Notes under the pieces: generated by a model
What the model saw: the letters and a program-made list of their open reading frames with translations, nothing else
Databases searched by the model: none
What the model was told of the DNA's origin: nothing
Part shown: piece by piece, positions 1 through 64,000 of the stretch
How the letters are laid out: each line of letters begins with the position of its first letter
How positions within the stretch are numbered: position 1 is the first letter of the stretch
Source: Micromonospora sp. NBC_01813
GTDB lineage: Bacteria; Actinomycetota; Actinomycetes; Mycobacteriales; Micromonosporaceae
DNA length: 64,000 nucleotides
Direction: 5' to 3'
Assembly: GCF_035917335.1 (NCBI RefSeq)
Contig: NZ_CP109067.1
Span: 7,067,001-7,131,000 of the forward strand
Made by a program: the position numbers and the translations under genes

Positions 1-256
1 CCGCTGACCAGTGGTGGGCCGGCGCTACCGCCGTCCACCGGGGTGAGATGTCCTGTTTGTTGATTATTCACCCAGTGTGGCGCTGAGTCGGGTTGAAAAA
101 GTTGTCTGGGCGCCGCAGGGGGAGTGGATACCCACGCGTGCCGAAGAGGAGTACCGTGGGCACCCATCTGGAGTGCTGCGGCCGGGCCCACACAACGAGG
201 GTTGTGCGGGGGGTGACGCACAGCCTCTGTCGTTGCCCTGATATGTTTCCGGCGTC
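1..256. other. Intergenic leader upstream of the ATP synthase operon
   Basis: I see no convincing gene here; the short open frames have the composition of chance frames. The stretch from about 40 to 110 is less GC-rich than the rest. A TATGTT hexamer at 242-247 lies just before the atpI ATG and could be a -10 element giving a very short leader, but I see no matching -35 element. In many actinobacteria a WecA-like gene lies upstream of atpI; it would be outside this window. Confidence 0.4.
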
Positions 257-472
257 ATGGCCGGTGAATCACCCTCTCAGCCTTCCGGCCCTTCGGGGGC
301 CGATCAAGGGTTCGCCGTGCTCGGCTATCTGCTCGCGGGGATGGCCGTGTGGGGTGGCGTGGGGTGGCTCGTCGATCGTTGGCTGGACCTGCCCAACGTC
401 GGGCTGCCGATCGGACTGATCGGTGGAGCGGCGGCCGGGGTCTACCTGACCGTGAAGAAGCTGGGCGCGTGA
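257..472 (+). CDS. atpI: AtpZ/AtpI family protein
   Basis: This 71-residue protein is the small hydrophobic first gene of the ATP synthase operon. AtpI/AtpZ proteins are thought to assist c-ring assembly or to handle Mg/Ca at the synthase. Two membrane segments are visible, around residues 22-40 (GYLLAGMAVWGGVGWLVD) and 49-66 (GLPIGLIGGAAAGVYLTV). The turn between them reads RWLDLPNVGLPIG, which is typical of the family. It ends 27 bases before the atpB start. The ATG at 257 is the only start that places the first helix normally. Assignment rests on size, topology and position rather than on strong motifs. Confidence 0.8.
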   Translation: MAGESPSQPSGPSGADQGFAVLGYLLAGMAVWGGVGWLVDRWLDLPNVGLPIGLIGGAAAGVYLTVKKLGA

Positions 473-499
473 CCAGGCCCGACCAACGGAGGATGCGCG

Positions 500-1300
500 T
501 TGACTGAGCAGCCGACCGTATTCGCTGCGGAGTTCCCGCCAGGGGTGGGAGTCTTCGACTACCGCAGCCTGATTCCCGGACTCGAAGGAACCACCTGGGC
601 CGGTGCCTTTACCAAGATCACGCTGCTGATCTGGATCGCCACCGCCCTTATCATGATCTTCTACTTGGTCACCTACCGCAGCCCCAAACTGGTGCCGACC
701 AGGGGCCAGTGGCTGGCGGAGTCGGTCTACGGACTCGTGCGCGACAACATCGCCCGGGACCTGATCGGCAAGGAAGGCGTTCGCTTCGCCCCGTACCTGA
801 CGGTGCTGTTCAGCTTCATCCTGCTGAACAACCTCTGGGGCATCATCCCGTTCGCGCAGATCTCGCCGATGTCGCACATCGCGTTTCCGATCGTGCTCGC
901 GTTGCTGAGCTGGGTGGTGTACGTCGGAGTCGGCATCCAGAAGCACGGGTTCTTCGGCTACGTGAAGAACAGTTGCTGGATCGAGGGCGCACCGCTGTTC
1001 GTCCAGCCGATCCTGGTGCCGATCGAGTTCATCTCGAACCTGATCCTGCGGCCGGTCACCCTGTCTGTCCGGCTCTTCGCCAACATGTTCGCCGGGCACA
1101 TGATCCTGCTGGTGTTCACCCTCGGCGGGGTCGCGCTGTTCCAGGCCGACAGCCTGTTCATCAAGCCGATCGCCTTGGTCAGCTGGGGCATGGCGATCGT
1201 GATGACCTTCTTCGAGCTCGGCATCATGATCCTGCAGGCGTACGTCTTCACCCTGCTGACCGCCACCTACCTGCAGACCTCACTGGCTGAGGCGCACTGA
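500..1300 (+). CDS. atpB: F-type ATP synthase subunit a
   Basis: This 266-residue integral membrane protein forms the proton half-channels of the Fo sector. Five or six hydrophobic segments are visible. The essential arginine is R191 in SVRLFANMFAGH, the counterpart of Arg210 in E. coli. The start is a TTG at 500, chosen because GGAGGA at 488-493 lies 6 bases upstream. An ATG at 493 lies in another frame and stops after four codons. The gene is followed by a 115-base gap before atpE that contains a small hairpin. Length and motifs fit the family well. Confidence 0.97.
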   Translation: MTEQPTVFAAEFPPGVGVFDYRSLIPGLEGTTWAGAFTKITLLIWIATALIMIFYLVTYRSPKLVPTRGQWLAESVYGLVRDNIARDLIGKEGVRFAPYLTVLFSFILLNNLWGIIPFAQISPMSHIAFPIVLALLSWVVYVGVGIQKHGFFGYVKNSCWIEGAPLFVQPILVPIEFISNLILRPVTLSVRLFANMFAGHMILLVFTLGGVALFQADSLFIKPIALVSWGMAIVMTFFELGIMILQAYVFTLLTATYLQTSLAEAH

Positions 1301-1376
1301 CCGGGTGCCGGTGGTCCGGACGTAAAACGCTCGCGGTGCTTGCCGCGGGCGACAACTGAACATTCACCTAAACGTG

Positions 1377-1393
1377 CGCGTGATGGTCACGCG
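1377..1393 (+). promoter_or_regulatory. Small stem-loop just upstream of the atpE ribosome binding site
   Basis: CGCGTGA at 1377-1383 pairs perfectly with TCACGCG at 1387-1393 around a TGG loop. It ends 8 bases before the AGGAGG of atpE at 1402-1407. It may protect or expose the atpE leader. That role is inference from position only. Confidence 0.4.
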
Positions 1394-1415
1394 TTCAACG
1401 CAGGAGGAAACAACC

Positions 1416-1637
1416 ATGAACCTGGCCGAGATCACGGGCAACCTGAACGTCATCGGCTACGGCATCGCGACTCTTGGCCCGGGTATCGCCGTTGGTCTGG
1501 TGTTCGCGAGCTACATCCAGTCCACCGCCCGGCAGCCGGAGAGCGCCGGCCTGACCCGGGTCTACATGTTCATGGGCTTCGCCGTCATCGAGGCGCTGGC
1601 CCTGCTCGGCCTGGTGCTCGCGTTCGCGCTCAGCTGA
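1416..1637 (+). CDS. atpE: F-type ATP synthase subunit c
   Basis: This 73-residue hairpin protein forms the rotating c-ring of Fo. Two hydrophobic helices are joined by a polar loop (STARQPESAG). The proton-binding carboxylate is E59 in FAVIEALALLG; glutamate here, rather than aspartate, is usual in actinobacteria. An upstream ATG at 1374 is in frame, but the ATG at 1416 gives the normal N-terminus MNLAEITG and has a strong AGGAGG at 1402-1407, 8 bases upstream. The gene is flanked by hairpins on both sides, at 1377-1393 and 1653-1672, which may relate to the need for many more copies of c than of other subunits. Confidence 0.97.
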   Translation: MNLAEITGNLNVIGYGIATLGPGIAVGLVFASYIQSTARQPESAGLTRVYMFMGFAVIEALALLGLVLAFALS

Positions 1638-1652
1638 CCCGGCCGGCAACCT

Positions 1653-1672
1653 GGTGGGCCGACGGGCCCACC
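1653..1672 (+). promoter_or_regulatory. Stem-loop between atpE and atpF
   Basis: GGTGGGCC at 1653-1660 pairs with GGCCCACC at 1665-1672 around a GACG loop, 15 bases after the atpE stop. There is no T-tract. It could stabilise the atpE message 3' end or weakly attenuate the operon. Function is inferred. Confidence 0.45.
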
Positions 1673-1728
1673 GCGTCTGACTCGGTGACCGGCTGCGTTA
1701 CGGCCGGTCCGGGCGAAGGGAAACGTCC

Positions 1729-2256
1729 ATGAACATTGCCGCGGAAGAAGGCGGGAACATCCTGCTCCCGCCGCTGTCTGAGATCATCGTCGGTCTGGTC
1801 GCCTTCGGTCTGCTGGTCGCTGTACTGCTGAAGTTCGTGTTTCCGCGGATGGAAGCGATGTACCAGGCGCGGGTCGAGGCGATCGAGGGCGGCATCAAGC
1901 GGGCCGAGGCCGCGCAGGCCGAGGCGAACGAACTGCTGGAGCAGTACAAGGTCCAGTTGGCCGAGGCGCGCACCGACGCCGCCCGGATCCGCGACGACGC
2001 GCGGGCCGACGCCGAGGGCATCCGGCAGGACATCCTCGCCAAGGCGCGCGAGGAATCCGACCGGATCATCGCGGCCGGCAAGGAGCAACTCGCGGCGGAG
2101 CGGCAGACCATCATCCGTGAGCTGCGGGCCGAGATCGGCACGCTCGCGGTCGACCTGGCCGGTCGGATCGTCGGGGACGCGCTCGCCGACGAGGCCCGGC
2201 GCAAGGGCACCGTCGAGCGGTTCCTGACCGACCTGGAGAGCACGGGGGCCCGCTGA
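1729..2256 (+). CDS. atpF: F-type ATP synthase subunit b
   Basis: This 175-residue protein is the peripheral stalk b subunit. One membrane helix lies near residues 18-38 (IIVGLVAFGLLVAVLLKFVF). A long charged, alanine-rich coiled coil (EAIEGGIKRAEAAQAEANEL onward) then reaches toward F1. The stop codon overlaps the atpH start by one base (TGATG at 2254-2258), so the two genes are probably translationally coupled. A GAAGGGAAA stretch precedes the ATG. Length is normal for an actinobacterial b subunit. Confidence 0.96.
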   Translation: MNIAAEEGGNILLPPLSEIIVGLVAFGLLVAVLLKFVFPRMEAMYQARVEAIEGGIKRAEAAQAEANELLEQYKVQLAEARTDAARIRDDARADAEGIRQDILAKAREESDRIIAAGKEQLAAERQTIIRELRAEIGTLAVDLAGRIVGDALADEARRKGTVERFLTDLESTGAR

Positions 2257-3080
2257 TGCAGTCCGCCACCAGCCGGGAGTCCTACGCCGCGGTGACCGAA
2301 CGCCTGGCGGCCTTCGTGGCCGGCAGCGCGCCGGCCGCGATCGCCGCCACGGCCGACGACATCCTCTCCGTGGCCGACCTGCTGCGCCGGCAGCCCCGGC
2401 TGCGGCGGGCACTGTCCGACCCGGCACGGGCCGCTGCCGACCGGGTGGATCTGCTGCGGGGTCTGCTCGCCGGCAAGGTCACCGCCGAGGCCGTCGAGTT
2501 GCTGGCGGCGGTGGTGACGGCACGTTGGTCGAGGCCGTCGGAGCTGCTCGACGCGACGGAGCGGCTCGGCGTGGACGCGGTCCTGGCCGGTGCCGAGTCG
2601 GCCGGCGATCTCATCGAGGTCGAGGACGAGCTGTTCCGCTTCGGCAAGATCATCGACGGCGACGCGCAACTCGGCGCGGCGATCGGCGACAGCTCGGTAG
2701 CCGTGGACCGGCGGGTCGAACTGGTCCGCGGGTTGCTGGCGGGCAAGGCCAAACCGGCCACCATCCGCCTGGCCGACCAGGCGGTACGCGGCTTCGGCGG
2801 GCGAAACGCCAGTGCCGGGCTGAGCCGCCTGGTGGAGCTGGCCGCGCAGCGGCGGGACCGGCAGGTGGCACACGTCACGGTCGCCGCCGCGCTGACCGAG
2901 GCGCAGGAGCAGCGGTTGGGCGCCACGTTGACCGGAATGTACGGTCGAGACGTCTCCGTCAAGTTGACGGTCGACCCGGCTGTCCTCGGCGGGATGAGCG
3001 TACGGATCGGATCCGACCTGTACGACGGCACCGTACGGCGCCGCCTCATCGACACTCGTAAGGCGCTTGCTGGGCGCTGA
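2256..3080 (+). CDS. atpH: F-type ATP synthase subunit delta
   Basis: This 274-residue protein links the b stalk to the top of the F1 hexamer. Actinobacterial delta subunits are longer than the E. coli protein (177 residues), and this length fits the longer type. The N-terminal helical region includes SVADLLRRQPRLRRALSDPA. The C-terminal part carries the family-typical pattern VDPAVLGGMSVRIGSDLYDG ahead of a final basic helix. The gene overlaps atpF by one base, and atpA follows after 57 bases. Confidence 0.95.
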   Translation: MQSATSRESYAAVTERLAAFVAGSAPAAIAATADDILSVADLLRRQPRLRRALSDPARAAADRVDLLRGLLAGKVTAEAVELLAAVVTARWSRPSELLDATERLGVDAVLAGAESAGDLIEVEDELFRFGKIIDGDAQLGAAIGDSSVAVDRRVELVRGLLAGKAKPATIRLADQAVRGFGGRNASAGLSRLVELAAQRRDRQVAHVTVAAALTEAQEQRLGATLTGMYGRDVSVKLTVDPAVLGGMSVRIGSDLYDGTVRRRLIDTRKALAGR

Positions 3081-3137
3081 TCCAAGTCCATGCCGTTCCG
3101 GGAACCTCCGGGCCACTAGACATAGAGGAAGCAGAGG

Positions 3138-4778
3138 ATGGCCGAGCTGACCATCTCGTCGGACGAGATCCGTGGCGCACTAGAAAGCTACGTCTCCTCC
3201 TACACGCCGGAGCTGTCTCGCGAAGAGGTCGGCACCGTGGCGGACGCCGGGGACGGCATCGCCCACGTCGAGGGCCTGCCCTCGGCGATGGCGAACGAAC
3301 TGTTGGAATTCGAGGACGGCACGCTGGGCGTGGCGTTGAACCTCGACGTACGCGACATCGGTGTGGTCGTGCTGGGTGACTACGCCGGTATCGAGGAGGG
3401 CCAGCGGGTCAAGCGCACCGGCCGGGTGCTGTCCGTACCCGTTGGTGACGCCTTCCTCGGTCGCGTCGTCAGTGCCCTCGGCGAGCCGATCGACGGCCTC
3501 GGCGAGATCACCAACGACGGCTACCGCGAGCTGGAGCTGCAGGCGCCGAACGTGATGGCCCGGCAGTCGGTCACCGAGCCGCTGCAGACCGGTATCAAGG
3601 CGATCGACGCCATGACCCCGATCGGTCGCGGCCAGCGGCAGCTGATCATCGGCGACCGCAAGACCGGCAAGACCACCGTCGCGCTGGACACGATCCTCAA
3701 CCAGCGGGCCAACTGGGAATCCGGCGACCCGACCAAGCAGGTGCGCTGCATCTACGTGGCGATCGGCCAGAAGGCCTCCACCATCGCCTCGATCAAGGGC
3801 GTGCTGGAGGAGCACGGCGCGATGGAGTACACCACCATCGTCGCCTCGCCCGCCTCCGACCCGGCCGGCTTCAAGTACATCGCGCCGTACACCGGTTCCT
3901 CCATCGGGCAGCACTGGATGTACGCCGGCAAGCACGTCCTGATCGTCTTCGACGACCTGAGCAAGCAGGCCGAGGCGTACCGTGCCGTGTCGCTGCTGCT
4001 GCGCCGCCCGCCGGGCCGTGAGGCCTACCCGGGTGACGTCTTCTACCTGCACTCGCGGCTGCTGGAGCGCTGCGCGAAGCTCTCCGACGCCCTCGGTGCC
4101 GGTTCGATGACCGGCCTGCCGATCATCGAGACGAAGGCCAACGACATCTCGGCCTTCATCCCGACCAACGTCATCTCGATCACCGACGGCCAGATCTTCC
4201 TGGAGACCGACCTGTTCAACCAGGGTCAGCGCCCGGCGATCAACGTCGGTACCTCGGTCTCCCGGGTCGGTGGCGCCGCACAGGTCAAGCCGATGAAGAA
4301 GGTCGCTGGCCGGCTGCGGCTGGACCTGGCCCAGTACCGCGAGCTGGAGGCGTTCTCCGCGCTCGCCTCCGACCTGGACAAGGCGTCGCGTAACCAGCTG
4401 GACCGCGGTGGCCGCCTGGTCGAGCTGCTCAAGCAGTCGAACTACTCGCCGTTCCCGGTGCAGGAGCAGGTCGTCTCGGTTTGGGCCGGCACCGAAGGCA
4501 AGCTCGACGACATCGCGGTCGGTGACGTCCGCCGGTTCGAGACCGAGTTCCTGGAGTACCTGCGGCACTCGTACGCCGGCACCCTGGACTCGATCGCCGC
4601 GCACAACTGGGACGACGAGATCACCACCACGCTCAACGAAGCGGTCGTGAAGTTCAAGGAAATGTTCCTGTCCAAGGACCCCAGCCGGGTGGTCAACGAG
4701 GCACCGGCCGAGGCCCTGGAGGGCGAGCAGGCGCGGGAGACCGTGACCCGCTACACCAACGCCCCGCCGAAGCAGTAG
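3138..4778 (+). CDS. atpA: F-type ATP synthase subunit alpha
   Basis: This 546-residue protein is the non-catalytic nucleotide-binding subunit of F1. The P-loop GDRKTGKT is at residues 172-179. The conserved alpha-subunit segment [20 protein letters not shown] is present and contains the arginine finger region. The C-terminal extension beyond about residue 510 ([18 protein letters not shown]) is longer than in E. coli, as in other actinobacteria. A purine-rich AGAGGAAGCAG lies just upstream of the ATG. AtpG follows after 12 bases. Confidence 0.98.
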
Positions 4779-4790
4779 GAAGGCGGACAG

Positions 4791-7186
<2,396 letters not shown>

Positions 7187-7217
7187 CCGCCCCGGCTGTC
7201 GATCGCACCAGCATTCC

Positions 7218-7246
7218 GAGCGCCCCGCCACTGCGGCGGGGCGCTC
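7218..7246 (+). terminator. Strong terminator-like hairpin after atpD
   Basis: GAGCGCCCCGCC at 7218-7229 pairs perfectly with GGCGGGGCGCTC at 7235-7246 around a five-base loop. There is no long T-tract, which is common for actinobacterial hairpin terminators. It begins 31 bases after the atpD stop and separates the main atp operon from the LCP gene and atpC. Confidence 0.75.
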
Positions 7247-7308
7247 GTCGCGTTTCCGCCCACCCGACACGGGTATCCGACCGGTTCTGCGGCGGACGGG
7301 GGTCGGGC

Positions 7309-8427
7309 ATGGCGGACCAGGGACGGGCCAGGACGCGCCGCCCACTACGAAACGCCCTGCTCGCCGTACTCGTCGGGCTGTTGCTCGTCACCGGATCGGT
7401 CGTGGCGCTCAGCCGGACCGTGGCCGAGCGCTACACCGCCGCCGCCGTACCCGCCGCCGACCTGTTCGGCGACGGCAACTCGGTCTCGGCACCGCCGGGC
7501 AAGCTCACCGGGCCGGTCAACCTGCTGCTGGTCGGCATCGACCGGCCGACCGACCAGCCGGAGCGGATACCCCGGGCGGACACCGTGCTGGTCGTGCACA
7601 TCCCGGCGGGACTGTCCCGGGCGTACCTGATCTCGCTGCCCCGCGACCTGCTGGTGGACATCCCGGCGTTCGGCGTCAACGGTCACCCCGGCGGAGTCGA
7701 CCGGATCAACGCCGCGATGGCGTACGGCAGCCGGGTGCCCGGTGCGGGCAAGCCGGATCCGGTGGCCGGCTTCCAACTGCTCGCCGCGACGGTCTCCGCC
7801 CGTACCGGGATCGAACAGTTCGACGCCGGGGTCATCGTCAACTTCGCCGGCCTGGAACGCCTGGTGGACGCGATCGGTGGGGTGCGGATGCACATCGACT
7901 CCGACGTCCGCTCCCGTCACCGGCAGCCCGATGGCCGGCTGCGGCCGAGCAATCCCGACGGGCCGGGCTACGTCGGCCCGCAGGCCGAGTACCGGCAGGG
8001 TGAGCATCGGCTCAGCGGCTGGCAGGCGCTGGACTACGTACGGCAGCGGGAGAGCCTGCCGGACGGTGACTACGGCCGGCAGCGCCATCAGCGTCAGCTG
8101 GTCCGGGCGCTGGCGGAGCAGGTGCTCACCCGGGATCTCATCACCGACCCGATGAGATTGGGCGCGGTGCTGGAGGCGACCGGCGACGCGGTGGTGGTCG
8201 GCACCCGGGGGCGGTCGGTGCTGGACTTCGCGCTCGGATTGCGTCAGCTGCGGGCCGACGACATCGTCCTGCTCGACCTGCCCGGCACCGGCGTCACCGA
8301 TCCGGCCGGCGAATACCTCGGCGAACGCTTCACCGACGACGCCGACGGCTGCTTTCGCGCGCTGCGCGCCGGAACTCTCGACCAGTTCGTGCTAACCCGT
8401 CCTGAACTGGTCAATCGCGAAAGGTGA
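7309..8427 (+). CDS. LCP (LytR-CpsA-Psr) family cell-envelope ligase
   Basis: This 372-residue protein belongs to the family that transfers lipid-linked glycopolymers onto peptidoglycan outside the membrane. One N-terminal membrane anchor is visible (NALLAVLVGLLLVTGSVVAL). The LCP core follows: LLVGIDRP, RADTVLVVHI, ISLPRDLLVDIP, DRINAAMAYG, LVDAIGGVRM and YVRQRESLPDGDYGRQRHQR; the arginines and aspartates in these blocks bind the pyrophosphate lipid. The ATG at 7309 places the anchor at the N-terminus; in-frame sequence further upstream runs through the atpD terminator. It sits between atpD and atpC, an odd place for a wall enzyme. Its glycopolymer substrate is not shown by the sequence. Confidence 0.88.
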   Translation: MADQGRARTRRPLRNALLAVLVGLLLVTGSVVALSRTVAERYTAAAVPAADLFGDGNSVSAPPGKLTGPVNLLLVGIDRPTDQPERIPRADTVLVVHIPAGLSRAYLISLPRDLLVDIPAFGVNGHPGGVDRINAAMAYGSRVPGAGKPDPVAGFQLLAATVSARTGIEQFDAGVIVNFAGLERLVDAIGGVRMHIDSDVRSRHRQPDGRLRPSNPDGPGYVGPQAEYRQGEHRLSGWQALDYVRQRESLPDGDYGRQRHQRQLVRALAEQVLTRDLITDPMRLGAVLEATGDAVVVGTRGRSVLDFALGLRQLRADDIVLLDLPGTGVTDPAGEYLGERFTDDADGCFRALRAGTLDQFVLTRPELVNRER

Positions 8428-8513
8428 CGGCAGGTCTGCCGGGCACCCGGCTGGGAGCGCGGTGGCCGCCCCGACTAAACTCGTAATCGTCCTCGCCACC
8501 AAAGGAGACAGCG

Positions 8514-8804
8514 TTGGCCAAGCAACTGCACGTCGAACTCGTCGCCGTCGAGCAGATGGTCTGGTCCGGCGAGGCCGAAATGGTAGTCGCCCGGACGACC
8601 GAAGGCGAGCTCGGCGTACTGCCGGGCCATGCGCCGATGCTCGGCCAGCTCGCCGAGCCGGGCCAGGTGCGGATCACCCTGCCGGGCCGGGAACAGGTCG
8701 CCTACGACGTTGCCGGCGGTTTCCTCTCGGTGACCAGCCACGGAGTGACGATCCTCGCCGAGGAGGCCACTCCGGCCGCTCCCGCCACCGTTTCCGGCCA
8801 CTGA
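8514..8804 (+). CDS. atpC: F-type ATP synthase subunit epsilon, short form
   Basis: This 96-residue protein is the epsilon subunit, which sits at the foot of the central stalk. The N-terminal beta-sandwich is complete, with the motif [16 protein letters not shown]. The protein then stops after [17 protein letters not shown]. The C-terminal two-helix domain that inhibits ATP hydrolysis in the E. coli type (about 139 residues) is missing. The TTG start at 8514 is set by AAAGGAG at 8501-8507. The gene is separated from atpD by a hairpin and the LCP gene, so it must use its own promoter or read-through. DUF2550 follows 11 bases downstream. Confidence 0.95.
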
Positions 8805-8815
8805 GCCGGCCGCCG

Positions 8816-9253
8816 ATGTCGACCATCGAATGGTTCGGGATCGGCGCCGTTGCCCTGCTCACCGCGATCCTGGTGCTGATCCTCCGGCGTGCCCTGATGG
8901 CCCGGGTGAGCGGCACCATCAAGCTCAACCTCCGGGTCTCGACCATGATGGACGGGCGCGGCTGGTCTGCGGGGTTCGGGCGATTCGTCGGCGATGAGCT
9001 TCGCTGGTACCGGATGTTCAGCTTCGCCCTGCGGCCCAAGCGGGTGCTCTCCCGCCGGGGCCTGGCGGTGGAGAGCCGCCGCAGCCCACGCGGGCAGGAG
9101 CGGTTCTCCCTGCCGCACGACTGGGTGATCCTGCGGTGCACCAGCCATCACGCACCGGTCGAGATCGCGATGGCCGAGTCGACCGTCACCGGCTTCAGCT
9201 CCTGGCTGGAGGCCGGCCTGCCGGGCGAGGACTCGCGCAGCCTGGCGGCCTGA
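8816..9253 (+). CDS. DUF2550 family membrane protein
   Basis: This 145-residue protein has one N-terminal membrane helix (WFGIGAVALLTAILVLILRR) followed by a basic soluble domain (SFALRPKRVLSRRGLAVESR). This small family is typical of actinobacteria and commonly follows atpC; its function is unknown. The ATG at 8816 lies 11 bases after the atpC stop, so the two are probably co-transcribed. I recognise the family from layout and sequence character, not from an active site. Confidence 0.8.
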   Translation: MSTIEWFGIGAVALLTAILVLILRRALMARVSGTIKLNLRVSTMMDGRGWSAGFGRFVGDELRWYRMFSFALRPKRVLSRRGLAVESRRSPRGQERFSLPHDWVILRCTSHHAPVEIAMAESTVTGFSSWLEAGLPGEDSRSLAA

Positions 9254-9283
9254 GCTCGCCTCACCCTGGCACGGCGGCTCGCC

Positions 9284-9673
9284 TCACCCTGGCGCGACGA
9301 GTTCGACCTCGTAGCCGTACCCGTCGGTCAGGTACCCGGCGTAGGTGTCCGGCCCGCCGGCGTACGGATGCCGGTCGGCGAACAACAGCGACCACCCGTG
9401 GCCCGGCGCCGCCGCGACCAGCTCGTCCACCCGTTGCCGGGACCCGGCGTGGAACGCCAGGTGGTTGAGGCCCGGCGCGCACCGGTCGTGCCGCTCGGCG
9501 GTGAGCGCCGGTGACTGCTCGACCACCAGGTACGTCTCGCCGTAGCGCCAGGACCGACCGGCCGGCCAGCGCTGGTACGGCTGCCAGCCGAGTTCACCCA
9601 GCAGCCAGGACCAGCCCGGTTCAGCCCCGGCCAGATCGGGTACCCAGACCTCGACGTGATGCAGACCGGGCAT
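9284..9673 (-). CDS. VOC (glyoxalase/bleomycin-resistance) family protein
   Basis: This 129-residue protein has the vicinal oxygen chelate fold: HHVEVWVPDL near the start, GLNHLAFHAG in the middle and GYEVELVAPG at the end. The likely metal ligands are the histidine in HHVEVWV, the histidine in LNHLAFH and the glutamate in YEVELV. Substrate cannot be told from sequence. It lies 17 bases downstream of the adenosyltransferase gene on the same strand and is probably in its operon. A 17-bp direct repeat (9254-9270 and 9277-9293) covers its stop codon and the spacer after it. Confidence 0.85.
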   Translation of the reverse strand: MPGLHHVEVWVPDLAGAEPGWSWLLGELGWQPYQRWPAGRSWRYGETYLVVEQSPALTAERHDRCAPGLNHLAFHAGSRQRVDELVAAAPGHGWSLLFADRHPYAGGPDTYAGYLTDGYGYEVELVAPG

Positions 9674-9690
9674 CGTCGTGGTGTCCCGGG

Positions 9691-10263
9691 TCAGCGTCCG
9701 CCGCCGGGCACCCAGAGCACGTCACCGCCCGGGTTCGCGGTTCTCGCCAGGATGAACAGCAAATCTGAGAGACGATTGAGGTACTTTGCCGGAAGGGTGC
9801 TGGTTCGGTCAGGTTCACGATTGATCAGCGCCCACGCCGCGCGCTCAGCCCGCCGGGCGACGGTGCGTGCCACGTGCAGCAGCGCGGCGCCAGAGGTGCC
9901 GCCAGGCAGGACGAAGGAGTCGAGCTTGGCCAGCCGCGAGTTGTACTCGTCGCACCACCCCTCCAGCCGGGTGACATACGCCTCGGTCACCCGCAACGGC
10001 GGGTACGCCGGCTCCGGCTCGATGGGATTCGACAGATCGGCGCCGACGTCGAACAGGTCGTTCTGGATCTGCCCCAGCACGCCACTCAAGCTTTCGTCGA
10101 GCCCGCCGAGCGCGATCGCCACCCCGATGGCGGCGTTGCACTCGTCGACGTCGGCGTACGCACAGATCCGTGGGTCGGTCTTGGCGACCTCTTCGTTGTT
10201 GCTCAGCCTGGTCGTGCCGGCGTCGCCGGCCTTGGTGTAGATGCGGGTGAGGTGGACGGCCAT
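9691..10263 (-). CDS. Cob(I)alamin adenosyltransferase, PduO type
   Basis: This 190-residue enzyme transfers the adenosyl group of ATP to cob(I)alamin, making the coenzyme used by mutases such as methylmalonyl-CoA mutase. The ATP-binding N-terminus [14 protein letters not shown] and the core [13 protein letters not shown] and [10 protein letters not shown] are typical. The start at 10263 has no Shine-Dalgarno sequence, but TACCCT lies 7 bases upstream on the minus strand (10271-10276), which suggests a leaderless transcript. The start codon overlaps the divergent murA ATG in a single CATG. Context with the methylmalonyl-CoA epimerase elsewhere in the window is consistent. Confidence 0.93.
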
Positions 10264-11671
10264 GAGCGACAGGGTACGGATTCTCGGCCGCGCCGGCAGC
10301 GCCGGTGTCGAGGCAGGGCGCTCGGCCGCCGGCGTGGCGCGTCCCTCGGTCACCGACGCGGTGGCGGGGGAGCCGGCGCTGACGGCACCCCCACCGACCG
10401 CCGGGGACGTCATCCGGGTGACCGGCGGGGCTCGTCTCGCTGGCACGGTGCCGGTCGAGGGCGCCAAGAACTCGGCGCTGAAACTGATGGCGGCGGCACT
10501 GCTGGCTCCCGGCCGGTCCGTGATCAGCAACGTGCCCCGGATCACCGACATCGCGATCATGGCCGAGGTGCTGCGCGGGCTCGGCTGCCAGGTCACCACG
10601 GTCGAGGCAGGCCGGGCCAGCACCGTCGTCATCGACGTTCCGCCGGTGCCCGGCTGTGAACCCGACTACGAGTTGGTCCGCCGACTGCGGGCGTCGATCT
10701 GCGTACTCGGGCCGCTGCTGGCCCGCTGCGGGCGGGTCCGGGTGGCCCACCCCGGCGGCGACGCGATCGGCTCACGCGGACTCGACATGCACGTCGGCGG
10801 GTTGGCCCGGATGGGCGCGGACATTACCGGCGAGGACGGTCTCGTTGTCGCGTCGGCGCCCCGTGGGCTGCATGGCGCCACCATCTGGCTGGACTTCCCG
10901 AGCGTCGGCGCCACCGAGAACCTCGTCATGGCGGCGGTGCTGGCCGACGGGGTCACCGAGATCGACAACGCCGCCCGCGAACCGGAGATCGTCGACATCT
11001 GCGCCATGCTGACCGGGATGGGCGCCCAGATCGACGGCGCCGGCACCGCCACGTTGCGCATCGAAGGTGTGCCGGAGCTACGGCCGGTCGAGCACGCCAC
11101 CATCGGTGACCGGATCGTCGGCGGGACCTGGGCCTTCGCCGCCGCGATGACCCGCGGCGACGTCACCGTACGCGGGGTCGACCCGTCGTTCCTGGAGGTC
11201 GCCCTGGACAAGGTGGCGACCGCCGGGGCCACCGTCGAGGCGACCGGCGACGGATTCCGGGTACGGATGGACCGTCGCCCGCGAGCCGTCGACGTCGTCA
11301 CGTTGCCGTTTCCCGGGTTCGCCACCGACCTGCTGCCGATGGCGATCGGGCTGGCGGCGGTCAGCGAGGGCGCGTCCCTGGTGACCGAGAACATCTTCGA
11401 CGGGCGGTTCATGTTCGTCGAGGAGCTGCTCCGGCTCGGCGCCGACATCAAGACCGACGGCCACCACGCGGTGGTACGCGGCCGGGAACGGCTGGTCGGC
11501 GCGCCGGTACGGGCCACCGACATCCGGGCCGGTGCCGGCCTGGTCATCGCCGGGCTCTGCGCCGACGGCGTCACCGAGATCGCCGACGTGCACCACATCG
11601 ACCGTGGCTACCCCAACTACGTCGCCGACCTGCGTTCGCTCGGCGTACAGGTGGAGCGGTGCGGCGGGTGA
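10262..11671 (+). CDS. murA: UDP-N-acetylglucosamine 1-carboxyvinyltransferase
   Basis: MurA adds enolpyruvate to UDP-GlcNAc, the first committed step of peptidoglycan precursor synthesis. This 469-residue form has the substrate block EGAKNSALK with Lys69 and Asn70, and the C-terminal [15 protein letters not shown]. The residue matching E. coli Cys115 is Asp167 in [11 protein letters not shown]; this is the known natural exchange that makes MurA insensitive to fosfomycin in mycobacteria. The ATG at 10262 has GAGGTGG upstream, but the N-terminus is about 45 residues longer than usual. A GTG at 10361 would give a conventional start, so the start is uncertain. Confidence 0.95.
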
Positions 11672-11787
11672 CCTGCGACACCGCCAGGTCGGCGCAGCGG
11701 AGTCGACCGGCAGCTCGGGTTACCGATCGTTAAGTCCAGCACGTTAGAGTGCTAGCCACTGGTGCGCGCGTGGACGAGGAGATGCAG

Positions 11788-12636
11788 ATGGCTGGTCGGC
11801 TGGCAGTGATCGGGGCCGGGTTGATGGGATCGGGCATCGCCCAGGTCGCCGCCCAGGCAGGCTGGCAGGTCACCCTGCGCGACCTCGACGACGCCGCCAC
11901 CGCCCGGGGCGTGGACGGCATCCGGCGGTCGCTGGAGCGGTTCGCCACCAAGGGGGCCATCAGCACCGACGACGTCGAGTCGGCGATGGGCCGGATCACC
12001 ACCACCACCGACCTGGAGGCGGCCGGCGACGCGGACATCGTCGTCGAGGCCGTCTTCGAGCGGATCGAGATCAAGCACGAGGTGTTCCGGGCGCTGGACA
12101 AGATCTGCAAGGCGGACGCCGTCCTGGCCACCAACACCTCTGCGATCCCGGTGACCCAGATCGCCGCCGTCACCGAGCGCCCCGAGTCGGTGGTCGGCAC
12201 GCACTTCTTCTCCCCGGTGCCGATGATGAAGCTCTGCGAGGTGGTACGCGGCTACAAGACCGCCGACGCGACACTGGCTACCGCGAAGGCGTTCGCCGAG
12301 GAGATCGGCAAGACCTGTGTGGTCGTCAACCGGGACATCGCTGGCTTCGTCACCACCCGGCTGATCTCCGCGCTCGTCGTCGAGGCGGTGAAGCTGGTCG
12401 AGTCCGGGGTGGTCTCCGCCGAAGATCTGGACACCGCGTGCCGGCTGGGGTTCGGGCACGCGATGGGGCCGCTGGCGACCGTCGATCTGACCGGTGCGGA
12501 CGTGCTGCTGAACGCGTCGAAGAACATCTACGCGGACACCGCCGACGAGAAGTTCTTCCCGCCGGAGCTGCTGCAGCGCATGGTCACCGCTGGCGACCTG
12601 GGTCGCAAGACCGGCCAGGGCTTCTACGGCTACTGA
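11788..12636 (+). CDS. 3-hydroxybutyryl-CoA dehydrogenase
   Basis: This 282-residue NAD(P)-dependent enzyme interconverts 3-hydroxybutyryl-CoA and acetoacetyl-CoA. The Rossmann motif is GAGLMGSGIA at residues 8-17. The catalytic segment THFFSPVPMMKLCEVV carries the His and Glu pair, and DIAGFVTTRLIS lies in the second domain. The ATG at 11788 has GAGGAG at 11776-11781, 6 bases upstream; an ATG at 11782 is less well placed. The left 66-bp inverted repeat of the DUF559 cassette begins 8 bases after the stop and can form a hairpin, so it may terminate this gene. Confidence 0.93.
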   Translation: MAGRLAVIGAGLMGSGIAQVAAQAGWQVTLRDLDDAATARGVDGIRRSLERFATKGAISTDDVESAMGRITTTTDLEAAGDADIVVEAVFERIEIKHEVFRALDKICKADAVLATNTSAIPVTQIAAVTERPESVVGTHFFSPVPMMKLCEVVRGYKTADATLATAKAFAEEIGKTCVVVNRDIAGFVTTRLISALVVEAVKLVESGVVSAEDLDTACRLGFGHAMGPLATVDLTGADVLLNASKNIYADTADEKFFPPELLQRMVTAGDLGRKTGQGFYGY

Positions 12637-12644
12637 CCCACGAC

Positions 12645-12710
12645 CTTCATGATCAGGTGAGGCTGGTCCACGTCAAAATCGACGGGTGACGTGGATGAGC
12701 CTCACCTCGG
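12645..12710 (+). repeat. Left 66-bp inverted repeat of the DUF559 cassette
   Basis: This 66-bp segment is repeated in inverted orientation at 13817-13882 with a single difference (G versus A in GACGGGTGACG). It is itself an imperfect palindrome: 12655-12675 pairs with 12687-12707 at 19 of 21 positions around an 11-base loop. It lies 8 bases after the 3-hydroxybutyryl-CoA dehydrogenase stop. I see no target-site duplication outside it. Confidence 0.93.
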
Positions 12711-12814
12711 CGTCCTCGGCTTGGCTTCCGCTTGTGAACGGGGGCCTGTCGGATCGGTGACGGAATCCGGCTTACGGGGCAGTGGGTGAGGGGGCATCGG
12801 GGCAGACTCTGTCG

Positions 12815-13825
12815 ATGCCCCGCCCGGCCAGGATCCCACCCCAGTTGAGCTTCGACCCGTTCCGCGGCAGCGAGGCGGTAGCGGCCGGCCTGATCACCTG
12901 GCGGATGCTCGACGGCCCAGCCTGGCGCCGGCTCCTTCCGGACGTCTATGTGCACGTCGACTCGTACTTTCCCGACGACCACCGCATGTGGTGCATGGCC
13001 GCCGTGGCTCGCCTTACGTCCGGCGCGGCCATCTGTGGACTGAGTGCGGCCTACTTGTGGGGAGTCGACCTGCTCCCGCTCCGGCCGCGGATCCGGGGTG
13101 GCGGAACGACGGCGCCGGTGCCGGCGGCGCCAGTCCAGGTGGCGCTGCCGAGATCTGCCCGACCTGACCCGCACCCCAGGATCAATTACGTCTACTGGAG
13201 TCTCGACAAGGGCGACGTGACGTCGTTCTTCAACGGACTTACCGTGACCACTGAGGTCCGTACCGCATTCGACCTGGGTCGTTCCCTGCCCCGCGCTGAG
13301 GCGCTCGGGGCGATCGACGCACTCCTGCACCGCCGCCTGCTGACTCCGGAACGGCTCATGGGGTACGTCGACGCTCATCCTGGGGTGCGTGGGGTGAGGC
13401 AGGTCCGTGAACTGCTCCCTCTCGCTGAGCCGTTGAGCGCGTCGCCGATGGAGAGCCGCCTTCGCCTGTTGCTGCACGATGCCGGTCTGCCGAAGCCCAC
13501 CCCGCAGTACGTAGTGCGGGTTACGCCTCCTGGGGTATCGGGAGAATCCGGTGCGTTGGGGGTGCCCAGGGGCGTGGTGATCGGCCGGGTCGACCTGGCA
13601 TACCCGCAGTGGCGCATCGCGATCGAGTACGAAGGTGACCACCATCGGGAGCGCGCCACGTTCCGTAAGGATGTGCACCGCTTCAACGCGCTACGGCAGG
13701 CCGGCTGGCTTGCGCTGCGGTTCACTGCGGACGACGTACTCCGGCGAAGCGCAGAATTGACGCAAACAGTGCGGCAGGCGATCGCCGAGCGCGCCGGCTC
13801 AGTGCCAGCAACCCCACCGAGGTGA
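12815..13825 (+). CDS. DUF559 (Vsr/PD-(D/E)XK-like) protein with AbiEi-like N-terminus
   Basis: This 336-residue protein has an N-terminal winged-helix-like region (EAVAAGLITWRMLDG, then SGAAICGLSAAYLWG) of the sort found in AbiEi-type proteins. Its C-terminal DUF559 domain has the nuclease-like pattern ESRLRLLL, GRVDLAYP, AIEYEGDHH and GWLALRFTADDVL; D in VDLAYP and E in IEYEG are the likely metal ligands. Such proteins are often multicopy in actinobacteria and of unknown role. The ATG at 12815 has CAGACT at 12803-12808, 6 bases upstream, suggesting a leaderless start; a GTG at 12782 is an alternative. The last 9 bases lie within the right repeat of the cassette. Confidence 0.8.
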   Translation: MPRPARIPPQLSFDPFRGSEAVAAGLITWRMLDGPAWRRLLPDVYVHVDSYFPDDHRMWCMAAVARLTSGAAICGLSAAYLWGVDLLPLRPRIRGGGTTAPVPAAPVQVALPRSARPDPHPRINYVYWSLDKGDVTSFFNGLTVTTEVRTAFDLGRSLPRAEALGAIDALLHRRLLTPERLMGYVDAHPGVRGVRQVRELLPLAEPLSASPMESRLRLLLHDAGLPKPTPQYVVRVTPPGVSGESGALGVPRGVVIGRVDLAYPQWRIAIEYEGDHHRERATFRKDVHRFNALRQAGWLALRFTADDVLRRSAELTQTVRQAIAERAGSVPATPPR

Positions 13826-13882
13826 GGCTCATCCACGTCATCCGTCGATTTTGACGTGGACCAGCCTCACCTGATCATGAAG
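13817..13882 (-). repeat. Right 66-bp inverted repeat of the DUF559 cassette
   Basis: This is the inverted partner of 12645-12710, identical at 65 of 66 positions. It contains the last codons and TGA (13823-13825) of the DUF559 gene and ends 7 bases before the stop of the convergent ABC permease. Arms 13820-13840 and 13852-13872 can fold into a hairpin, so it may also act as a bidirectional terminator. Confidence 0.93.
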
Positions 13883-13888
13883 AAGAGG

Positions 13889-14737
13889 TCAGCCGTCGCG
13901 TTTGGTGGTCCAGCGGAACGTGGTCAGGCAGAGCACCAGGCCGATGATGCACCAGATGCCGAGCACCAGCGCGACCATGCCGAGCTCGAAGGAGCCGCCC
14001 GGCTCCTGGGTGCCGAAAGCTTCGGGCAGGAAGACCGACCGCAGTCCCTGACACATCCACTTGAGCGGGAAGAGTGCGGCGATCTGCTGCATCCAGCCGG
14101 GCAGACTCGTGAAGACGAAGAAGACGCCCGAGATGAACTGCAGCACCAGCGAGATCGGGGTGGCGACCGCGGATGCGCTGCGCCCGCTTCGGGCCAGTGA
14201 CGAGAAGGCGATGCCGCAGAGCGTGCAGGCGGTGATCCCGAGCACCGACACCCAGCCCAAAGTGAACCACTTGAACGCCGTATCGGGAAGGTCCAGGTCG
14301 AACAGCAGGGTCGCGACGGCCAGCAGCAGCACGGTCTCGGCGAAGCCGATCACCGCGACCATGATCACCTTGCCGGCGAAGTAGACCCACTTCGGCATCG
14401 GGGTGCCGCGCAGCCGCTTGAGTACGCCCCGGTCGCGCTCGATCGGGATCTGGATGGCCAGGCTCTGGAAGCCGACGGTCATCAGCCCGGTGGCGATCAT
14501 GCCGGTGACGAAGTACTGGGTGAACCGGACGCCATCGGTGATCTCCCCGGTGAAGATCGACGCGAAGATCAGGATCATCAGGACCGGGAAGGCCATCGTG
14601 AAGACGACCGACTCGCGGCTGCGCATGAACTGCTTGATCTCCAGCCGGCCCTGCCGCAGCCCGAGCCGCGCCGGCCCGACCCGGACAACGGCCGGCGGGG
14701 TGACGGCGCTGGCGGTGCCGCCGGTGGTGGCGTTCAC
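13889..14737 (-). CDS. ABC-2 type exporter permease
   Basis: This 282-residue membrane protein is the permease of a DrrAB-like exporter. About six hydrophobic segments are visible, including VVFTMAFPVLMILIFASIF, ILGITACTLCGIAF-like core helices and MVALVLGIWCIIGLVLCL. The cytoplasmic segment IERDRGVLKRLRGTPMPKW is typical of ABC-2 permeases. The GTG start at 14737 overlaps the stop of the ATPase gene as GTGA, indicating translational coupling. Its 3' end converges on the right repeat of the DUF559 cassette. Substrate is unknown; such pairs often export drugs or lipids. Confidence 0.88.
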   Translation of the reverse strand: MNATTGGTASAVTPPAVVRVGPARLGLRQGRLEIKQFMRSRESVVFTMAFPVLMILIFASIFTGEITDGVRFTQYFVTGMIATGLMTVGFQSLAIQIPIERDRGVLKRLRGTPMPKWVYFAGKVIMVAVIGFAETVLLLAVATLLFDLDLPDTAFKWFTLGWVSVLGITACTLCGIAFSSLARSGRSASAVATPISLVLQFISGVFFVFTSLPGWMQQIAALFPLKWMCQGLRSVFLPEAFGTQEPGGSFELGMVALVLGIWCIIGLVLCLTTFRWTTKRDG

Positions 14738-15594
14738 TTGTGTCCAATCATCCGCAGGTAGATGTCTTCGAGCGAGGGCCGGGTGACGGTCAGTCCGGGG
14801 ACTTCACCGTCGAAGCGCGCGGCCAGGTCGGCGACCAGCGCCGTCGGCGTCGCGCTCTCCTCGTGTCGCGTCGTTCCATCAGCGGTACGCCAGGAGACGG
14901 TGGCCAGGGCGTCGCGCCGCCCGCCCAGCTCGGCCGGCGGGGCGACCTCGACGAGCCGGCCGGCGGCGATCACCCCGACCCTGTCGGCGAGGGTTTCCGC
15001 CTCGTCGAGGTAGTGGGTGGTCAGCAGGATCGTGGTGCCGCTGGCGGCGAGTGCCCGGATGAGTTCCCAGAACTCGCGGCGGGCCTCGGGGTCGAAGCCG
15101 GTGGTGGGTTCGTCGAGGAAGAGCAGCTCGGGGCGGCCGACGATGCCGAGCGCCACGTCGAGGCGGCGTTTCTGCCCGCCGGAGAGGGTGTGGGTGCGGG
15201 CCTTCGCCTTGGCGGACAGGCCGACCCGGTCGATCACCGCCGCCGGGTCGTCCGGTGCCGGGTAGAAGGCGGCGAAGTGGTCGACGACCTCGGTGACGGT
15301 CAACTCGTCGAACTCGCCGGTGCCCTGCAGCACGATGCCGACCTGGGAGCGCCACTGCGGCGTACCCGGGTCGGGGTCGACGCCGAGCACCCGGACGTCG
15401 CCGGCGTCGCGGCGGCGGTAGCCCTCCAGGATCTCCACGGTGGTGGTCTTGCCGGCGCCGTTCGGCCCGAGCAGGGCGAAGACTTCGCCACGGTGGACGG
15501 TCAGGTCGACGCCGTCCACCGCGACGTTGTCGCCGTACGCCTTGCGCAGTCCGCGTACCTCGATCGCTGGCGCGGCTGTCGCCTCGTCGGTCAT
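14734..15594 (-). CDS. ABC exporter ATPase, DrrA-like
   Basis: This 286-residue ATPase energises the permease encoded just downstream. Walker A is GPNGAGKT at residues 43-50, the signature is LSGGQKRRLD, Walker B is LLFLDEPTTG and the switch histidine lies in LLTTHYLDEAE. The C-terminal extension (TVTRPSLEDIYLRMIGHK) matches drug-exporter ATPases. The ATG at 15594 (MTDEATAAPA) is preferred; longer in-frame sequence upstream is low-complexity and extends toward the GntR promoter. It forms a two-gene operon with the permease and is divergent from the gntR operon. Confidence 0.9.
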   Translation of the reverse strand: MTDEATAAPAIEVRGLRKAYGDNVAVDGVDLTVHRGEVFALLGPNGAGKTTTVEILEGYRRRDAGDVRVLGVDPDPGTPQWRSQVGIVLQGTGEFDELTVTEVVDHFAAFYPAPDDPAAVIDRVGLSAKAKARTHTLSGGQKRRLDVALGIVGRPELLFLDEPTTGFDPEARREFWELIRALAASGTTILLTTHYLDEAETLADRVGVIAAGRLVEVAPPAELGGRRDALATVSWRTADGTTRHEESATPTALVADLAARFDGEVPGLTVTRPSLEDIYLRMIGHK

Positions 15595-15695
15595 GACGTC
15601 AACTATCGCCCCTACCGCACAGGGGGAGGCGGTCGGGTGTCGGGGAGGTGACGGAGGCCGCTGGCGGGCTGGACCGCCTGGTTCGTCGGTGCTAC

Positions 15696-15719
15696 GGTTC
15701 ATTACACGAGTAACGAACC
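15696..15719. promoter_or_regulatory. Candidate operator of the GntR-family regulator
   Basis: GGTTCATTAC at 15696-15705 and GTAACGAACC at 15710-15719 form an inverted repeat with one mismatch around ACGA. It ends 20 bases before the gntR start codon, in the divergent region shared with the neighbouring ABC ATPase. Autoregulation of YtrA-type operons through such palindromes is established for the family; binding here is inference. Confidence 0.6.
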
Positions 15720-15739
15720 AGTGAACCAGAGGTGCTCCC

Positions 15740-16105
15740 GTGTTCGATGATCGAAGTCCGATCTATCAGCAGATAGCCGACAAGATCAAAAACGACATCC
15801 TGAGCGGGGCGCTGCAGGAGGGCGAGCAGGTCATGTCCACCAACCAGTACGCCAGCTACTACCGGATCAACCCCGCCACCGCCGCCAAGGGCTTCCACCA
15901 GCTCATCGACGAAGGCGTGCTGTTCAAGAAGCGCGGCATCGGCATGTTCGTCAGCCCGAACGCCCGCCAGACCCTGCGTGGCGAGCGTCGCGACCGGTTC
16001 TTCGCCGACGTCGTCGACCCGATGGTCGCCGAGGCCCGGATCATCGGCATCCCGCTCGCCGACGTCCTCGCCCGTATCCAGCAGTCAATGGAGGAGCAGC
16101 AGTGA
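15740..16105 (+). CDS. GntR family transcriptional regulator, YtrA subfamily
   Basis: This 121-residue repressor has the GntR winged helix (SPIYQQIADKIKNDILSGAL, then YRINPATAAKGFHQLIDEGV) and only a short helical tail. That is the YtrA architecture, which usually controls adjoining ABC transporter genes. The GTG start at 15740 has AGAGGTG upstream. It overlaps the next ATPase gene by 4 bases as GTGA, and the five genes to 19383 appear to be one operon. A palindrome at 15696-15719 is the likely operator. Effectors of this subfamily are often cell-envelope stress signals or antibiotics; the effector here is unknown. Confidence 0.9.
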   Translation: MFDDRSPIYQQIADKIKNDILSGALQEGEQVMSTNQYASYYRINPATAAKGFHQLIDEGVLFKKRGIGMFVSPNARQTLRGERRDRFFADVVDPMVAEARIIGIPLADVLARIQQSMEEQQ

Positions 16106-17010
16106 CCGGCCTCGGCATCTCCACCCGCGGGCTCACGATCCGCTACGGCGACACGGTCGCCGTCGACTCGCTCGACCTGACCCTCGCGCCCGGCAAGATC
16201 TACGGACTGCTCGGCCGCAACGGCTCCGGCAAGACCAGCCTGCTCGCCGTACTCGCCGCGTTCCGGTCCGCCACCAGCGGAACCGTGCGGGTCGGCGGCG
16301 AGGACCCGTTCGAGAACGCGGCGATCATGTCGCAGATCGCATTCGTCCGGGACAAGGTAGACGCCCAGGACAGCGACAAGGTCGGCTGCATCCTGGACCT
16401 CGCCGCGACGCTGCGGCCCAACTGGGACGCAGACTACGCCGAGCGCCTGGTCGAACGGTTCGATCTGCCACGCCGCAAGCGGCTCAGCGCGCTGAGCCGG
16501 GGCATGAAGTCCGCGCTCAGCGTCACCCTCGGCCTGGCCGCCCGGGCCCCGCTGACCATCTTCGACGAGGCGTACCTCGGCCTCGACGCCCCCAGCCGGT
16601 ACGCCTTCTACGACGAGGTCCTCAACGACTACCTCGCCCATCCGCGCACCATCGTGCTCTCCACCCACCTGATCGAAGAGGTCGGTTCGCTGTTCGAAGA
16701 GGTGGTGATCGTGCACCGGGGTCGGCTGGTCGCCCACGAGGAGTCCGAGGCGCTGCGGACCCGGGGCACCGCGGTGACCGGCCCGGCCGCCGCCGTCGAC
16801 GCGTTCGTCGCCGGGCGCACCGTGCTCGGCAGCCAGCAACTCGGCGGCACCCGATCCACCACGATCCTGGGCCCGCTCGACGACACCGACCGGGCCGCCG
16901 CCCGTACCGCCGGGTTGGAGCTCGGCCCGGTCGGCCTGCAGGACCTGTTCGTCCACCTCACCGCCACCGCCGGGAGCGCCGAAAGCGCGGAGAAGGAGGC
17001 TCGGCGATGA
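16102..17010 (+). CDS. ABC transporter ATPase of the gntR operon
   Basis: This 302-residue ATPase has Walker A GRNGSGKT at residues 38-45. The signature is unusual: LSRGMKSAL stands where LSGGQ normally is. Walker B reads LTIFDEAYLGLD, and the switch histidine lies in VLSTHLIEEVG. The same divergent signature is common in ATPases encoded behind YtrA-type regulators. The C-terminal 100 residues are specific to this subfamily. It overlaps gntR (GTGA) and the following permease (ATGA), so the three are coupled. Substrate is not evident. Confidence 0.88.
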   Translation: MTGLGISTRGLTIRYGDTVAVDSLDLTLAPGKIYGLLGRNGSGKTSLLAVLAAFRSATSGTVRVGGEDPFENAAIMSQIAFVRDKVDAQDSDKVGCILDLAATLRPNWDADYAERLVERFDLPRRKRLSALSRGMKSALSVTLGLAARAPLTIFDEAYLGLDAPSRYAFYDEVLNDYLAHPRTIVLSTHLIEEVGSLFEEVVIVHRGRLVAHEESEALRTRGTAVTGPAAAVDAFVAGRTVLGSQQLGGTRSTTILGPLDDTDRAAARTAGLELGPVGLQDLFVHLTATAGSAESAEKEARR

Positions 17011-17732
17011 ACGCCACCACCTGGAAGGTCACCCGTACGCTGCTGCGCCGGTCCCTGCCGTTGGCCGGGGGGTACTGGGCGATCCTCTACCTGGTCTGGG
17101 CAGTGGTGCTCAGCGTGCAGGTGCGGTTCGACGCGGTCGAGGCGAGCATGTGGCAGAACATGGGCCTGCAGGCGCCGCGCTGGTTCACCTTCGTCTTCGG
17201 CATCACCGCCATTGGTGCCTACCTGCCGATGTTCGTCGCCCAGGGCGTCACCCGGCGGGACGCGCTGATCGGTGCCTGGGGCTTCCTTGTGCCGTACGCC
17301 GTTGGGTTCGCCGCCCTGACGACCGTCGGTTTCGGCATCGAACACCTGACGTTCGACGTCTTCGGCCTGCTCGACGGCCTGGCCGAGCCGTACCCGGTCG
17401 GTTCGGTCGGCGACGCCGCGGCGATCTGGCTGGAGTACAGCCTGGTCAACCTGGGCTACATGGCGGCCGGTGCCCTGTGTGCGTTGGCCTACCACCAGCT
17501 CCATGCCTGGTGGGCGACGCTGCTGCTGCCGCTGGTGTTCCTGCCGGCGTTCGCGGTCGAGGTCGTCTTCCGTACCGAATGGACCGGGGTCGGCTTCGCC
17601 ATGATGCTCGGCCTCGACGACGAGGCGCACCTCGGCACCGGCACCGCGGTCGCCCTGCCAGTCCTGCTGCTGGCCGGTGCCGTCACCTGGCTGCTGGTCC
17701 GGCGGCTGCCGCTGAAGAAGATCACGGGGTGA
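17007..17732 (+). CDS. ABC transporter membrane protein of the gntR operon
   Basis: This 241-residue protein has six predicted membrane segments, among them YWAILYLVWAVVLSVQV, WFTFVFGITAIGAYLPMF and LLLPLVFLPAFAVEVVF. There is no motif that fixes a substrate. It has little resemblance to standard ABC-2 permeases, but its position and 4-base overlap with the ATPase gene make it the membrane partner. The next ATPase gene follows 8 bases later. I infer an envelope-stress or antibiotic-response exporter. Confidence 0.8.
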   Translation: MNATTWKVTRTLLRRSLPLAGGYWAILYLVWAVVLSVQVRFDAVEASMWQNMGLQAPRWFTFVFGITAIGAYLPMFVAQGVTRRDALIGAWGFLVPYAVGFAALTTVGFGIEHLTFDVFGLLDGLAEPYPVGSVGDAAAIWLEYSLVNLGYMAAGALCALAYHQLHAWWATLLLPLVFLPAFAVEVVFRTEWTGVGFAMMLGLDDEAHLGTGTAVALPVLLLAGAVTWLLVRRLPLKKITG

Positions 17733-17740
17733 GGGACGCC

Positions 17741-18643
17741 ATGGCTGTCATCGACGTCGAGCACCTGCACAAGCGGTACGGCGACCTGGTCGCAGTGGAC
17801 GATGTGTCGTTCACCGTCGCCGAAGGGGAGATCTTCGGCATCCTCGGCCGCAACGGCGCCGGCAAGACCACCACGGTGGAGTGCGCCCTCGGGCTGCGCC
17901 GGCCCGACCGGGGCAGCGTACGGGTGCTCGGTCTGGACCCGCAGCGCGACGGCGCGAAACTCCGCGAACGGCTCGGCGCGCAGTTGCAGGAGAGTCAGCT
18001 GCCGGAGCGGATGAAGGTCTGGGAGGCGCTGGAGCTGTACAGCTCCTTCTACCGGCAACCGGCCGACTGGCGGGAACTGCTGGATCTGCTCGGCCTGTCG
18101 TCGCGGCACGATGCCCGGTTCGGGCAGCTCTCGGGCGGGCAGAAGCAGCGCCTGTCGGTCGCCCTGGCCCTGGTCGGCGACCCGAAGGTGGCGTTCCTCG
18201 ACGAGTTGACCACCGGGCTGGACCCGGCGGCCCGGCGCGACACCTGGGGGCTCATCGAGTCGGTCCGTAACCGGGGTGTCACCCTGGTGCTGGTCACCCA
18301 CCTGATGGAGGAGGCGGAGCGGCTCTGCGATCGGGTCGCGGTGATCGATGGTGGCCGGGTGGTCGCCGTCGACACCCCGGCCGGGCTGGCCGCCAGCGTC
18401 GATGGCGGGCAGCAAATCCGGTTCGTCCCGGACCAGTCATTCGACCTCGCCCTGCTGACCGACCTGCCGCAGGTCACCTCGGCGACCACCGACGGCCGGG
18501 AGGTCGTCGTCGACGGCGGCGCGCAGCTGTTCTTCGCCGTCGCGGCGGCGCTGGCCCGCCACGGTGTCACCCCGCGCGAACTGCGCCTGCAACAGGCCAC
18601 CCTGGACGACGCCTTTCTCGCTCTCACCGGAGGATCCACGTGA
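17741..18643 (+). CDS. ABC exporter ATPase
   Basis: This 300-residue ATPase has Walker A GRNGAGKT at residues 36-43, signature LSGGQKQRLS, Walker B VAFLDELTTGLD and the switch region LVLVTHLMEEAE. It belongs to the DrrA-like exporter group. The ATG at 17741 has GAGGG upstream; a GTG at 17729 overlapping the preceding stop is possible. The permease gene begins 4 bases before its end (GTGA). It is the fourth gene of the gntR-led operon. Confidence 0.9.
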   Translation: MAVIDVEHLHKRYGDLVAVDDVSFTVAEGEIFGILGRNGAGKTTTVECALGLRRPDRGSVRVLGLDPQRDGAKLRERLGAQLQESQLPERMKVWEALELYSSFYRQPADWRELLDLLGLSSRHDARFGQLSGGQKQRLSVALALVGDPKVAFLDELTTGLDPAARRDTWGLIESVRNRGVTLVLVTHLMEEAERLCDRVAVIDGGRVVAVDTPAGLAASVDGGQQIRFVPDQSFDLALLTDLPQVTSATTDGREVVVDGGAQLFFAVAAALARHGVTPRELRLQQATLDDAFLALTGGST

Positions 18644-19383
18644 CCGCGCTGCGCCGGCTCACCGTGATGGAAGCCAAGCTGTTGCTGCGGGACCCGGCGG
18701 CCGTGGTGATGGCGCTGGCCTTCCCGATGTTGCTGATCGTCGTGCTGGGCGGGGTGATGCCGGGCTTCCGTACCGCCGTCCCGGAGCTTGCCGGACTGCG
18801 CCCGATCGACGTCTACCTGCCGGTGGTGGTCGCGCTGGCGGTCGCCGGCATCGCGCTCAACTCGCTGCCCACCACCGTCGCCGCGTACCGGGAACGCGGC
18901 GTGCTGCGCCGGATGGCCACCACCCCGGTACGCCCGGTGAAGCTGCTCGGCGCCCAGTTGTTGGTCTCGGTGGGCGCCACGACCCTCGCGGTCGGTCTGG
19001 CCGTCGCCGCGGCGGCCGTCGCGTTCCGGGTGCCGATGCCCGAGCATCCGGTGAGCTTCCTCGGCGTGTTCCTGCTCGGCTCGGCGGCCACCTTCGCGGT
19101 CGGACTGCTGATCGCGGCACTGGTGCCGACCGGCCGGGCGGCGAACGCCATCAGCATGCTGATCTACTTTCCGATGCTGTTCTTCGCCGGGGTGTGGACG
19201 CCGGGGCCGATGATGCCCGAGACGATCCGCCGGATCAGCGACCTCACCCCGCTTGGCGCGCTCAGCCAGACCATGCAGGCGAGCTGGTCCGGTGCTGCCG
19301 TCCGCCCGCTGCACCTGCTGGTGATGGCCGGCTACCTGGTGGTCGTCGGTGCCCTGGCGGCCCGCTTGTTCCGCTGGCGCTGA
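18640..19383 (+). CDS. ABC-2 type exporter permease
   Basis: This 247-residue permease has six membrane segments, including VVMALAFPMLLIVVLGGV, YLPVVVALAVAGIALNSL and ISMLIYFPMLFFAGVW. The cytoplasmic segment AYRERGVLRRMATTPVRPV and the late motif RRISDLTPLGALSQTMQ are typical of DrrB-like permeases. The GTG start overlaps the ATPase stop. It is the last gene of the operon and converges with the deacetylase gene 24 bases away. Confidence 0.9.
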   Translation: MTALRRLTVMEAKLLLRDPAAVVMALAFPMLLIVVLGGVMPGFRTAVPELAGLRPIDVYLPVVVALAVAGIALNSLPTTVAAYRERGVLRRMATTPVRPVKLLGAQLLVSVGATTLAVGLAVAAAAVAFRVPMPEHPVSFLGVFLLGSAATFAVGLLIAALVPTGRAANAISMLIYFPMLFFAGVWTPGPMMPETIRRISDLTPLGALSQTMQASWSGAAVRPLHLLVMAGYLVVVGALAARLFRWR

Positions 19384-19407
19384 ACGGCCGCTGTCCGGCG
19401 GGCACCG

Positions 19408-20373
19408 CTATCCGGCGAGTACCTCGGACAGGGTCGCCGGGGTCAGACCGCGTTCGCGCAGGCCGGCGAGGATGTGCGGCAACGCCTCGTCGGTCATCGC
19501 CGCGTTCGCCTCGGTGACGTGCAGGACCACCACCGAGCCGGCCCGCACCTGGGACAGCACCGCCTCGACGATCGGCTGCCAGGCGGTGGCGAACGGGTCG
19601 CCGCTGATCACATCGCCGTCGACCACGGTCAGCCCGAGCGGCGCCAGGGCGGCCAGCGCCGCCCCGTCGTGGCACAGCCCTGGGAAGCGGAAGTAGCGGG
19701 TCTGTCGGCCACCGTACGGCTCGATCACGTCGAAGGTCTTCGCGACGTCGGCGGTCATCCCGTTGGCCGGCACCTGCGGCAGGCCGTAGCAGTCGCTGGT
19801 GAAGGCGGCATGCCCGTACGTGTGGTTGGCCAGCTCGAATCGGGGGTTGCCGGCCAGCCGGCGGGTGAGGTCGGGATACTCCTCGACCCACATCCCGGTG
19901 AGGAAGAAGGTCGCCGGGACCTGCTCCCGTTCCAGCAAGTCGACGATCGCCAGGTTGGCGTACGAGCGGACGTCGCCACTGCGCAGGCTGTAGCGCATCG
20001 CTTCGGTCATGTCCGCGTCGAAGGTCAACGCGACCAGGTTTCCGGAGCGCGGCCCGTGGTCGACCACCGGCGGGCGGGTGCCCGGCCGGGTGGCTCCGGG
20101 ACGATCGGCCGGGCCCGTGGCGGTCGGGGCGGCCTCGACCGACGCCAGGTCGCCGGGAGGAGCCGACTCGCCCGTCGGTGCCGCAGCCGGGGTCGTACTG
20201 GTCTGTGCCGCCGAGGGGACTGCCGTGGCGTCGTCACCGGCGGAGATCAGACCGACGATCATCGCGGTGACGCCGAGCACGACGACGGTCGCGGCGGCGG
20301 TCGCCAGCGCGGCCGGCGACAGCCCTCGGCGTCGACGAGGTACGGGCTGCTGGCCCGCCGAACGTGAATCCAC
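19408..20373 (-). CDS. Membrane-anchored polysaccharide deacetylase (NodB/CE4)
   Basis: This 321-residue protein has an N-terminal membrane segment (LATAAATVVVLGVTAMIVGL) followed by an Ala/Pro/Thr-rich stalk to about residue 105, then a CE4 deacetylase domain. Motif 1 is TFDADM, motif 2 is ANHTYGHAAF with the two metal histidines, and motif 3 is RYFRFPG. The likely role is removal of acetyl groups from peptidoglycan or another N-acetylated polymer outside the cell. The GTG start at 20373 places the basic residues before the anchor. It is monocistronic as far as can be seen. Confidence 0.9.
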   Translation of the reverse strand: MDSRSAGQQPVPRRRRGLSPAALATAAATVVVLGVTAMIVGLISAGDDATAVPSAAQTSTTPAAAPTGESAPPGDLASVEAAPTATGPADRPGATRPGTRPPVVDHGPRSGNLVALTFDADMTEAMRYSLRSGDVRSYANLAIVDLLEREQVPATFFLTGMWVEEYPDLTRRLAGNPRFELANHTYGHAAFTSDCYGLPQVPANGMTADVAKTFDVIEPYGGRQTRYFRFPGLCHDGAALAALAPLGLTVVDGDVISGDPFATAWQPIVEAVLSQVRAGSVVVLHVTEANAAMTDEALPHILAGLRERGLTPATLSEVLAG

Positions 20374-20477
20374 GGCGCAGATCGTCGCAGCAGACGCGGG
20401 TCACTGGTGAACCGGCGTTCGCGTATCCGGCCGTTCGATCCGGGATCGAGTGCGATCGGCCGCCGCTGTCCGCCCGA

Positions 20478-21101
20478 TCAGACCCGGTATCCGGCGGCTC
20501 GGGCGGCTTTGCGCTCGCGGCGGCGTTCCCTGGCCCGGTGGATCAGCCACGGACCGCCGATCACCAGCACGACCAGGAAGACCAGGACAAGGACCGGCAG
20601 CAGGATCGCGACGACCGACATCACCACGCTGGTGGCGTCCTCGGCGGTGCTCGCCACCGGTGCCCCGAGCCCACCGGTGGCGGTGTTGATCACTGGTCGG
20701 ATGGTCGACTTGAGCAGATGCACCCCGAGGGCGATCAGGACGCCGACCACTATCGGGATCCACTGGTTGGAGCTGAAGAACTCACCCGGGTCGCTGACCG
20801 TCACCGTCTCCGACGACGACCCGGCACCGAACGCCAGCCCACCCGCGGTCGGCCGGATCACGGTCTGCACCACGTCGTTGACGTGGTCGACCACCGGAAC
20901 CTTGTCCGCGACCAACTCCACCGCGAGCAGGCCGGCGAGGATCGCCAGCACCCAGCCGTTGCTGATCCACTGCCAGCCGTCCGGCGGGGCGATCAGGCTG
21001 GTGTAGCGGGCCAGCACCCCCACGGTCAGCAGCGGAATGTACGCGTTGAGACCGGCCGATGCGGCCAGCCCGGTCCCGGTCAGCAGTTCGAACACATCCA
21101 C
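20478..21101 (-). CDS. DUF4126 domain membrane protein
   Basis: This 207-residue protein starts [20 protein letters not shown], which is characteristic of DUF4126. Four or five membrane segments follow, including [20 protein letters not shown] and a C-terminal helix [20 protein letters not shown]. The tail is highly basic ([16 protein letters not shown]). Function is unknown. It is divergent from nucS, with 64 bases between the start codons, and that gap contains the nucS -10 candidate. Confidence 0.85.
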
Positions 21102-21153
21102 CAGGATCGCACCGCCGCGCCAGCCCTGCGCGCTACCGGTACCCCGCTGGCGC

Positions 21154-21159
21154 TACCCT
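21154..21159 (+). promoter_or_regulatory. Candidate -10 element of nucS (leaderless start)
   Basis: TACCCT at 21154-21159 is followed after 6 bases by the nucS GTG, with no Shine-Dalgarno sequence between. The same hexamer stands 7 bases before two other starts in the window (10263 and 27389). No clear -35 element is visible. Confidence 0.5.
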
Positions 21160-21165
21160 CGTCGG

Positions 21166-21822
21166 GTGCGGCTGGTGATTGCGCGTTGCTCGGTGGACTA
21201 CGTCGGTCGGCTCTCGGCGCATCTGCCGCCGGCGACCCGACTTTTGATGGTCAAAGCGGACGGGTCGGTGTCGATCCACGCCGACGACCGGGCGTACAAG
21301 CCGCTGAACTGGATGAGCCCGCCGTGTCGGCTGCAGGAGGCTCCGGGGGTCTGGCGGGTGGTCAACAAGGCCGGCGAGGAGCTGCGGATCACCCTGGAGG
21401 AGATCTTCCAGGACACCTCGTACGACCTCGGCGTCGACCCCGGCCTGCGCAAGGACGGTGTGGAAGCGCACCTGCAGGAGCTGCTGGCCGCGAACCCGAC
21501 CACCTTCGGCGACGAGTTCACCCTGGTACGCCGCGAGTACATGACCGCGATCGGCCCGGTCGACCTGCTGTGCCGCGACGGCTCGGCCACCGTCGCGATC
21601 GAGGTCAAGCGTCGTGGTGAGATCGACGGTGTCGAGCAGCTCACCCGCTACCTGGAGCTGCTCAACCGGGACCCGCTGCTCGCCCCGGTCGCTGGTATCT
21701 TCGCGGCTCAGGAGATCAAGCCGCAGGCCCGGGTGCTCGCCGCCGACCGGGGCATCCGCTGCGTGGTGGTCGACTATGACAAACTGCGTGGGATCGTGCG
21801 CGACGAACTCACGCTGTTCTGA
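21166..21822 (+). CDS. nucS: Endonuclease NucS (non-canonical mismatch repair)
   Basis: NucS cleaves both strands at mismatches and replaces MutS/MutL repair in many actinobacteria and archaea. The 218-residue length is normal. The N-terminus [16 protein letters not shown] leads a dimerisation and DNA-binding domain with [20 protein letters not shown]. The C-terminal nuclease domain contains the catalytic GPVDLLCRD and VAIEVKRRG. The start is a GTG at 21166 behind a TACCCT hexamer. A DUF2786 gene follows after 13 bases. Confidence 0.96.
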
Positions 21823-21835
21823 GGGGAAGCGCCCG

Positions 21836-23197
21836 ATGGGTGTCCGTAACCAGCAACGCCGCGCCGCCAAGAAGAAGGCCAAGGAGCAGCGTCAGCGGCT
21901 GCGTGCCGAGTCGACGGGTACGGCGTACCCCGGGTTCGGCGGCTTCGGCGCGCCGACCGAGGCCGACCGGGTCGAGGCGGTGTTGCGCCTGGCCGCCCGC
22001 GCGGCGTCACAGGACCTGCCCGACGAGCTCGACGACCGCGTCGCGGAGTTGGTGACCGCCGACGGCCAGGTGGTGGATCTGGTACTGGGTTCCGCGTTCC
22101 AGCAGTGCGTCACCGCGCTGTGGCAGCACGGCTGGATGCCGGCCGACCTGCTGCGGGTCGTCCGCCGCGAGCATGGCAAGCGGGCGGTGACGCTGATCGC
22201 CGGGCAGGCCGAGACGCAACTGCGCGGGTACGCGGCGGCGACCGTGTCCGACCGCTGGCACAGCCAGCTACGCGAGCACGACATCGAGCCATGGGCGACC
22301 GACCGGCCGGACCAGCGACTGACCGCCTGGGCCGAGCGATCCAAGCTGGACCGTTTCAGTGCGCTGATCCTCGCGGTGCGGGTGCTCACGCTGATGGTCG
22401 AGTTGCCGAGGCTGGAGCTGGTGGCGCCGCTGCCGGGCTCGGTCCGGCCCGGTGCGGCCGGCCCGGAGCGTCGCCGGCCGTCCGCCGGGTCCGATGCCGA
22501 CGAGCGGCAGCTCGGGCGGATCCGGGCGCTGCTGGCCAAGGCCGAGTCCACCGAGTTCCCGGAGGAGGCCGAGGCGCTGTCGGCCAAGGCCCAGGAGCTG
22601 ATGACCCGGTACAGCATCGACCACGCGCTGCTCGCCGCCGCGGACCCGGCCGGCGACACGGCGCCACGCCCGATCGCCGTCCGGGTCGGTCTCGACGCCC
22701 CGTACGAGCAGGCCAAGGCGCTGCTGCTGCAGCAGGTCGCCGAGGCGAACCGGTGCCGGTCGGTGTGGTCGGCCAAGCTCGGGTTCGCCACCGTGGTCGG
22801 CTTCGCCGGTGACTGCGAGTCGGTGGAGTTGCTGCACACCTCCTTGCTCGTGCAGGCCACCACCGCACTGGTACGCAATGGGCCGCAGCGCGGCCGGGGC
22901 GGGCAGTCGACGACCCGGTCGTTCCGTCAGTCCTTCCTGGAGGCGTACGCGGTCCGGATCGGTCAGCGGCTGCAGTCGGTCGCCGACGACGCCGGCCGCC
23001 AGGCGGCCGAGCGCACCGGTGCCGCGCTGGTGCCGGTGCTGGCCGCCCGCGACGAGCAGGTCCAACAGGCCACCGAACGGCTCTTCCCGGAACTCGGCGG
23101 CCGGACGATCTCCGGCAACAACCGGGACGGCTGGATCGCCGGTACCGCCGCCGCCGATCAGGCCAGCCTTGGTGCCCGCCAACCCATCGCCAACTGA
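21836..23197 (+). CDS. DUF2786 domain-containing protein
   Basis: This 453-residue protein begins with a very basic tract (RNQQRRAAKKKAKEQRQRLR). The DUF2786 motif appears at about residues 224-264 as IRALLAKAESTEFPEEAEAL and ELMTRYSIDHALL. The C-terminal half has conserved residues but no recognisable catalytic site. Function is unknown. GAGGGGAAG precedes the ATG, and the 13-base gap from nucS suggests co-transcription. Any link to DNA repair is inference from that context. Confidence 0.85.
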   Translation: MGVRNQQRRAAKKKAKEQRQRLRAESTGTAYPGFGGFGAPTEADRVEAVLRLAARAASQDLPDELDDRVAELVTADGQVVDLVLGSAFQQCVTALWQHGWMPADLLRVVRREHGKRAVTLIAGQAETQLRGYAAATVSDRWHSQLREHDIEPWATDRPDQRLTAWAERSKLDRFSALILAVRVLTLMVELPRLELVAPLPGSVRPGAAGPERRRPSAGSDADERQLGRIRALLAKAESTEFPEEAEALSAKAQELMTRYSIDHALLAAADPAGDTAPRPIAVRVGLDAPYEQAKALLLQQVAEANRCRSVWSAKLGFATVVGFAGDCESVELLHTSLLVQATTALVRNGPQRGRGGQSTTRSFRQSFLEAYAVRIGQRLQSVADDAGRQAAERTGAALVPVLAARDEQVQQATERLFPELGGRTISGNNRDGWIAGTAAADQASLGARQPIAN

Positions 23198-23236
23198 GCC
23201 GCCGGGGTAGCCGGCTGCGGTCGCCGGTCGCCGGCG

Positions 23237-24739
23237 TCAGTGCCGGCCGTAGCGCAGGCGGATCACCTTGACGATCCGGGCCACGTCGGCTGCGGTGCGC
23301 TCGAAGGTCATCGTCGGCAGCACCGAGGGTGCCCGTCGCTGGGTGATCGACTTGGCTCGGGCGAACTCCCGCAGGCCGTCCTCGCCGTGGATGCGGCCGA
23401 ATCCGGAGTCGCCCATCCCGCCGAACGGCAGCTCACTGAAGCCGACGAAGGTGAGCGCGGAGTTGACCGAGACCATCCCGCTGTGGATCCGGCGGGCGAT
23501 CGCGATGGCCCGGCGCTTGCCGAAGACCGAGCCGCCCAGCCCGTACCGGCTGTCGTTGGTCCGGGCGAGCGCCTCGTCGATGGTGGACACCCGGTGGATG
23601 ACGACGGTGGGGCCGAAGGTTTCCTCGCGGGCCGCGGCGCAGTCGTGTGGCACGTCGACCAGGACGGTGGGGTGCACGAACGGTGGTCGGACCGCGGCCG
23701 CACCGCCGAGCACCGCACGCGCGCCGTGGGCCAGCGCTTCGTCGATGTGTCGGCGGATCACCTCGATCTGGCCGGGCATGGTGATCGGCCCGAGGTGGTC
23801 GCCCGGGTCGTCCCCGACGGTCAGTCGCCCGGCCCGTTCCACCACGGCGGTGACGAACGCGTCGTAGACCGGGTCGAGGACGTACACCCGCTCGATGCCG
23901 ATGCAGCTCTGCCCGGCGTTGGTCATCGACCCCCAGACGCAGGACTCCGCCGCCGCCTCGATGTCGGCGTCGTCGTCGACGATCATCGCGTCCTTGCCGC
24001 CGGCCTCGATCAGTACCGGGGTGAGCGTCTCGGCGCAGGTCGCCATCACCTGCCGGCCGGTACGGGTGGAGCCGGTGAACGCGACCTTGTCTACTCCGGA
24101 CCGGCACAGGGCGGCGCCGACCTCGCCGGTGCCGTGCACGATCTGCAGTACGGGTCGCTCGCCGACCACCTCGGCGAACGTGTCGACCAGCCATTGGCCG
24201 GTCGCCGGGGTGTACTCACTCGGTTTGAAGACCACGGCGTTGCCGGCGGCCAGCGCGTACGCGATGGAACCGACCGGGGTGACCACCGGGTAGTTCCACG
24301 GGCCGATCACCGCGACCACCCCGAGTGGTTGGTATTCGAGGTGGCCGCTGAACTCGGCGGTGACCAGCCTGGTCCGAGTACGGCGTGGACCAAGCACCCG
24401 CTTGGCGTTGCGCGCGGCCCAGTCGATGTGCTCCACGGCGGCGGCGATCTCGACGACGGCGTCCGCGACCGGCTTGCCGCCCTCGCGGTTGACCAGATCG
24501 GCGAGCTCGGTCATCCGGTCGGCGATCAGTGAACACCACCGCAGCAGCCGGCGGCGGCGCTCGGCGTGACCGAGACCGATCCACCAGCGGCCGGCGTCGC
24601 GCGCCGCGGCCGTGGCCGTCCGTGTCCGGTCACCGCTGGCCACCGGGAAGCGACCCACCTCGACGCCGGTGGCCGGATGGGACGAGACGAGGAAACCATC
24701 GTCGATCACCGGCTGGCCGGGGACGTGGATCGCTGCCAT
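23237..24739 (-). CDS. Aldehyde dehydrogenase family protein (succinate-semialdehyde-type)
   Basis: This 500-residue NAD(P)-dependent enzyme oxidises an aldehyde to the acid. The family core is complete: IGPWNYPVVTP, GNAVVFKPSEYTP, VAFTGSTRTGRQV, the general base glutamate in IEAGGKDAMIV and the catalytic cysteine in NAGQSCIGIERVY. The C-terminal PFGGMGDSGFGR is also typical. The subgroup resembles actinobacterial succinate-semialdehyde dehydrogenases, but the substrate is not certain. AGGAGG lies just upstream of the ATG on the minus strand. It is monocistronic. Confidence 0.92.
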   Translation of the reverse strand: MAAIHVPGQPVIDDGFLVSSHPATGVEVGRFPVASGDRTRTATAAARDAGRWWIGLGHAERRRRLLRWCSLIADRMTELADLVNREGGKPVADAVVEIAAAVEHIDWAARNAKRVLGPRRTRTRLVTAEFSGHLEYQPLGVVAVIGPWNYPVVTPVGSIAYALAAGNAVVFKPSEYTPATGQWLVDTFAEVVGERPVLQIVHGTGEVGAALCRSGVDKVAFTGSTRTGRQVMATCAETLTPVLIEAGGKDAMIVDDDADIEAAAESCVWGSMTNAGQSCIGIERVYVLDPVYDAFVTAVVERAGRLTVGDDPGDHLGPITMPGQIEVIRRHIDEALAHGARAVLGGAAAVRPPFVHPTVLVDVPHDCAAAREETFGPTVVIHRVSTIDEALARTNDSRYGLGGSVFGKRRAIAIARRIHSGMVSVNSALTFVGFSELPFGGMGDSGFGRIHGEDGLREFARAKSITQRRAPSVLPTMTFERTAADVARIVKVIRLRYGRH

Positions 24740-25039
24740 CTGGGCTCCTCCTCGGCCGCCGATCAGGGTGTCGTCCGTCGGCCGTAAAGTCTAGACATGA
24801 AAGATACTCGCAGGTAGCAAGACTTCGATTCATGGCAATGTATTGACAGCTCTGACCGGGTGTCGCCGCCGCTGTTGTCCGGTTGTCGTAGGCGATCACC
24901 GAACCGGTGGCGCGGTGCTGGACCGGCCGGCGGCCAATACCGGACGAGGGACCGTACCCCGTCGTCGGTAGCGCCTGGCAGGCTTCATCCGGTGAGGCGC
25001 GCAACGCGTCGCCACCGAGGAAAGGCGTTGCATCACCCG
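24740..25039. other. Intergenic region between the divergent aldehyde dehydrogenase and FHA genes
   Basis: I see no gene. The stretch 24780-24850 is clearly less GC-rich than its surroundings and includes TTGACA at 24843-24848, a possible -35 element, but no good -10 lies at the right distance. The rest looks like ordinary high-GC spacer. Confidence 0.4.
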
Positions 25040-25594
25040 ATGTCCGATCACCAGTCGTTGCTACCACTGCTGCAGATGGTCAACGGACCCACACCGGGAG
25101 CGACCTACCGGCTCGTCCCGGGTAGCCGGGCGATCGGCCGGGAGATCGGCCAGGACGCCGGGCAGGACATCGTCGTCGACGACGGCAAGGTCAGCCGCTG
25201 CCATGCGGTGCTCGACGTCACCGGCGGCCGGGTGGTGCTCACCGACCAGGCGTCGACCAACGGGACCTGGATCAACGATCTGCGCATCGAGCAGCCCACC
25301 GAGCTGCGCGACGGCGACCGGATCCGCGTCGGCGGGATCGAGCTGCGCTTCTACGACCCTTCCTCGGCGCTCACCGACCCGGTCGGCACCAGGATCCCGC
25401 GGCTGGCCGCCGCGACGTCGCCCGGTGCGCCGATCCGGCCGACCACCGGGCTGCGTTCGCCGTTGCACGCCGCGCTGGGCGAGCCCACCCAGGCGATGCA
25501 TCCCGCACGCCGGCAGAACATGCTGCTGATGGCCGGACTCGCCGGGGTGTTCCTGATGGGCTGGCTCACCTGGTTGGTCGTGGTGATCTCCTGA
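25040..25594 (+). CDS. FHA domain protein with C-terminal membrane anchor
   Basis: This 184-residue protein has one FHA domain, which binds phosphothreonine peptides. The diagnostic residues are GREIGQ, KVSRCHAVLD and ASTNGTWIND. A disordered linker then leads to a single C-terminal membrane helix (NMLLMAGLAGVFLMGWLTWL), so the protein is tail-anchored with the FHA domain in the cytoplasm. The ATG at 25040 is used here. A TTG at 25028 has the better-spaced GAGG (25017-25020) and would add four residues. Partners are probably Ser/Thr-kinase targets at the membrane; none is encoded nearby. Confidence 0.85.
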   Translation: MSDHQSLLPLLQMVNGPTPGATYRLVPGSRAIGREIGQDAGQDIVVDDGKVSRCHAVLDVTGGRVVLTDQASTNGTWINDLRIEQPTELRDGDRIRVGGIELRFYDPSSALTDPVGTRIPRLAAATSPGAPIRPTTGLRSPLHAALGEPTQAMHPARRQNMLLMAGLAGVFLMGWLTWLVVVIS

Positions 25595-25659
25595 GGTTAA
25601 CCTGCGTCAAGCACGCGGGTCGGCGTGTGAACCCTGGCCGGCGACGGACGGAGACGCAG

Positions 25660-27357
25660 ATGGCGCGCGAGCTCAACACCGTGGGAGTCGTCGGGCTCGG
25701 CACGATGGGGGCGGGGATCGTCGAGGTCTTCGCCCGCAACGGCGTCGACGTGATCGCGGTGGAGATCAACGAGCCGGCGCTGGACAGGGGCCGGGCGAAC
25801 CTGACCGCCTCCACCGACCGGGCCGTGGCCCGGGGCAAGCTCGACCCGGGCGACCGGGACGCGCTGCACGGCCGGGTCACCTTCGCGGTCGGCCTGCCTG
25901 CCCTGCGCGACGCCGACCTGGTCGTCGAGGCGGTCCCCGAGCGGCTCGACCTCAAGCGGCGGCTGCTCGCCGAGCTCGACCAGGTGTGCAAGCCGACCGC
26001 GATCCTGGCGACCAACACCTCGTCGCTGAGCGTCACCGAGATCGCGGTGGCGACCAGCCGCCCCGGGCAGGTGATCGGCCTGCACTTCTTCAACCCCGCA
26101 CCGGTGATGAAGCTCATCGAGGTGATCCGCACCGTCGTCACCGACCCCGACGTGGTCGGCGACATCGAGGCGCTCTGCGCCCGGCTCGGCAAGGTCGGGG
26201 TGAGCATCGGGGACCGCGCCGGATTCATCGCCAACGCGCTGCTGTTCGGCTACCTCAACCAGGCGATCGGCATGTACGACGCGCGGTACGCCGCCCGCGA
26301 GGACATCGACGCGGCCATGCGACTGGCCTGCCGACTGCCGATGGGCCCGCTGGCGCTGCTCGACCTGATCGGGCTGGACACCGCGTACGAGGTGCTCGAC
26401 ACCATGTACCGCCGGGGCGGCCGGGACCGCCGGCACGCGCCGGCGCCGTTGCTCCGGCAGATGGTCACCGCCGGGCTGCTGGGCCGCAAGTCCGGTCGGG
26501 GCTTCTACACCTACGAACGGCCGGGCTCGTCGCGGCTGGTCCCGGACGGCAACACCCCGGACAGCGGTACGCCGCAGGCCGGTACGTTGACCGACGGCGG
26601 TGCCGGTCCGGTTCCGCGTACCGTCGGGGTGGTCGGCTCCGGCCCGACCGCGACGGGCCTGGCCGACCTGCTGCGCGGCGCCGGGTACGACGTGCTGACC
26701 GTCGGGTACGACACCGACCCGGGCACCTTGGCGCCGCTCGCCGACGTCGACCTGGTCGTCGAGGCGGTCCCGGACGATCTCGAGGTCAAGAAGGCACTGT
26801 TCGCCGGCCTCGACGGGATCTGCAAACCCGGTGTGCCGCTGGTCAGCACCACGTCGACGCTGCCGGTGATCGACATTGCGATGGCCACCGGGCGCCCGGC
26901 CGACGTGCTCGGCCTGCGGCTGCGTGGCCCGGCCCCGTTCAGCGAACTCGTCGAGGTGGTGCAGACGATCCGGGCCGCCCCGGACGCCGTGAACACCGCC
27001 CGCGCGCTCTGCGCCTCGCTCGGCAAGACCGCCGTGGGCTGCGGCGACCGCGCCGGCGCGATCGTCGACGCGTTGCTGCTGCCGTACCTCAACGACGCCG
27101 TACGGATGCTGGAGACCAGCTATTCGACGGCGGACGACATCGACGCGGCGATGAAGCTGGGCTGCGGCTACCCGGTCGGCCCGTTCGAGCTGCTGGACAC
27201 GCTCGGCCTGGACGTCGCCCTGGACATCCTGGGGACGATCTACCGGGAGGCGCCGGAGCCGGGACTCGCTCCCGCCCCGCTGCTGCGGCACATGGTGACC
27301 GCTGGACGCCTCGGCCGGAGCACCGGGCAGGGCTTCCGCGCGTACGGCGACCGCTGA
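25660..27357 (+). CDS. Two-domain 3-hydroxyacyl-CoA dehydrogenase with degenerate second half
   Basis: This 565-residue protein is a head-to-tail fusion of two hydroxyacyl-CoA dehydrogenase units. The first (residues 1-290) is intact, with GLGTMGAGI, NTSSLSVTEIA, the catalytic GLHFFNPAPVMKLIEVI and FIANALLFGYLNQ. The second (about 320-565) retains the fold, but the Rossmann motif reads GSGPTATG, the catalytic His segment reads GLRLRGPAPFSELVEVV and the Asn segment reads AIVDALLLPYLND. It has therefore lost the key His and Asn and is probably non-catalytic. The ATG at 25660 has GGAG upstream. A GTG at 25627 is less likely. Confidence 0.9.
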   Translation: MARELNTVGVVGLGTMGAGIVEVFARNGVDVIAVEINEPALDRGRANLTASTDRAVARGKLDPGDRDALHGRVTFAVGLPALRDADLVVEAVPERLDLKRRLLAELDQVCKPTAILATNTSSLSVTEIAVATSRPGQVIGLHFFNPAPVMKLIEVIRTVVTDPDVVGDIEALCARLGKVGVSIGDRAGFIANALLFGYLNQAIGMYDARYAAREDIDAAMRLACRLPMGPLALLDLIGLDTAYEVLDTMYRRGGRDRRHAPAPLLRQMVTAGLLGRKSGRGFYTYERPGSSRLVPDGNTPDSGTPQAGTLTDGGAGPVPRTVGVVGSGPTATGLADLLRGAGYDVLTVGYDTDPGTLAPLADVDLVVEAVPDDLEVKKALFAGLDGICKPGVPLVSTTSTLPVIDIAMATGRPADVLGLRLRGPAPFSELVEVVQTIRAAPDAVNTARALCASLGKTAVGCGDRAGAIVDALLLPYLNDAVRMLETSYSTADDIDAAMKLGCGYPVGPFELLDTLGLDVALDILGTIYREAPEPGLAPAPLLRHMVTAGRLGRSTGQGFRAYGDR

Positions 27358-27375
27358 CCGGCCGGCTCCCCGACG

Positions 27376-27381
27376 TACCCT
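27376..27381 (+). promoter_or_regulatory. Candidate -10 element of the small Cys/His protein gene
   Basis: TACCCT is followed after 7 bases by the ATG at 27389, with no Shine-Dalgarno sequence. This matches the arrangement at the adenosyltransferase gene and suggests a leaderless message. Confidence 0.45.
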
Positions 27382-27388
27382 TGCGATC

Positions 27389-27751
27389 ATGAGTCCGCGC
27401 CGTAACCGTCCGGTCCGTCGGGACAGCGGGAGCCGATCCGGACACGGCGCCGGCGGTCAGCCCGAGCCGGTCGATCAGGAACGGGTACGCCGAGGCGTCG
27501 CCGCGGTGCAGTCGTGGGGCGACGGCGACTGGATGGTGCGCTCGGTGCCGGGGCCGGCGGCCACCAAGACGTACCGCTGCCCCGGATGTGTGCAGGAGAT
27601 CCGCCCCGGGGTGCCGCACGTGGTCGCCTGGCCGGCGGACGTTCGCGGCGACCTGACCGACCGGCGGCACTGGCACCCGGGCTGCTGGCGGGCGCGGGAA
27701 CAGCGTCGGCCGGCGATCGAACGGTCCCGGTCGGCCCCGCGCCACGGCTGA
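27389..27751 (+). CDS. Small conserved actinobacterial protein with Cys/His cluster
   Basis: This 120-residue protein has a basic, disordered first 30 residues and a compact domain with YRCPGCVQEIRPGVPHVV and RRHWHPGCW. The two Cys-x-x-Cys-like ligands plus His and Cys could bind zinc. I recall similar proteins as conserved in actinobacteria, sometimes annotated loosely as ATP/GTP-binding; I see no P-loop to support that. Function is unknown. The alpha/beta hydrolase gene follows 64 bases later. Confidence 0.75.
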   Translation: MSPRRNRPVRRDSGSRSGHGAGGQPEPVDQERVRRGVAAVQSWGDGDWMVRSVPGPAATKTYRCPGCVQEIRPGVPHVVAWPADVRGDLTDRRHWHPGCWRAREQRRPAIERSRSAPRHG

Positions 27752-27815
27752 GTCGCGGACCACCTCCGACGGTGGGCTTCGTGCGCCGTGATCGACCCGG
27801 TGGGAGACTGGTCCG

Positions 27816-28631
27816 GTGAGCGAGCCGATCCGATCCATGTCGATCCTGCCCGCCGAGCGCCGGGACATCGAGTTGCGTACCGCCGACGGGCTCACCCTGG
27901 TCGGCGAGCTCGCGTTGCCGGTCGACCGGCCGCCGGTCGCGACCCTGATCTGTCTGCATCCGTTGCCGACCCATGGCGGGATGATGGACAGCCACGTCTT
28001 TCGCAAGGCTGCCTGGCGGTTGCCGGCCCTGGCCGGTCTGGCGGTGCTGCGGTTCAACACCCGGGGCACCAGCAGCGTCCGGGGCACCAGCGAGGGCAGT
28101 TTCGACAACGCCGAGGGGGAGCGGTTCGACGTCGCGGCGGCGATCGAGTACGCCGAGTTCGCGGAGCTGCCCCGGATCTGGCTGCTCGGCTGGTCGTTCG
28201 GCACGGATCTGGTCCTGCGGCACGGCTGTGACCCGGTCGTCGAAGGGGCGATCCTGCTGTCTCCGCCGCTGCGCTTCGCCACCGACGCGGACCTGGCCAC
28301 CTGGTCGGCCTCGGGCAAGCCGGTCACCGCGCTGGTGCCGGAGCTGGACGACTATCTGCGCCCGGCCGAGGCGACCGACCGGTTCGCCACCCTCGGCCAG
28401 GCCGAGGTGGTCGGTGTGCCGGGAGCCCGTCACCTCTGGGTGGGTCAGGTGGAACGAGTGCTCGACGAGGTGGTCCGGCGGGTCGCGCCGCAGGTCCCGG
28501 TGCCGCTGCCGACCAGCTGGGACGGCCCGATGTCCGCCGGTGACGCCAGCGCGTACGCCGACCGGACGGTGGCGGCGTTCGCCGACGTGCCGGTCTCCGG
28601 GCCGGCGCAACGCGCTGCCGAGGAAGACTGA
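27816..28631 (+). CDS. Alpha/beta hydrolase
   Basis: This 271-residue protein has the hydrolase fold. The nucleophile elbow is GWSFGTD, the oxyanion region is LHPLPTHGG, and the probable acid and histidine are in PELDDY and PGARHLWV. It resembles the short alpha/beta hydrolases that act on esters, with no signal peptide, so it is cytoplasmic. The substrate is unknown. The GTG start at 27816 is preceded by GAGACT 6 bases upstream, a leaderless-type arrangement. It converges with the glycosyltransferase gene 35 bases downstream. Confidence 0.85.
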   Translation: MSEPIRSMSILPAERRDIELRTADGLTLVGELALPVDRPPVATLICLHPLPTHGGMMDSHVFRKAAWRLPALAGLAVLRFNTRGTSSVRGTSEGSFDNAEGERFDVAAAIEYAEFAELPRIWLLGWSFGTDLVLRHGCDPVVEGAILLSPPLRFATDADLATWSASGKPVTALVPELDDYLRPAEATDRFATLGQAEVVGVPGARHLWVGQVERVLDEVVRRVAPQVPVPLPTSWDGPMSAGDASAYADRTVAAFADVPVSGPAQRAAEED

Positions 28632-28666
28632 CTGTCGGGCGCTGACGCAGGCCAGCCGGTGCGTCG

Positions 28667-29671
28667 TCAGCCGGTGGTCTGCTGGAGCCGTTCGGTGGTG
28701 GGGCGTTCCTCGTCGACCGGCGGGTAGCCGGCTGCCCAGTCGCCTCTGGCCCGCCAGACACCGACCCAGTCGACTCCTCGGGACCGGTCTCGACCGAGGA
28801 TGGTCTTGCCGATCGCCCGTAGGCCGACTCCGGCGGCCAGCATCCCGACGGCGATCCGTGCCCGCGACGGTGACCAGTGGCGCCTCAGGTAGGTGGCCTT
28901 GCCGCGGAGCAGCCGGATGCGCTGCCCCTCGGAGCTGGACGAGGCGCCGACCAGGTGCACGACCTGCGCGGTCGGGGTGAGCAACGGTCGGGCACCCAAT
29001 GCACGGGCCCGGGCGCTCAGGTCGATGTCCTCGCTGTAGAGGAAGTACTGCGGGTCGAAGCCGCCGAGCCGGCCGAAGAGCTCCCGCTCGATCAGCAGGA
29101 CGCAGCCGGACAGCGCCGGGACCTCCCGTACGCTGCGCCGGTCGTAGTCCGGTAGCCCTTCGGGGTCCGCCCAGGCCCGACCACGGAACACGGTCGACAG
29201 CCCGCTAGCGAACCCGAAGACGCTCCACAGGCTCGGCATACCCCAGCAGGAGTAGTTGTCGTCGGTGCCGTCCGGGTGCAGGGTCCGCCCGGTGTACAGC
29301 CCGTGGCCGGGGTGCTGGTCGGCGAAGGTGACCAACTCGGTTACCGGATGCCCGACCGGCAGCGTGTCCGGGTTGAGGCAGAGCAGGTAGCGCCCGGAGC
29401 TGACCATCGCGCCCCGGTTCACGCCCCGGCCGAAGCCGACGTTGGTGGTGAGCCGGACCAGGCGTACCTGCGGGAAGTGGGCGGCGATCGCGTCGGCGGA
29501 ACCGTCGCTGGAGGCGTTGTCGACCACGACGACCTCGGCGGTGACCTGCGGGGTCAGGCTCGCGTACAGCTCGGTCAGGCAGCGTCGGATCAGCTCGTTG
29601 GTGTTGTACGAGACGATGATGATCGAGACGTCGGGGCGGCCGGTGGCCGCTTGCCAGTGCTGACCGGTCAC
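28667..29671 (-). CDS. GT2-family glycosyltransferase (rhamnosyltransferase-like)
   Basis: This 334-residue enzyme transfers a sugar from a nucleotide donor during polymer assembly. The GT-A fold is shown by VSIIIVSYNTNELIRRCL, VVVDNASSDGSADAI, the metal-binding CLNPDTLPVG and the acceptor-site YSEDIDLSARARALG. The C-terminal segment after about residue 260 is basic and may touch the membrane. The GTG start at 29671 overlaps the stop of the TagA-like gene as GTGA. A 19-bp direct repeat with 27-bp period (29647-29665 and 29674-29692) spans this junction. Confidence 0.9.
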   Translation of the reverse strand: MTGQHWQAATGRPDVSIIIVSYNTNELIRRCLTELYASLTPQVTAEVVVVDNASSDGSADAIAAHFPQVRLVRLTTNVGFGRGVNRGAMVSSGRYLLCLNPDTLPVGHPVTELVTFADQHPGHGLYTGRTLHPDGTDDNYSCWGMPSLWSVFGFASGLSTVFRGRAWADPEGLPDYDRRSVREVPALSGCVLLIERELFGRLGGFDPQYFLYSEDIDLSARARALGARPLLTPTAQVVHLVGASSSSEGQRIRLLRGKATYLRRHWSPSRARIAVGMLAAGVGLRAIGKTILGRDRSRGVDWVGVWRARGDWAAGYPPVDEERPTTERLQQTTG

Positions 29672-30582
29672 GACCGCTTGCCAGTGCTGACCGGGTCGGT
29701 GCGGCGGGTGCGGCGGCCGGCCCGGGGGCCCGGGATCCGGCGGGACAGCGGGGGCGCCGACGTGGTCGCGCTGGCGGCGCCGCCGGCCCGGAGCCGGGTC
29801 TGCACACTGCCGCCGAGCAGTTGTACGGCGAACGGCACGTCGTGCAGCAGGTACCGACGCATCAGTCGCTGCGGCTCGCCGAGCAGCCGGTGCACCCACT
29901 CCAACCCGGTGCGCTGCATCCACCGGGGAGCCCGGCGGTGTACGCCGGCGACGAAGCCGATCGCCGCTCCGCAGCCCATGAACCAGGTCCGGGGCAACAG
30001 CGGGCGCAGCCGGGCGATGAGCCGCTCCTGCTTGGGGAAGCCGAGGCCGACGAAGACCAGGTCCGGCGCGGCGGCGACCACCTCGGCGCAGATCTGGGCG
30101 AGTTGCTCCTCGGAGGTGTCGAACCCGAACGGCGGGCTCAGTTCGCCGGCGACGACGAGCTGCGGAAACCGGGCCCGCAGCACCGCGGCGGCCTGGACGG
30201 CGGTGCCTGGCTCGCCGCCGAGCAGGTAGACCGAGCGGCGGTGCTCGCCGAGTGCTCGGGACAGGCTCCAGATCAGGTCGGAGCCGGGCACCCGCGCCGG
30301 CAGCGGCTGGCCGCTGATTCGGCTGGCCCAGATCAGCGGCGCGCCGTCCGCAACCACCAAAGATGATGACTTTATGTGATTGAGGCATTCCTCTTCGCGA
30401 TCGGCGCGACGTAGAATGTCTACGTTTGGGGTGATTATCTGCCCACCGCGCCCAGCCTTCAGCGCGTCCACCACGTGGTGGACGACATCTTCTTCCCGAA
30501 TGGGATCAAAGGCGACATTGCGGAGGTTAACCCGATGCCTGTCTGCGGTGACGGAATCCTGGTCCTGAGGCACACGGAGCAC
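29668..30582 (-). CDS. WecG/TagA/CpsF family (GT26) glycosyltransferase
   Basis: This 304-residue enzyme is of the family that adds N-acetylmannosamine or a related sugar to an undecaprenyl-linked first sugar, the second step in many surface polymers. Motifs are IITPNVDILRRA, VVADGAPLIWAS, RVPGSDLIW, YLLGGEPGTA, VGLGFPKQERLI and the C-terminal GAAIGFVAG and RTGLEWVHRLLGEP. The start is uncertain: GTG codons at 30582 and 30573 both fit, and no strong ribosome site is visible. The first 80 codons are noticeably less GC-rich than the rest. It is translated into the downstream GT2 gene. Confidence 0.88.
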   Translation of the reverse strand: MLRVPQDQDSVTADRHRVNLRNVAFDPIREEDVVHHVVDALKAGRGGQIITPNVDILRRADREEECLNHIKSSSLVVADGAPLIWASRISGQPLPARVPGSDLIWSLSRALGEHRRSVYLLGGEPGTAVQAAAVLRARFPQLVVAGELSPPFGFDTSEEQLAQICAEVVAAAPDLVFVGLGFPKQERLIARLRPLLPRTWFMGCGAAIGFVAGVHRRAPRWMQRTGLEWVHRLLGEPQRLMRRYLLHDVPFAVQLLGGSVQTRLRAGGAASATTSAPPLSRRIPGPRAGRRTRRTDPVSTGKRS

Positions 30583-30687
30583 GGTACTCGGCGCTCTGGT
30601 CCGCCGGATGGTCCAATCGGTGTCAGCTAGGCGATAGTGAGGTTGTCCATTCGACCGGTTGTCGTATCCCCCGCAAATGGAACGATC

Positions 30688-31626
30688 GTGGCTGTGCAGA
30701 TCACTGTCATCATGCCGGCCTTCAACGAAGAGCAGGGGATCGGCGCTGTCTTGCGCGGAATGACCGAATCCCCACACTTTGGGGCTGACATCGACATCAT
30801 CGTGGCGGCCAACGGCTGCACCGACGACACGGCGGCGGTGGCGCGATCATGCGGCGTGCGAGTACTGGAGATCACTACTCCATCGAAAATCGCCGCGCTC
30901 AACGCCGCCGACGAGATCGCCACGGGTGACGTACGGATCTATCTGGACGCCGACATGGCCGTCCCGGTGGAGTTGCTGCGGGAGTTGGCGGCGGCGATAG
31001 CCGAGCCCGGTGTCGAGGCGGCGGCGCCGCGCCCCGAGATAGACACGGCGGACAGCAGCTGGCCGGTGCGGTCCTACTACCGGATCAACGCCCGACTTCC
31101 GGTCTTCAAAGGTCGGCTATTCGGCCGAGGGCTGATCGCCCTCTCCGCCGCTGCCCGTGCGCGATTCACCCATTTTCCGGACATTATCGCAGACGACATG
31201 TTTCTGGACGCGGTGGTGCGGTCGACCGAGAAGCGCGACGTCGACCTGCCCGTACGGGTGGTCGCGCCGCGCCGTACCGGCGATTTGATCCGCCGGGTGG
31301 CCCGATCCCGGGCGGGCAATGCGGAATTCTGGCATTTCGTCCGGACTGATCCGCGTGGCGCGGAGTTGGCGCTGGATCCGGTGCCCGGATCCAGTCCATT
31401 TTCCTGGTTGAGCCGGGTTGTCGGTACTTCCCCGAGCCTGTTTCCGGCGGCGTTCTGTTACGTGGCAATCACTGTTGTCGCAGAATTAAGGCGACGTTCT
31501 CCTGGATGGAACGTGCGCACCGGATGGGGGCGGCCCGGTGGCGGCAACCCGGACCGGCACACTGGCGGCAGTGATCCACAGTCGGCGGTGGAGACGCCGG
31601 GGGGCGGTCGCGGGTCGCGTTCATGA
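30688..31626 (+). CDS. GT2-family glycosyltransferase
   Basis: This 312-residue GT-A enzyme has the N-terminal donor site VIMPAFNEEQGIGAVL, the metal-binding YLDADMAVP and a conserved IIADDMFLDA acceptor-side segment. The domain ends near residue 265 and a low-complexity tail follows. The GTG at 30688 has GGA upstream; a GTG at 30637 would add 17 residues that overlap the divergent promoter region. The coding sequence is less GC-rich than most of the window, which hints at acquisition by transfer. It is divergent from the TagA-like gene. Confidence 0.85.
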   Translation: MAVQITVIMPAFNEEQGIGAVLRGMTESPHFGADIDIIVAANGCTDDTAAVARSCGVRVLEITTPSKIAALNAADEIATGDVRIYLDADMAVPVELLRELAAAIAEPGVEAAAPRPEIDTADSSWPVRSYYRINARLPVFKGRLFGRGLIALSAAARARFTHFPDIIADDMFLDAVVRSTEKRDVDLPVRVVAPRRTGDLIRRVARSRAGNAEFWHFVRTDPRGAELALDPVPGSSPFSWLSRVVGTSPSLFPAAFCYVAITVVAELRRRSPGWNVRTGWGRPGGGNPDRHTGGSDPQSAVETPGGGRGSRS

Positions 31627-31876
31627 TCCTTGTTCGTCGATATGGGAAGTGAGCAAACCTCGCTATTCACGATGTTCGGGTGACTGATCTCTGGCCCGAC
31701 GGCTTGTCATAAGAGAGCATTAAGTTCCTTGGGAAGGTCTGTGGGCTGGGTTACCGTCAGCCTCGGTCCCGAAGGGGTGGTGCGGTTCGCTGCCTACGCT
31801 CGGGGCGGGGAGTGCCTGGGGGAGATCCACCAAACGTAATGCCGACACGGACCATGTCCCGAGAGGTGAGCATCTC

Positions 31877-33934
31877 GTGGTGAGCAAGGATTCTTTCGAG
31901 ACGAGCGGGGGGCGGGGCGATTCGTTCCCGGAATCGTCCATGAGTAGTTCGCCCGATTTACCCGGAGCACCACGTGCTCGCCGCGTGGACGCCGGGACTG
32001 GCCGTGGCCGCCGCAGGATGCTGCGGCGGCCGACTGGTCGGCGCGGCCGCCTGGTGATGATCGGCGCGGTGCTGCTCAGCTTTCTCGCCACCGCCACCGT
32101 CGTCACCGCTTCCTCCGCCGACCAGCAGGTCAACGGCTACACCCTGTTCGCTGAGGCGGACGTCTCGAAGGTAGCGGTCGACCCGGACACCCGGCCGGTG
32201 GAGCTCGGCGTGCGGTTCACCTCCGACAGCGCCGGTGTGATCACCGCGGTGCGGTTCCTCAAGGCCAAGGGCGACCGCAGCGCCCACCGGGTCAGCGTGT
32301 GGGACGCCGCTGGCAAGCGGCTCGCCACCACCACGCCGAAGCGGGAGTCCCGCTCCGGCTGGCAGCACGTTCCCCTGCCGGAGCCGGTCGAGATCGAGGC
32401 GGGCGAGACCTACGTCGTCTCGTACCACACCGCTCGCTACCGGGCCACGCAGCGCTACTTCGAGCGCCAGGTCACGTCGGGTCCGCTCAGCGCGGTCGGG
32501 ACGGCCGGCGTGTACGCCTACGGGTCCGGTGGATTCCCCGAGCAGACCTGGCAGTCCAGCAACTACTGGGTCGACCTCGCCTTCGAGCCGGCGCAGGAGG
32601 GCGGCCGGCCGGAGCCCACCACGGGCCCGTCCGCCTCCCCGTCCGCGTCTGCGACGCCGTCCGCGTCCCCGTCGGCGAGCCCGACCGGTACGCCGACCGC
32701 CAGCCCGTCGACGTCGCCCACCAGCGGCACTCCGGCTGCGCTCGACCTGCCCCGGGTGCCCTGGGAAGGTGGACCCGCGTTCTACGCGAACTTCCCGCAG
32801 GCGCGGGCCTCCGGCTGGACCGATCCGTCGTTCTTCCCGATCGGCGTCTGGTACGAGGGCGTCTACACCCAGGAGGACATCGACCGGGACAAGGGCGCCG
32901 GGCTGAATACCTACGTCATGCTGACCGACCAGTCGGACGTCTCGCTGATCAGGCGCAACGACATGTACGCCTTCATCCCGCAGCCGTTCAGCAACCGGGG
33001 CAACGAGAGCGTCGGCTGGGTCATCGGCGACGAAGCCGACATGTGGGGTGGGCCGGGCAACGGGACCTGGACGGGCAACTATCCCGGCCAGGGCCCGATC
33101 TGCACCTCCAGCCGGGAAGGCTGTGGGCTCGACGTGATGAAGAAGGAGTCGGCCACCGTCCCGGCCGGCGACCAGGGCATGCGCTACGCCAACTACGGCA
33201 AGGGCGTGATGTTCTGGCAGTCCGACACCGATGCGAGCAAGTTCGTCAACGGGTTCAGCTCGGTGGTCTCCAACGACATCTACTGGTACACCGACCCGCA
33301 CGTCTGCACCGCGCCAGCGGAGGGCCCGACGTACGGGGTGAACAAGGACAACTGTCGCAGGGCCGCCAACTACGGGCTCACCATGCAGCGGATGCGTGAA
33401 CTGGACGCGATGGATGGCAAGCGGCAGCCGGTGTGGGCCTTCGTCGAGGTCGGGCACCCGTTCACCGAGGACTGGGCGCCGACCATCAACGGGGACCAGA
33501 TCGCCGGCGCGGTGATGAACTCGGTGATCAACGAGGCCCGGGGCATCCAGTACTTCAACCACAACTTCGGTGGCCCCTGCATCTCGCAGCACGTGCTGCG
33601 TGAACGGTGCGGTGACGCCGTGCGACCGGCCGTGACCGAGGTGAACAAGCGGGTCACCAGCCTCGCGCCGGTGCTCAACACCCAGTCCTACCAGTGGGAG
33701 TTCAACAACGGCCTGGACGCCATGCTGAAGGCGCACGACGGTTCGTTCTACGTCTTCGCGATGCTCGGCAAGGACACCGCGACCGGGGCGCACTCGCTCG
33801 CGCTGCCGCCAGGTGTGAACGGTGCGCAGGCTGAGGTGCTCTTCGAGAACCGGACCGTCCCGATCAGCGGTGGCGCGATCCGGGACACCTTCGCCCAAGA
33901 GTTCACGTACCACATTTACAAGATCACGCCGTAA
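31877..33934 (+). CDS. Secreted or anchored DUF4082 plus putative glycoside hydrolase protein
   Basis: This 685-residue protein has a long basic N-region, then a membrane segment at about residues 59-80 (LVMIGAVLLSFLATATVVTA) that may be a signal peptide or anchor. A DUF4082 domain follows (residues 85-238; VELGVRFTSDSAGVITAVRF, ending SNYWVDLAF), then a Ser/Pro/Thr linker (240-288), then a domain of about 395 residues. That domain has TIM-barrel-like features: FFPIGVWYEG, WVIGDEADMWG, WYTDPHVC and WAFVEVGHPF. The acidic residues in GDEADM and FVEVG are candidate catalytic residues. A paralogue without DUF4082 is at 47217-48632. The GTG at 31877 has AGAGGTGAG upstream. Confidence 0.82.
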   Translation: MVSKDSFETSGGRGDSFPESSMSSSPDLPGAPRARRVDAGTGRGRRRMLRRPTGRRGRLVMIGAVLLSFLATATVVTASSADQQVNGYTLFAEADVSKVAVDPDTRPVELGVRFTSDSAGVITAVRFLKAKGDRSAHRVSVWDAAGKRLATTTPKRESRSGWQHVPLPEPVEIEAGETYVVSYHTARYRATQRYFERQVTSGPLSAVGTAGVYAYGSGGFPEQTWQSSNYWVDLAFEPAQEGGRPEPTTGPSASPSASATPSASPSASPTGTPTASPSTSPTSGTPAALDLPRVPWEGGPAFYANFPQARASGWTDPSFFPIGVWYEGVYTQEDIDRDKGAGLNTYVMLTDQSDVSLIRRNDMYAFIPQPFSNRGNESVGWVIGDEADMWGGPGNGTWTGNYPGQGPICTSSREGCGLDVMKKESATVPAGDQGMRYANYGKGVMFWQSDTDASKFVNGFSSVVSNDIYWYTDPHVCTAPAEGPTYGVNKDNCRRAANYGLTMQRMRELDAMDGKRQPVWAFVEVGHPFTEDWAPTINGDQIAGAVMNSVINEARGIQYFNHNFGGPCISQHVLRERCGDAVRPAVTEVNKRVTSLAPVLNTQSYQWEFNNGLDAMLKAHDGSFYVFAMLGKDTATGAHSLALPPGVNGAQAEVLFENRTVPISGGAIRDTFAQEFTYHIYKITP

Positions 33935-34238
33935 GGATCGACCTCATGGGCCGGATGGACGCCGCGGGCGTCCATCCGGCCCATCTCGTGCCAGGCCCAG
34001 GCTGGGGGCGACCGTGTCACGTTGACGACTCTCGGGCACAGTCGGTCATCCGGTGAGGTGTAACGGACCAAATGTCCGTAGGGGTGGGTCTCCCGGCGGC
34101 TTGCGCGGTCAGGGTGCCCGACTGGAGACTGGAGCCACCGGCGGAGTGTGATCGGTAACGCCGCTCCTGCCTGCTTCTCGGCTGGCCATACGATGGACGA
34201 CGAGCGCCCCAACCTCGCCACCCGATGGAAGGACAGCA
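33935..34238. other. Intergenic region with terminator and candidate operator
   Basis: No gene is seen. The first 50 bases hold a perfect 18-bp hairpin. Further on, ACGGAC at 34063-34068 and GTCCGT at 34074-34079 form a short palindrome in less GC-rich sequence, a plausible operator for the downstream chain-length gene. I could not identify a convincing -35/-10 pair. Confidence 0.5.
33946..33984 (+). terminator. Perfect 18-bp hairpin terminator
   Basis: ATGGGCCGGATGGACGCC at 33946-33963 pairs perfectly with 33967-33984 around a GCG loop, starting 11 bases after the stop of the DUF4082/hydrolase gene. There is no T-tract. It is one of the strongest hairpins in the window. Confidence 0.8.
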
Positions 34239-35540
34239 GTGGACTTTTGGGATCTCACCAAACTGCTGTTTCGGCGCTGGTACTTCGCCGTACCGCTGTT
34301 GGTGATCTCGGTCGCGGCCGCCGGGTGGACCCGGACGAGCGTCGAACCGGACTACATTTCGACATCCTATGTCCAGCTGATCCCGCCCACGGCCGCCACC
34401 ACCGCACCTGACGAGGACACCCCCAGCACGCCCCGGAATCCCTGGCTGGAGCTCGGCCTGGGCTCACTGAGCCGGGCCGCCGCGCTGACGGTGCAGGATC
34501 AGGCGGTGCTCAAGCAGCTCGACGCGGCCGGCTTCAGCGAGAACGTCGCGATCACCCTCGACAACCAGCAGCCGATCATGACCATCGAGGTGATCGGCAC
34601 GTCCGAGGTCCAGGCCACCGAGACGACCGAGGAGGTCGTGCGGCGGCTGGAGGCGAGCGTCGTCGGACTGCAGTCGGACTACGGGGCGAGCGAGGAAAGC
34701 TTCATCACCACCCGCCGCCTGGACCGGGGCGACAACATCCAGGAAGCCAACTCGAAGGTCAACCGGGCGATGATCGCGGTCGCCGGAGTGGGTGTCCTGC
34801 TCAGTGCGGCCATCACCATTGCCGTCGATGGCTTGTTGCGCCGTCGTCGACCACGGCCAGCGGCCGCTGGCCCGGCCAATGTCGGCTCGGACGAGACGAT
34901 GAAGCTGCCGTCCGGCGCGGCGAAGCAGCCGAACGGACCGTCGGCGGGGCGGCAGACGGTCAACGGCGGATCAGCTCGCGTCGGCCCAGCCCCGGGCGAG
35001 CAGACGGCCGCCGGGCACTCCGGGAACCAGCAGCCCAACCACGGCAACCAGCAACCGTCGCGCCCTCGCCCCGGTGAACGCGATGGCGCGACGCACTCCG
35101 CCGGCGGCGGCGTCTACAGCTCGGGCAGCGTCTCCCAGATGCGTCAGGACGAGCTACGCCGGCTGGGCGATCAGCAGTCCGGCAACGCCCAGTCCGGCAA
35201 CGCCCAGTCCGGCAACGCTCAGTCCGGCAACGCTCAGTCCGGCAACGCCCGGATGGGCAGCGCGCCGATGGCCGGCACCGGACCGCTGGGCGGTCAGGTG
35301 CCGATCACCGGCCTGACGAACAGCTCCGCGACCCAGCGGCCGTCCGACGAACGCACCACGGGGAAGGGCCCTGCACCAGCGGACCGCGGGCCGGCCCAGC
35401 CGCCGTCCGGGGCGAACGACGAAACCGCGGTGATGAGTGTCGTCCGGGACGACGCGACGATAATTCTCCCCAAGCCAGCCGTGGGCCGCGAGCCCTGGAC
35501 CCAGTCGGAGGCGTCCGAGAACGGGAGTCGGACCAGGTGA
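34239..35540 (+). CDS. Wzz/CapA-like polysaccharide chain-length or co-polymerase protein
   Basis: This 433-residue protein has a first membrane helix at about residues 15-31 (YFAVPLLVISVAAAGW), an extracytoplasmic domain, and a second helix near 178-200 (MIAVAGVGVLLSAAITIAV). That is the Wzz/YveK topology that sets polymer length. There is no kinase domain. The cytoplasmic tail of over 200 residues is disordered and includes five tandem SGNAQ units encoded by a 15-bp repeat at 35175-35249. GAAGGA lies before the GTG start. The O-antigen ligase-like gene follows 16 bases later. Confidence 0.8.
   Translation: MDFWDLTKLLFRRWYFAVPLLVISVAAAGWTRTSVEPDYISTSYVQLIPPTAATTAPDEDTPSTPRNPWLELGLGSLSRAAALTVQDQAVLKQLDAAGFSENVAITLDNQQPIMTIEVIGTSEVQATETTEEVVRRLEASVVGLQSDYGASEESFITTRRLDRGDNIQEANSKVNRAMIAVAGVGVLLSAAITIAVDGLLRRRRPRPAAAGPANVGSDETMKLPSGAAKQPNGPSAGRQTVNGGSARVGPAPGEQTAAGHSGNQQPNHGNQQPSRPRPGERDGATHSAGGGVYSSGSVSQMRQDELRRLGDQQSGNAQSGNAQSGNAQSGNAQSGNARMGSAPMAGTGPLGGQVPITGLTNSSATQRPSDERTTGKGPAPADRGPAQPPSGANDETAVMSVVRDDATIILPKPAVGREPWTQSEASENGSRTR
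35175..35249 (+). repeat. Five tandem 15-bp repeats
   Basis: The unit CAGTCCGGCAACGCC occurs five times in a row, with C/T variation in the last base of two units. It encodes SGNAQ repeats in the tail of the chain-length protein. Gain or loss of a unit would keep the reading frame. Confidence 0.95.
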
Positions 35541-35556
35541 GTGGGAGCGGGATCCG

Positions 35557-36930
35557 GTGACCCAGTCCGGGCTGCACCCGGCGGATCTGGAGCCATCGTG
35601 GGTCGGTGAGCGGACGTACGTGACGCGCCGTCGGCTGACGCTGATCGACGCGCCGGTGCTGTTGTCACTCATGGTGTGCCTGCTGACCCTCATTCCGTCG
35701 CATCTGATCCTCCCGGGAATGACCGATCTGGGGCGTCCGGCGTTGATCGTCGCGACCCTCATGTGGTTCTGGTGGATGACGGCCCGGCTCAACTCGCGGC
35801 TGGTGCTCACCGGCCCGCAGCCGATGCGGTGGGCGGTGCTGGGGTTCCTGCTGTCGATGCTGCTGTCGTACGCCATCGGATTCCTCCGCGGCCTCACCAC
35901 GATGGAGGCGAACTCCGCGGACCGGTGGATGCTCACCGCGGCGGCGATCTCCGGTGTCATCCTGTTGACCGCCGACGGCATGCCCAACTGGCAGCGGCTC
36001 GACGGCGTGCTGCGGGTCTTCGTCTACTGCTGCGCCTTCGTCGCCGTGGTGGGTCTGCTCCAGGCCTTCCTCTACTTCGACCTGACCCAGTACATGCGGG
36101 TGCCGGGGCTGGAGATGAAAGGCTGGATCGTCGGCCTGGAGATTCGCGGTGGCGGCGTGCGGGTGCCCAGCACGACGTTCCACTACATCGAGTTCAGCCT
36201 GATGATGGCGATGTCCCTGCCGTTCGCCATCCACTTCACTCGATTCTCGGAGACGTCGCGGCAGCGGCAGTTGTTCGGATTCCTGGCGCTGCTCATCGCT
36301 GCGGCCATCCCGGCCACGATGTCCAGGACGGGATTCGTGGCGCTCGCCCTCGTGTTGCTGGTCCTCATGCCCGTCTGGGGATGGCGACTGCGGTACAACA
36401 TGATGGCGCTCGGGGTAGCGATGTTCGCCGGCCTGGCGGTGGTGAAGCCATCCATCGTCACCACGATCAGCGACATGTTCCTCGGTGCGAGCACCGATCC
36501 GAGCATTACCTCCCGCACGGACCGGTACGAAATGGTCGGCTACTACTTCTCGCAGCGGCCGTGGTTCGGCCGGGGGACCGGCACCTGGGTGTCCCCGCAG
36601 TACCAGTACCTAGACAACCAGTGGCTGGCCTTCGCGCTCACCAACGGGGTGGTCGGGGTGGCCGTCCTCGCCGCGCTGCACATCACCGCGATCATCGTCG
36701 CCCTACAGGCCCGCAAGAGGTCCACGTCGGAGCGCGACCGCCACCTCTGCACCGTTCTGGTCGCGGTCCAGGTGGTCGCGATCGCGGCGGGCTTCACCTT
36801 CGACTCGCTGAGCTTCAGCACCTACGCCACGGCGATGTCGCTCCTGGTGGGCATGTGCGGGGCGGTGTGGCGGCTCAGCCACCCGGCGCTGATGGTCCGT
36901 ACGTCGACCCCGCGTTGGTTCGGGGCCTGA
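35557..36930 (+). CDS. O-antigen ligase/polymerase-like membrane protein
   Basis: This 457-residue protein has about eleven membrane segments, with an extracytoplasmic region around residues 305-350 containing SRTDRYEMVGYYFSQRPWFG and GRGTGTWVSPQY. The pattern of a large loop with GxG and conserved Arg/Tyr before the last helices is typical of the WaaL/Wzy superfamily, which ligates or polymerises lipid-linked glycans. It probably acts with the Wzz-like protein just upstream and the flippase at 43231. Polymerase and ligase cannot be told apart here. The GTG start has GGGAG upstream. Confidence 0.83.
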   Translation: MTQSGLHPADLEPSWVGERTYVTRRRLTLIDAPVLLSLMVCLLTLIPSHLILPGMTDLGRPALIVATLMWFWWMTARLNSRLVLTGPQPMRWAVLGFLLSMLLSYAIGFLRGLTTMEANSADRWMLTAAAISGVILLTADGMPNWQRLDGVLRVFVYCCAFVAVVGLLQAFLYFDLTQYMRVPGLEMKGWIVGLEIRGGGVRVPSTTFHYIEFSLMMAMSLPFAIHFTRFSETSRQRQLFGFLALLIAAAIPATMSRTGFVALALVLLVLMPVWGWRLRYNMMALGVAMFAGLAVVKPSIVTTISDMFLGASTDPSITSRTDRYEMVGYYFSQRPWFGRGTGTWVSPQYQYLDNQWLAFALTNGVVGVAVLAALHITAIIVALQARKRSTSERDRHLCTVLVAVQVVAIAAGFTFDSLSFSTYATAMSLLVGMCGAVWRLSHPALMVRTSTPRWFGA

Positions 36931-37241
36931 TGTCCTGATTCGTCGGGCAAGCAGTTGCTCGGGTCTCTGTGTCGAACGTCGCGCTATGGCGCCGGCGTTT
37001 CCGCGTACGGTCGCTGATCCGACAGCTCAAAGATTATCTATGCATTAACTGCTTGAGTGCGGGTCATTACGTATCGGATCTGGTCGCCTGTCCGAATGGT
37101 TGATGGCTGAGGGGTCCGGGTCGCGTCAAGGGTCGGATGCATGCCTGGTTGTGAGCTTGACTCACGCTGGTAACGTCGGCTCTGCCGTAGCTGGGGGAGG
37201 CACGCGGTATCGCGTTGGGCGGGCTCCTGAAGGGATGTTCA
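36931..37241. other. Intergenic region upstream of the large DUF4082 protein gene
   Basis: No gene is seen. The stretch 37020-37080 is AT-richer than anything nearby (CAAAGATTATCTATGCATTA) and probably contains the promoter of the large gene. A small palindrome GTGAG-CTTGA-CTCAC is at 37151-37165. I looked for a riboswitch fold and found none I could support. Confidence 0.4.
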
Positions 37242-40200
37242 GTGAAGGCGGTCATTCCTCGACTGGTCGAGCGTGTCAGTCGGCAAATCCTGGTTGTGGC
37301 AACATCCATTGTCTTGATGGCGACGTTGGTGATCGCGATGCCGGCGGCATCCGCGTCTACCGATCCCTGCGCGCCACCGGTGAACCTGATCGCGTGTGAG
37401 AACAGCAAGCCGGGCACCCCCAGTTCGGTGTGGGACATCTGGGAGGTCGGCGACCCGAGTATCCAGGGGTTCGCCACCGACATCAGTGTGAACGTCGGTG
37501 ACCAGGTCGGGTTCAAGGTGCAGACCGACGCCGCCGCGTACACCGTCAAGGTGTACCGGCTGGGCTGGTACGGCGGCGACGGCGCCCGCGAATGGGCGAC
37601 CCTCACTCCGCCGCTGCCGTTACCGGACAATTCGGCCGAGGATTGCGTGCACGCCACCGATACCCAGATCTTCGACTGCGGAGCGTGGGAGACCGGTGCG
37701 ACCTGGAACGTGCCGGTGAACGCCGTTTCCGGTGTCTACATAGCCCGACTCATCCGTTCTGATACCGGCGGCGACAGTCACATTCCGTTCATTGTTCGCG
37801 ACGACACCAGCACTTCCGAGATGGTGTTCCAGACCTCCGACACCACCTGGCAGGCGTACAACCGCTACGGTGGTTCGGACTTCTACAGCTCGGACGCCCA
37901 GGTCGGCCGTGCATACAAGTTGAGCTACAACCGCCCGTTCGCCACCCGTGGGTTGCAGCAGGGTCGGGACTTTCTCTTCTCCAACGAGTATCCGATGATC
38001 CGTTTCATGGAGCGCAACGGCTACGACGTCAGCTACATCAGCGGACTGGATGCCGACCTTCGCGGTGAGTTGCTGCTCAACCACCAGGTGTACGTCTCGG
38101 TCGGGCATGACGAGTACTGGTCGCCCACGCAGCGCAGCAATGTCGAGGCGGCCCGTGACGCTGGCGTCCACCTGGCCTTCTTCACCGGCAACGAGGTCTA
38201 CTGGAAGGTCCGCTGGGAGGACAGCGTCGACGGCAACGGCACGCCGTACCGCACGTTGGTCTGCTACAAGGAGACCTGGGACAACGCGCGGATCGACCCG
38301 TCCGACGAGTGGACCGGTGTCTGGCGGGATCCACGCTTCCCCACCGGTGAGGTGCGGGAGCCGGAGAATGCCCTGGTCGGCAACCTGTACATGGCCAACA
38401 ACACCGACCTGGCCATGCAGGTGCCGGCGGAGCAGGGCAAGTTGCGGTTCTGGCGGGAGACCGGAGTGGCCGAGTTGGCCCCCGGGCAGACCGCCACCCT
38501 CGCGCCGCACACCGTCGGCTACGAGTCCAACGAGGATCTGGACAACGGCTTCCGGCCGCAGGGCACCTTCCGGCTCTCCACCACCACCGGATTCACCCCC
38601 GAGTACCTGGTCGGCTACGGCCCAAACAGTGAGGCGGGTGACACCACCCACCACATGACGATGTACCGGGCGCCGAGTGGCGCGCTGGTCTTCGGCGCCG
38701 GCACGATCCAGTGGGCCTGGGGCCTCGACGCCGAACACGACGGCGGATCCGGCGCGCCGGCCGACCCGGAGATCCAGCAGGCCACGGTCAACCTCTTCGC
38801 CGACATGGGCGTGCAGCCGACCACCCCGATGGACACGATCGTGGTCACCGGGGCGTCCACCGACACACTGGCGCCGACCGTCACGATCACCGGGCCGGCC
38901 GACGGCGCCGGGGTCAGCCACGGCGAGCCGGTCGTCATCACCGGCACCGCCAGCGACGCCGGCGGCGGCCTGGTCGCCGGGGTGGAGGTCACCACCAACG
39001 GCGGCGACACCTGGCACCCGGCGACGACCGGCACCCACTCGTGGAGCTACGAGTTCCTGCCCTTCGACACCTCGTCGCACGTGGTGCTGGCGCGGGCGGT
39101 GGACGACAGCGGCAACATGGGCGAGCCCTCCGATCCGATCACCCTGTCCGTGACCGGGCCGTACTCGCTGTTCGGCCAGACGGTGCCCGGCACCCCGGCG
39201 TTCGTCGACACCGGCGGCGGCAGCGAGCCGCTCGACCCGCAGCCGGCCGTCGAGGTCGGGGTGCGGTTCACCCCGCAGGTCGACGGGGTGATCACCGGCC
39301 TGCGGTTCTACAAGGGCGAAGGCAACGACGGCGAGCACCGCGGCACCCTCTGGAGCAACGGCGGTTCGGTGCTGGCCACCGCCGTCTTCACCGACGAAAC
39401 CGCCACCGGTGTGCAGCGGGTGAGCTTCCCGTCGCCGGTCCCGGTCTCCGCCGGCACCAGCTATGTCGCGTCCTACTTCGCCCCCGAGGGCCACTACGCC
39501 AGCGACGATGAGTTCTTCCTGTCGGACGACCACGTCTCCGGGCCGTTGGTGGCGCCGCAGAGCCAGCCGACGGTCGGCAACGGGCTCTACCGGTACGGTG
39601 CCGGGTTCCCGAACGAGTCGTGGAACGGCGCCAACTACTACGTCGACGTGACCTTCGTGACCGCCGACAACGCGCCGCCGGTGGTCTCGTCCACCGTGCC
39701 GACGCCGCAGGCGGCCAACGTGCCGACCGAGGTGAACCCGGCGGTCGTCTTCTCCAAGCCGGTCGACGAGACCAGCATCGAGTTCGACCTGGTCGACGCC
39801 GACGACAACCCGGTGCCGGGCACCGTCAGCTACGACGACGAGACCCGGCGGGCCACCTTCACCCCGGCGGTGCCGCTGGTCGACACGACCAGGTACACCG
39901 CGACGGTGACGGCCAGTGACACCGACGACATCGCGATGGTGGCGCCGTACTCCTGGTCGTTCACGTCGGAGTTCTCCGACCTGGTGGTGACGCTGTTCGA
40001 CACCGAGGTGACGCCGCAGACCACCGCCTCCGGCGAGAACCTCCCGGTCGAGGTGGGCGTCAAGTTCACCCCGTCGGTGGACGGGCAGATCATGGGCATG
40101 CGGTTCTACCAGGGCCCGGGGAACACCGGTAGCCAGGTGGGCCGGTTGTGGCCGGCCGGTGGTGGTACGCCGTTGGCGCAGGTGACGTTCCCGGAAAGCA

Positions 40201-41960
40201 GCGGCACCGGTTGGCAGTCGGCGGCGTTCGCCGAGCCGGTGGCGGTGACGGCGGGTACGACGTACGTGTTGTCGTACTACGCGCCGAACGGCAACTACTC
40301 CTACGACTCCGGGTTCTTCGGTTCCGCGTACAGTCGTGGTCCGCTGGGCGCCCCGGCCGAGAACAACGGCGTCTACCAGTACGGATCGGGCGGCGCGTTC
40401 CCGACCGAGACGTACGGGGCGGCGAACTACTGGGTCGACCCGTACTTCCTGCCGACCGGTGCGGGCCCGACGCCGACCCCGACCCCGACCCCGTCGCCGA
40501 CGGGCGGACCGGACCCCGGCGGACCGACCGTCTCGGCGACCACCCCGACGGCCGGGGCGACCGGCACCACCGTGGAGGTCGTCGTCGGCGCGGTGTTCGA
40601 CGTCGACGTCGACGAGACGTCGGTGGAGTTCGAGCTGCGGGACGCCGACTCCGAGCTGGTGGCCGGCACCGTCGGCTACGACGAGACGACCCGGCTGGCG
40701 AGCTTCACCCCCGACGCCCCGTTGCGGTCACTGCACACGTACACGGCATCGGTGCGGGCCAGCGTCGGCTCCGCCGCCATGCCCGAGGCCCACTCCTGGT
40801 CGTTCGGCACGACGTACGGCGAAGACGTGGTGACCATGTTCGAGCCGAACGCGGTGCCGCAGCAGTCCTCGTCCGGCGACAGCGACGCGGTCGAGGTGGG
40901 CGTCAAGTTCACCCCGTCGGTGGACGGGCAGGTCGTGGGCATGCGGTTCTACCAGGGCCCGGGGAACACCGGTAGCCAGGTGGGCCGGTTGTGGCCGGTC
41001 GGTGGTGGTACGCCGTTGGCGCAGGTGACGTTCCCGGAAGGCGGCGGCACCGGTTGGCGGTCGGCGGCGTTCGCCGAGCCGGTGGCGGTGACGGCGGGTA
41101 CGACGTACGTGTTGTCGTACTACGCGCCGAACGGCAACTACTCCTACGACTCCGGGTTCTTCGGTTCCGCGTACAGTCGTGGTCCGCTGGGCGCTCCGGC
41201 CGTGAACAACGGCGTCTACCAGTACGGCTCCGGTGGCGGATTCCCGACCAACACCTACAACGCGGCGAACTACTGGGTCGACCCGCTGCTGATTCCGGAC
41301 ACGGGCGGGGGTGACTCCGCGCCGGAGCCGACCCCGACCCCGTCCCCGGGTGATCCGGAGAGTTCGCCGAGCCCGTCGCCGAGCGGTTCGCCGTCGCCGG
41401 GATCGTCCCCGGAGCCGAGCCCGAGTGGCTCGCCGTCACCGACCCCGGATCCGGAGCCGAGCCCGAGCGAGCCCCCGGCACCGCCGGTGAACATCTTCGG
41501 CCCGGACGACGTGCCGGCCGCCGTGAACTGGGCGGACACCGAGGCTGTCGAGGTGGGCGTACGGTTCCGGGCTGATGTGGCCGGTAACGTCACCGGGGTC
41601 CGGTTCTACAAGGGGCCGGCGAACACCGGCACCCATCGTGGTTCGCTGTGGTCGGCGGAGGGCGTGCGGTTGGCGACCGCGGTGTTCACCGACGAGACCG
41701 AGTCCGGCTGGCAGACCGTGACGTTCGACCAGCCGGTGCCGATTCTGGCGAACACCACCTATGTGGCCTCCTACCACACATCGGTCGGCCAGTACGCGGT
41801 CACCGCGAACCAGTTCGCGGAGGCAGAACTCGACCGGTCGCCGCTGCACGTGCTGGTCGGTGGCGGTGCCTACCATTACGACCCGTACGGCTGGGTGTAC
41901 CCCGGCCACTCGGTCAACCACAATTACTGGGTGGATGTCGTGTTCACGCCTAACTCTTGA
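37242..41960 (+). CDS. Large secreted protein: DMFA-beta-like domain, Ig-like domains and four DUF4082 domains
   Basis: This 1,572-residue protein has a signal peptide (ILVVATSIVLMATLVIAMPA, cleavage near ASAS). Residues 50-535 resemble the C-terminal domain of the N,N-dimethylformamidase large subunit (VWDIWEVGDPSIQGFATDIS, YRLGWYGGDGAR, VSVGHDEYWSPTQR). An Ig-like domain (540-640), DUF4082 (643-806), Ig (810-911), DUF4082 (916-1069), Pro/Thr linker, Ig (1093-1191), DUF4082 (1196-1349), Ser/Pro linker (1357-1414) and a final DUF4082 (1415-1571) follow. The second and third DUF4082 copies are nearly identical in DNA. AGGGA lies 7 bases before the GTG at 37242; a TTG at 37215 is less likely. 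Enzymatic activity of the first domain is not shown. Confidence 0.85.
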   Translation: MKAVIPRLVERVSRQILVVATSIVLMATLVIAMPAASASTDPCAPPVNLIACENSKPGTPSSVWDIWEVGDPSIQGFATDISVNVGDQVGFKVQTDAAAYTVKVYRLGWYGGDGAREWATLTPPLPLPDNSAEDCVHATDTQIFDCGAWETGATWNVPVNAVSGVYIARLIRSDTGGDSHIPFIVRDDTSTSEMVFQTSDTTWQAYNRYGGSDFYSSDAQVGRAYKLSYNRPFATRGLQQGRDFLFSNEYPMIRFMERNGYDVSYISGLDADLRGELLLNHQVYVSVGHDEYWSPTQRSNVEAARDAGVHLAFFTGNEVYWKVRWEDSVDGNGTPYRTLVCYKETWDNARIDPSDEWTGVWRDPRFPTGEVREPENALVGNLYMANNTDLAMQVPAEQGKLRFWRETGVAELAPGQTATLAPHTVGYESNEDLDNGFRPQGTFRLSTTTGFTPEYLVGYGPNSEAGDTTHHMTMYRAPSGALVFGAGTIQWAWGLDAEHDGGSGAPADPEIQQATVNLFADMGVQPTTPMDTIVVTGASTDTLAPTVTITGPADGAGVSHGEPVVITGTASDAGGGLVAGVEVTTNGGDTWHPATTGTHSWSYEFLPFDTSSHVVLARAVDDSGNMGEPSDPITLSVTGPYSLFGQTVPGTPAFVDTGGGSEPLDPQPAVEVGVRFTPQVDGVITGLRFYKGEGNDGEHRGTLWSNGGSVLATAVFTDETATGVQRVSFPSPVPVSAGTSYVASYFAPEGHYASDDEFFLSDDHVSGPLVAPQSQPTVGNGLYRYGAGFPNESWNGANYYVDVTFVTADNAPPVVSSTVPTPQAANVPTEVNPAVVFSKPVDETSIEFDLVDADDNPVPGTVSYDDETRRATFTPAVPLVDTTRYTATVTASDTDDIAMVAPYSWSFTSEFSDLVVTLFDTEVTPQTTASGENLPVEVGVKFTPSVDGQIMGMRFYQGPGNTGSQVGRLWPAGGGTPLAQVTFPESSGTGWQSAAFAEPVAVTAGTTYVLSYYAPNGNYSYDSGFFGSAYSRGPLGAPAENNGVYQYGSGGAFPTETYGAANYWVDPYFLPTGAGPTPTPTPTPSPTGGPDPGGPTVSATTPTAGATGTTVEVVVGAVFDVDVDETSVEFELRDADSELVAGTVGYDETTRLASFTPDAPLRSLHTYTASVRASVGSAAMPEAHSWSFGTTYGEDVVTMFEPNAVPQQSSSGDSDAVEVGVKFTPSVDGQVVGMRFYQGPGNTGSQVGRLWPVGGGTPLAQVTFPEGGGTGWRSAAFAEPVAVTAGTTYVLSYYAPNGNYSYDSGFFGSAYSRGPLGAPAVNNGVYQYGSGGGFPTNTYNAANYWVDPLLIPDTGGGDSAPEPTPTPSPGDPESSPSPSPSGSPSPGSSPEPSPSGSPSPTPDPEPSPSEPPAPPVNIFGPDDVPAAVNWADTEAVEVGVRFRADVAGNVTGVRFYKGPANTGTHRGSLWSAEGVRLATAVFTDETESGWQTVTFDQPVPILANTTYVASYHTSVGQYAVTANQFAEAELDRSPLHVLVGGGAYHYDPYGWVYPGHSVNHNYWVDVVFTPNS
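40048..40440 (+). repeat. DUF4082 repeat copy 1 (second DUF4082 domain)
   Basis: This segment is nearly identical to 40891-41283, offset by 843 bp (281 codons). Long runs, such as the part encoding MRFYQGPGNTGSQVGRLWP and NGNYSYDSGFFGSAYSRGPL, match with only scattered differences. Confidence 0.85.
40891..41283 (+). repeat. DUF4082 repeat copy 2 (third DUF4082 domain)
   Basis: This is the in-frame partner of 40048-40440. The flanking DUF4082 copies (domains one and four) are much more diverged, so this pair reflects recent duplication or gene conversion. Confidence 0.85.
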
Positions 41961-41963
41961 GGT

Positions 41964-42014
41964 CAGTCACGGCGAAGCCGTTGAATCATCGGCAGGGCGG
42001 CTTCGCCGTGACTG
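41964..42014 (+). terminator. Perfect 17-bp stem between the DUF4082 gene and the GT4 gene
   Basis: CAGTCACGGCGAAGCCG at 41964-41980 pairs perfectly with 41998-42014 around a 17-base loop. It starts 4 bases after the DUF4082 gene stop and ends where the GT4 ribosome site (GAAAGGG, 42014-42020) begins. It may be a terminator or an attenuator for the downstream glycosyltransferase genes. Confidence 0.7.
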
Positions 42015-42026
42015 AAAGGGACATTT

Positions 42027-43241
42027 GTGCGCATCCTCACTTGCCTGCACACGATGGAGATCGGCGGCAGCCAGATCAACGCCATCGAGATCGCGGCCAC
42101 CGTCGCCGCGCTCGGGCACGAGGTGATCATTTACGGGCCGGACGGCGAACTGCGCGCCATGGTCGAGCAGTGGGGGCTGGAGTTCGTCGAGGCCCCGCCG
42201 AAAGGTGAGGCGCCGTCGCCGCGAAACGTGGCGTCGATCGCCGACGTGGTGCGCCGACGTGCCATCGATCTGGTCCACGCCTACGAATGGGCGCCGACCC
42301 TGGAGGCCGCCTACGGCGCGTACCTGCGGCAAGGGGTCCCGCTGGTGGTCACCGTGCTGTCGATGGAAGTGCCTGCCTGGGTGCCCCGGCACCTGCCGCT
42401 GATCGTCGGGACCGAGCAGCTCGCGACCGAGCAACGGCCACACCGGGCCGAGGTGCACGTGATCGAACCGCCGATCGACACCTCGGCGAATGCCCCGGTG
42501 ACCGACCCGGCACCGGCCCGGCGCAGCCTCGGGCTGGCCGACGACGAGATCGCCATCGTCTCGGTCTCCCGCCTGGTGCCGGAACTGAAGCTGGAGGGTC
42601 TGCTCGCCGCGACGCGGGCGATGGCCCAGCTCGACCCGGCGCTACGGATGCGGCTGCTGATCGTCGGCGACGGCGAGTCACGGGCCGAGATCCAGCAGAC
42701 CGCCGACAAGACCAACGCCGGTCTCGGGTTCGACGCCGTCCGACTCACCGGTGCCATGCTCGACCCACGCGACGCGTACGCCGCCGCCGACATCGTGATC
42801 GGCATGGGCTCGTCCGCGCTGCGCGCGATGGCCTTCGGCAAGCCGGTCGTGGTCCAGGGCGAGCAGGGATTCTGGCTGCCGCTCACCCCACAGACGTTGC
42901 CGGTCTTTCTCGACCAGGGCTTTTACGGCCTGGGCGACGGCAGCGACGGGACCGACCGGGTGGCCGCCGCGCTCAGCGAGTTGGGTGCCGCCGAGCCGCG
43001 GCACCGCGCGGAGCTCGGCGAGTTCGGCCGCCGTACGGTGGTCGACCGGTTCAGTCTGGCGGCGGCCGGCCGCCGCCAGGCCGACATCTACCACCAGGCG
43101 ATGGATCGGCGGCTGAACCTGCCGCGCCGCGCGGGCGCCCTCGCCCACCCCACCGCGCACCTGCTCAACTTCAAGGCGCACCTGGCCCGGCAGCGCTTCA
43201 CCGCTGGTCGGACCCCAGCCGGGACCGGCAATGACAGCTGA
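42027..43241 (+). CDS. GT4-family glycosyltransferase
   Basis: This 404-residue protein has the two-domain GT-B layout. The N-terminal domain begins CLHTMEIGGSQINAIEIAA; the C-terminal nucleotide-sugar domain starts near residue 172 with IVSVSRLVPELKLEGLL and contains LLIVGDGESRAEIQ. The usual Glu-x7-Glu region is altered to MGSSALRAMAFGKPVVV, so the donor site is unusual. GAAAGGG precedes the GTG start. Its end overlaps the flippase gene by 11 bases. Sugar and acceptor are unknown. Confidence 0.85.
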   Translation: MRILTCLHTMEIGGSQINAIEIAATVAALGHEVIIYGPDGELRAMVEQWGLEFVEAPPKGEAPSPRNVASIADVVRRRAIDLVHAYEWAPTLEAAYGAYLRQGVPLVVTVLSMEVPAWVPRHLPLIVGTEQLATEQRPHRAEVHVIEPPIDTSANAPVTDPAPARRSLGLADDEIAIVSVSRLVPELKLEGLLAATRAMAQLDPALRMRLLIVGDGESRAEIQQTADKTNAGLGFDAVRLTGAMLDPRDAYAAADIVIGMGSSALRAMAFGKPVVVQGEQGFWLPLTPQTLPVFLDQGFYGLGDGSDGTDRVAAALSELGAAEPRHRAELGEFGRRTVVDRFSLAAAGRRQADIYHQAMDRRLNLPRRAGALAHPTAHLLNFKAHLARQRFTAGRTPAGTGNDS

Positions 43242-44802
43242 CCCCACGGCCCCGGCTCCGCTCGGTGGCCGGGTGAAGCGTGCCCTGGCGTGGAGCACGC
43301 TGAACAGCATCGCCCTGCGGTTCGGCAGCCTCGGGGTGGGCATCCTGCTCGCCCGGCTGCTCGCGCCGGAGGAGTTCGGCGTGTTCGCGGTCGCGCTGAC
43401 CGTCCAGACGATCGTCATCTCCCTGGCCGACCTGGGGATGAGCGCCGACATCATCCGGCACGGGGTGCAGGGCCGGGCCGGCACGGTGACGACGATCTCA
43501 TCGGTGGCGGGGGTGCTACTGGCGAGCGGGATGTTCCTGGCCGCCTGGCCGGTAGCCGCCGCGATGGGTAGTCCGCAGGCCACCCCGGTCGTCCAGGTGA
43601 TGTCGCTGACGCTGGTGCTCAGCGGGCTGTCCGTGGTGCCGTACGCGGTGATGCAGCGGGAGTTCCGCCAGCGGGCCCAGTTGGGCCTGGACGGGGCCAG
43701 CCTGGTGCTCAGCACGGTGGTGACGGTCGGCCTGGTGCTGCTCGGGATGGGCGCGATGGCGTTGGCCATCTCCCGGGTGCTGGCCCAGTCGATGGTGACC
43801 GTGCTGCAGTTCCTGCTCACCCGGTCGCGTCCCACGTTCGGATTCGACCCGGCGGTGGCCCGTAGCCTGCTCCGGTTCGGTGTGCCGCTGGCCGGTGCGA
43901 ACGTGTTGTCCTGGGTGGTGATGAACGTCGGCCACCTGACGGTCGGCGCCACCGCCGGAGCGGTGATGCTCGGCCTCTACACGTTGGCGTTCAACATCTC
44001 GACCTGGCCGATGAGTGCGCTCGGGGTCGCGATCCGGGCGGTGGCGCTGCCGGCGTTCGCCACCGTCACCGATCCCCGCCGCAAGGCCGCCGGGTTCGTT
44101 TCGGCGGCCGCGTTGACCTGGAGCCTCGCCCTGCTCGTCGGGGTGCTGCTGTCCGGGCTGGCCAGCGTCGTCGTGCCGCTGCTGTACGGGCAGCGTTGGT
44201 CGATGGCTGCCGACGCCCTGGCCGGGTTGGCCTTCTTCGGTGCCTTCCGGGTGCTGTTCGACCTGGTGGCCACCTTCCTCATCGCGGTGGGCGCGAGCCG
44301 GGCGTTGTTCGTTGCCCAGGTGGTCTGGCTGGCCGCGCTCTTCCCAGCGGTCATTCTCGGGGTGCGTTGGTACGGGCTGGCCGGTGCCGGCGTCGGGCAC
44401 GCGCTGGTCTGTGCCTTGATCATCCTGCCGATGTACGCGATCGCGTTGCGGCGCCACGGCGTACGGCTGCGGTCGTTGACCGGCGCGTTGGTCCTGCCGT
44501 TGGTCGTCGCGGCGCCGGCGGTGGTGCTCGGGTTGTTCGTGGTCCGGTCGCTGCCGGGTGCCCTGTGGCAGTTGCTGGGCGGTGGCGCGGTGATGACCGT
44601 GGCGTTCGTCGGTCCGCTGCTGCCCTGGCTGCGACGCCGCCTGCGAGAGCTGAAGGACGCCGGCCAGACCGCCGATGAGCCGGTTGCACCGGCCGGTGCG
44701 CCGGCTCCGACGGGCGCGGCACCGACCACCGTTTCCGAGCCGGCCGGCTCAGCTGATCCGGCCGGACCGCCGACTCCACTCGTCACTGCGACCAGAGCCT
44801 GA
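43231..44802 (+). CDS. Polysaccharide flippase (Wzx/MOP superfamily)
   Basis: This 523-residue membrane protein has about fourteen hydrophobic segments. The N-terminal pattern ALAWSTLNSIALRFGSLGVG and LLARLLAPEEFGVFAVALTV is typical of Wzx-type flippases that move lipid-linked repeat units across the membrane. The last 50 residues are an Ala/Pro/Thr-rich cytoplasmic tail. It is coupled to the GT4 gene by an 11-base overlap and lies 17 bases before a GT2 gene. With the Wzz-like and Wzy-like proteins it completes a Wzx/Wzy-type export set. Confidence 0.9.
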   Translation: MTADPTAPAPLGGRVKRALAWSTLNSIALRFGSLGVGILLARLLAPEEFGVFAVALTVQTIVISLADLGMSADIIRHGVQGRAGTVTTISSVAGVLLASGMFLAAWPVAAAMGSPQATPVVQVMSLTLVLSGLSVVPYAVMQREFRQRAQLGLDGASLVLSTVVTVGLVLLGMGAMALAISRVLAQSMVTVLQFLLTRSRPTFGFDPAVARSLLRFGVPLAGANVLSWVVMNVGHLTVGATAGAVMLGLYTLAFNISTWPMSALGVAIRAVALPAFATVTDPRRKAAGFVSAAALTWSLALLVGVLLSGLASVVVPLLYGQRWSMAADALAGLAFFGAFRVLFDLVATFLIAVGASRALFVAQVVWLAALFPAVILGVRWYGLAGAGVGHALVCALIILPMYAIALRRHGVRLRSLTGALVLPLVVAAPAVVLGLFVVRSLPGALWQLLGGGAVMTVAFVGPLLPWLRRRLRELKDAGQTADEPVAPAGAPAPTGAAPTTVSEPAGSADPAGPPTPLVTATRA

Positions 44803-44819
44803 AAGAGGTAGACGTCCCG

Positions 44820-45926
44820 ATGCAATCCCGTCGTCCGTTGCTGCCCAGGACCCGAGTACCGGCACCGGCACCGGCCGGCGTCGCGGCCCGTACGCCGCGT
44901 GTCTCGGTGATCACCCCGGCCTACAACTACGGTCACTTCCTGCCCGAGACCGTCGGTAGCGCTCTGGGCCAGCAGGGTGTCGAGGTGGAGCTGATCGTCG
45001 TCGACGACCGGTCCACCGATGACACGCCGCAGGTGCTGGCCGAGCTTGGGCGCGACGAGCCCCGGTTGGTGGTCGTGCGCAACGAGACCAACCACGGACC
45101 GTGTGACGCCTTCAACGACGGACTGGCGTTGGCGACGGGCGAGTTCATCGTCCGACTCGACGCCGACGACCTGCTGACCCCGGGTTCGCTGGCCCGCTCG
45201 GTGCAGCTGTTCGACCGGTTTCCGGAGGTCGGTCTGGTCTACGGCCATCCGGTGCACTTCCACGGTGCGGTGCCGACCGACTTCCGCCCCGACGTCAGCG
45301 CCTGGACGATCTGGTCCGGCGAGGACTGGATCGCCGAGCGGTGCCGGCTCGGCGTCAACTGCATCACCACCCCGGAGGCCGTGGTACGGGCGAGCATCTA
45401 CCAGGAGATCGGGACGTGGGACAACCGGATGCGGCTGGCCTGTGACCTCGGTGCCTGGTTGCGGGTCGCGGCGGTCGCCGACGTCGGCCGGGTCGACGGG
45501 GCGGATCAGGCCTGGCACCGGGAGCACCAGTCGAGCATCAGCATCACCGACGGTGGTCGGCGGGTCGATCTGACCGAACGCCGGATCGCCTTCGACGCGT
45601 TGTTCGAAGGGCCCGGCGGCAAGCTGTCCCGAGCGGCCGAACTGCACGACTCGGCCCGGCGGGCGCTGGCCACCGAGGCGCTCGAGTCGGCCTGTCACGC
45701 GTACGACCGCGGGCTCACCGGCCACGAGCCGGTCGACTGGTACGTGGAGTTCGCGCAGGAGACCTACCCCCGGGCCCGGCAGTTGCCGCAGTGGCGTGGG
45801 CTACTGCGGCGGCAACGGGTCGGGGCCCGGCTTGCCCCGTTGGTGCCCGGGTTCGCGGCGAGCGTCGTGCGCCGCCGGCTCCGCAACGACGCCCGTCACC
45901 GGACCTGGACCCGGCACGGCGTCTGA
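44820..45926 (+). CDS. GT2-family glycosyltransferase
   Basis: This 368-residue GT-A enzyme has VSVITPAYNYGHFLPETVGS, LIVVDDRSTDDTPQVL and the metal-binding VRLDADDLLTPG. The catalytic domain ends near residue 240. The C-terminal 120 residues are helical and include GLLRRQRVGARLAPLVPGFA, of unknown role. GAAAGAGGTAG lies upstream of the ATG. It is the last gene of this plus-strand run and converges with the next GT4 gene, with only 3 bases between stops. Confidence 0.88.
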   Translation: MQSRRPLLPRTRVPAPAPAGVAARTPRVSVITPAYNYGHFLPETVGSALGQQGVEVELIVVDDRSTDDTPQVLAELGRDEPRLVVVRNETNHGPCDAFNDGLALATGEFIVRLDADDLLTPGSLARSVQLFDRFPEVGLVYGHPVHFHGAVPTDFRPDVSAWTIWSGEDWIAERCRLGVNCITTPEAVVRASIYQEIGTWDNRMRLACDLGAWLRVAAVADVGRVDGADQAWHREHQSSISITDGGRRVDLTERRIAFDALFEGPGGKLSRAAELHDSARRALATEALESACHAYDRGLTGHEPVDWYVEFAQETYPRARQLPQWRGLLRRQRVGARLAPLVPGFAASVVRRRLRNDARHRTWTRHGV

Positions 45927-45929
45927 CGG

Positions 45930-47033
45930 TCAGCCGGCGGCGAGTAGCGGCGGGTAGAAGGCGGCGAGGTCGTCGCGCAGCCCGGCGACCGTGTATCGCC
46001 GCCGGATCGCCTCCGACGCGACGCCCGCCCGCTTGGCCAGCGCCGCCGGCTCGGTCAGCCAGGTCGTGCAGGCGTCCTCGACGGCTCGGGCGTAGCCGAG
46101 CAGGTCGCCGTCGGGGACCGGTGAACAGTGCGTCGGGTCGAAGAACTCCCGCCCGGCGAGGCCGGGATAGCCGACGACGTACGCGCCGGCGGCCATCGCC
46201 TCGGCCGGCGGCATGCCGAAACCCTCCCGGTCGCTGAAGCTGAGGAAGATGGCGCAGCCGCGCATGATCTCGGCGGTCTGCTGCTCGGTGCGGCCGGCGA
46301 TCAGCGTGACGTCCCAGCCGTCCAGCACGCCCCGGGAGCGCAGGATGTGCAGGAGTTGGTCACGCTCGTCGGCCCGGCGGTGCCCGACGTAGGCGATCTG
46401 CTGTCGCCGTGGCCAGGGCCCGGGAGTGAACACCTGCGGATCCACGACGTTTCGGGTGAGGTGCACCGGGATGCCGGGGAAGGCGTACCGGAGCAGGTCC
46501 ACGTTGTCGTCGGAGACGGCCAGCAGCGCTGTCATCGCGGGCAGGTCGGCGTACGGTGCGCCCGGGCCGGTCTCGGCGTACGGGATGTGGTCGAAGGTGT
46601 CGTAGGCGCGTTGGTTGAGCACGACGATTCGTGGCCCGGCGGGGGCGGCGGCCAGTCCGGGGCCGTACCACTCGGGGACCACCAGGATGTCGCGTGGGCC
46701 GAGGACGGCGTCGGTGGCCCCGACGACCGGGGTCTGGTTGGCGAACCAGGTGCAGCGAAACGCCGGATCCTTGTGCAGTACGTGGGCCCGGACGCCCATC
46801 TCGTTGAGCAGGTCGACGTGTCGGTAGATGACGCGTACGCCGCCGCTGGGTCGGGGGTTGTCCGGGGCGAGGTAGTAGACCGCCGGCGTCGTGGCCTGGG
46901 CGGTCGTCGTCTGATAGGCGGGGATCTGCCGGCGCTGGATCTCTGCGGCGGTGAGCCGGGACCGTACGAAGCCCTTGGCCTGGCCGGCGAGACGGTTGAT
47001 CACGGGAAAGCTCCGCACGGCGAGGGGTGACAT
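45930..47033 (-). CDS. GT4-family glycosyltransferase
   Basis: This 367-residue GT-B enzyme has the C-terminal donor site with SDREGFGMPPAEAMAAGAYV, a good Glu-x7-Glu motif. The N-terminal half contains VYYLAPDNPRPSGGVRVIYR and ILVVPEWYGPG. It is alone on the minus strand between convergent and divergent partners. The sugar is unknown. The start at 47033 gives a basic amphipathic N-terminus that may bind the membrane. Confidence 0.85.
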   Translation of the reverse strand: MSPLAVRSFPVINRLAGQAKGFVRSRLTAAEIQRRQIPAYQTTTAQATTPAVYYLAPDNPRPSGGVRVIYRHVDLLNEMGVRAHVLHKDPAFRCTWFANQTPVVGATDAVLGPRDILVVPEWYGPGLAAAPAGPRIVVLNQRAYDTFDHIPYAETGPGAPYADLPAMTALLAVSDDNVDLLRYAFPGIPVHLTRNVVDPQVFTPGPWPRRQQIAYVGHRRADERDQLLHILRSRGVLDGWDVTLIAGRTEQQTAEIMRGCAIFLSFSDREGFGMPPAEAMAAGAYVVGYPGLAGREFFDPTHCSPVPDGDLLGYARAVEDACTTWLTEPAALAKRAGVASEAIRRRYTVAGLRDDLAAFYPPLLAAG

Positions 47034-47216
47034 GTACCGCAGGGATCGTACCTGGCCTGGCCAAGGCGGCTTCGACTACTGTCGGTTGCCGGACATCGAC
47101 TCGGGGAACACGTACTGTAGTGGACAAATCGGACGGTCGTCGACGTGGGGCCGCTGTTAGCATCGGTTGCTGCGCCCCGTGTTTGTCTGACTACTGACGG
47201 TTTGAGAGAGGTGTCC

Positions 47217-48632
47217 GTGTCTGTGCCCCAGGCTGCCGCTGCCGGAACCCGACGGCCCGCCCGCCGGCTGGCGCTGATCGCCCTGCTCCTGGTGATCGGT
47301 CTGCTCGTCGTCGCCGGCGCCATCCGGCTGATCGGCCAGGTGACCGGCGGGTCGGCCGCCGCACGGATCGCGCCCGGCACCGTCGCCACCGCCGGAGGCA
47401 CCGGGGTCAGCCTGCGCCCGGTCGACGGCGGCGCCGACTTCTACTCCCGGTTCTCGCCGTCGCTGCCGGCCGACCCCGGGTTCTTCCCGATCGGGGTCTG
47501 GCTGGAGAGCGTCACCGATCCGGCGGACACCGTCAAGGACAAGGAGATCGGGCTCAACACGTACCTCGAAATGACCGGCACCACCAACCTCGACCTGGTC
47601 CGCGCCGCCGGGATGTACACGATCACCAGCCCGATCGGCGAACACGGCGAGGAGACCGGTGGCTGGCTGATCTCCGACGAAGCGGACATGTGGGCCGGGC
47701 CCGGCGACGACCCGTGGACCGGCAACTTCCCCGGCCAGGGTGACATCTGCCAGCCGGCGGACGGCCAGTGCGGGTACACCGTGCAGCAGGACATCCTGCA
47801 GCGGCTGCCGGACGACCAGCGGCTGCGGATGGCCAACTACGGCAAGGGCATCGCCTTCTGGCAGAGCGACGAGCAGGCGGCCCGGTTCGTCAACGAGTTC
47901 GCCGACGTGGTCTCGGTCGACACCTACTGGTTCACCGACCGCGGCATCTGCGGACACAGCGAAGGTGGCCGGTTCTTCGACCCGGACCAGCTGACCATGG
48001 TGGACGGCGCCGAACGGCTCCCCGCCGAGCTCTGCCACCGGGCGGCGAACTACGGCCGCACCATCGACCGGGTGCGGGCCCTGGTCTCGCCGGCCGGCAG
48101 CAAACCGGTCTGGAGCTTCGTCGAGGTCGGCCGGCCGTTCAACGAGGAGCAGTACCCGACGATCAAACCGGAGGAGGTCGTCGCGGCGGTCTGGAGCAGC
48201 CTGATCCACGGTGCCCGCGGCATCGTCTACTTCAACCACAGCTTCAGCGGCCCGTGCCTGACCCAGCACGCGCTACGGGAACCCTGCTACGCCCCGGTCC
48301 GGGCCGCCGTCGCGGACGTCAACGAACGGATCACCCGGCTCGCCCCGGTGCTCAACGCGCCGTACGCCGACGGAGTCGCCACCGTCTCCGCCGGGGTGGA
48401 CCTCAGCGCCAAGTGGCACGACGGGCACTTCTACCTGATCGCCGGATCCGCCGGCGGCAGCGTCGCCGAGGCGACGTTCGCCGTGCCGTGCGTCGGCGAC
48501 GCCCGGATCACCGTGCTCGACGAGGAACGCACCCTGTCGGCCGACGGCGGGACCTTCACCGACTCGTTCATCGACGGCAACGCCGTGCACGTCTACCGGA
48601 TCGACGGCGGGTCCAGCTGCGGCGCCTACTGA
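47217..48632 (+). CDS. Membrane-anchored putative glycoside hydrolase, paralogue of the 31877 gene product
   Basis: This 471-residue protein has an N-terminal anchor (LALIALLLVIGLLVVAGAI) and then the same domain as the second half of the protein at 31877-33934. Shared blocks include FFPIGVWLES, WLISDEADMWAGPG, YWFTDRGIC, WSFVEVGRPF and ARGIVYFNHSFSGPC. It lacks DUF4082 and the Ser/Pro linker. The domain probably folds as a TIM barrel acting on a glycan outside the cell. GAGAGAGG lies 5 bases before the GTG at 47217; GTG codons at 47211 and 47223 are alternatives. Its 3' end overlaps the convergent next gene by 7 bases. Confidence 0.8.
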   Translation: MSVPQAAAAGTRRPARRLALIALLLVIGLLVVAGAIRLIGQVTGGSAAARIAPGTVATAGGTGVSLRPVDGGADFYSRFSPSLPADPGFFPIGVWLESVTDPADTVKDKEIGLNTYLEMTGTTNLDLVRAAGMYTITSPIGEHGEETGGWLISDEADMWAGPGDDPWTGNFPGQGDICQPADGQCGYTVQQDILQRLPDDQRLRMANYGKGIAFWQSDEQAARFVNEFADVVSVDTYWFTDRGICGHSEGGRFFDPDQLTMVDGAERLPAELCHRAANYGRTIDRVRALVSPAGSKPVWSFVEVGRPFNEEQYPTIKPEEVVAAVWSSLIHGARGIVYFNHSFSGPCLTQHALREPCYAPVRAAVADVNERITRLAPVLNAPYADGVATVSAGVDLSAKWHDGHFYLIAGSAGGSVAEATFAVPCVGDARITVLDEERTLSADGGTFTDSFIDGNAVHVYRIDGGSSCGAY

Positions 48633-49501
48633 CCGGACTCGGCCAGTGCCGCCAGCGCCGCCCGGCGCACCGGGAACGGAGTCCGTGACTTCGCCGAGAC
48701 CATCACCGCGACGTCGTCGCCCCGCAGCCCACCGAGGAAACGGGTGATCGACGCCTCGTCGAGTGGTGTCTCGTCCCAGTAGGCGTGGCAGCGGCTGTCC
48801 GTGGCGGTGAAGGCCTGCGCGGCGGGACCACCGAGCACCTCGTCGACGAAGACGCCGTACAGCGTCCACTCGGAGAAGTGCAGCTGCGACCCGACAGCGT
48901 CCACCCACCGCTGGCCGGTGACCGACTCGATCCGTTGCAGCAGGGCCCGGACGACGGCCGGATCCCAGGCCAACAGCGACGAGACGTAGTCGGTGTACGG
49001 CGGGGGCGCCGCCGGCACGCCGAGCAACGTACGGGCCACCTCGTGCCACCGGACGTGTCGGGGCAGCCGCTGGTCGATCTCGGCGGGCTGGCGGTAGAAA
49101 CGCACCACGCCGTCGCGGCGGAACGTCGCCGCGGAGAACGGCCGGACGAACTCGATGTCCGAGTCGACCAGGACCACCACGTCTGCCGGGATCCGCGCGG
49201 TCGCCGCCAGCTTGATCACCTGCTGGAGAATCCACCCCCGCAGCGGCGGAAACGGCCGTCGCAGGTTCACCGAGTACTTCGTGCCCGGCAGCGGGCGCAC
49301 CGATCGGGGCAGGAACTCGGCCTCGTCGTGCAGCACCGTCCGTTCCCCACGCAGCTCGCCGAAGCGGGGCAGGTCAGCCCGGGGCACGATGATGTGATGG
49401 CGTACCGAAGCGGGGGAGTACGCCAGGACGGAGCGGTGCAGCGCCGCGCACAATTCGAAGTCCGGGCCGAAGCTCGGGGTGACCACGGCAAGCTCAGTCA
49501 A
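48626..49501 (-). CDS. DUF6492-like glycosyltransferase-type protein
   Basis: This 291-residue protein has LAVVTPSFGPDFELCAALHR at the start and VVVLVDSDIEFVRPF in the middle, a DxD-type metal site in a GT-A-like fold. I assign it to the DUF6492 type with moderate certainty. The TTG start at 49501 has GGAGGG about 5 bases upstream on the minus strand. It is the last gene of the minus-strand amino-sugar operon, 60 bases after the TolB-like gene. Confidence 0.7.
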   Translation of the reverse strand: MTELAVVTPSFGPDFELCAALHRSVLAYSPASVRHHIIVPRADLPRFGELRGERTVLHDEAEFLPRSVRPLPGTKYSVNLRRPFPPLRGWILQQVIKLAATARIPADVVVLVDSDIEFVRPFSAATFRRDGVVRFYRQPAEIDQRLPRHVRWHEVARTLLGVPAAPPPYTDYVSSLLAWDPAVVRALLQRIESVTGQRWVDAVGSQLHFSEWTLYGVFVDEVLGGPAAQAFTATDSRCHAYWDETPLDEASITRFLGGLRGDDVAVMVSAKSRTPFPVRRAALAALAESGQ

Positions 49502-49561
49502 GGTGCCCTCCAGGGCGGGAACGTCGACACGGAATCGGAACAGGGCAGCCGGCCAGCGGCA

Positions 49562-50581
49562 TCATCGGACCACCACGGGTGACCAGGCGTCGTGCACCAG
49601 AACCTGCGGTGCGCCGGAGCCGTCCGCCGGCACCCGCCACACGTCGCTGGTCGCCGCCCCGTTGTCGGCGATGCGGGGCAGCCCGTAGACGACCTGACCG
49701 TCGTCGAGCCACTCGACCTGGTCGTCGACGCTGCGGGTCTCGGCCAGCAGCGTCTCGGTGCCGGTCGCCAGGTCGTACACGGCGAGCCGCCACCGCCCGG
49801 GCGGCAGGTCGCCACGTTTCTTGAACACCACCCGGGTCCGGTCCGGCGACAGCGACGGGCACTCGGCGTCTTCGCGCAGCGCGTCGACCCGGCCGGCAGC
49901 GATGCTCCCTTCGACCAGCCAGGTCCGGCCACCGGAGGCGGCGGTGGCGTAGAACCGGTCGTCGTCGGCGAAGGTCACCCCCCACAGGTTCTTGTCGATC
50001 GCGGTGACCAGCCGGCCGTCGACGTAGAAGGGGAACTCCTCGATGTCGCCGATCACCTCGCCGCCGGTCCGGCTGATCACCGTACGGGTGGAGAACTCAC
50101 CCGGATTGGCGTAGGAGTCGCCGGAGACGAACGAGGTGGTGGCGGCGAGTGTCCCGTCGCGCGACAGTCGGGCCCGCGACGGGATCCCGGTCAACGGCAG
50201 GTCCAGCTTCGGGGCGAACCCGGCGTCCAGCAGTTGTGCCCGGTAGACGGTGAGCAGGCCGCGCTCGGCGGACAGACAGATGGTTTGCGCCCGGGTCGCG
50301 TACACCCGCTCACAGGACGCGTCGGTCAGCACCCGGGGCCCGTCCGGATCGGACAGCGGCGTCATCGCCACCTTGCCGTAGCCGGTGCCGAGCGCGGTGG
50401 AGCGGAACATCAGATGCGGCGCGGCGCGGACCGCCGCCGGGTCGTCGCGCACCGGCACCGGGCTCGCGGCGGCCTGCACCTGGGCCTGCGACTGGCGTAC
50501 CTGCCACACATAGCCGCCGGCACCGAACGCCGACAACAATACGACGGCGACCAGGACGATCAGCCGGGCCCGTAGTCCCAT
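49562..50581 (-). CDS. Membrane-anchored TolB-like beta-propeller protein
   Basis: This 339-residue protein has an N-terminal membrane anchor (LIVLVAVVLLSAFGAGGYVW) without a lipobox cysteine. The rest has repeated beta-blade patterns such as RLSRDGTLAATTSFVSGD, SLSPDRTRVVFKKRGDLP and WRLAVYDLATGTETLL, as in TolB or WD40-like propellers. Function is unknown; it may sense or scaffold the exported polymer. Its ATG overlaps the MFS stop by one base (TGATG), so it is coupled to that gene. Confidence 0.75.
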   Translation of the reverse strand: MGLRARLIVLVAVVLLSAFGAGGYVWQVRQSQAQVQAAASPVPVRDDPAAVRAAPHLMFRSTALGTGYGKVAMTPLSDPDGPRVLTDASCERVYATRAQTICLSAERGLLTVYRAQLLDAGFAPKLDLPLTGIPSRARLSRDGTLAATTSFVSGDSYANPGEFSTRTVISRTGGEVIGDIEEFPFYVDGRLVTAIDKNLWGVTFADDDRFYATAASGGRTWLVEGSIAAGRVDALREDAECPSLSPDRTRVVFKKRGDLPPGRWRLAVYDLATGTETLLAETRSVDDQVEWLDDGQVVYGLPRIADNGAATSDVWRVPADGSGAPQVLVHDAWSPVVVR

Positions 50582-51867
50582 CAGGACTCACCGTCCGCGC
50601 GGCCGTCCGGCGTGGCGGCGGCCGGAACGTCCACGGCCGGTTCGGCGTCCACCCGGCGCAGCAGCCACCAGGCGATCGGGATGCCGGCGGTCAACGCGCC
50701 GGCGAAGACCAGCACCGCCGTCGCCGACCCGGCGACACTCCACAGCAGACCGAAGGCGACCGACGACACGAACCTGGACAGCACCACCATCGTCTGCGCG
50801 GCGGCGATGCCGCTGCCCCGGGCACCCGCCGGCACCAGCTTGGCGACCAGCGCGGGCAGCACCCCGTCGGTCGCGGCGTAGAAGACACCGAGCAGCAACA
50901 GCACCGAGACGGTCAGCCCGAGGCCGCCGCCGGGCGCGGCGGCCAGCAGGTAGCAGGCGAGCAGCGCGCCGTGCCCGGCCACCATCACCCTGGCCCGGCC
51001 CACCCGGTCGGCCAACCGGCCCATCGGCACCGCCAGCAGCAGGTACGCCACGTTGGTGCCGACGAACAGCAGTGGAAAGTACAGCGCGGCGAAGTCGTCG
51101 CGGTCCTGCAACGTCAGGTAGAGGAACCCGTCGCCGACGGTCACCAGACCGAGCAGGCCGGCGGCGAGCAGCGGCCGGCGCAGCCGGGCCCCGGTCACCT
51201 CGGCGACCATCCGCCGTACGCCGAGCCGGGCCGCACCGACCGCCGTCGGCAGGTTCGGCACGAACAGCACCAGCACCGCCACGCCGACCAGCGCGAACGC
51301 GAAGGACACCAGGAAGACCGAGTCGTAACTGCCCGGGACCGCGGCCAACAGGGCGAACGCGACCAGCGGGCCGAGCGCGGCACCGAAGGTGTCCAGCGCC
51401 CGGTGCACCCCGAACGCCCGGCCCAGCATCGCCGGATCCGACGACGCGGCGATCAACGCGTCCCGGGGGGCGGTCCGCAGCCCTTTACCGAGCCGGTCGG
51501 TGGTGATCACCGCCGTGATCGCGGCGAAGCCCTGGGCCGGCAGCATCGCGATCCGGCTCAGCGCCGACGCACCGTAGCCGACCACCGCCACCCACTTGGG
51601 CCGCCCGCCCCGGTCCCCGGCGTACCCGCCGGCGATCCGGACCAGGGCGCTGACCCCCTGGTAGATGCCGTCGAGGAAGCCGTACGCCACCGGGCTGAGC
51701 CCGACCACCGCCGTCAGGTACAGCGGCAGCACCGAGGCGACCATCTCCGAGGAGACGTCGGTGAGCAGGCTGACCGTGCCGAGCAGCAGCACGGTGCTGG
51801 AGACCCGGCGGCCGACCGTCCGACCCGGGGTGTCCGAGCCGGGCCGGTCGCGCAGGGTGACGTACAC
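50581..51867 (-). CDS. MFS transporter
   Basis: This 428-residue protein has twelve hydrophobic segments. The MFS signature after helix 2 reads GGYAGDRGGRPKW and the repeat in the second half reads MGRLADRVGRARV. A TDVSSEMVASVLPLYLTAVV segment near the start is common in a group of MFS proteins annotated as sugar or drug transporters. It lies 12 bases downstream of a DegT aminotransferase gene in the sugar operon. The substrate is unknown, and a role with the locus product is inference. The start is a GTG. Confidence 0.87.
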   Translation of the reverse strand: MYVTLRDRPGSDTPGRTVGRRVSSTVLLLGTVSLLTDVSSEMVASVLPLYLTAVVGLSPVAYGFLDGIYQGVSALVRIAGGYAGDRGGRPKWVAVVGYGASALSRIAMLPAQGFAAITAVITTDRLGKGLRTAPRDALIAASSDPAMLGRAFGVHRALDTFGAALGPLVAFALLAAVPGSYDSVFLVSFAFALVGVAVLVLFVPNLPTAVGAARLGVRRMVAEVTGARLRRPLLAAGLLGLVTVGDGFLYLTLQDRDDFAALYFPLLFVGTNVAYLLLAVPMGRLADRVGRARVMVAGHGALLACYLLAAAPGGGLGLTVSVLLLLGVFYAATDGVLPALVAKLVPAGARGSGIAAAQTMVVLSRFVSSVAFGLLWSVAGSATAVLVFAGALTAGIPIAWWLLRRVDAEPAVDVPAAATPDGRADGES

Positions 51868-51879
51868 CGGTCGACCCGC

Positions 51880-52995
51880 TCAGCCCGCCAGCGCGGCGGC
51901 CAGCGCTTCGACGACCCGGTCCTGCCGCGCGGCGGTCAGCTGCGGGTAGATCGGCAGCGACAGCAACTCCGGCGCGGTCGACTCGGCGTGCGGGAACGCT
52001 CCGGCCGGGTAGCCGAGATCGGCGAAGGCGGGGGTCAGGTGCACCGGCACCGGGTAGTGGATCGCAGCACCGACGCCGGCCGCGTTCAACGAGGCCAGCA
52101 CCGCGTCGCGGCGCACGGCCCCGCCCGGCACCCGTACGCAGTAGATGTGCCACACGTGTTCGTTGCCGGCCAGCGTCACCGGGCGGACCACGTCCAGCCC
52201 GGCCAGCAGCTCGTCGTAGCGGGCGGCGATCGCCCGGCGCCGGGCGTTCCAGTCGGCCAGCCGGGCCAGTTTGGCGCGCAGCACCACCGCCTGCAGCCCG
52301 TCGAGCCGGCTGTTCATCCCGACCACCTCGTGCACGTACTTGCGGACGCTGCCGTGTGCCGACATCCGCCGGATGTCGGCGGCCAGCTGCCCGTCGGCGG
52401 TGACCACCGCACCGGCGTCGCCGTACGCGCCGAGGTTCTTGCCCGGGTAGAAGCTGGTCGCGGCGATTCCGTCGGCCCCGGCCCCGGCACCGTGCCGGGT
52501 GGCACCCTGGCACTGCGCGGCGTCCTCGACGATCGCGATCTCCCGCCCGGCCAACCCGGCGCGCAGCAGCGGCACATCGGCGAGCTGGCCGTAGAGGTGC
52601 ACCGGGGCGATCGCCCGGGTGGCCGGGGTGATCGCGGCCAGCGCCGCTTCCACGTCGATCAGGTACGTCGCCGGGTCGCAGTCGACCAGCACCACCCGGG
52701 CGCCGGCCCGGGCGACCGCCTCGGCGGTGGCGATGAACGTGTTGGCCGGCAGGATCACCTCGCTGCCCGGGCCCACTCCTACCGCCCGCATGGCCAGCTC
52801 CAGCGCGTCGGTGCCGTTGGCCACCCCGACGCAGTGCGGCACCCCGCTGAACGCGGCGTACTCGGCCTCGAAGGCGGCCACCTCGGCCCCGCCGATGAAC
52901 GCCGTGTCGGCGATGACCCGCTTGAATCCGGCGTCGACCTCCTCGGCCACCTCGGCGTGGGCGGCGGCCAGGTCGACCAGGGGGATGCTGCTCAC
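51880..52995 (-). CDS. DegT/DnrJ/EryC1 sugar aminotransferase (3-amino-sugar type)
   Basis: This 371-residue PLP enzyme aminates a keto-sugar nucleotide. The PLP lysine is in SFYPGKNLGAYGDAGAV, a form typical of C3-aminotransferases such as FdtB, QdtB and WbpE relatives. EDAAQCQGA and HLYGQLADV are also typical. The GTG start at 52995 overlaps the acetyltransferase stop as GTGA. Together with the adjacent acetyltransferase it probably makes an N-acetylated amino sugar. The exact position on the sugar is inferred from motif similarity. Confidence 0.9.
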   Translation of the reverse strand: MSSIPLVDLAAAHAEVAEEVDAGFKRVIADTAFIGGAEVAAFEAEYAAFSGVPHCVGVANGTDALELAMRAVGVGPGSEVILPANTFIATAEAVARAGARVVLVDCDPATYLIDVEAALAAITPATRAIAPVHLYGQLADVPLLRAGLAGREIAIVEDAAQCQGATRHGAGAGADGIAATSFYPGKNLGAYGDAGAVVTADGQLAADIRRMSAHGSVRKYVHEVVGMNSRLDGLQAVVLRAKLARLADWNARRRAIAARYDELLAGLDVVRPVTLAGNEHVWHIYCVRVPGGAVRRDAVLASLNAAGVGAAIHYPVPVHLTPAFADLGYPAGAFPHAESTAPELLSLPIYPQLTAARQDRVVEALAAALAG

Positions 52996-53711
52996 GCGTG
53001 ACTCCTCAACTGCGACTCGATGTGCGCTTCGACGGTGGGTTCCACCTGCGGTTCGACCGGGTGATCGACCGGGCGCAGGAAACGGGCCGGACTGCCGACC
53101 CACACCTGCCCGGCGGGCACGTCCCGCAGCACCACCGAGCCCATGCCCAGCTGCGACCAGGCACCGACGGTGACGCCCTCGCGTAGCAGCGTGCCGGCCC
53201 CGACGTAGACGCCTTCGCCGATCACCACCCCGCCGCCGAGACGCACCCCGGAGGCGATGGTGGCGTACGGTTCGACGACGTCGTCGTGGGTCAGCACCAC
53301 CTGCGGCATGACCGCGACGTGCGCGCCGACGGCCACCTCGGCGGTCAGATCCACCCCGGCCAGCAGGACGCTGCCCGGCCCGACGGTGCAGCCGGCGCCG
53401 ACCCGGGCCGCCGGGTGCACGATGGTGGCGTACCGCTGCGGTGGCAGGGCGAACCGGCGGACCAGCCGCTGCCGGGACCGGTAGTTGTGCGGATTGCCGA
53501 CGCAGACCACCACGGCCGCGTCGGGCAGCCGGTCGATCAGGTCGGTGCCGCCGAGCACCGGTACGCCGACCCGCCGGGTGCCGTGCAGCGTCGGGTCGTC
53601 GTCGAGGAAGCCGAGCAGCCGCCAGGTCGGGGCGGCCGCGTTGACCGCGACGATCGCCGCGGCGGTCTCCCGGGCGAAGCCGCCGGCGCCGACGATCAGC
53701 AGGTCCCTCAT
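52992..53711 (-). CDS. PglD/NeuD-like sugar O/N-acetyltransferase
   Basis: This 239-residue protein has an N-terminal Rossmann-like UDP-sugar domain (LLIVGAGGFARETAAAIVAV) and a C-terminal left-handed beta-helix of hexapeptide repeats (VGAGCTVGPGSVLLAGV, VVIGEGVYVGAGTLLREGV). The likely catalytic base is the histidine in VVLTHDDVV. It uses acetyl-CoA to acetylate an amino sugar, as PglD does at C4. It is coupled by 4-base overlaps to the aminotransferase genes on both sides. Confidence 0.9.
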   Translation of the reverse strand: MRDLLIVGAGGFARETAAAIVAVNAAAPTWRLLGFLDDDPTLHGTRRVGVPVLGGTDLIDRLPDAAVVVCVGNPHNYRSRQRLVRRFALPPQRYATIVHPAARVGAGCTVGPGSVLLAGVDLTAEVAVGAHVAVMPQVVLTHDDVVEPYATIASGVRLGGGVVIGEGVYVGAGTLLREGVTVGAWSQLGMGSVVLRDVPAGQVWVGSPARFLRPVDHPVEPQVEPTVEAHIESQLRSHA

Positions 53712-54853
53712 CGGCTGGCCAGTTTGCGCAGCACCGCGACGATGTGGTCCTGGTCGTCCTCGGTGATCAGGTGGTGCAGCGGCAGGATCAACGAGTCCCG
53801 GGTCAGCCGCTCGGTCACCGGCAGCGGGGCCGGGGTGGCGTGGGCGTACGCCGGCTCCAGATGGGCGGCCATGATGCCGCGCCGCGCCGACACCCCGGCG
53901 GCGGCCAACTCGGTCAGCACCTCGTCGCGACCGACGCCGTACGCCGGGTCGATGCGCACCCAGAACGACTGGAAGTTGGTCTCGCCGTACGCCGGGTCGA
54001 CCACCGGGACCAGCCCGTCGATCCCGGCGAGCAGCTGGTGGTAGCGGGCGGCGAGCGCCCGGCGGCCGGCGACCAGACCAGGCAGCCGGCCCACCTGGAC
54101 CAGGCCGACCGCCGCCTGGATGTCGGTCATCCGGTAGTTGAAGGCGGTCTCCAGGTACGCCTCCAGCACCGGCTGGGCGCTGGCGTGCCGATCGGCGGCG
54201 GAGACGTTCATGCCGTGTTCGCGCAGCCGGCGCAGCCGGACCGCCCCGTCGGCGTCGTCCAGGGTCAGCATGCCGCCCTCGCCGGTGGTGATCACCTTGC
54301 GCGGGTGGAACGACCAGGCGGAGACCGTCGCCCCGGCGCCGACCGGTCGCCCGTACGCGCGGGAGCCGGCGGCGCAGGCCGCGTCCTCGATCAGCGGTAC
54401 GCCCCAGCCGGCGGCCGCCGAACGCAACGCGGCCGTGTCGAACGGCATGCCACCCTGGTGGACCGCGATCACCGCCCGGGTACGCGGCGTGCGTACCGCC
54501 TCGATCGTCTCGACGGTCAGGTTGCCGGTGTCCAGGTCGACGTCGGCGAAGACCGGTTCGGCACCGGCGTGGCGGACCGCGTTCGCGGTGGCGATGAACG
54601 ACAGCGACGGTACGACGACCTCGTCACCGGGGCCGACGCCGTGCAGCACCAGCGCCAGGTGCAGGGCGGTGGTGCAGGAGCTGACCGCCACCCCGTGGTC
54701 GGCGCCGACGGCCGCGGCGAACTCGCGCTCGAACTGGGCCACCCGGGGGCCCTGGGCCACCCAGCCGGAACGGATCGCCGCCGCGGCGGCCTGCTCCTCC
54801 TCCTCGCCGAGCATCGGCAGCATGACCTGGATACGGCGGGTGGTCTCGCTCAT
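53708..54853 (-). CDS. DegT/DnrJ/EryC1 sugar aminotransferase (second copy)
   Basis: This 381-residue PLP enzyme has the lysine in SFHPRKVITTGEGGMLT, a different subgroup from the 51880 enzyme and closer to PglE/ArnB-type 4-aminotransferases. AVSSCTTALHLAL, PLIEDAACAAG and FNYRMTDIQAAVG confirm the family. Having two aminotransferases in one operon suggests two amination steps on one sugar or two amino sugars. The ATG at 54853 overlaps the SDR stop as ATGA. Confidence 0.9.
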   Translation of the reverse strand: MSETTRRIQVMLPMLGEEEEQAAAAAIRSGWVAQGPRVAQFEREFAAAVGADHGVAVSSCTTALHLALVLHGVGPGDEVVVPSLSFIATANAVRHAGAEPVFADVDLDTGNLTVETIEAVRTPRTRAVIAVHQGGMPFDTAALRSAAAGWGVPLIEDAACAAGSRAYGRPVGAGATVSAWSFHPRKVITTGEGGMLTLDDADGAVRLRRLREHGMNVSAADRHASAQPVLEAYLETAFNYRMTDIQAAVGLVQVGRLPGLVAGRRALAARYHQLLAGIDGLVPVVDPAYGETNFQSFWVRIDPAYGVGRDEVLTELAAAGVSARRGIMAAHLEPAYAHATPAPLPVTERLTRDSLILPLHHLITEDDQDHIVAVLRKLASR

Positions 54854-55893
54854 GCCTGCTGGCTCCAGTTCTTGGTCTGCATCCGGGCCAGGGCGCCGGG
54901 CTGCTCCCGCAGCAGCCGCTGGAAGTACTCGAGGGTGTGGCCGATGCCCTCGGCCAGCGACACCCGGGGCGCGAAGTCGATCGTCTTGCGCAGCTTGGAG
55001 GTGTCCACCCACAGCCGGGGCACGTCGGCCGGCCGGGGAGCTTCGAAGACCGGCCGCAGGTCGGTGCGGCCGACGGCGGCCAGCACCGTCTCGGCCAGCA
55101 GCCCGATGGTCAGCTCCTCGCCGTAGCCGAGGTTGACCACCTCGCCGACCAGGTCGGGCGACTGCGCGACCCGGGCCAGGGTCTCGACGCAGTCCTTGAC
55201 GTAGAGGAAGTCGCGGGTGACGTCGCCGTCGCCGAAGACCACCGGCGGCTGCCCGGCCAGGGCGCGCAGGATGAACCGGGGAATGACCTCACCGGAGTCG
55301 CCCTCGAAGTGCGAGCGCGGTCCGTAGTTGTTGAACGGGCGTACGCAGACCACCGGCAGCCCCCAGCACTCCAGGTACGAGCGGGCGTAGTGCTCACCGG
55401 CGAGTTTGCTGCTGCCGTAGACGGTCAGCGGCCACGGGGTGGTCTCCTCGGTGATCGGGAACTCCAGCGCCCGGCCGTAGATCTCCGAGGTCGACACGTA
55501 CAGCAGCCGGGACACCTGGGCGGCCCGCGCCGCCTCCAGCACGTTGAGCGTGCCGAGCGCGTTGACCTGGTGGTTCTCCACCGGGCTGTGCAGCGAGTGG
55601 CGCACCCCGAGGCAGGCCAGGTGGAAGACGACGTCGACGCCGGTCATCGCGTCCGCGCAGGTCCGCGCGTCGCAGATGTCGCCCTCGATCACCCGCATCG
55701 ACTCCGCGCCGGGGAAGTCGAGGTTTTCCCGGGTGCCGTTGCGGAAGTTGTCCAGGACCACGACCTGTGCCCCGAGCGAGACGAGGTGCTCGGCCAGGTG
55801 CGAGCCGATGAAACCGGCACCGCCGGTCACCAGCACGGTGGCCGTGCTCAGGTCGACGGCCGGGGCGGTGCCGGGAGTGGCTGCGACGGTCAT
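54850..55893 (-). CDS. NAD-dependent sugar-nucleotide epimerase/dehydratase (extended SDR)
   Basis: This 347-residue enzyme has the NAD motif TGGAGFIGSHLAEHL at about residues 24-38, the catalytic YGSSKLAGEHYARSY with Tyr and Lys, and VVCVRPFNNYGPRSH. It is closest in feel to UDP-glucose 4-epimerase and dTDP-glucose 4,6-dehydratase relatives. In an operon with aminotransferases a 4,6-dehydratase or 4-epimerase role supplying the keto-sugar is likely. It overlaps both neighbours by ATGA junctions. Confidence 0.9.
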   Translation of the reverse strand: MTVAATPGTAPAVDLSTATVLVTGGAGFIGSHLAEHLVSLGAQVVVLDNFRNGTRENLDFPGAESMRVIEGDICDARTCADAMTGVDVVFHLACLGVRHSLHSPVENHQVNALGTLNVLEAARAAQVSRLLYVSTSEIYGRALEFPITEETTPWPLTVYGSSKLAGEHYARSYLECWGLPVVCVRPFNNYGPRSHFEGDSGEVIPRFILRALAGQPPVVFGDGDVTRDFLYVKDCVETLARVAQSPDLVGEVVNLGYGEELTIGLLAETVLAAVGRTDLRPVFEAPRPADVPRLWVDTSKLRKTIDFAPRVSLAEGIGHTLEYFQRLLREQPGALARMQTKNWSQQA

Positions 55894-56963
55894 GCGGGGG
55901 GCTCCTCGTCCAGCGGGATCATCGTGCCGCCGGCGGCGAGGCTGCGGGTGGCGGCTTCCAGGATGGCCAGCACCCGTAGTCCGGAGCGGCCGTCGGTCAG
56001 GGCCGGGGTGCCGGTACGGATGGCCCGGGCGTACTCCTCGACCATGGTGCGCAGGGCTTCCCGCTCGGTCAGCGCCGGGGCGACCATGTCGCCGGAGCGG
56101 TACGACACCAGCATGTCGCGACGCGCCTCGGTGCCGAGCTCGTCGGAGGAGGCCACGTCGACGCCCCGGTCGAACAGGGCGAGCCGCTGGCTCGGGTTGA
56201 GGTCGTCCCAGACCAGGGTCCGCTTCGACCCGCCGATGATCGTGGTGCGGATCTTGACCGGGGAGAGCCAGTTGACGTGCACGTGGGCGATCGCGCCGGT
56301 GCTCAGCCGCAGCGTGAGGTAGGCCACGCAGGCCCGGCCGGCGCCGATACCGTCGGCACCGTGCGCGGCCACCGCCACCGGTCGTACGCCTGGCGGCAGC
56401 ACGAAGTCGAGGATGGCCAGGTCGTGCGGGGCCAGGTCCCAGATGACGTCGATGTCGCGCTGCACCAGACCCAGGTTGATCCGCACCGAGTCCAGGTAGT
56501 GCAGCTCGCCGAGCTCGCCGGAGTGCAGCATTTCCCGGATCCGCAGCACCGCAGGGGTGTAGCAGTAGGTGTGGTCGCACATCAGCGTCAGGCCACGCTG
56601 CTGCGCCTCGGCGACCAGGCGCGCCCCGTCGGCGTGGTTGGCGGCCAGCGGCTTCTCGACCAGTACGTGCTTGCCGGCGCGCAGCGCGGCGAGGGCGACG
56701 TCGAGGTGGGTGCCGGCCGGGGTGGCGATAGCCACGGCCCGTACCGCGTCGTCGGCGAGGACCTGCGCCAGGTCGTCGGTGGCGCCGACGGTGGAGTAGC
56801 CGCCGAGTACCGTGCGGGCGCGGTCGAGGTCGAGGTCACAGAGCCAGCGCAGCCGGTACGCCGGGCTGGACATGAAGTTGCGGACCAGATTGGGGCCCCA
56901 GTAGCCGGCGCCGATGACGGCTACGCCGATGGGCTCGTCCGGCGTGGCAGGCGGATGAGTCAC
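55890..56963 (-). CDS. Gfo/Idh/MocA oxidoreductase (WbpB/WlbA-like)
   Basis: This 357-residue NAD-dependent enzyme has the Rossmann motif VAVIGAGYWGPNLVRNF and the catalytic HVLVEKPLAAN with Lys. The segment IWDLAPHDLAILDFVL holds the conserved histidine. The GxGYWGPN form is common in sugar-nucleotide 3-dehydrogenases such as WbpB, which create the keto group for a DegT aminotransferase. It is the first gene of the operon. The GTG at 56963 has GGA upstream. Confidence 0.9.
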   Translation of the reverse strand: MTHPPATPDEPIGVAVIGAGYWGPNLVRNFMSSPAYRLRWLCDLDLDRARTVLGGYSTVGATDDLAQVLADDAVRAVAIATPAGTHLDVALAALRAGKHVLVEKPLAANHADGARLVAEAQQRGLTLMCDHTYCYTPAVLRIREMLHSGELGELHYLDSVRINLGLVQRDIDVIWDLAPHDLAILDFVLPPGVRPVAVAAHGADGIGAGRACVAYLTLRLSTGAIAHVHVNWLSPVKIRTTIIGGSKRTLVWDDLNPSQRLALFDRGVDVASSDELGTEARRDMLVSYRSGDMVAPALTEREALRTMVEEYARAIRTGTPALTDGRSGLRVLAILEAATRSLAAGGTMIPLDEEPPA

Positions 56964-57347
56964 GGGAATCCATTTCGTCGGGGGGCGTGCTGACCCGGTG
57001 GTCGCCGGGCAGACCCGGGGCCACCGATATCGCGGGCACAGCGGATCGGCGGGCCCGGCGGAGAGGGTCCGTTCGGAAGCTACCGAGCGTTGCCGCGTCG
57101 ACGCTAGCGCTGTGACGTAAACCCGGCACAACCGCGAGGTCACGAGGTACCTTCGTCGCCTTGCGGCCTCCTGTCGGCCAATGCCCGACCGGAGAGTCGG
57201 CTCGTCCGGGCCGGAGGGTCGGGTTCCCGACATCGGCTGCGCCGCCGACCCCCTACCGTGTGCGGGCACCGCCGGCCGCCGTGCCAAACTGCCGGTGACC
57301 AGGGTCCGGGCCGGTGAGCAGGGCCGGTGACCAGGGAGGGTAATCCG
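56964..57347. other. Divergent promoter region between the amino-sugar operon and the acyltransferase
   Basis: No gene is supported in this 384-base gap. It must hold promoters for the minus-strand sugar operon and for the plus-strand acyltransferase, but the sequence is uniformly GC-rich and I could not place -35/-10 elements. A short repeat GGGCCGGTGA occurs near the acyltransferase start. Confidence 0.4.
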
Positions 57348-57971
57348 TTGACCGCAACGTCACCACATCCGGGCGTCACCGTCGCCGGCTCCGCCGACGT
57401 CTCCGACGCGGCCACCATCGGTGCCGGCACCCGGGTGTGGCACCTGGCCCAGATCCGCGAGGACGCGGCGGTCGGGCGCGACTGCGTCATCGGCCGCGGC
57501 GCGTACGTCGGGCCGGGGGTGCGGCTCGGCGACAACGTCAAACTGCAGAACCACGCCCTGGTCTACGAGCCGGCGCAGCTCGACGACGGGGTGTTCATCG
57601 GTCCTGCGGCGGTGCTCACCAATGACGAGTATCCGCGGGCGGTCACCCCGGACGGGCGGCTCAAGACCGGCGACGACTGGACAGCGGTGGGCGTCACCAT
57701 CGGCACCGGCGCGGCGATCGGTGCCCGGGCGGTCTGCATCGCCCCGGTGCGGATCGGCCGCTGGGCCACGGTCGCCGCCGGGGCCGTGGTCACCCGGGAC
57801 GTGCCGGACTTCGCGCTGGTCGTCGGGGTGCCGGCGCGGCGGGTCGGCTGGGTCGGGCGGGCCGGCGTACCGCTGGTCGCGGCGCCGGACACCGACGCGG
57901 CCGGCGGCTACCGCTGCCCGCGGACCGGGCAGCGCTACGTCGAACGCGACGGGTCGCTGACCGAGCAGTGA
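57348..57971 (+). CDS. Hexapeptide-repeat acyltransferase (WbpD/WlbB-like)
   Basis: This 207-residue protein is a left-handed beta-helix acyltransferase: TIGAGTRVWHLAQIREDAAV, DCVIGRGAYVGPGVRLGDNV, KLQNHALVYEPAQLDDGVFI and VAAGAVVTRDVPDFALVVGV. The VWHxxxIxxDAxxG pattern is typical of UDP-amino-sugar N-acetyltransferases such as WbpD. The C-terminus YRCPRTGQRYVERDG resembles the short cysteine-containing tail of that group. The TTG at 57348 has GGGAGGG 7 bases upstream; a GTG at 57327 is less likely. It probably acts with the divergent Gfo/Idh and DegT genes. Confidence 0.88.
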   Translation: MTATSPHPGVTVAGSADVSDAATIGAGTRVWHLAQIREDAAVGRDCVIGRGAYVGPGVRLGDNVKLQNHALVYEPAQLDDGVFIGPAAVLTNDEYPRAVTPDGRLKTGDDWTAVGVTIGTGAAIGARAVCIAPVRIGRWATVAAGAVVTRDVPDFALVVGVPARRVGWVGRAGVPLVAAPDTDAAGGYRCPRTGQRYVERDGSLTEQ

Positions 57972-58041
57972 CCAGGCCGGCTGGCCCCGCCCAGCCCCGG
58001 CGGGTCAGGTCCCGGCGGGTCAGGTCCGGGTCGGCGGGCGC

Positions 58042-58698
58042 TCAGCCGTCGAACTCCTCCCACGGCAGGTCGAGTTGCCGTAATCGCCCCAACCCGGACC
58101 GGTGGCGGGCCCCGGCGAACACGTGATGGTCGCCGTCGGCGTCGGCGGCACCGACCGCGACCACCAGACCGGGCCCGGCGTGGACGCTGACCGGTCCGCC
58201 GATCCAACCGGCCGGGGTGAGCGGTACCGGCAGCAGCGCCGAGGTCAGCCGGCGTAGCGCGGCCGGCCCGAGCCAGCCGGATCCGCCGGCCGGCGCGCCG
58301 ACCGCCGCCTCGGAGAGCACGAACTGCAGCAGTACGCCGCTCAACGGCTCGCCCTCGGCTGTCTCCGTGCGCCCGTCGTGGCACCGCACCGGTGGGTCGA
58401 CGGCTTCCGGCCCGTACCGCAGGATGAACGCGCCCTGGTTCTCGTCGGCGAAGGGCACCCAGCCGTCGGCGTCCGGGATCAGCTGGCCGACCGGCCGGAT
58501 CGAGTTCTGCACGCCGTGCACGACCGGCCGTCCGGCGGCGGCCCGGAAGAACTCGCGCAGCGGCGGCGGCACTGTGCCGTCACCGAGGTTGGCGTCGCCT
58601 GGTTCACCGGCGCGGCGCGGCACGTCGGCGTACCAGGTGGCGACGAAGTCGCACAGCGCGGCGACCCGGTCGGTCTGCGCCAGTTCGATCCAGCGCAT
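58042..58698 (-). CDS. SMI1/KNR4 (SUKH)-like protein
   Basis: This 218-residue protein has the pattern PLREFFRAAAGRPVV, WVPFADENQGAFILRYG and VLLQFVLSEAAVG, which resembles the SUKH superfamily. SUKH proteins often serve as immunity proteins against toxins, though many have other roles. No signal peptide or membrane helix is seen. It lies 5 bases downstream of the Scy-like gene on the same strand and is probably co-transcribed with it. No toxin gene is adjacent, so an immunity role is not supported. Confidence 0.65.
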   Translation of the reverse strand: MRWIELAQTDRVAALCDFVATWYADVPRRAGEPGDANLGDGTVPPPLREFFRAAAGRPVVHGVQNSIRPVGQLIPDADGWVPFADENQGAFILRYGPEAVDPPVRCHDGRTETAEGEPLSGVLLQFVLSEAAVGAPAGGSGWLGPAALRRLTSALLPVPLTPAGWIGGPVSVHAGPGLVVAVGAADADGDHHVFAGARHRSGLGRLRQLDLPWEEFDG

Positions 58699-58703
58699 CG
58701 CGG

Positions 58704-60539
58704 TCAGGGGCGGGCGTGGGTGCGGCGCTCCCGGTCGTTGGCACCCGCCGCGACCTTCTCGGCGGTCTGCTCGACCGACACCGCCTCGGTCGGTACCGCG
58801 TCGACCGGCAACGCGTCCTCGGATGGCGCCACGTCCTCGTCGGCGGCCGGCTCCGGGGTGGTTCGCGGTTGCGTGTCGGCCACCGGGTCGGCCAGGACGG
58901 TGGCCGGTGCCGGCGCGGAGTCACGCATCCCGGCGAGGCGCTGCTGTTCGGCCCCCAGCTCGGCGCGGACCGCGTTCAGGATGCGCTGTGACTCGTCGGA
59001 CTCCTGTCGGGTGAGCACCATCTGGTGGCGCAGGTCGGCCAGCGCCTGCTGGGCCTCGGCGACCTCCTGCAGTACCTCGGTGAGCTGCTGGCCGGCGGCG
59101 ACCACCTCACGTTGGGCGGAGGCGACCTGCTGCTGGCTGCTGGCCAGCTGGCGTTGGGCGATCGCCGCGTGCTCCTCGGAGAGCCGGCGGACGCTCGCGG
59201 CGTGCTCGTCGGCGGTGCCCCGGGTGCTCAACGAGTACTCCTCGGCCTGCTGGCGGATGGTGACCGACTGTTCCTCGGCCCGGGCCCGCACGTGCGTGGC
59301 GTACTCCTCGGCCTCACCACGCTGGTTGGCGATGATTTCCTGGGTGCTGCTGCGCCACTGTTCGACCTCCTGCTCGGCCACGGCGCGGAGCTCGGCGATG
59401 TCCTGCTCCATCGTGGCGCGCCGCTGGTCGACCTCCCGCTGCACCTCGTCACGCAGCGCGGCCGTCTCCCGCTCGACCTGGTCGCGGCGGGCGGTGACTT
59501 CCTGGTCCAGCTCGGATCGGGTCTGGGCGACGAACGCGTCGGTCTCGGCGTGGGTGCGGGTGACGTACTCGGTGGCCTGCTCCACCGCCTGGGCGGCTTC
59601 CCGCCGGGCCTCGTCGGCGGCTGCCTCACCTTCCGCGCGGATGCGTTCGGCGTCGGATCGTGCCGCGGTGACGGCGGCCTCGGCCGCTTCGCGCAGGTTC
59701 GTGGCCTCCTCCTGCGCGGTGGTGACCAGCCGGCTGGTCTCCATCCGGGTCTGGGTGACCAGACGCTCCGCGGTGGCGTTGGCGTCGGCCACGGTCCGCG
59801 TCGCGGTCTCCTGCGCCGTGTCGACGGTGACGCTGGCCTGCTCCTGCGCGGTGGTCACGGTGTCGCGGGCCTCCCGCTGGGCGGCCTTGACGGTGTGGTC
59901 GGCTTCGCGCTGCGCCGCGTGGATCAGGTCGTCGGCCTGTTGCTGGGCGGCGGCGAGTAGTTGGTCGGCCTCCTCCCGGGCGGCGACCAACGCCGCTTCG
60001 GCGGCGACCCGCAGGTTCTCCGCGTCGTCGCGGGCGGTGGCCACCATCGCCTCCGCTTCGGCGCGGCGGGCGGCGTTCGCCTTGTCCTCCTCGGCGCGGC
60101 GGGCGGCCAGGGCCAGTTCGAAGTCGCGGATCGCGGTGTCGGCCTGCTGCCGGGCGTCGGCCAGCACCTGCTCGGCCTCTGCCCGGCGGGTGTTGATCTC
60201 CTCGGCGGCGTGGAACCGGATCTCGGTGGCCTGATCTTCGGCGAGGGCGAGAATGTGTTCGACCCGGGGTCCCAGATGCCGGAACGACACCTGACCGATG
60301 AAGCTGGTCTCCCGGCGGGCCTCGGTCAGATCCGCCTGCAGCTGCTCGATCTGGGCGGCCATGGTGTGCAGCTGAACGTACGCCTGCTCGCGCTCCTCGT
60401 TCAGGGTGGCCAGTTCGGTCTCGGTGCGGGTGATGTACCGGTTGACCTGTCGTCGGTCGTACCCCCGCATGGCCAACTCGAAGTTGGGCCCGGACGTGGA
60501 GTCCCCGTCGAGCGTGAAGAGTTCTTCGCCTTGCGCCAT
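58704..60539 (-). CDS. Scy/FilP-like coiled-coil protein with DivIVA-type N-terminus
   Basis: This 611-residue protein begins FELAMRGYDRRQVNRYI, the short DivIVA-like motif, and then GPRVEHILALAEDQATEI. Almost all of the rest (residues 50-530) is alanine/glutamate/arginine-rich coiled coil, followed by an acidic disordered tail. The family includes Streptomyces Scy and FilP, which organise the polar growth site and cytoskeleton. In Streptomyces the pair lies beside methylmalonyl-CoA epimerase and thiolase genes, as here. The ATG at 60539 has GAGGATGGAG upstream. Which of the two genes matches Scy and which FilP cannot be settled by eye. Confidence 0.82.
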   Translation of the reverse strand: MAQGEELFTLDGDSTSGPNFELAMRGYDRRQVNRYITRTETELATLNEEREQAYVQLHTMAAQIEQLQADLTEARRETSFIGQVSFRHLGPRVEHILALAEDQATEIRFHAAEEINTRRAEAEQVLADARQQADTAIRDFELALAARRAEEDKANAARRAEAEAMVATARDDAENLRVAAEAALVAAREEADQLLAAAQQQADDLIHAAQREADHTVKAAQREARDTVTTAQEQASVTVDTAQETATRTVADANATAERLVTQTRMETSRLVTTAQEEATNLREAAEAAVTAARSDAERIRAEGEAAADEARREAAQAVEQATEYVTRTHAETDAFVAQTRSELDQEVTARRDQVERETAALRDEVQREVDQRRATMEQDIAELRAVAEQEVEQWRSSTQEIIANQRGEAEEYATHVRARAEEQSVTIRQQAEEYSLSTRGTADEHAASVRRLSEEHAAIAQRQLASSQQQVASAQREVVAAGQQLTEVLQEVAEAQQALADLRHQMVLTRQESDESQRILNAVRAELGAEQQRLAGMRDSAPAPATVLADPVADTQPRTTPEPAADEDVAPSEDALPVDAVPTEAVSVEQTAEKVAAGANDRERRTHARP

Positions 60540-60746
60540 GGCTCCATCCTCACACGCAACGCCCCGATCCGCGGCGATACCCACGCTCCTGACAGGACGC
60601 GCGTCACTTCGGAGGAATTGCCAGGTGTGAACGATTCGTAACGCGGGTATGCGGAAACGACGGATCGGATGCGGTCGGTAGCTGTCGGTGTGTCGTCAGT
60701 GCCGCTCGCGGACGACTGTCGGCCCTCACGTACGACTGTCGCACAG

Positions 60747-60786
60747 ATCGAAGGGCCGCGCCGGGACACCGGCGCGGCCCTTCGAT
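60747..60786 (-). terminator. Perfect 18-bp hairpin terminator between the two coiled-coil genes
   Basis: ATCGAAGGGCCGCGCCGG at 60747-60764 pairs perfectly with 60769-60786 around GACA. It lies 25 bases after the stop of the upstream coiled-coil gene on the minus strand, so the two polarity genes are probably separate transcripts. Confidence 0.82.
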
Positions 60787-60811
60787 GGAACGTGTCGCTA
60801 GCCGCAGTGGC

Positions 60812-62056
60812 TCAGCTCGACGCTTTGGCGTTCGCCCGATCGGAGCCCTCGCCGGACTCCGCCTTCTTGGTGTCCGCCGGCGGCATGCCGGGGACGATCC
60901 CGGCCAGGCCGGACAGCATCTGACCCAACTGCGAGGTGACGGCGTCCTTCTGTCGGGTCAGGTCCTCCACCTCGCGGCGGGCGGCCTGCGTGGTCAGCTC
61001 GGCCTCGGTCCGGGCCTCGGTGAGCTGCCGGTTCGCCTCGGCCCGCGCCTCGTTGAGGGTCTTGTCGGCCAGGGCCTTGGCCTTCTCGACGGTCTCCTGC
61101 GCGCTGCGCTCGGACTCGATCCGGCGGGCCTCGGCGCGCTGCTCGATCTCCTTGGAGCGCTCCTCGGCGGCCCGGGCGCGCCCTTCGGCCTCGGCGACGA
61201 GCCGCTGGGTCTGCGCCACCTGGGCGGCGTGCCGCTCGGACTCCTCGCGTTCGGCCTTCTCCCGACGCTCGGCCAACTGCAGCTCCAGCGCCTGCAGGTC
61301 CTTGTCGCGCTTGTCCCGCGCGTCGGTCAGCAGCTTGGTCGCCTCGGCGCGCTTCTCCTCGGCCTCGCGGGCGGCCTTGGCCCGCAGCTGGGTGATCTCC
61401 CGTTCGGCGGTGGCCCGCAGCGTCGCCACCTCACGCTCCACGGTCGACTTCAGCTCGGCGACCTCGTGCGCGGTCACCGCACGCAGCTGCTTGGTCTCCC
61501 GTTCCGCGTCGGCCCGCAGCGTGTCCGCCTCGCGCCGGGCCTGCACCCGAACCTCGGCCGCCTCCCGTTCGGCCGCGGTACGCACGCTGCCTGCTTCGCG
61601 CTCGGCGCCAGCCTTCATCGCCGCCGCTTCGGCGCGGGCCTTGTCGGTGATCTCGCGGGCCTCCAGCCGGGCCGCGGACAGGATGCCCTCGGACTCCCGC
61701 TTGGCCTCGCCGCGGTGGTCGTTGGCCTGCTCCTCGGCGAGCCGGAGAATCTGCTCCACCCGGGTGCCCAGACCGGAGAGGGTGGGTCGGTTGTTCTCCT
61801 CGAGCTGCTTGTTGGTGTCGGTGAGCTTCTGTTCGAGCGAGTTGAGCCGCTGCTCGGCTTGGCGGAGCCGGCGCTGCGCGTCGTTCATCCGCTGCTCGGC
61901 CTCAGCCCGGACCTGCTCCGACTGAGTGAGGGCGGCTACCAGCCGCTGCAGGTGGTCATCCACCTGGTTGCGGTCGTAGCCACGAAGCACGACGGTGAAG
62001 TCGTGCGGAGCGCTGGCGTTATCGAAGAACGCAAGGGATGAGGGCTGCTGGGGCAT
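60812..62056 (-). CDS. Scy/FilP-like coiled-coil protein
   Basis: This 414-residue protein has the N-terminal motif FTVVLRGYDRNQVDDHL and then GLGTRVEQILRLAEEQAND, shared with FilP and DivIVA-type proteins. Residues 30-375 are continuous coiled coil. The C-terminal region EDLTRQKDAVTSQLGQML resembles the end of Streptomyces FilP. The likely role is a filament or scaffold at the hyphal or cell pole. There is no clear ribosome site before the ATG at 62056. A hairpin follows the gene. Confidence 0.85.
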   Translation of the reverse strand: MPQQPSSLAFFDNASAPHDFTVVLRGYDRNQVDDHLQRLVAALTQSEQVRAEAEQRMNDAQRRLRQAEQRLNSLEQKLTDTNKQLEENNRPTLSGLGTRVEQILRLAEEQANDHRGEAKRESEGILSAARLEAREITDKARAEAAAMKAGAEREAGSVRTAAEREAAEVRVQARREADTLRADAERETKQLRAVTAHEVAELKSTVEREVATLRATAEREITQLRAKAAREAEEKRAEATKLLTDARDKRDKDLQALELQLAERREKAEREESERHAAQVAQTQRLVAEAEGRARAAEERSKEIEQRAEARRIESERSAQETVEKAKALADKTLNEARAEANRQLTEARTEAELTTQAARREVEDLTRQKDAVTSQLGQMLSGLAGIVPGMPPADTKKAESGEGSDRANAKASS

Positions 62057-62238
62057 TGGGACATAGTGGCAGACGTACCAGGGGGCTTCGCAAGAGCGGA
62101 CTGCCCGTCACCACGATAGCCGACATGGTCATCTTTCCCGGCCGACCGGCGATCCGCACACGAATTGTAGGCGCGCGAATACTTAGAGGAGTTTTAACGG
62201 TGGTGGATGTGTCGCCACGCGGTCACTTTCGACATTCG

Positions 62239-62264
62239 CCGGCGCGGCCGTCGTGCCGCGCCGG
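62239..62264 (-). terminator. Hairpin downstream of the methylmalonyl-CoA epimerase gene
   Basis: CCGGCGCGGC at 62239-62248 pairs perfectly with GCCGCGCCGG at 62255-62264 around a six-base loop, 34 bases after the epimerase stop on the minus strand. It probably separates that gene from the coiled-coil gene. Confidence 0.65.
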
Positions 62265-62297
62265 TAGGAACGACCGGTGGCTACGCCGGCGAACCGG

Positions 62298-62783
62298 TCA
62301 ACCCCGCTCGACCGGCGTGCCGGCCGGCTGCACCAACTCCACCAGTACCCCGCCGGCATCCTTCGGGTGCACGAAGTTGATCCGGGAACCCGCGGTGCCG
62401 GGCCGAGGCGCGTCGTAGAGCAACCGCAGGCCACGCTCACGCAGCGCGGCACACGCGGCGTCGATGTCCAGCACCGTGTAGGCCAACTGCTGCATGCCGG
62501 GGCCGTTGCGGTCCAGGAACCGGGCGATCGTCGATTCCGGGGACAACGGGGCGAGCAACTGGAGCTGGCCGCCGTCGGGCGACGGCCCGACGGACAGCAT
62601 CGCCTCGCGTACCCCTTGGGCATGGTTGACCTCGGTGTGCACGCAGCGCATGCCGAACGTGCGGGTGTAGAAGTCGACCGCGGTGTCCAGATCCGCGACC
62701 GCAATACCGACGTGGTCGATCTTGAGCAGCCCGATGTCTGTGACGTAGTCCGCAGCGACCTCGGCGGGAGCATCTTCGGTCAT
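62298..62783 (-). CDS. mce: Methylmalonyl-CoA epimerase
   Basis: This 161-residue VOC-fold enzyme interconverts the R and S forms of methylmalonyl-CoA on the propionate route. The first metal ligand lies in [19 protein letters not shown], further conserved segments are [11 protein letters not shown] and [14 protein letters not shown], and the last ligand lies in [11 protein letters not shown]. At the site where histidine is common (HHxAY) this protein has QQLAY, a variant I recall in other actinobacteria. CAGACT lies 6 bases before the ATG, with no ribosome site, suggesting a leaderless start. It is divergent from the thiolase gene. Confidence 0.92.
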
Positions 62784-62861
62784 CGGGTTAGTCTGGCCGA
62801 ACCATCGTTAAGCTGTCGCCGGCATCCCGGCCTTTTCCCACTGTGTGGAGGCGGAACCCCC

Positions 62862-64000
62862 ATGACCTCGGTGATCGTCAGCGGCGCGCGAACCCCGATG
62901 GGCCGGTTGCTCGGCAACCTCAAGGACTTCCCGGCGACGACCCTGGGCTCGGTCGCCATCTCCGCCGCGCTCGGCCGCGGCGGTGTCGAACCCGATCAGG
63001 TGCAGTACGTGATCATGGGTCAGGTGCTGCAGGCCGGCACCGGGCAGATGCCCGCCCGCCAGGCCGCCGTCGGCGCCGGCATCCCGATGAACGTACCGGC
63101 GCTCAACATCAACAAGGTCTGCCTGTCCGGACTCGACGCGATCGCGCTGGCCGACCAGCTGATCCGGGCCGGCGAGTTCGACGTCGTGGTCGCCGGCGGC
63201 ATGGAGTCCATGACCAACGCCCCGCACCTGCTGCGCGGCCAGCGGGCCGGCTACAAGTACGGCGACGTCGTGATCGCCGACCACATGGCCCTCGACGGTC
63301 TCACCGACGCCTTCGACTGCTGCGCCATGGGCGAGTCGACCGAACGGCACGGCGCCAGGCACGGCATCAGCCGCGCCGAGCAGGACGCGTTCGCCGCCAC
63401 CAGCCACCAGCGGGCCGCCGTCGCCCAGAAGAACGGCGTCTTCGCCGAGGAGATCACCCCGGTGGAGGTGCCGCAGCGCAAGGGCGACCCGGTGCACCTC
63501 ACCACCGACGAGGGCATCCGACCGGACACCACGGTCGAATCGCTGGCCCGGCTGCGCCCGGCGTTCACCCCGGACGGCACCATCACCGCCGGCAGTTCCT
63601 CGCCGATCTCCGACGGTGCCTGCGCCGTCGTGGTGATGAGCAAGGCCCGTGCCGAGGCGCTCGGTGTCGACTGGATCGCCGAGATCGGGGCACACGGCAA
63701 CGTCGCGGGCCCGGACAACTCGCTGCACTCACAGCCGTCCAACGCGATCCGGCACGCGCTGGGCAAGGCCGGGATGACCGTCGCCGACCTCGACCTCATC
63801 GAGATCAACGAGGCGTTCGCCGCGGTGGGCGTCCAGTCGATGCGCGACCTCGGGGTCGGCGCCGACATCGTCAACGTCAACGGCGGCGCGATCGCGCTCG
63901 GTCACCCGATCGGCATGTCCGGCGCGCGCCTCGCGCTGACCCTCGCGCTGGAACTGCGGCGCCGGGGCGGCGGCACCGGCGCCGCCGCGCTCTGCGGTGG
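62862..64000 (+). CDS. Acetyl-CoA acetyltransferase (thiolase), cut by the window end
   Basis: This partial gene encodes at least 379 residues of a thiolase of about 393. It condenses two acetyl-CoA, or cleaves acetoacetyl-CoA. The nucleophile is the cysteine in [13 protein letters not shown], and [10 protein letters not shown] and [19 protein letters not shown] carry the catalytic His. The last visible codons read ALCGG, the start of the final active-site Cys-Gly loop. GGAGGCGG lies 8 bases before the ATG. It is divergent from the epimerase gene; together with the 3-hydroxyacyl-CoA dehydrogenases it suggests acyl-CoA turnover. Confidence 0.95.

Follow-up and report, generated by a model that had tools for sequence, protein, structure and literature searches.

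A clade of Vsr-like DUF559 nuclease genes paired with lineage-matched, dispersed palindromes in actinobacteria

A clade of DUF559 nuclease genes is paired with palindromes that match the lineage of the gene and are dispersed through the genome, and this pairing is well supported. It was observed in the anatomy of the element, the association of gene and palindrome, the lineage specificity and dispersal of the palindromes, covariation within the hairpins and the conservation of nuclease residues. We put the probability at roughly 0.55 that the Vsr-type nuclease and its cognate palindromes form a two-part, REPtron-like system without an HUH enzyme. The element lies in a window of 64,000 nucleotides, positions 7067001-7131000 of a 7.63-Mb genome that we label G000 and call the own genome.

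The two arms that bracket the nuclease gene (Table 1) are 66 nt long and 98% complementary, matching at 65 of 66 positions in inverted orientation with a G/A in the loop as the sole difference. Each arm is also a hairpin of its own, with 21-nt stems in which 19 of 21 positions pair (90%) and an 11-nt loop. The figures given for the arms in the initial annotation were therefore exact on re-measurement, and its description of one gene between the arms, with a stop codon supplied by the right repeat, was confirmed for the DUF559 gene. Placement of the stop codon within the palindrome is not general: among the 37 homologues that carry a 3' hairpin, there are 11 whose hairpin starts before the gene ends. 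An alternative ATG at 12815 resembles, by eye, the start of the homologues. The same sigma-70-like pattern occurs in each window palindrome, directed away from the gene (12676-12649 on the minus strand and 13851-13878 on the plus strand), as a match to the consensus only. A search of positions 12500-14000 against Rfam gave no match up to E 1.

Table 1. Features of the element and its neighbours, in positions of the window.
Feature	Position	Strand	Remarks
Left neighbour, 3-hydroxyacyl-CoA dehydrogenase family ("hadB" for short)	11749..12636	+	anchors the locus in other genus genomes
Left 66-bp palindromic repeat	12645..12710	+	stem 12655-12675/12687-12707, loop 11 nt
DUF559 / Vsr-like nuclease gene	12782..13825	+	ORF from GTG 12782, 347 aa; TGA 13823-13825 inside right palindrome
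DUF559 match	13589..13783	+	contains D271, E282, H288 and D297 (347-aa ORF numbering), conserved in the clade
Right 66-bp palindromic repeat, inverted copy of left	13817..13882	-	stem 13820-13840/13852-13872, loop 11 nt
Right neighbour, ABC-2 type transporter permease family	13889..14737	-	anchors the locus in other genus genomes

The product of this chromosomal gene is best read, from profile matches and a structure model, as an AbiEi-like region followed by a putative C-terminal Vsr/EDxHD nuclease. In Pfam the protein matched DUF559, a family of unknown function, above its cut-off (4.9e-06) and MTES_1575 below its cut-off (8.6e-06), and nothing else; NCBIfam gave no match. MTES_1575 has been described as a Vsr REase domain within a larger protein, in a text whose available part makes no mention of palindromes (PMC3710099), and according to the accessible portion of a report on Caulobacter, the DNA damage response there depends on a DUF559/Vsr-like protein (PMC12907096). 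Across the clade rows, D271 and H288 are conserved in 52 of 52 and E282 and D297 in 51 of 52, with one row that has a garbled tail counted. A structure model was built for the residues from 12818 on with 10 sequences (mean pLDDT 81.5). Its predicted C-terminal domain had the homing endonuclease I-Bth0305I as best Foldseek match (3r3p_B; probability 1.00, TM 0.76 by target, E 0.036) and a putative endonuclease-like protein as second (3hrl, probability 0.96); no match reached E<=0.001, and ribosomal proteins, superposed with poor rmsd, were also among the top rows. The only match of the profile among PDB sequences was again 3r3p (E 0.095). The middle region drew weak AbiEi matches in PADLOC, the best (3.8e-07) over residues 103-185.

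Protein searches returned 31 homologues above 200 bits in the seven genus genomes, the own genome included, and matches at 1e-60 in 32 of 121 family genomes. We examined a subset of all matches, 53 loci with one distant homologue (L139) among them, and dropped a gene split by an insertion (L138), leaving 52. A 3' hairpin was called at a score of at least 13 and an arm of at least 17 between stop-45 and stop+120, in the same way for clade genes and for controls, which were 50 other genes or gene ends of the window. By this measure, 37 of 52 clade genes had a 3' hairpin against 5 of 50 window genes, two of these five being the element's own arms seen from the neighbours. The Fisher value of 1.3e-10 for this comparison counts orthologues separately and overstates the case, because the clade genes are not independent. 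A shorter 3' window at a score of at least 14 gave 16/52, many of the 3' hairpins falling outside it. With equal windows for genes and controls, hairpins at both ends were found at 13 clade genes when 700 bp upstream were searched and at 8 when 300 bp were, and at none of the 50 controls either way. A hairpin stood at one or other end in 44 of 52; 15 genes had no detected 3' hairpin and 8 had none at either end. Placement at the 3' end was commoner than at the 5' end (37 versus 15 or 20 of 52). Chance hairpins of a G+C-rich genome were rejected as an explanation, a score of 14 being reached by 1 in 300 random 105-bp stretches.

Where both ends carried a palindrome, the upstream and downstream copies were homologous at all 13 genes (local score 56-106; the median between different genes was 16). 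These 13 genes represent seven lineages, as grouped by hand, and the palindrome sequence differs between lineages; in G007 both 53-nt flanking hairpins are identical. A DUF559 sub-clade (L153, L155, L156) has upstream palindromes of 81-83 nt with a different core. Among the other PF04480 genes of the own genome, outside the clade, one of five (L015) had a 3' hairpin, of the L139 type, and the remaining four had none at the 3' end.

The arrangement extends to distant homologues. Ten of these were taken from named genomes of Microbacterium, Antribacter, Bifidobacterium, Brachybacterium and Leucobacter, and five (four from Microbacterium, one from Leucobacter) had matching hairpins on both sides, in sequences unlike those of the window. 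Palindromes of the same gene scored 56-76 against each other and those of different genes 8-40, except for the pair L055/L057, which share a common type and in both of which the downstream hairpin lies about 375 bp beyond the ORF. At L055, L056 and L063 the flanking pair were the only hairpins (score at least 13, arm at least 14) in more than 8 kb. L058 had two hairpins near its 5' end, L059 had one upstream, and three of the ten had no hairpin at the gene.

Further copies of the window palindrome were found in the own genome by BLAST, and a covariance model, R1, was built from 21 copies. The left arm matched it with 71.0 bits (G000:7079653-7079709; the copy is itself among the 21 rows of the model) and the right arm with 71.2 bits (G000:7080818-7080874). 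Every one of the seven genus genomes had 30-61 R1 matches, most places matching on both strands, so that the true figure is roughly 15-30 places per genome; the search of host and relatives that the initial annotation had proposed thus uncovered a dispersed family in all seven. In the R1 alignment, 9 of 23 pairs had changed on both sides, in 34 such cells against 12.6 in shuffles, and none of 500 shuffles reached 34. Pairing kept despite sequence change could reflect selection for a hairpin, in DNA or in RNA, or it could stem instead from mutational correction within quasi-palindromes.

The genome sets of two palindrome families are tied to clade genes. At 1e-8, R1 matched 9 of the 121 family genomes, namely the seven of the genus, G052 (36 matches) and G030 (a single match). 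A second model, R2, was built from five palindromes of another genus and at 1e-7 matched seven of the 121 (five genomes of g33 together with G041 and G042), none of them an R1 genome. The two sets of genomes are disjoint, and 15 of their 16 members hold a homologue or a remnant of one: among the 15 with more than one palindrome match, a clade gene at 1e-60 is present in 13, and the other two (G106, G120) have a truncated remnant between two R2 palindromes. G030, with its one R1 match, had no clade gene at 1e-60. G052 belongs to a genus (g7) whose other sampled genomes had no R1 match at 1e-8. At one locus in G106, G120 and G038 (L204, L205, L208), truncated or frameshifted DUF559 genes still lie between two R2 palindromes, and the palindromes thus outlast the gene.

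Specificity was also apparent within the genus, though with exceptions, when genes and palindromes were sorted into orthogroups (OG-A, OG-D and OG-F, a grouping made in this analysis). With 40 candidates per genome scored, BLAST found 10 places with OG-D-type palindromes in G000, 8 each in G004 and G005, 3 in G002, 2 each in G003 and G006, and 0 in G001, the genus genome without an OG-D gene. OG-F-type palindromes are present in the own genome, where no OG-F gene was found. Similarity between proteins and similarity between palindromes were weakly correlated (Mantel r 0.25, p 0.0026, for 21 representatives; r 0.45, p 0.0057, for 9), and L126, L128 and L135, from one locus, have unlike palindromes (score 0.09-0.18) despite a protein identity of 0.69-0.77. 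Most palindromes measure 53-68 nt, with outer arms that differ by lineage and a loop of about 11 nt. An inner half-site, A-C-[GC]-T-N-A, is common to most lineages, with T at position 8 in 38, C at position 10 in 37 and A at position 6 in 33 of 42 half-sites, of which only 21 are independent because the halves of each palindrome pair. These counts come from 21 hand-chosen palindromes, some from one locus, with L139 and L153/L155/L156 left out; by eye, the palindromes of those four lack the core. A separate 52-bp stretch (L180 1453-1504), mostly 86-96% conserved, recurs widely in the genus genomes, in some cases close to DUF559 loci, and may be the terminal part of a gene family present in repeated copies.

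We next compared loci across the genus. The initial annotation had raised the case of a gene fixed at this locus in all relatives without the repeats; instead, the nuclease gene was found here in two of seven genus genomes (G000 and G003), with palindromes both times. Both flanking palindromes are present in G003, in direct orientation. The G003 orthologue (L066 1870-3598; G003:C1:1953200-1959500) is interrupted by an insertion that carries Y1 (IS200-like) and OrfB_IS605 genes, and its flanking palindromes remain. In the other five genomes the locus between hadB and the ABC permease holds different genes, in segments with one such palindrome in G001, G004 and G005; G006 has one palindrome as well (2468883, inside L069). 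Paired palindromes are closer to each other within a genome (65/66 in G000, identical 51-nt cores in G003) than to their orthologues (90-91% between genomes). This pattern held in both genomes with the gene and agrees with the initial view that near-identity reflects recent copying, but gene conversion would fit it equally well.

The notion of a self-propagating element fared less well. Many nuclease genes occupy shared syntenic loci within the genus, so that the unit gives no visible sign of present mobility, and at the loci compared neither a palindrome nor the complete unit was observed as a clean insertion. Likewise, the comparison of empty sites in relatives yielded no clean empty site with a target duplication for a lone palindrome at the hadB-ABC, HAD-serS, L217 or OG-D loci. 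The cargo at hadB-ABC differs between genus genomes, which precludes a simple occupied/empty comparison there; the one palindrome absence that was seen (G006, L217 region) is part of a 256-bp indel; and in the OG-D alignment G006 lacks the 3' palindrome, with edges that are not clean. Plasmids or phages as carriers were set aside as a main explanation, since plasmid records contained only 6 weak homologues and phage records 1 (29-34% identity).

A palindrome-like sequence of at least three types stands at one position of the HAD-serS locus in all seven genus genomes: OG-D in G000 and G004, R1 in G001 and G005, OG-A in G002 and another hairpin in G003 and G006, with differing genes adjoining. 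This intergenic locus and hadB-ABC are two insertion hot spots. Both (L064-L069 and L197-L203) hold varying small genes that resemble, for the most part by eye, TA, GntR, kinase and acetyltransferase genes. Within the L217 region, similarity to four of six relatives (G001, G003, G004, G005) starts just to the right of a palindrome, a break in synteny, and where G000 has VapBC and an R1 palindrome, G001, G004 and G006 carry an OG-F-type palindrome. The VapBC pair adjoins a palindrome in G000 (L217 17787-18422), and stretches 79-80% identical to it lie elsewhere in G001, G004 and G006. A 1.5-kb segment of the same region (L217 8073-9622), which shares 99% identity with five further places in G000, is perhaps an insertion sequence. 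At these three chosen loci, palindromes thus often mark the edges of variable segments.

Could the palindromes be ordinary bidirectional terminators, or mRNA 3'-end hairpins spread as a repeat, with the DUF559 genes as passengers in repeat-rich accessory regions? We regard this as unlikely, although the position of solo copies speaks for it. Among 29 solo sites in the own genome (25 from R1 and 4 of OG-D type from BLAST, DUF559-linked copies excluded, genes called by a simple ORF caller), there are 13 between leftward gene pairs, 4 between rightward, 10 between convergent and 2 between divergent ones. Repeats that lie at gene ends as ordinary terminators, unlinked to DUF559 genes, would count against the reading of the initial annotation, and this was borne out in part: 27 of 29 face at least one gene 3' end, which leaves room for a terminator role. 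None of the 29 lies wholly inside a called ORF, four overlap an ORF end by 18-53 nt, and the distance to the nearest called gene reaches about 1.2 kb, a placement that fits REPs and terminators alike. The right arm of the window element sits between convergent genes, and palindromes also adjoin VapBC, GntR-family and other genes. By contrast, no T run follows either stem in the window sequence (a terminator scan also found none, but it allowed loops of 3-8 only and is blind to these 11-nt loops). Actinobacterial terminators often lack T runs. Terminators would leave several things unexplained: the match between upstream and downstream copies of one gene together with the difference between lineages, the disjoint R1 and R2 genome sets tied to clade genes, and a core common to lineages with different arms.

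Three further readings give the protein another role. That it is an AbiEi-like autoregulator, with the palindromes as operators and the solo copies as its regulon, seems quite improbable to us. AbiEi-type antitoxins bind inverted repeats in their own promoter, the AbiEi matches cover the middle region, and several homologues have a palindrome about 80-175 bp upstream of the gene; against this stand the excess of 3' over 5' placement, the scarcity of divergent solo sites, compensatory arm changes at freely varying positions, which point to pairing and not to base reading, and the conserved nuclease residues. We think still less of a free-standing homing endonuclease that cleaves at the palindrome and whose own gene homes into the cut copies, the solo ones being sites still vacant. 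I-Bth0305I is both the nearest fold and the only PDB sequence match, the gene has a palindrome on both sides, and it is patchy at the window locus, but active homing predicts many palindromes occupied by near-identical genes, whereas the genes within one genome have diverged from each other and many keep their syntenic place across genomes, and no single palindrome was found occupied in one genome and empty in another. The AbiEi-like region with its weak PADLOC matches, and the occasional proximity of VapBC and further accessory genes, would suit a defence or genome-guarding nuclease with palindromes as decoys or self-marks, a role to which we assign a very small probability.

On the most economical reading, the nuclease would recognise the palindrome and also spread it; binding, cutting and repair-driven copying are the inferred steps. 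One part of the system would be the chromosomal gene for the AbiEi-like region and C-terminal Vsr/EDxHD nuclease, and the other the cognate hairpin palindrome, at one or both gene ends and in a few to some thirty solo intergenic copies. The nuclease would recognise the palindrome as a duplex, or as a cruciform or hairpin, and would nick or cut it close to its conserved centre. With another copy as the source, repair would then homogenise and spread the palindromes, and could let the DNA between two of them be exchanged, which would make palindromes the edges of variable cargo. Only tentatively, at odds somewhat short of even, do we extend this to actinobacterial Vsr/DUF559 nucleases at large, as dedicated enzymes of a large and diversified class of REP-like palindromes, each lineage recognising its own palindrome through the shared core, spreading and homogenising it by cutting and repair and making cargo edges.

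If true, this would be a second enzyme class, unrelated to the HUH-type RAYTs, that is paired with its own palindromes. It would also give part of an answer to what moves REPs that have no dedicated enzyme, give DUF559 proteins a role, and offer sequence-specific nucleases with readable sites. Open-access titles and the starts of abstracts contained nothing linking DUF559 to palindromes, and a prior description elsewhere is possible; nor did the open-access literature join AbiEi with DUF559, or REPs with actinobacteria and a nuclease.

Known systems share some features with this pairing. I-Bth0305I (EDxHD/Vsr-like, PDB 3r3p) is the best solved fold match of the predicted C-terminal domain, and the conserved D, E and H residues together with this match (E 0.036) suggest a Vsr-like catalytic fold like that of EDxHD homing endonucleases; by its PDB name it is a mobile-intron protein, whereas here a free-standing gene encodes an AbiEi-like region as well and is flanked by palindromes. 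AbiEi antitoxins (type IV TA) resemble the middle region weakly in sequence, but here palindromes stand at both gene ends, and no cognate AbiEi toxin gene lies beside the window gene, both neighbours belonging to other families. Where dedicated enzymes have been proposed for palindromic repeats, they are RAYTs of the HUH type, and in the available text of Di Nocera 2013 (PMC3733652) the mover of REPs without one is left open. CGTC-tagged REPs are said there to lack a dedicated transposase, and CGTC precedes the stem in some copies here; their stems are 8-9 bp, and the main text, as available, does not mention actinobacteria.

The closest parallel is the REPtron (tnpA-REP/RAYT with REP/REPIN), in which matching palindromes likewise flank the gene and extragenic solo copies are found genome-wide. 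A REPtron gene is described, in the parts of the sources available, as single-copy and without evidence of mobility (PMC8266576, PMC3116915), as is a given gene here, and REPs are reported to be extragenic and often at gene 3' ends (PMC3733652), where the present palindromes often stand too. The differences lie in stems of about 21-29 bp, against 20-40 bp for REPs in all (PMC3733652), in tens of copies, against more than 100 as given in the accessible text of PMC2817692, and in a Vsr/PD-(D/E)XK-type nuclease in place of the HUH enzyme. By eye, the GTAG tag was absent at the ends of the 21 R1-alignment copies and from the flanks of 9 copies. Y1 (PF01797) had no match in G000 or G002, and five of seven genus genomes have some; dispersal by IS200/IS605 elements in the own genome was rejected for want of a Y1 match. 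The initial analogy to RAYT genes and REPs, with a Vsr-like protein replacing Y1, gained support from the lineage-specific matching end palindromes, the dispersed solo copies and the Y1 search of the own genome, which gave no match. With both the HUH enzyme and the GTAG tag absent, the pairing is not a REPtron, though like one in layout: judged by layout alone it would be, more mildly, a variant of the REPtron plan, and its novelty rests on the enzyme class.
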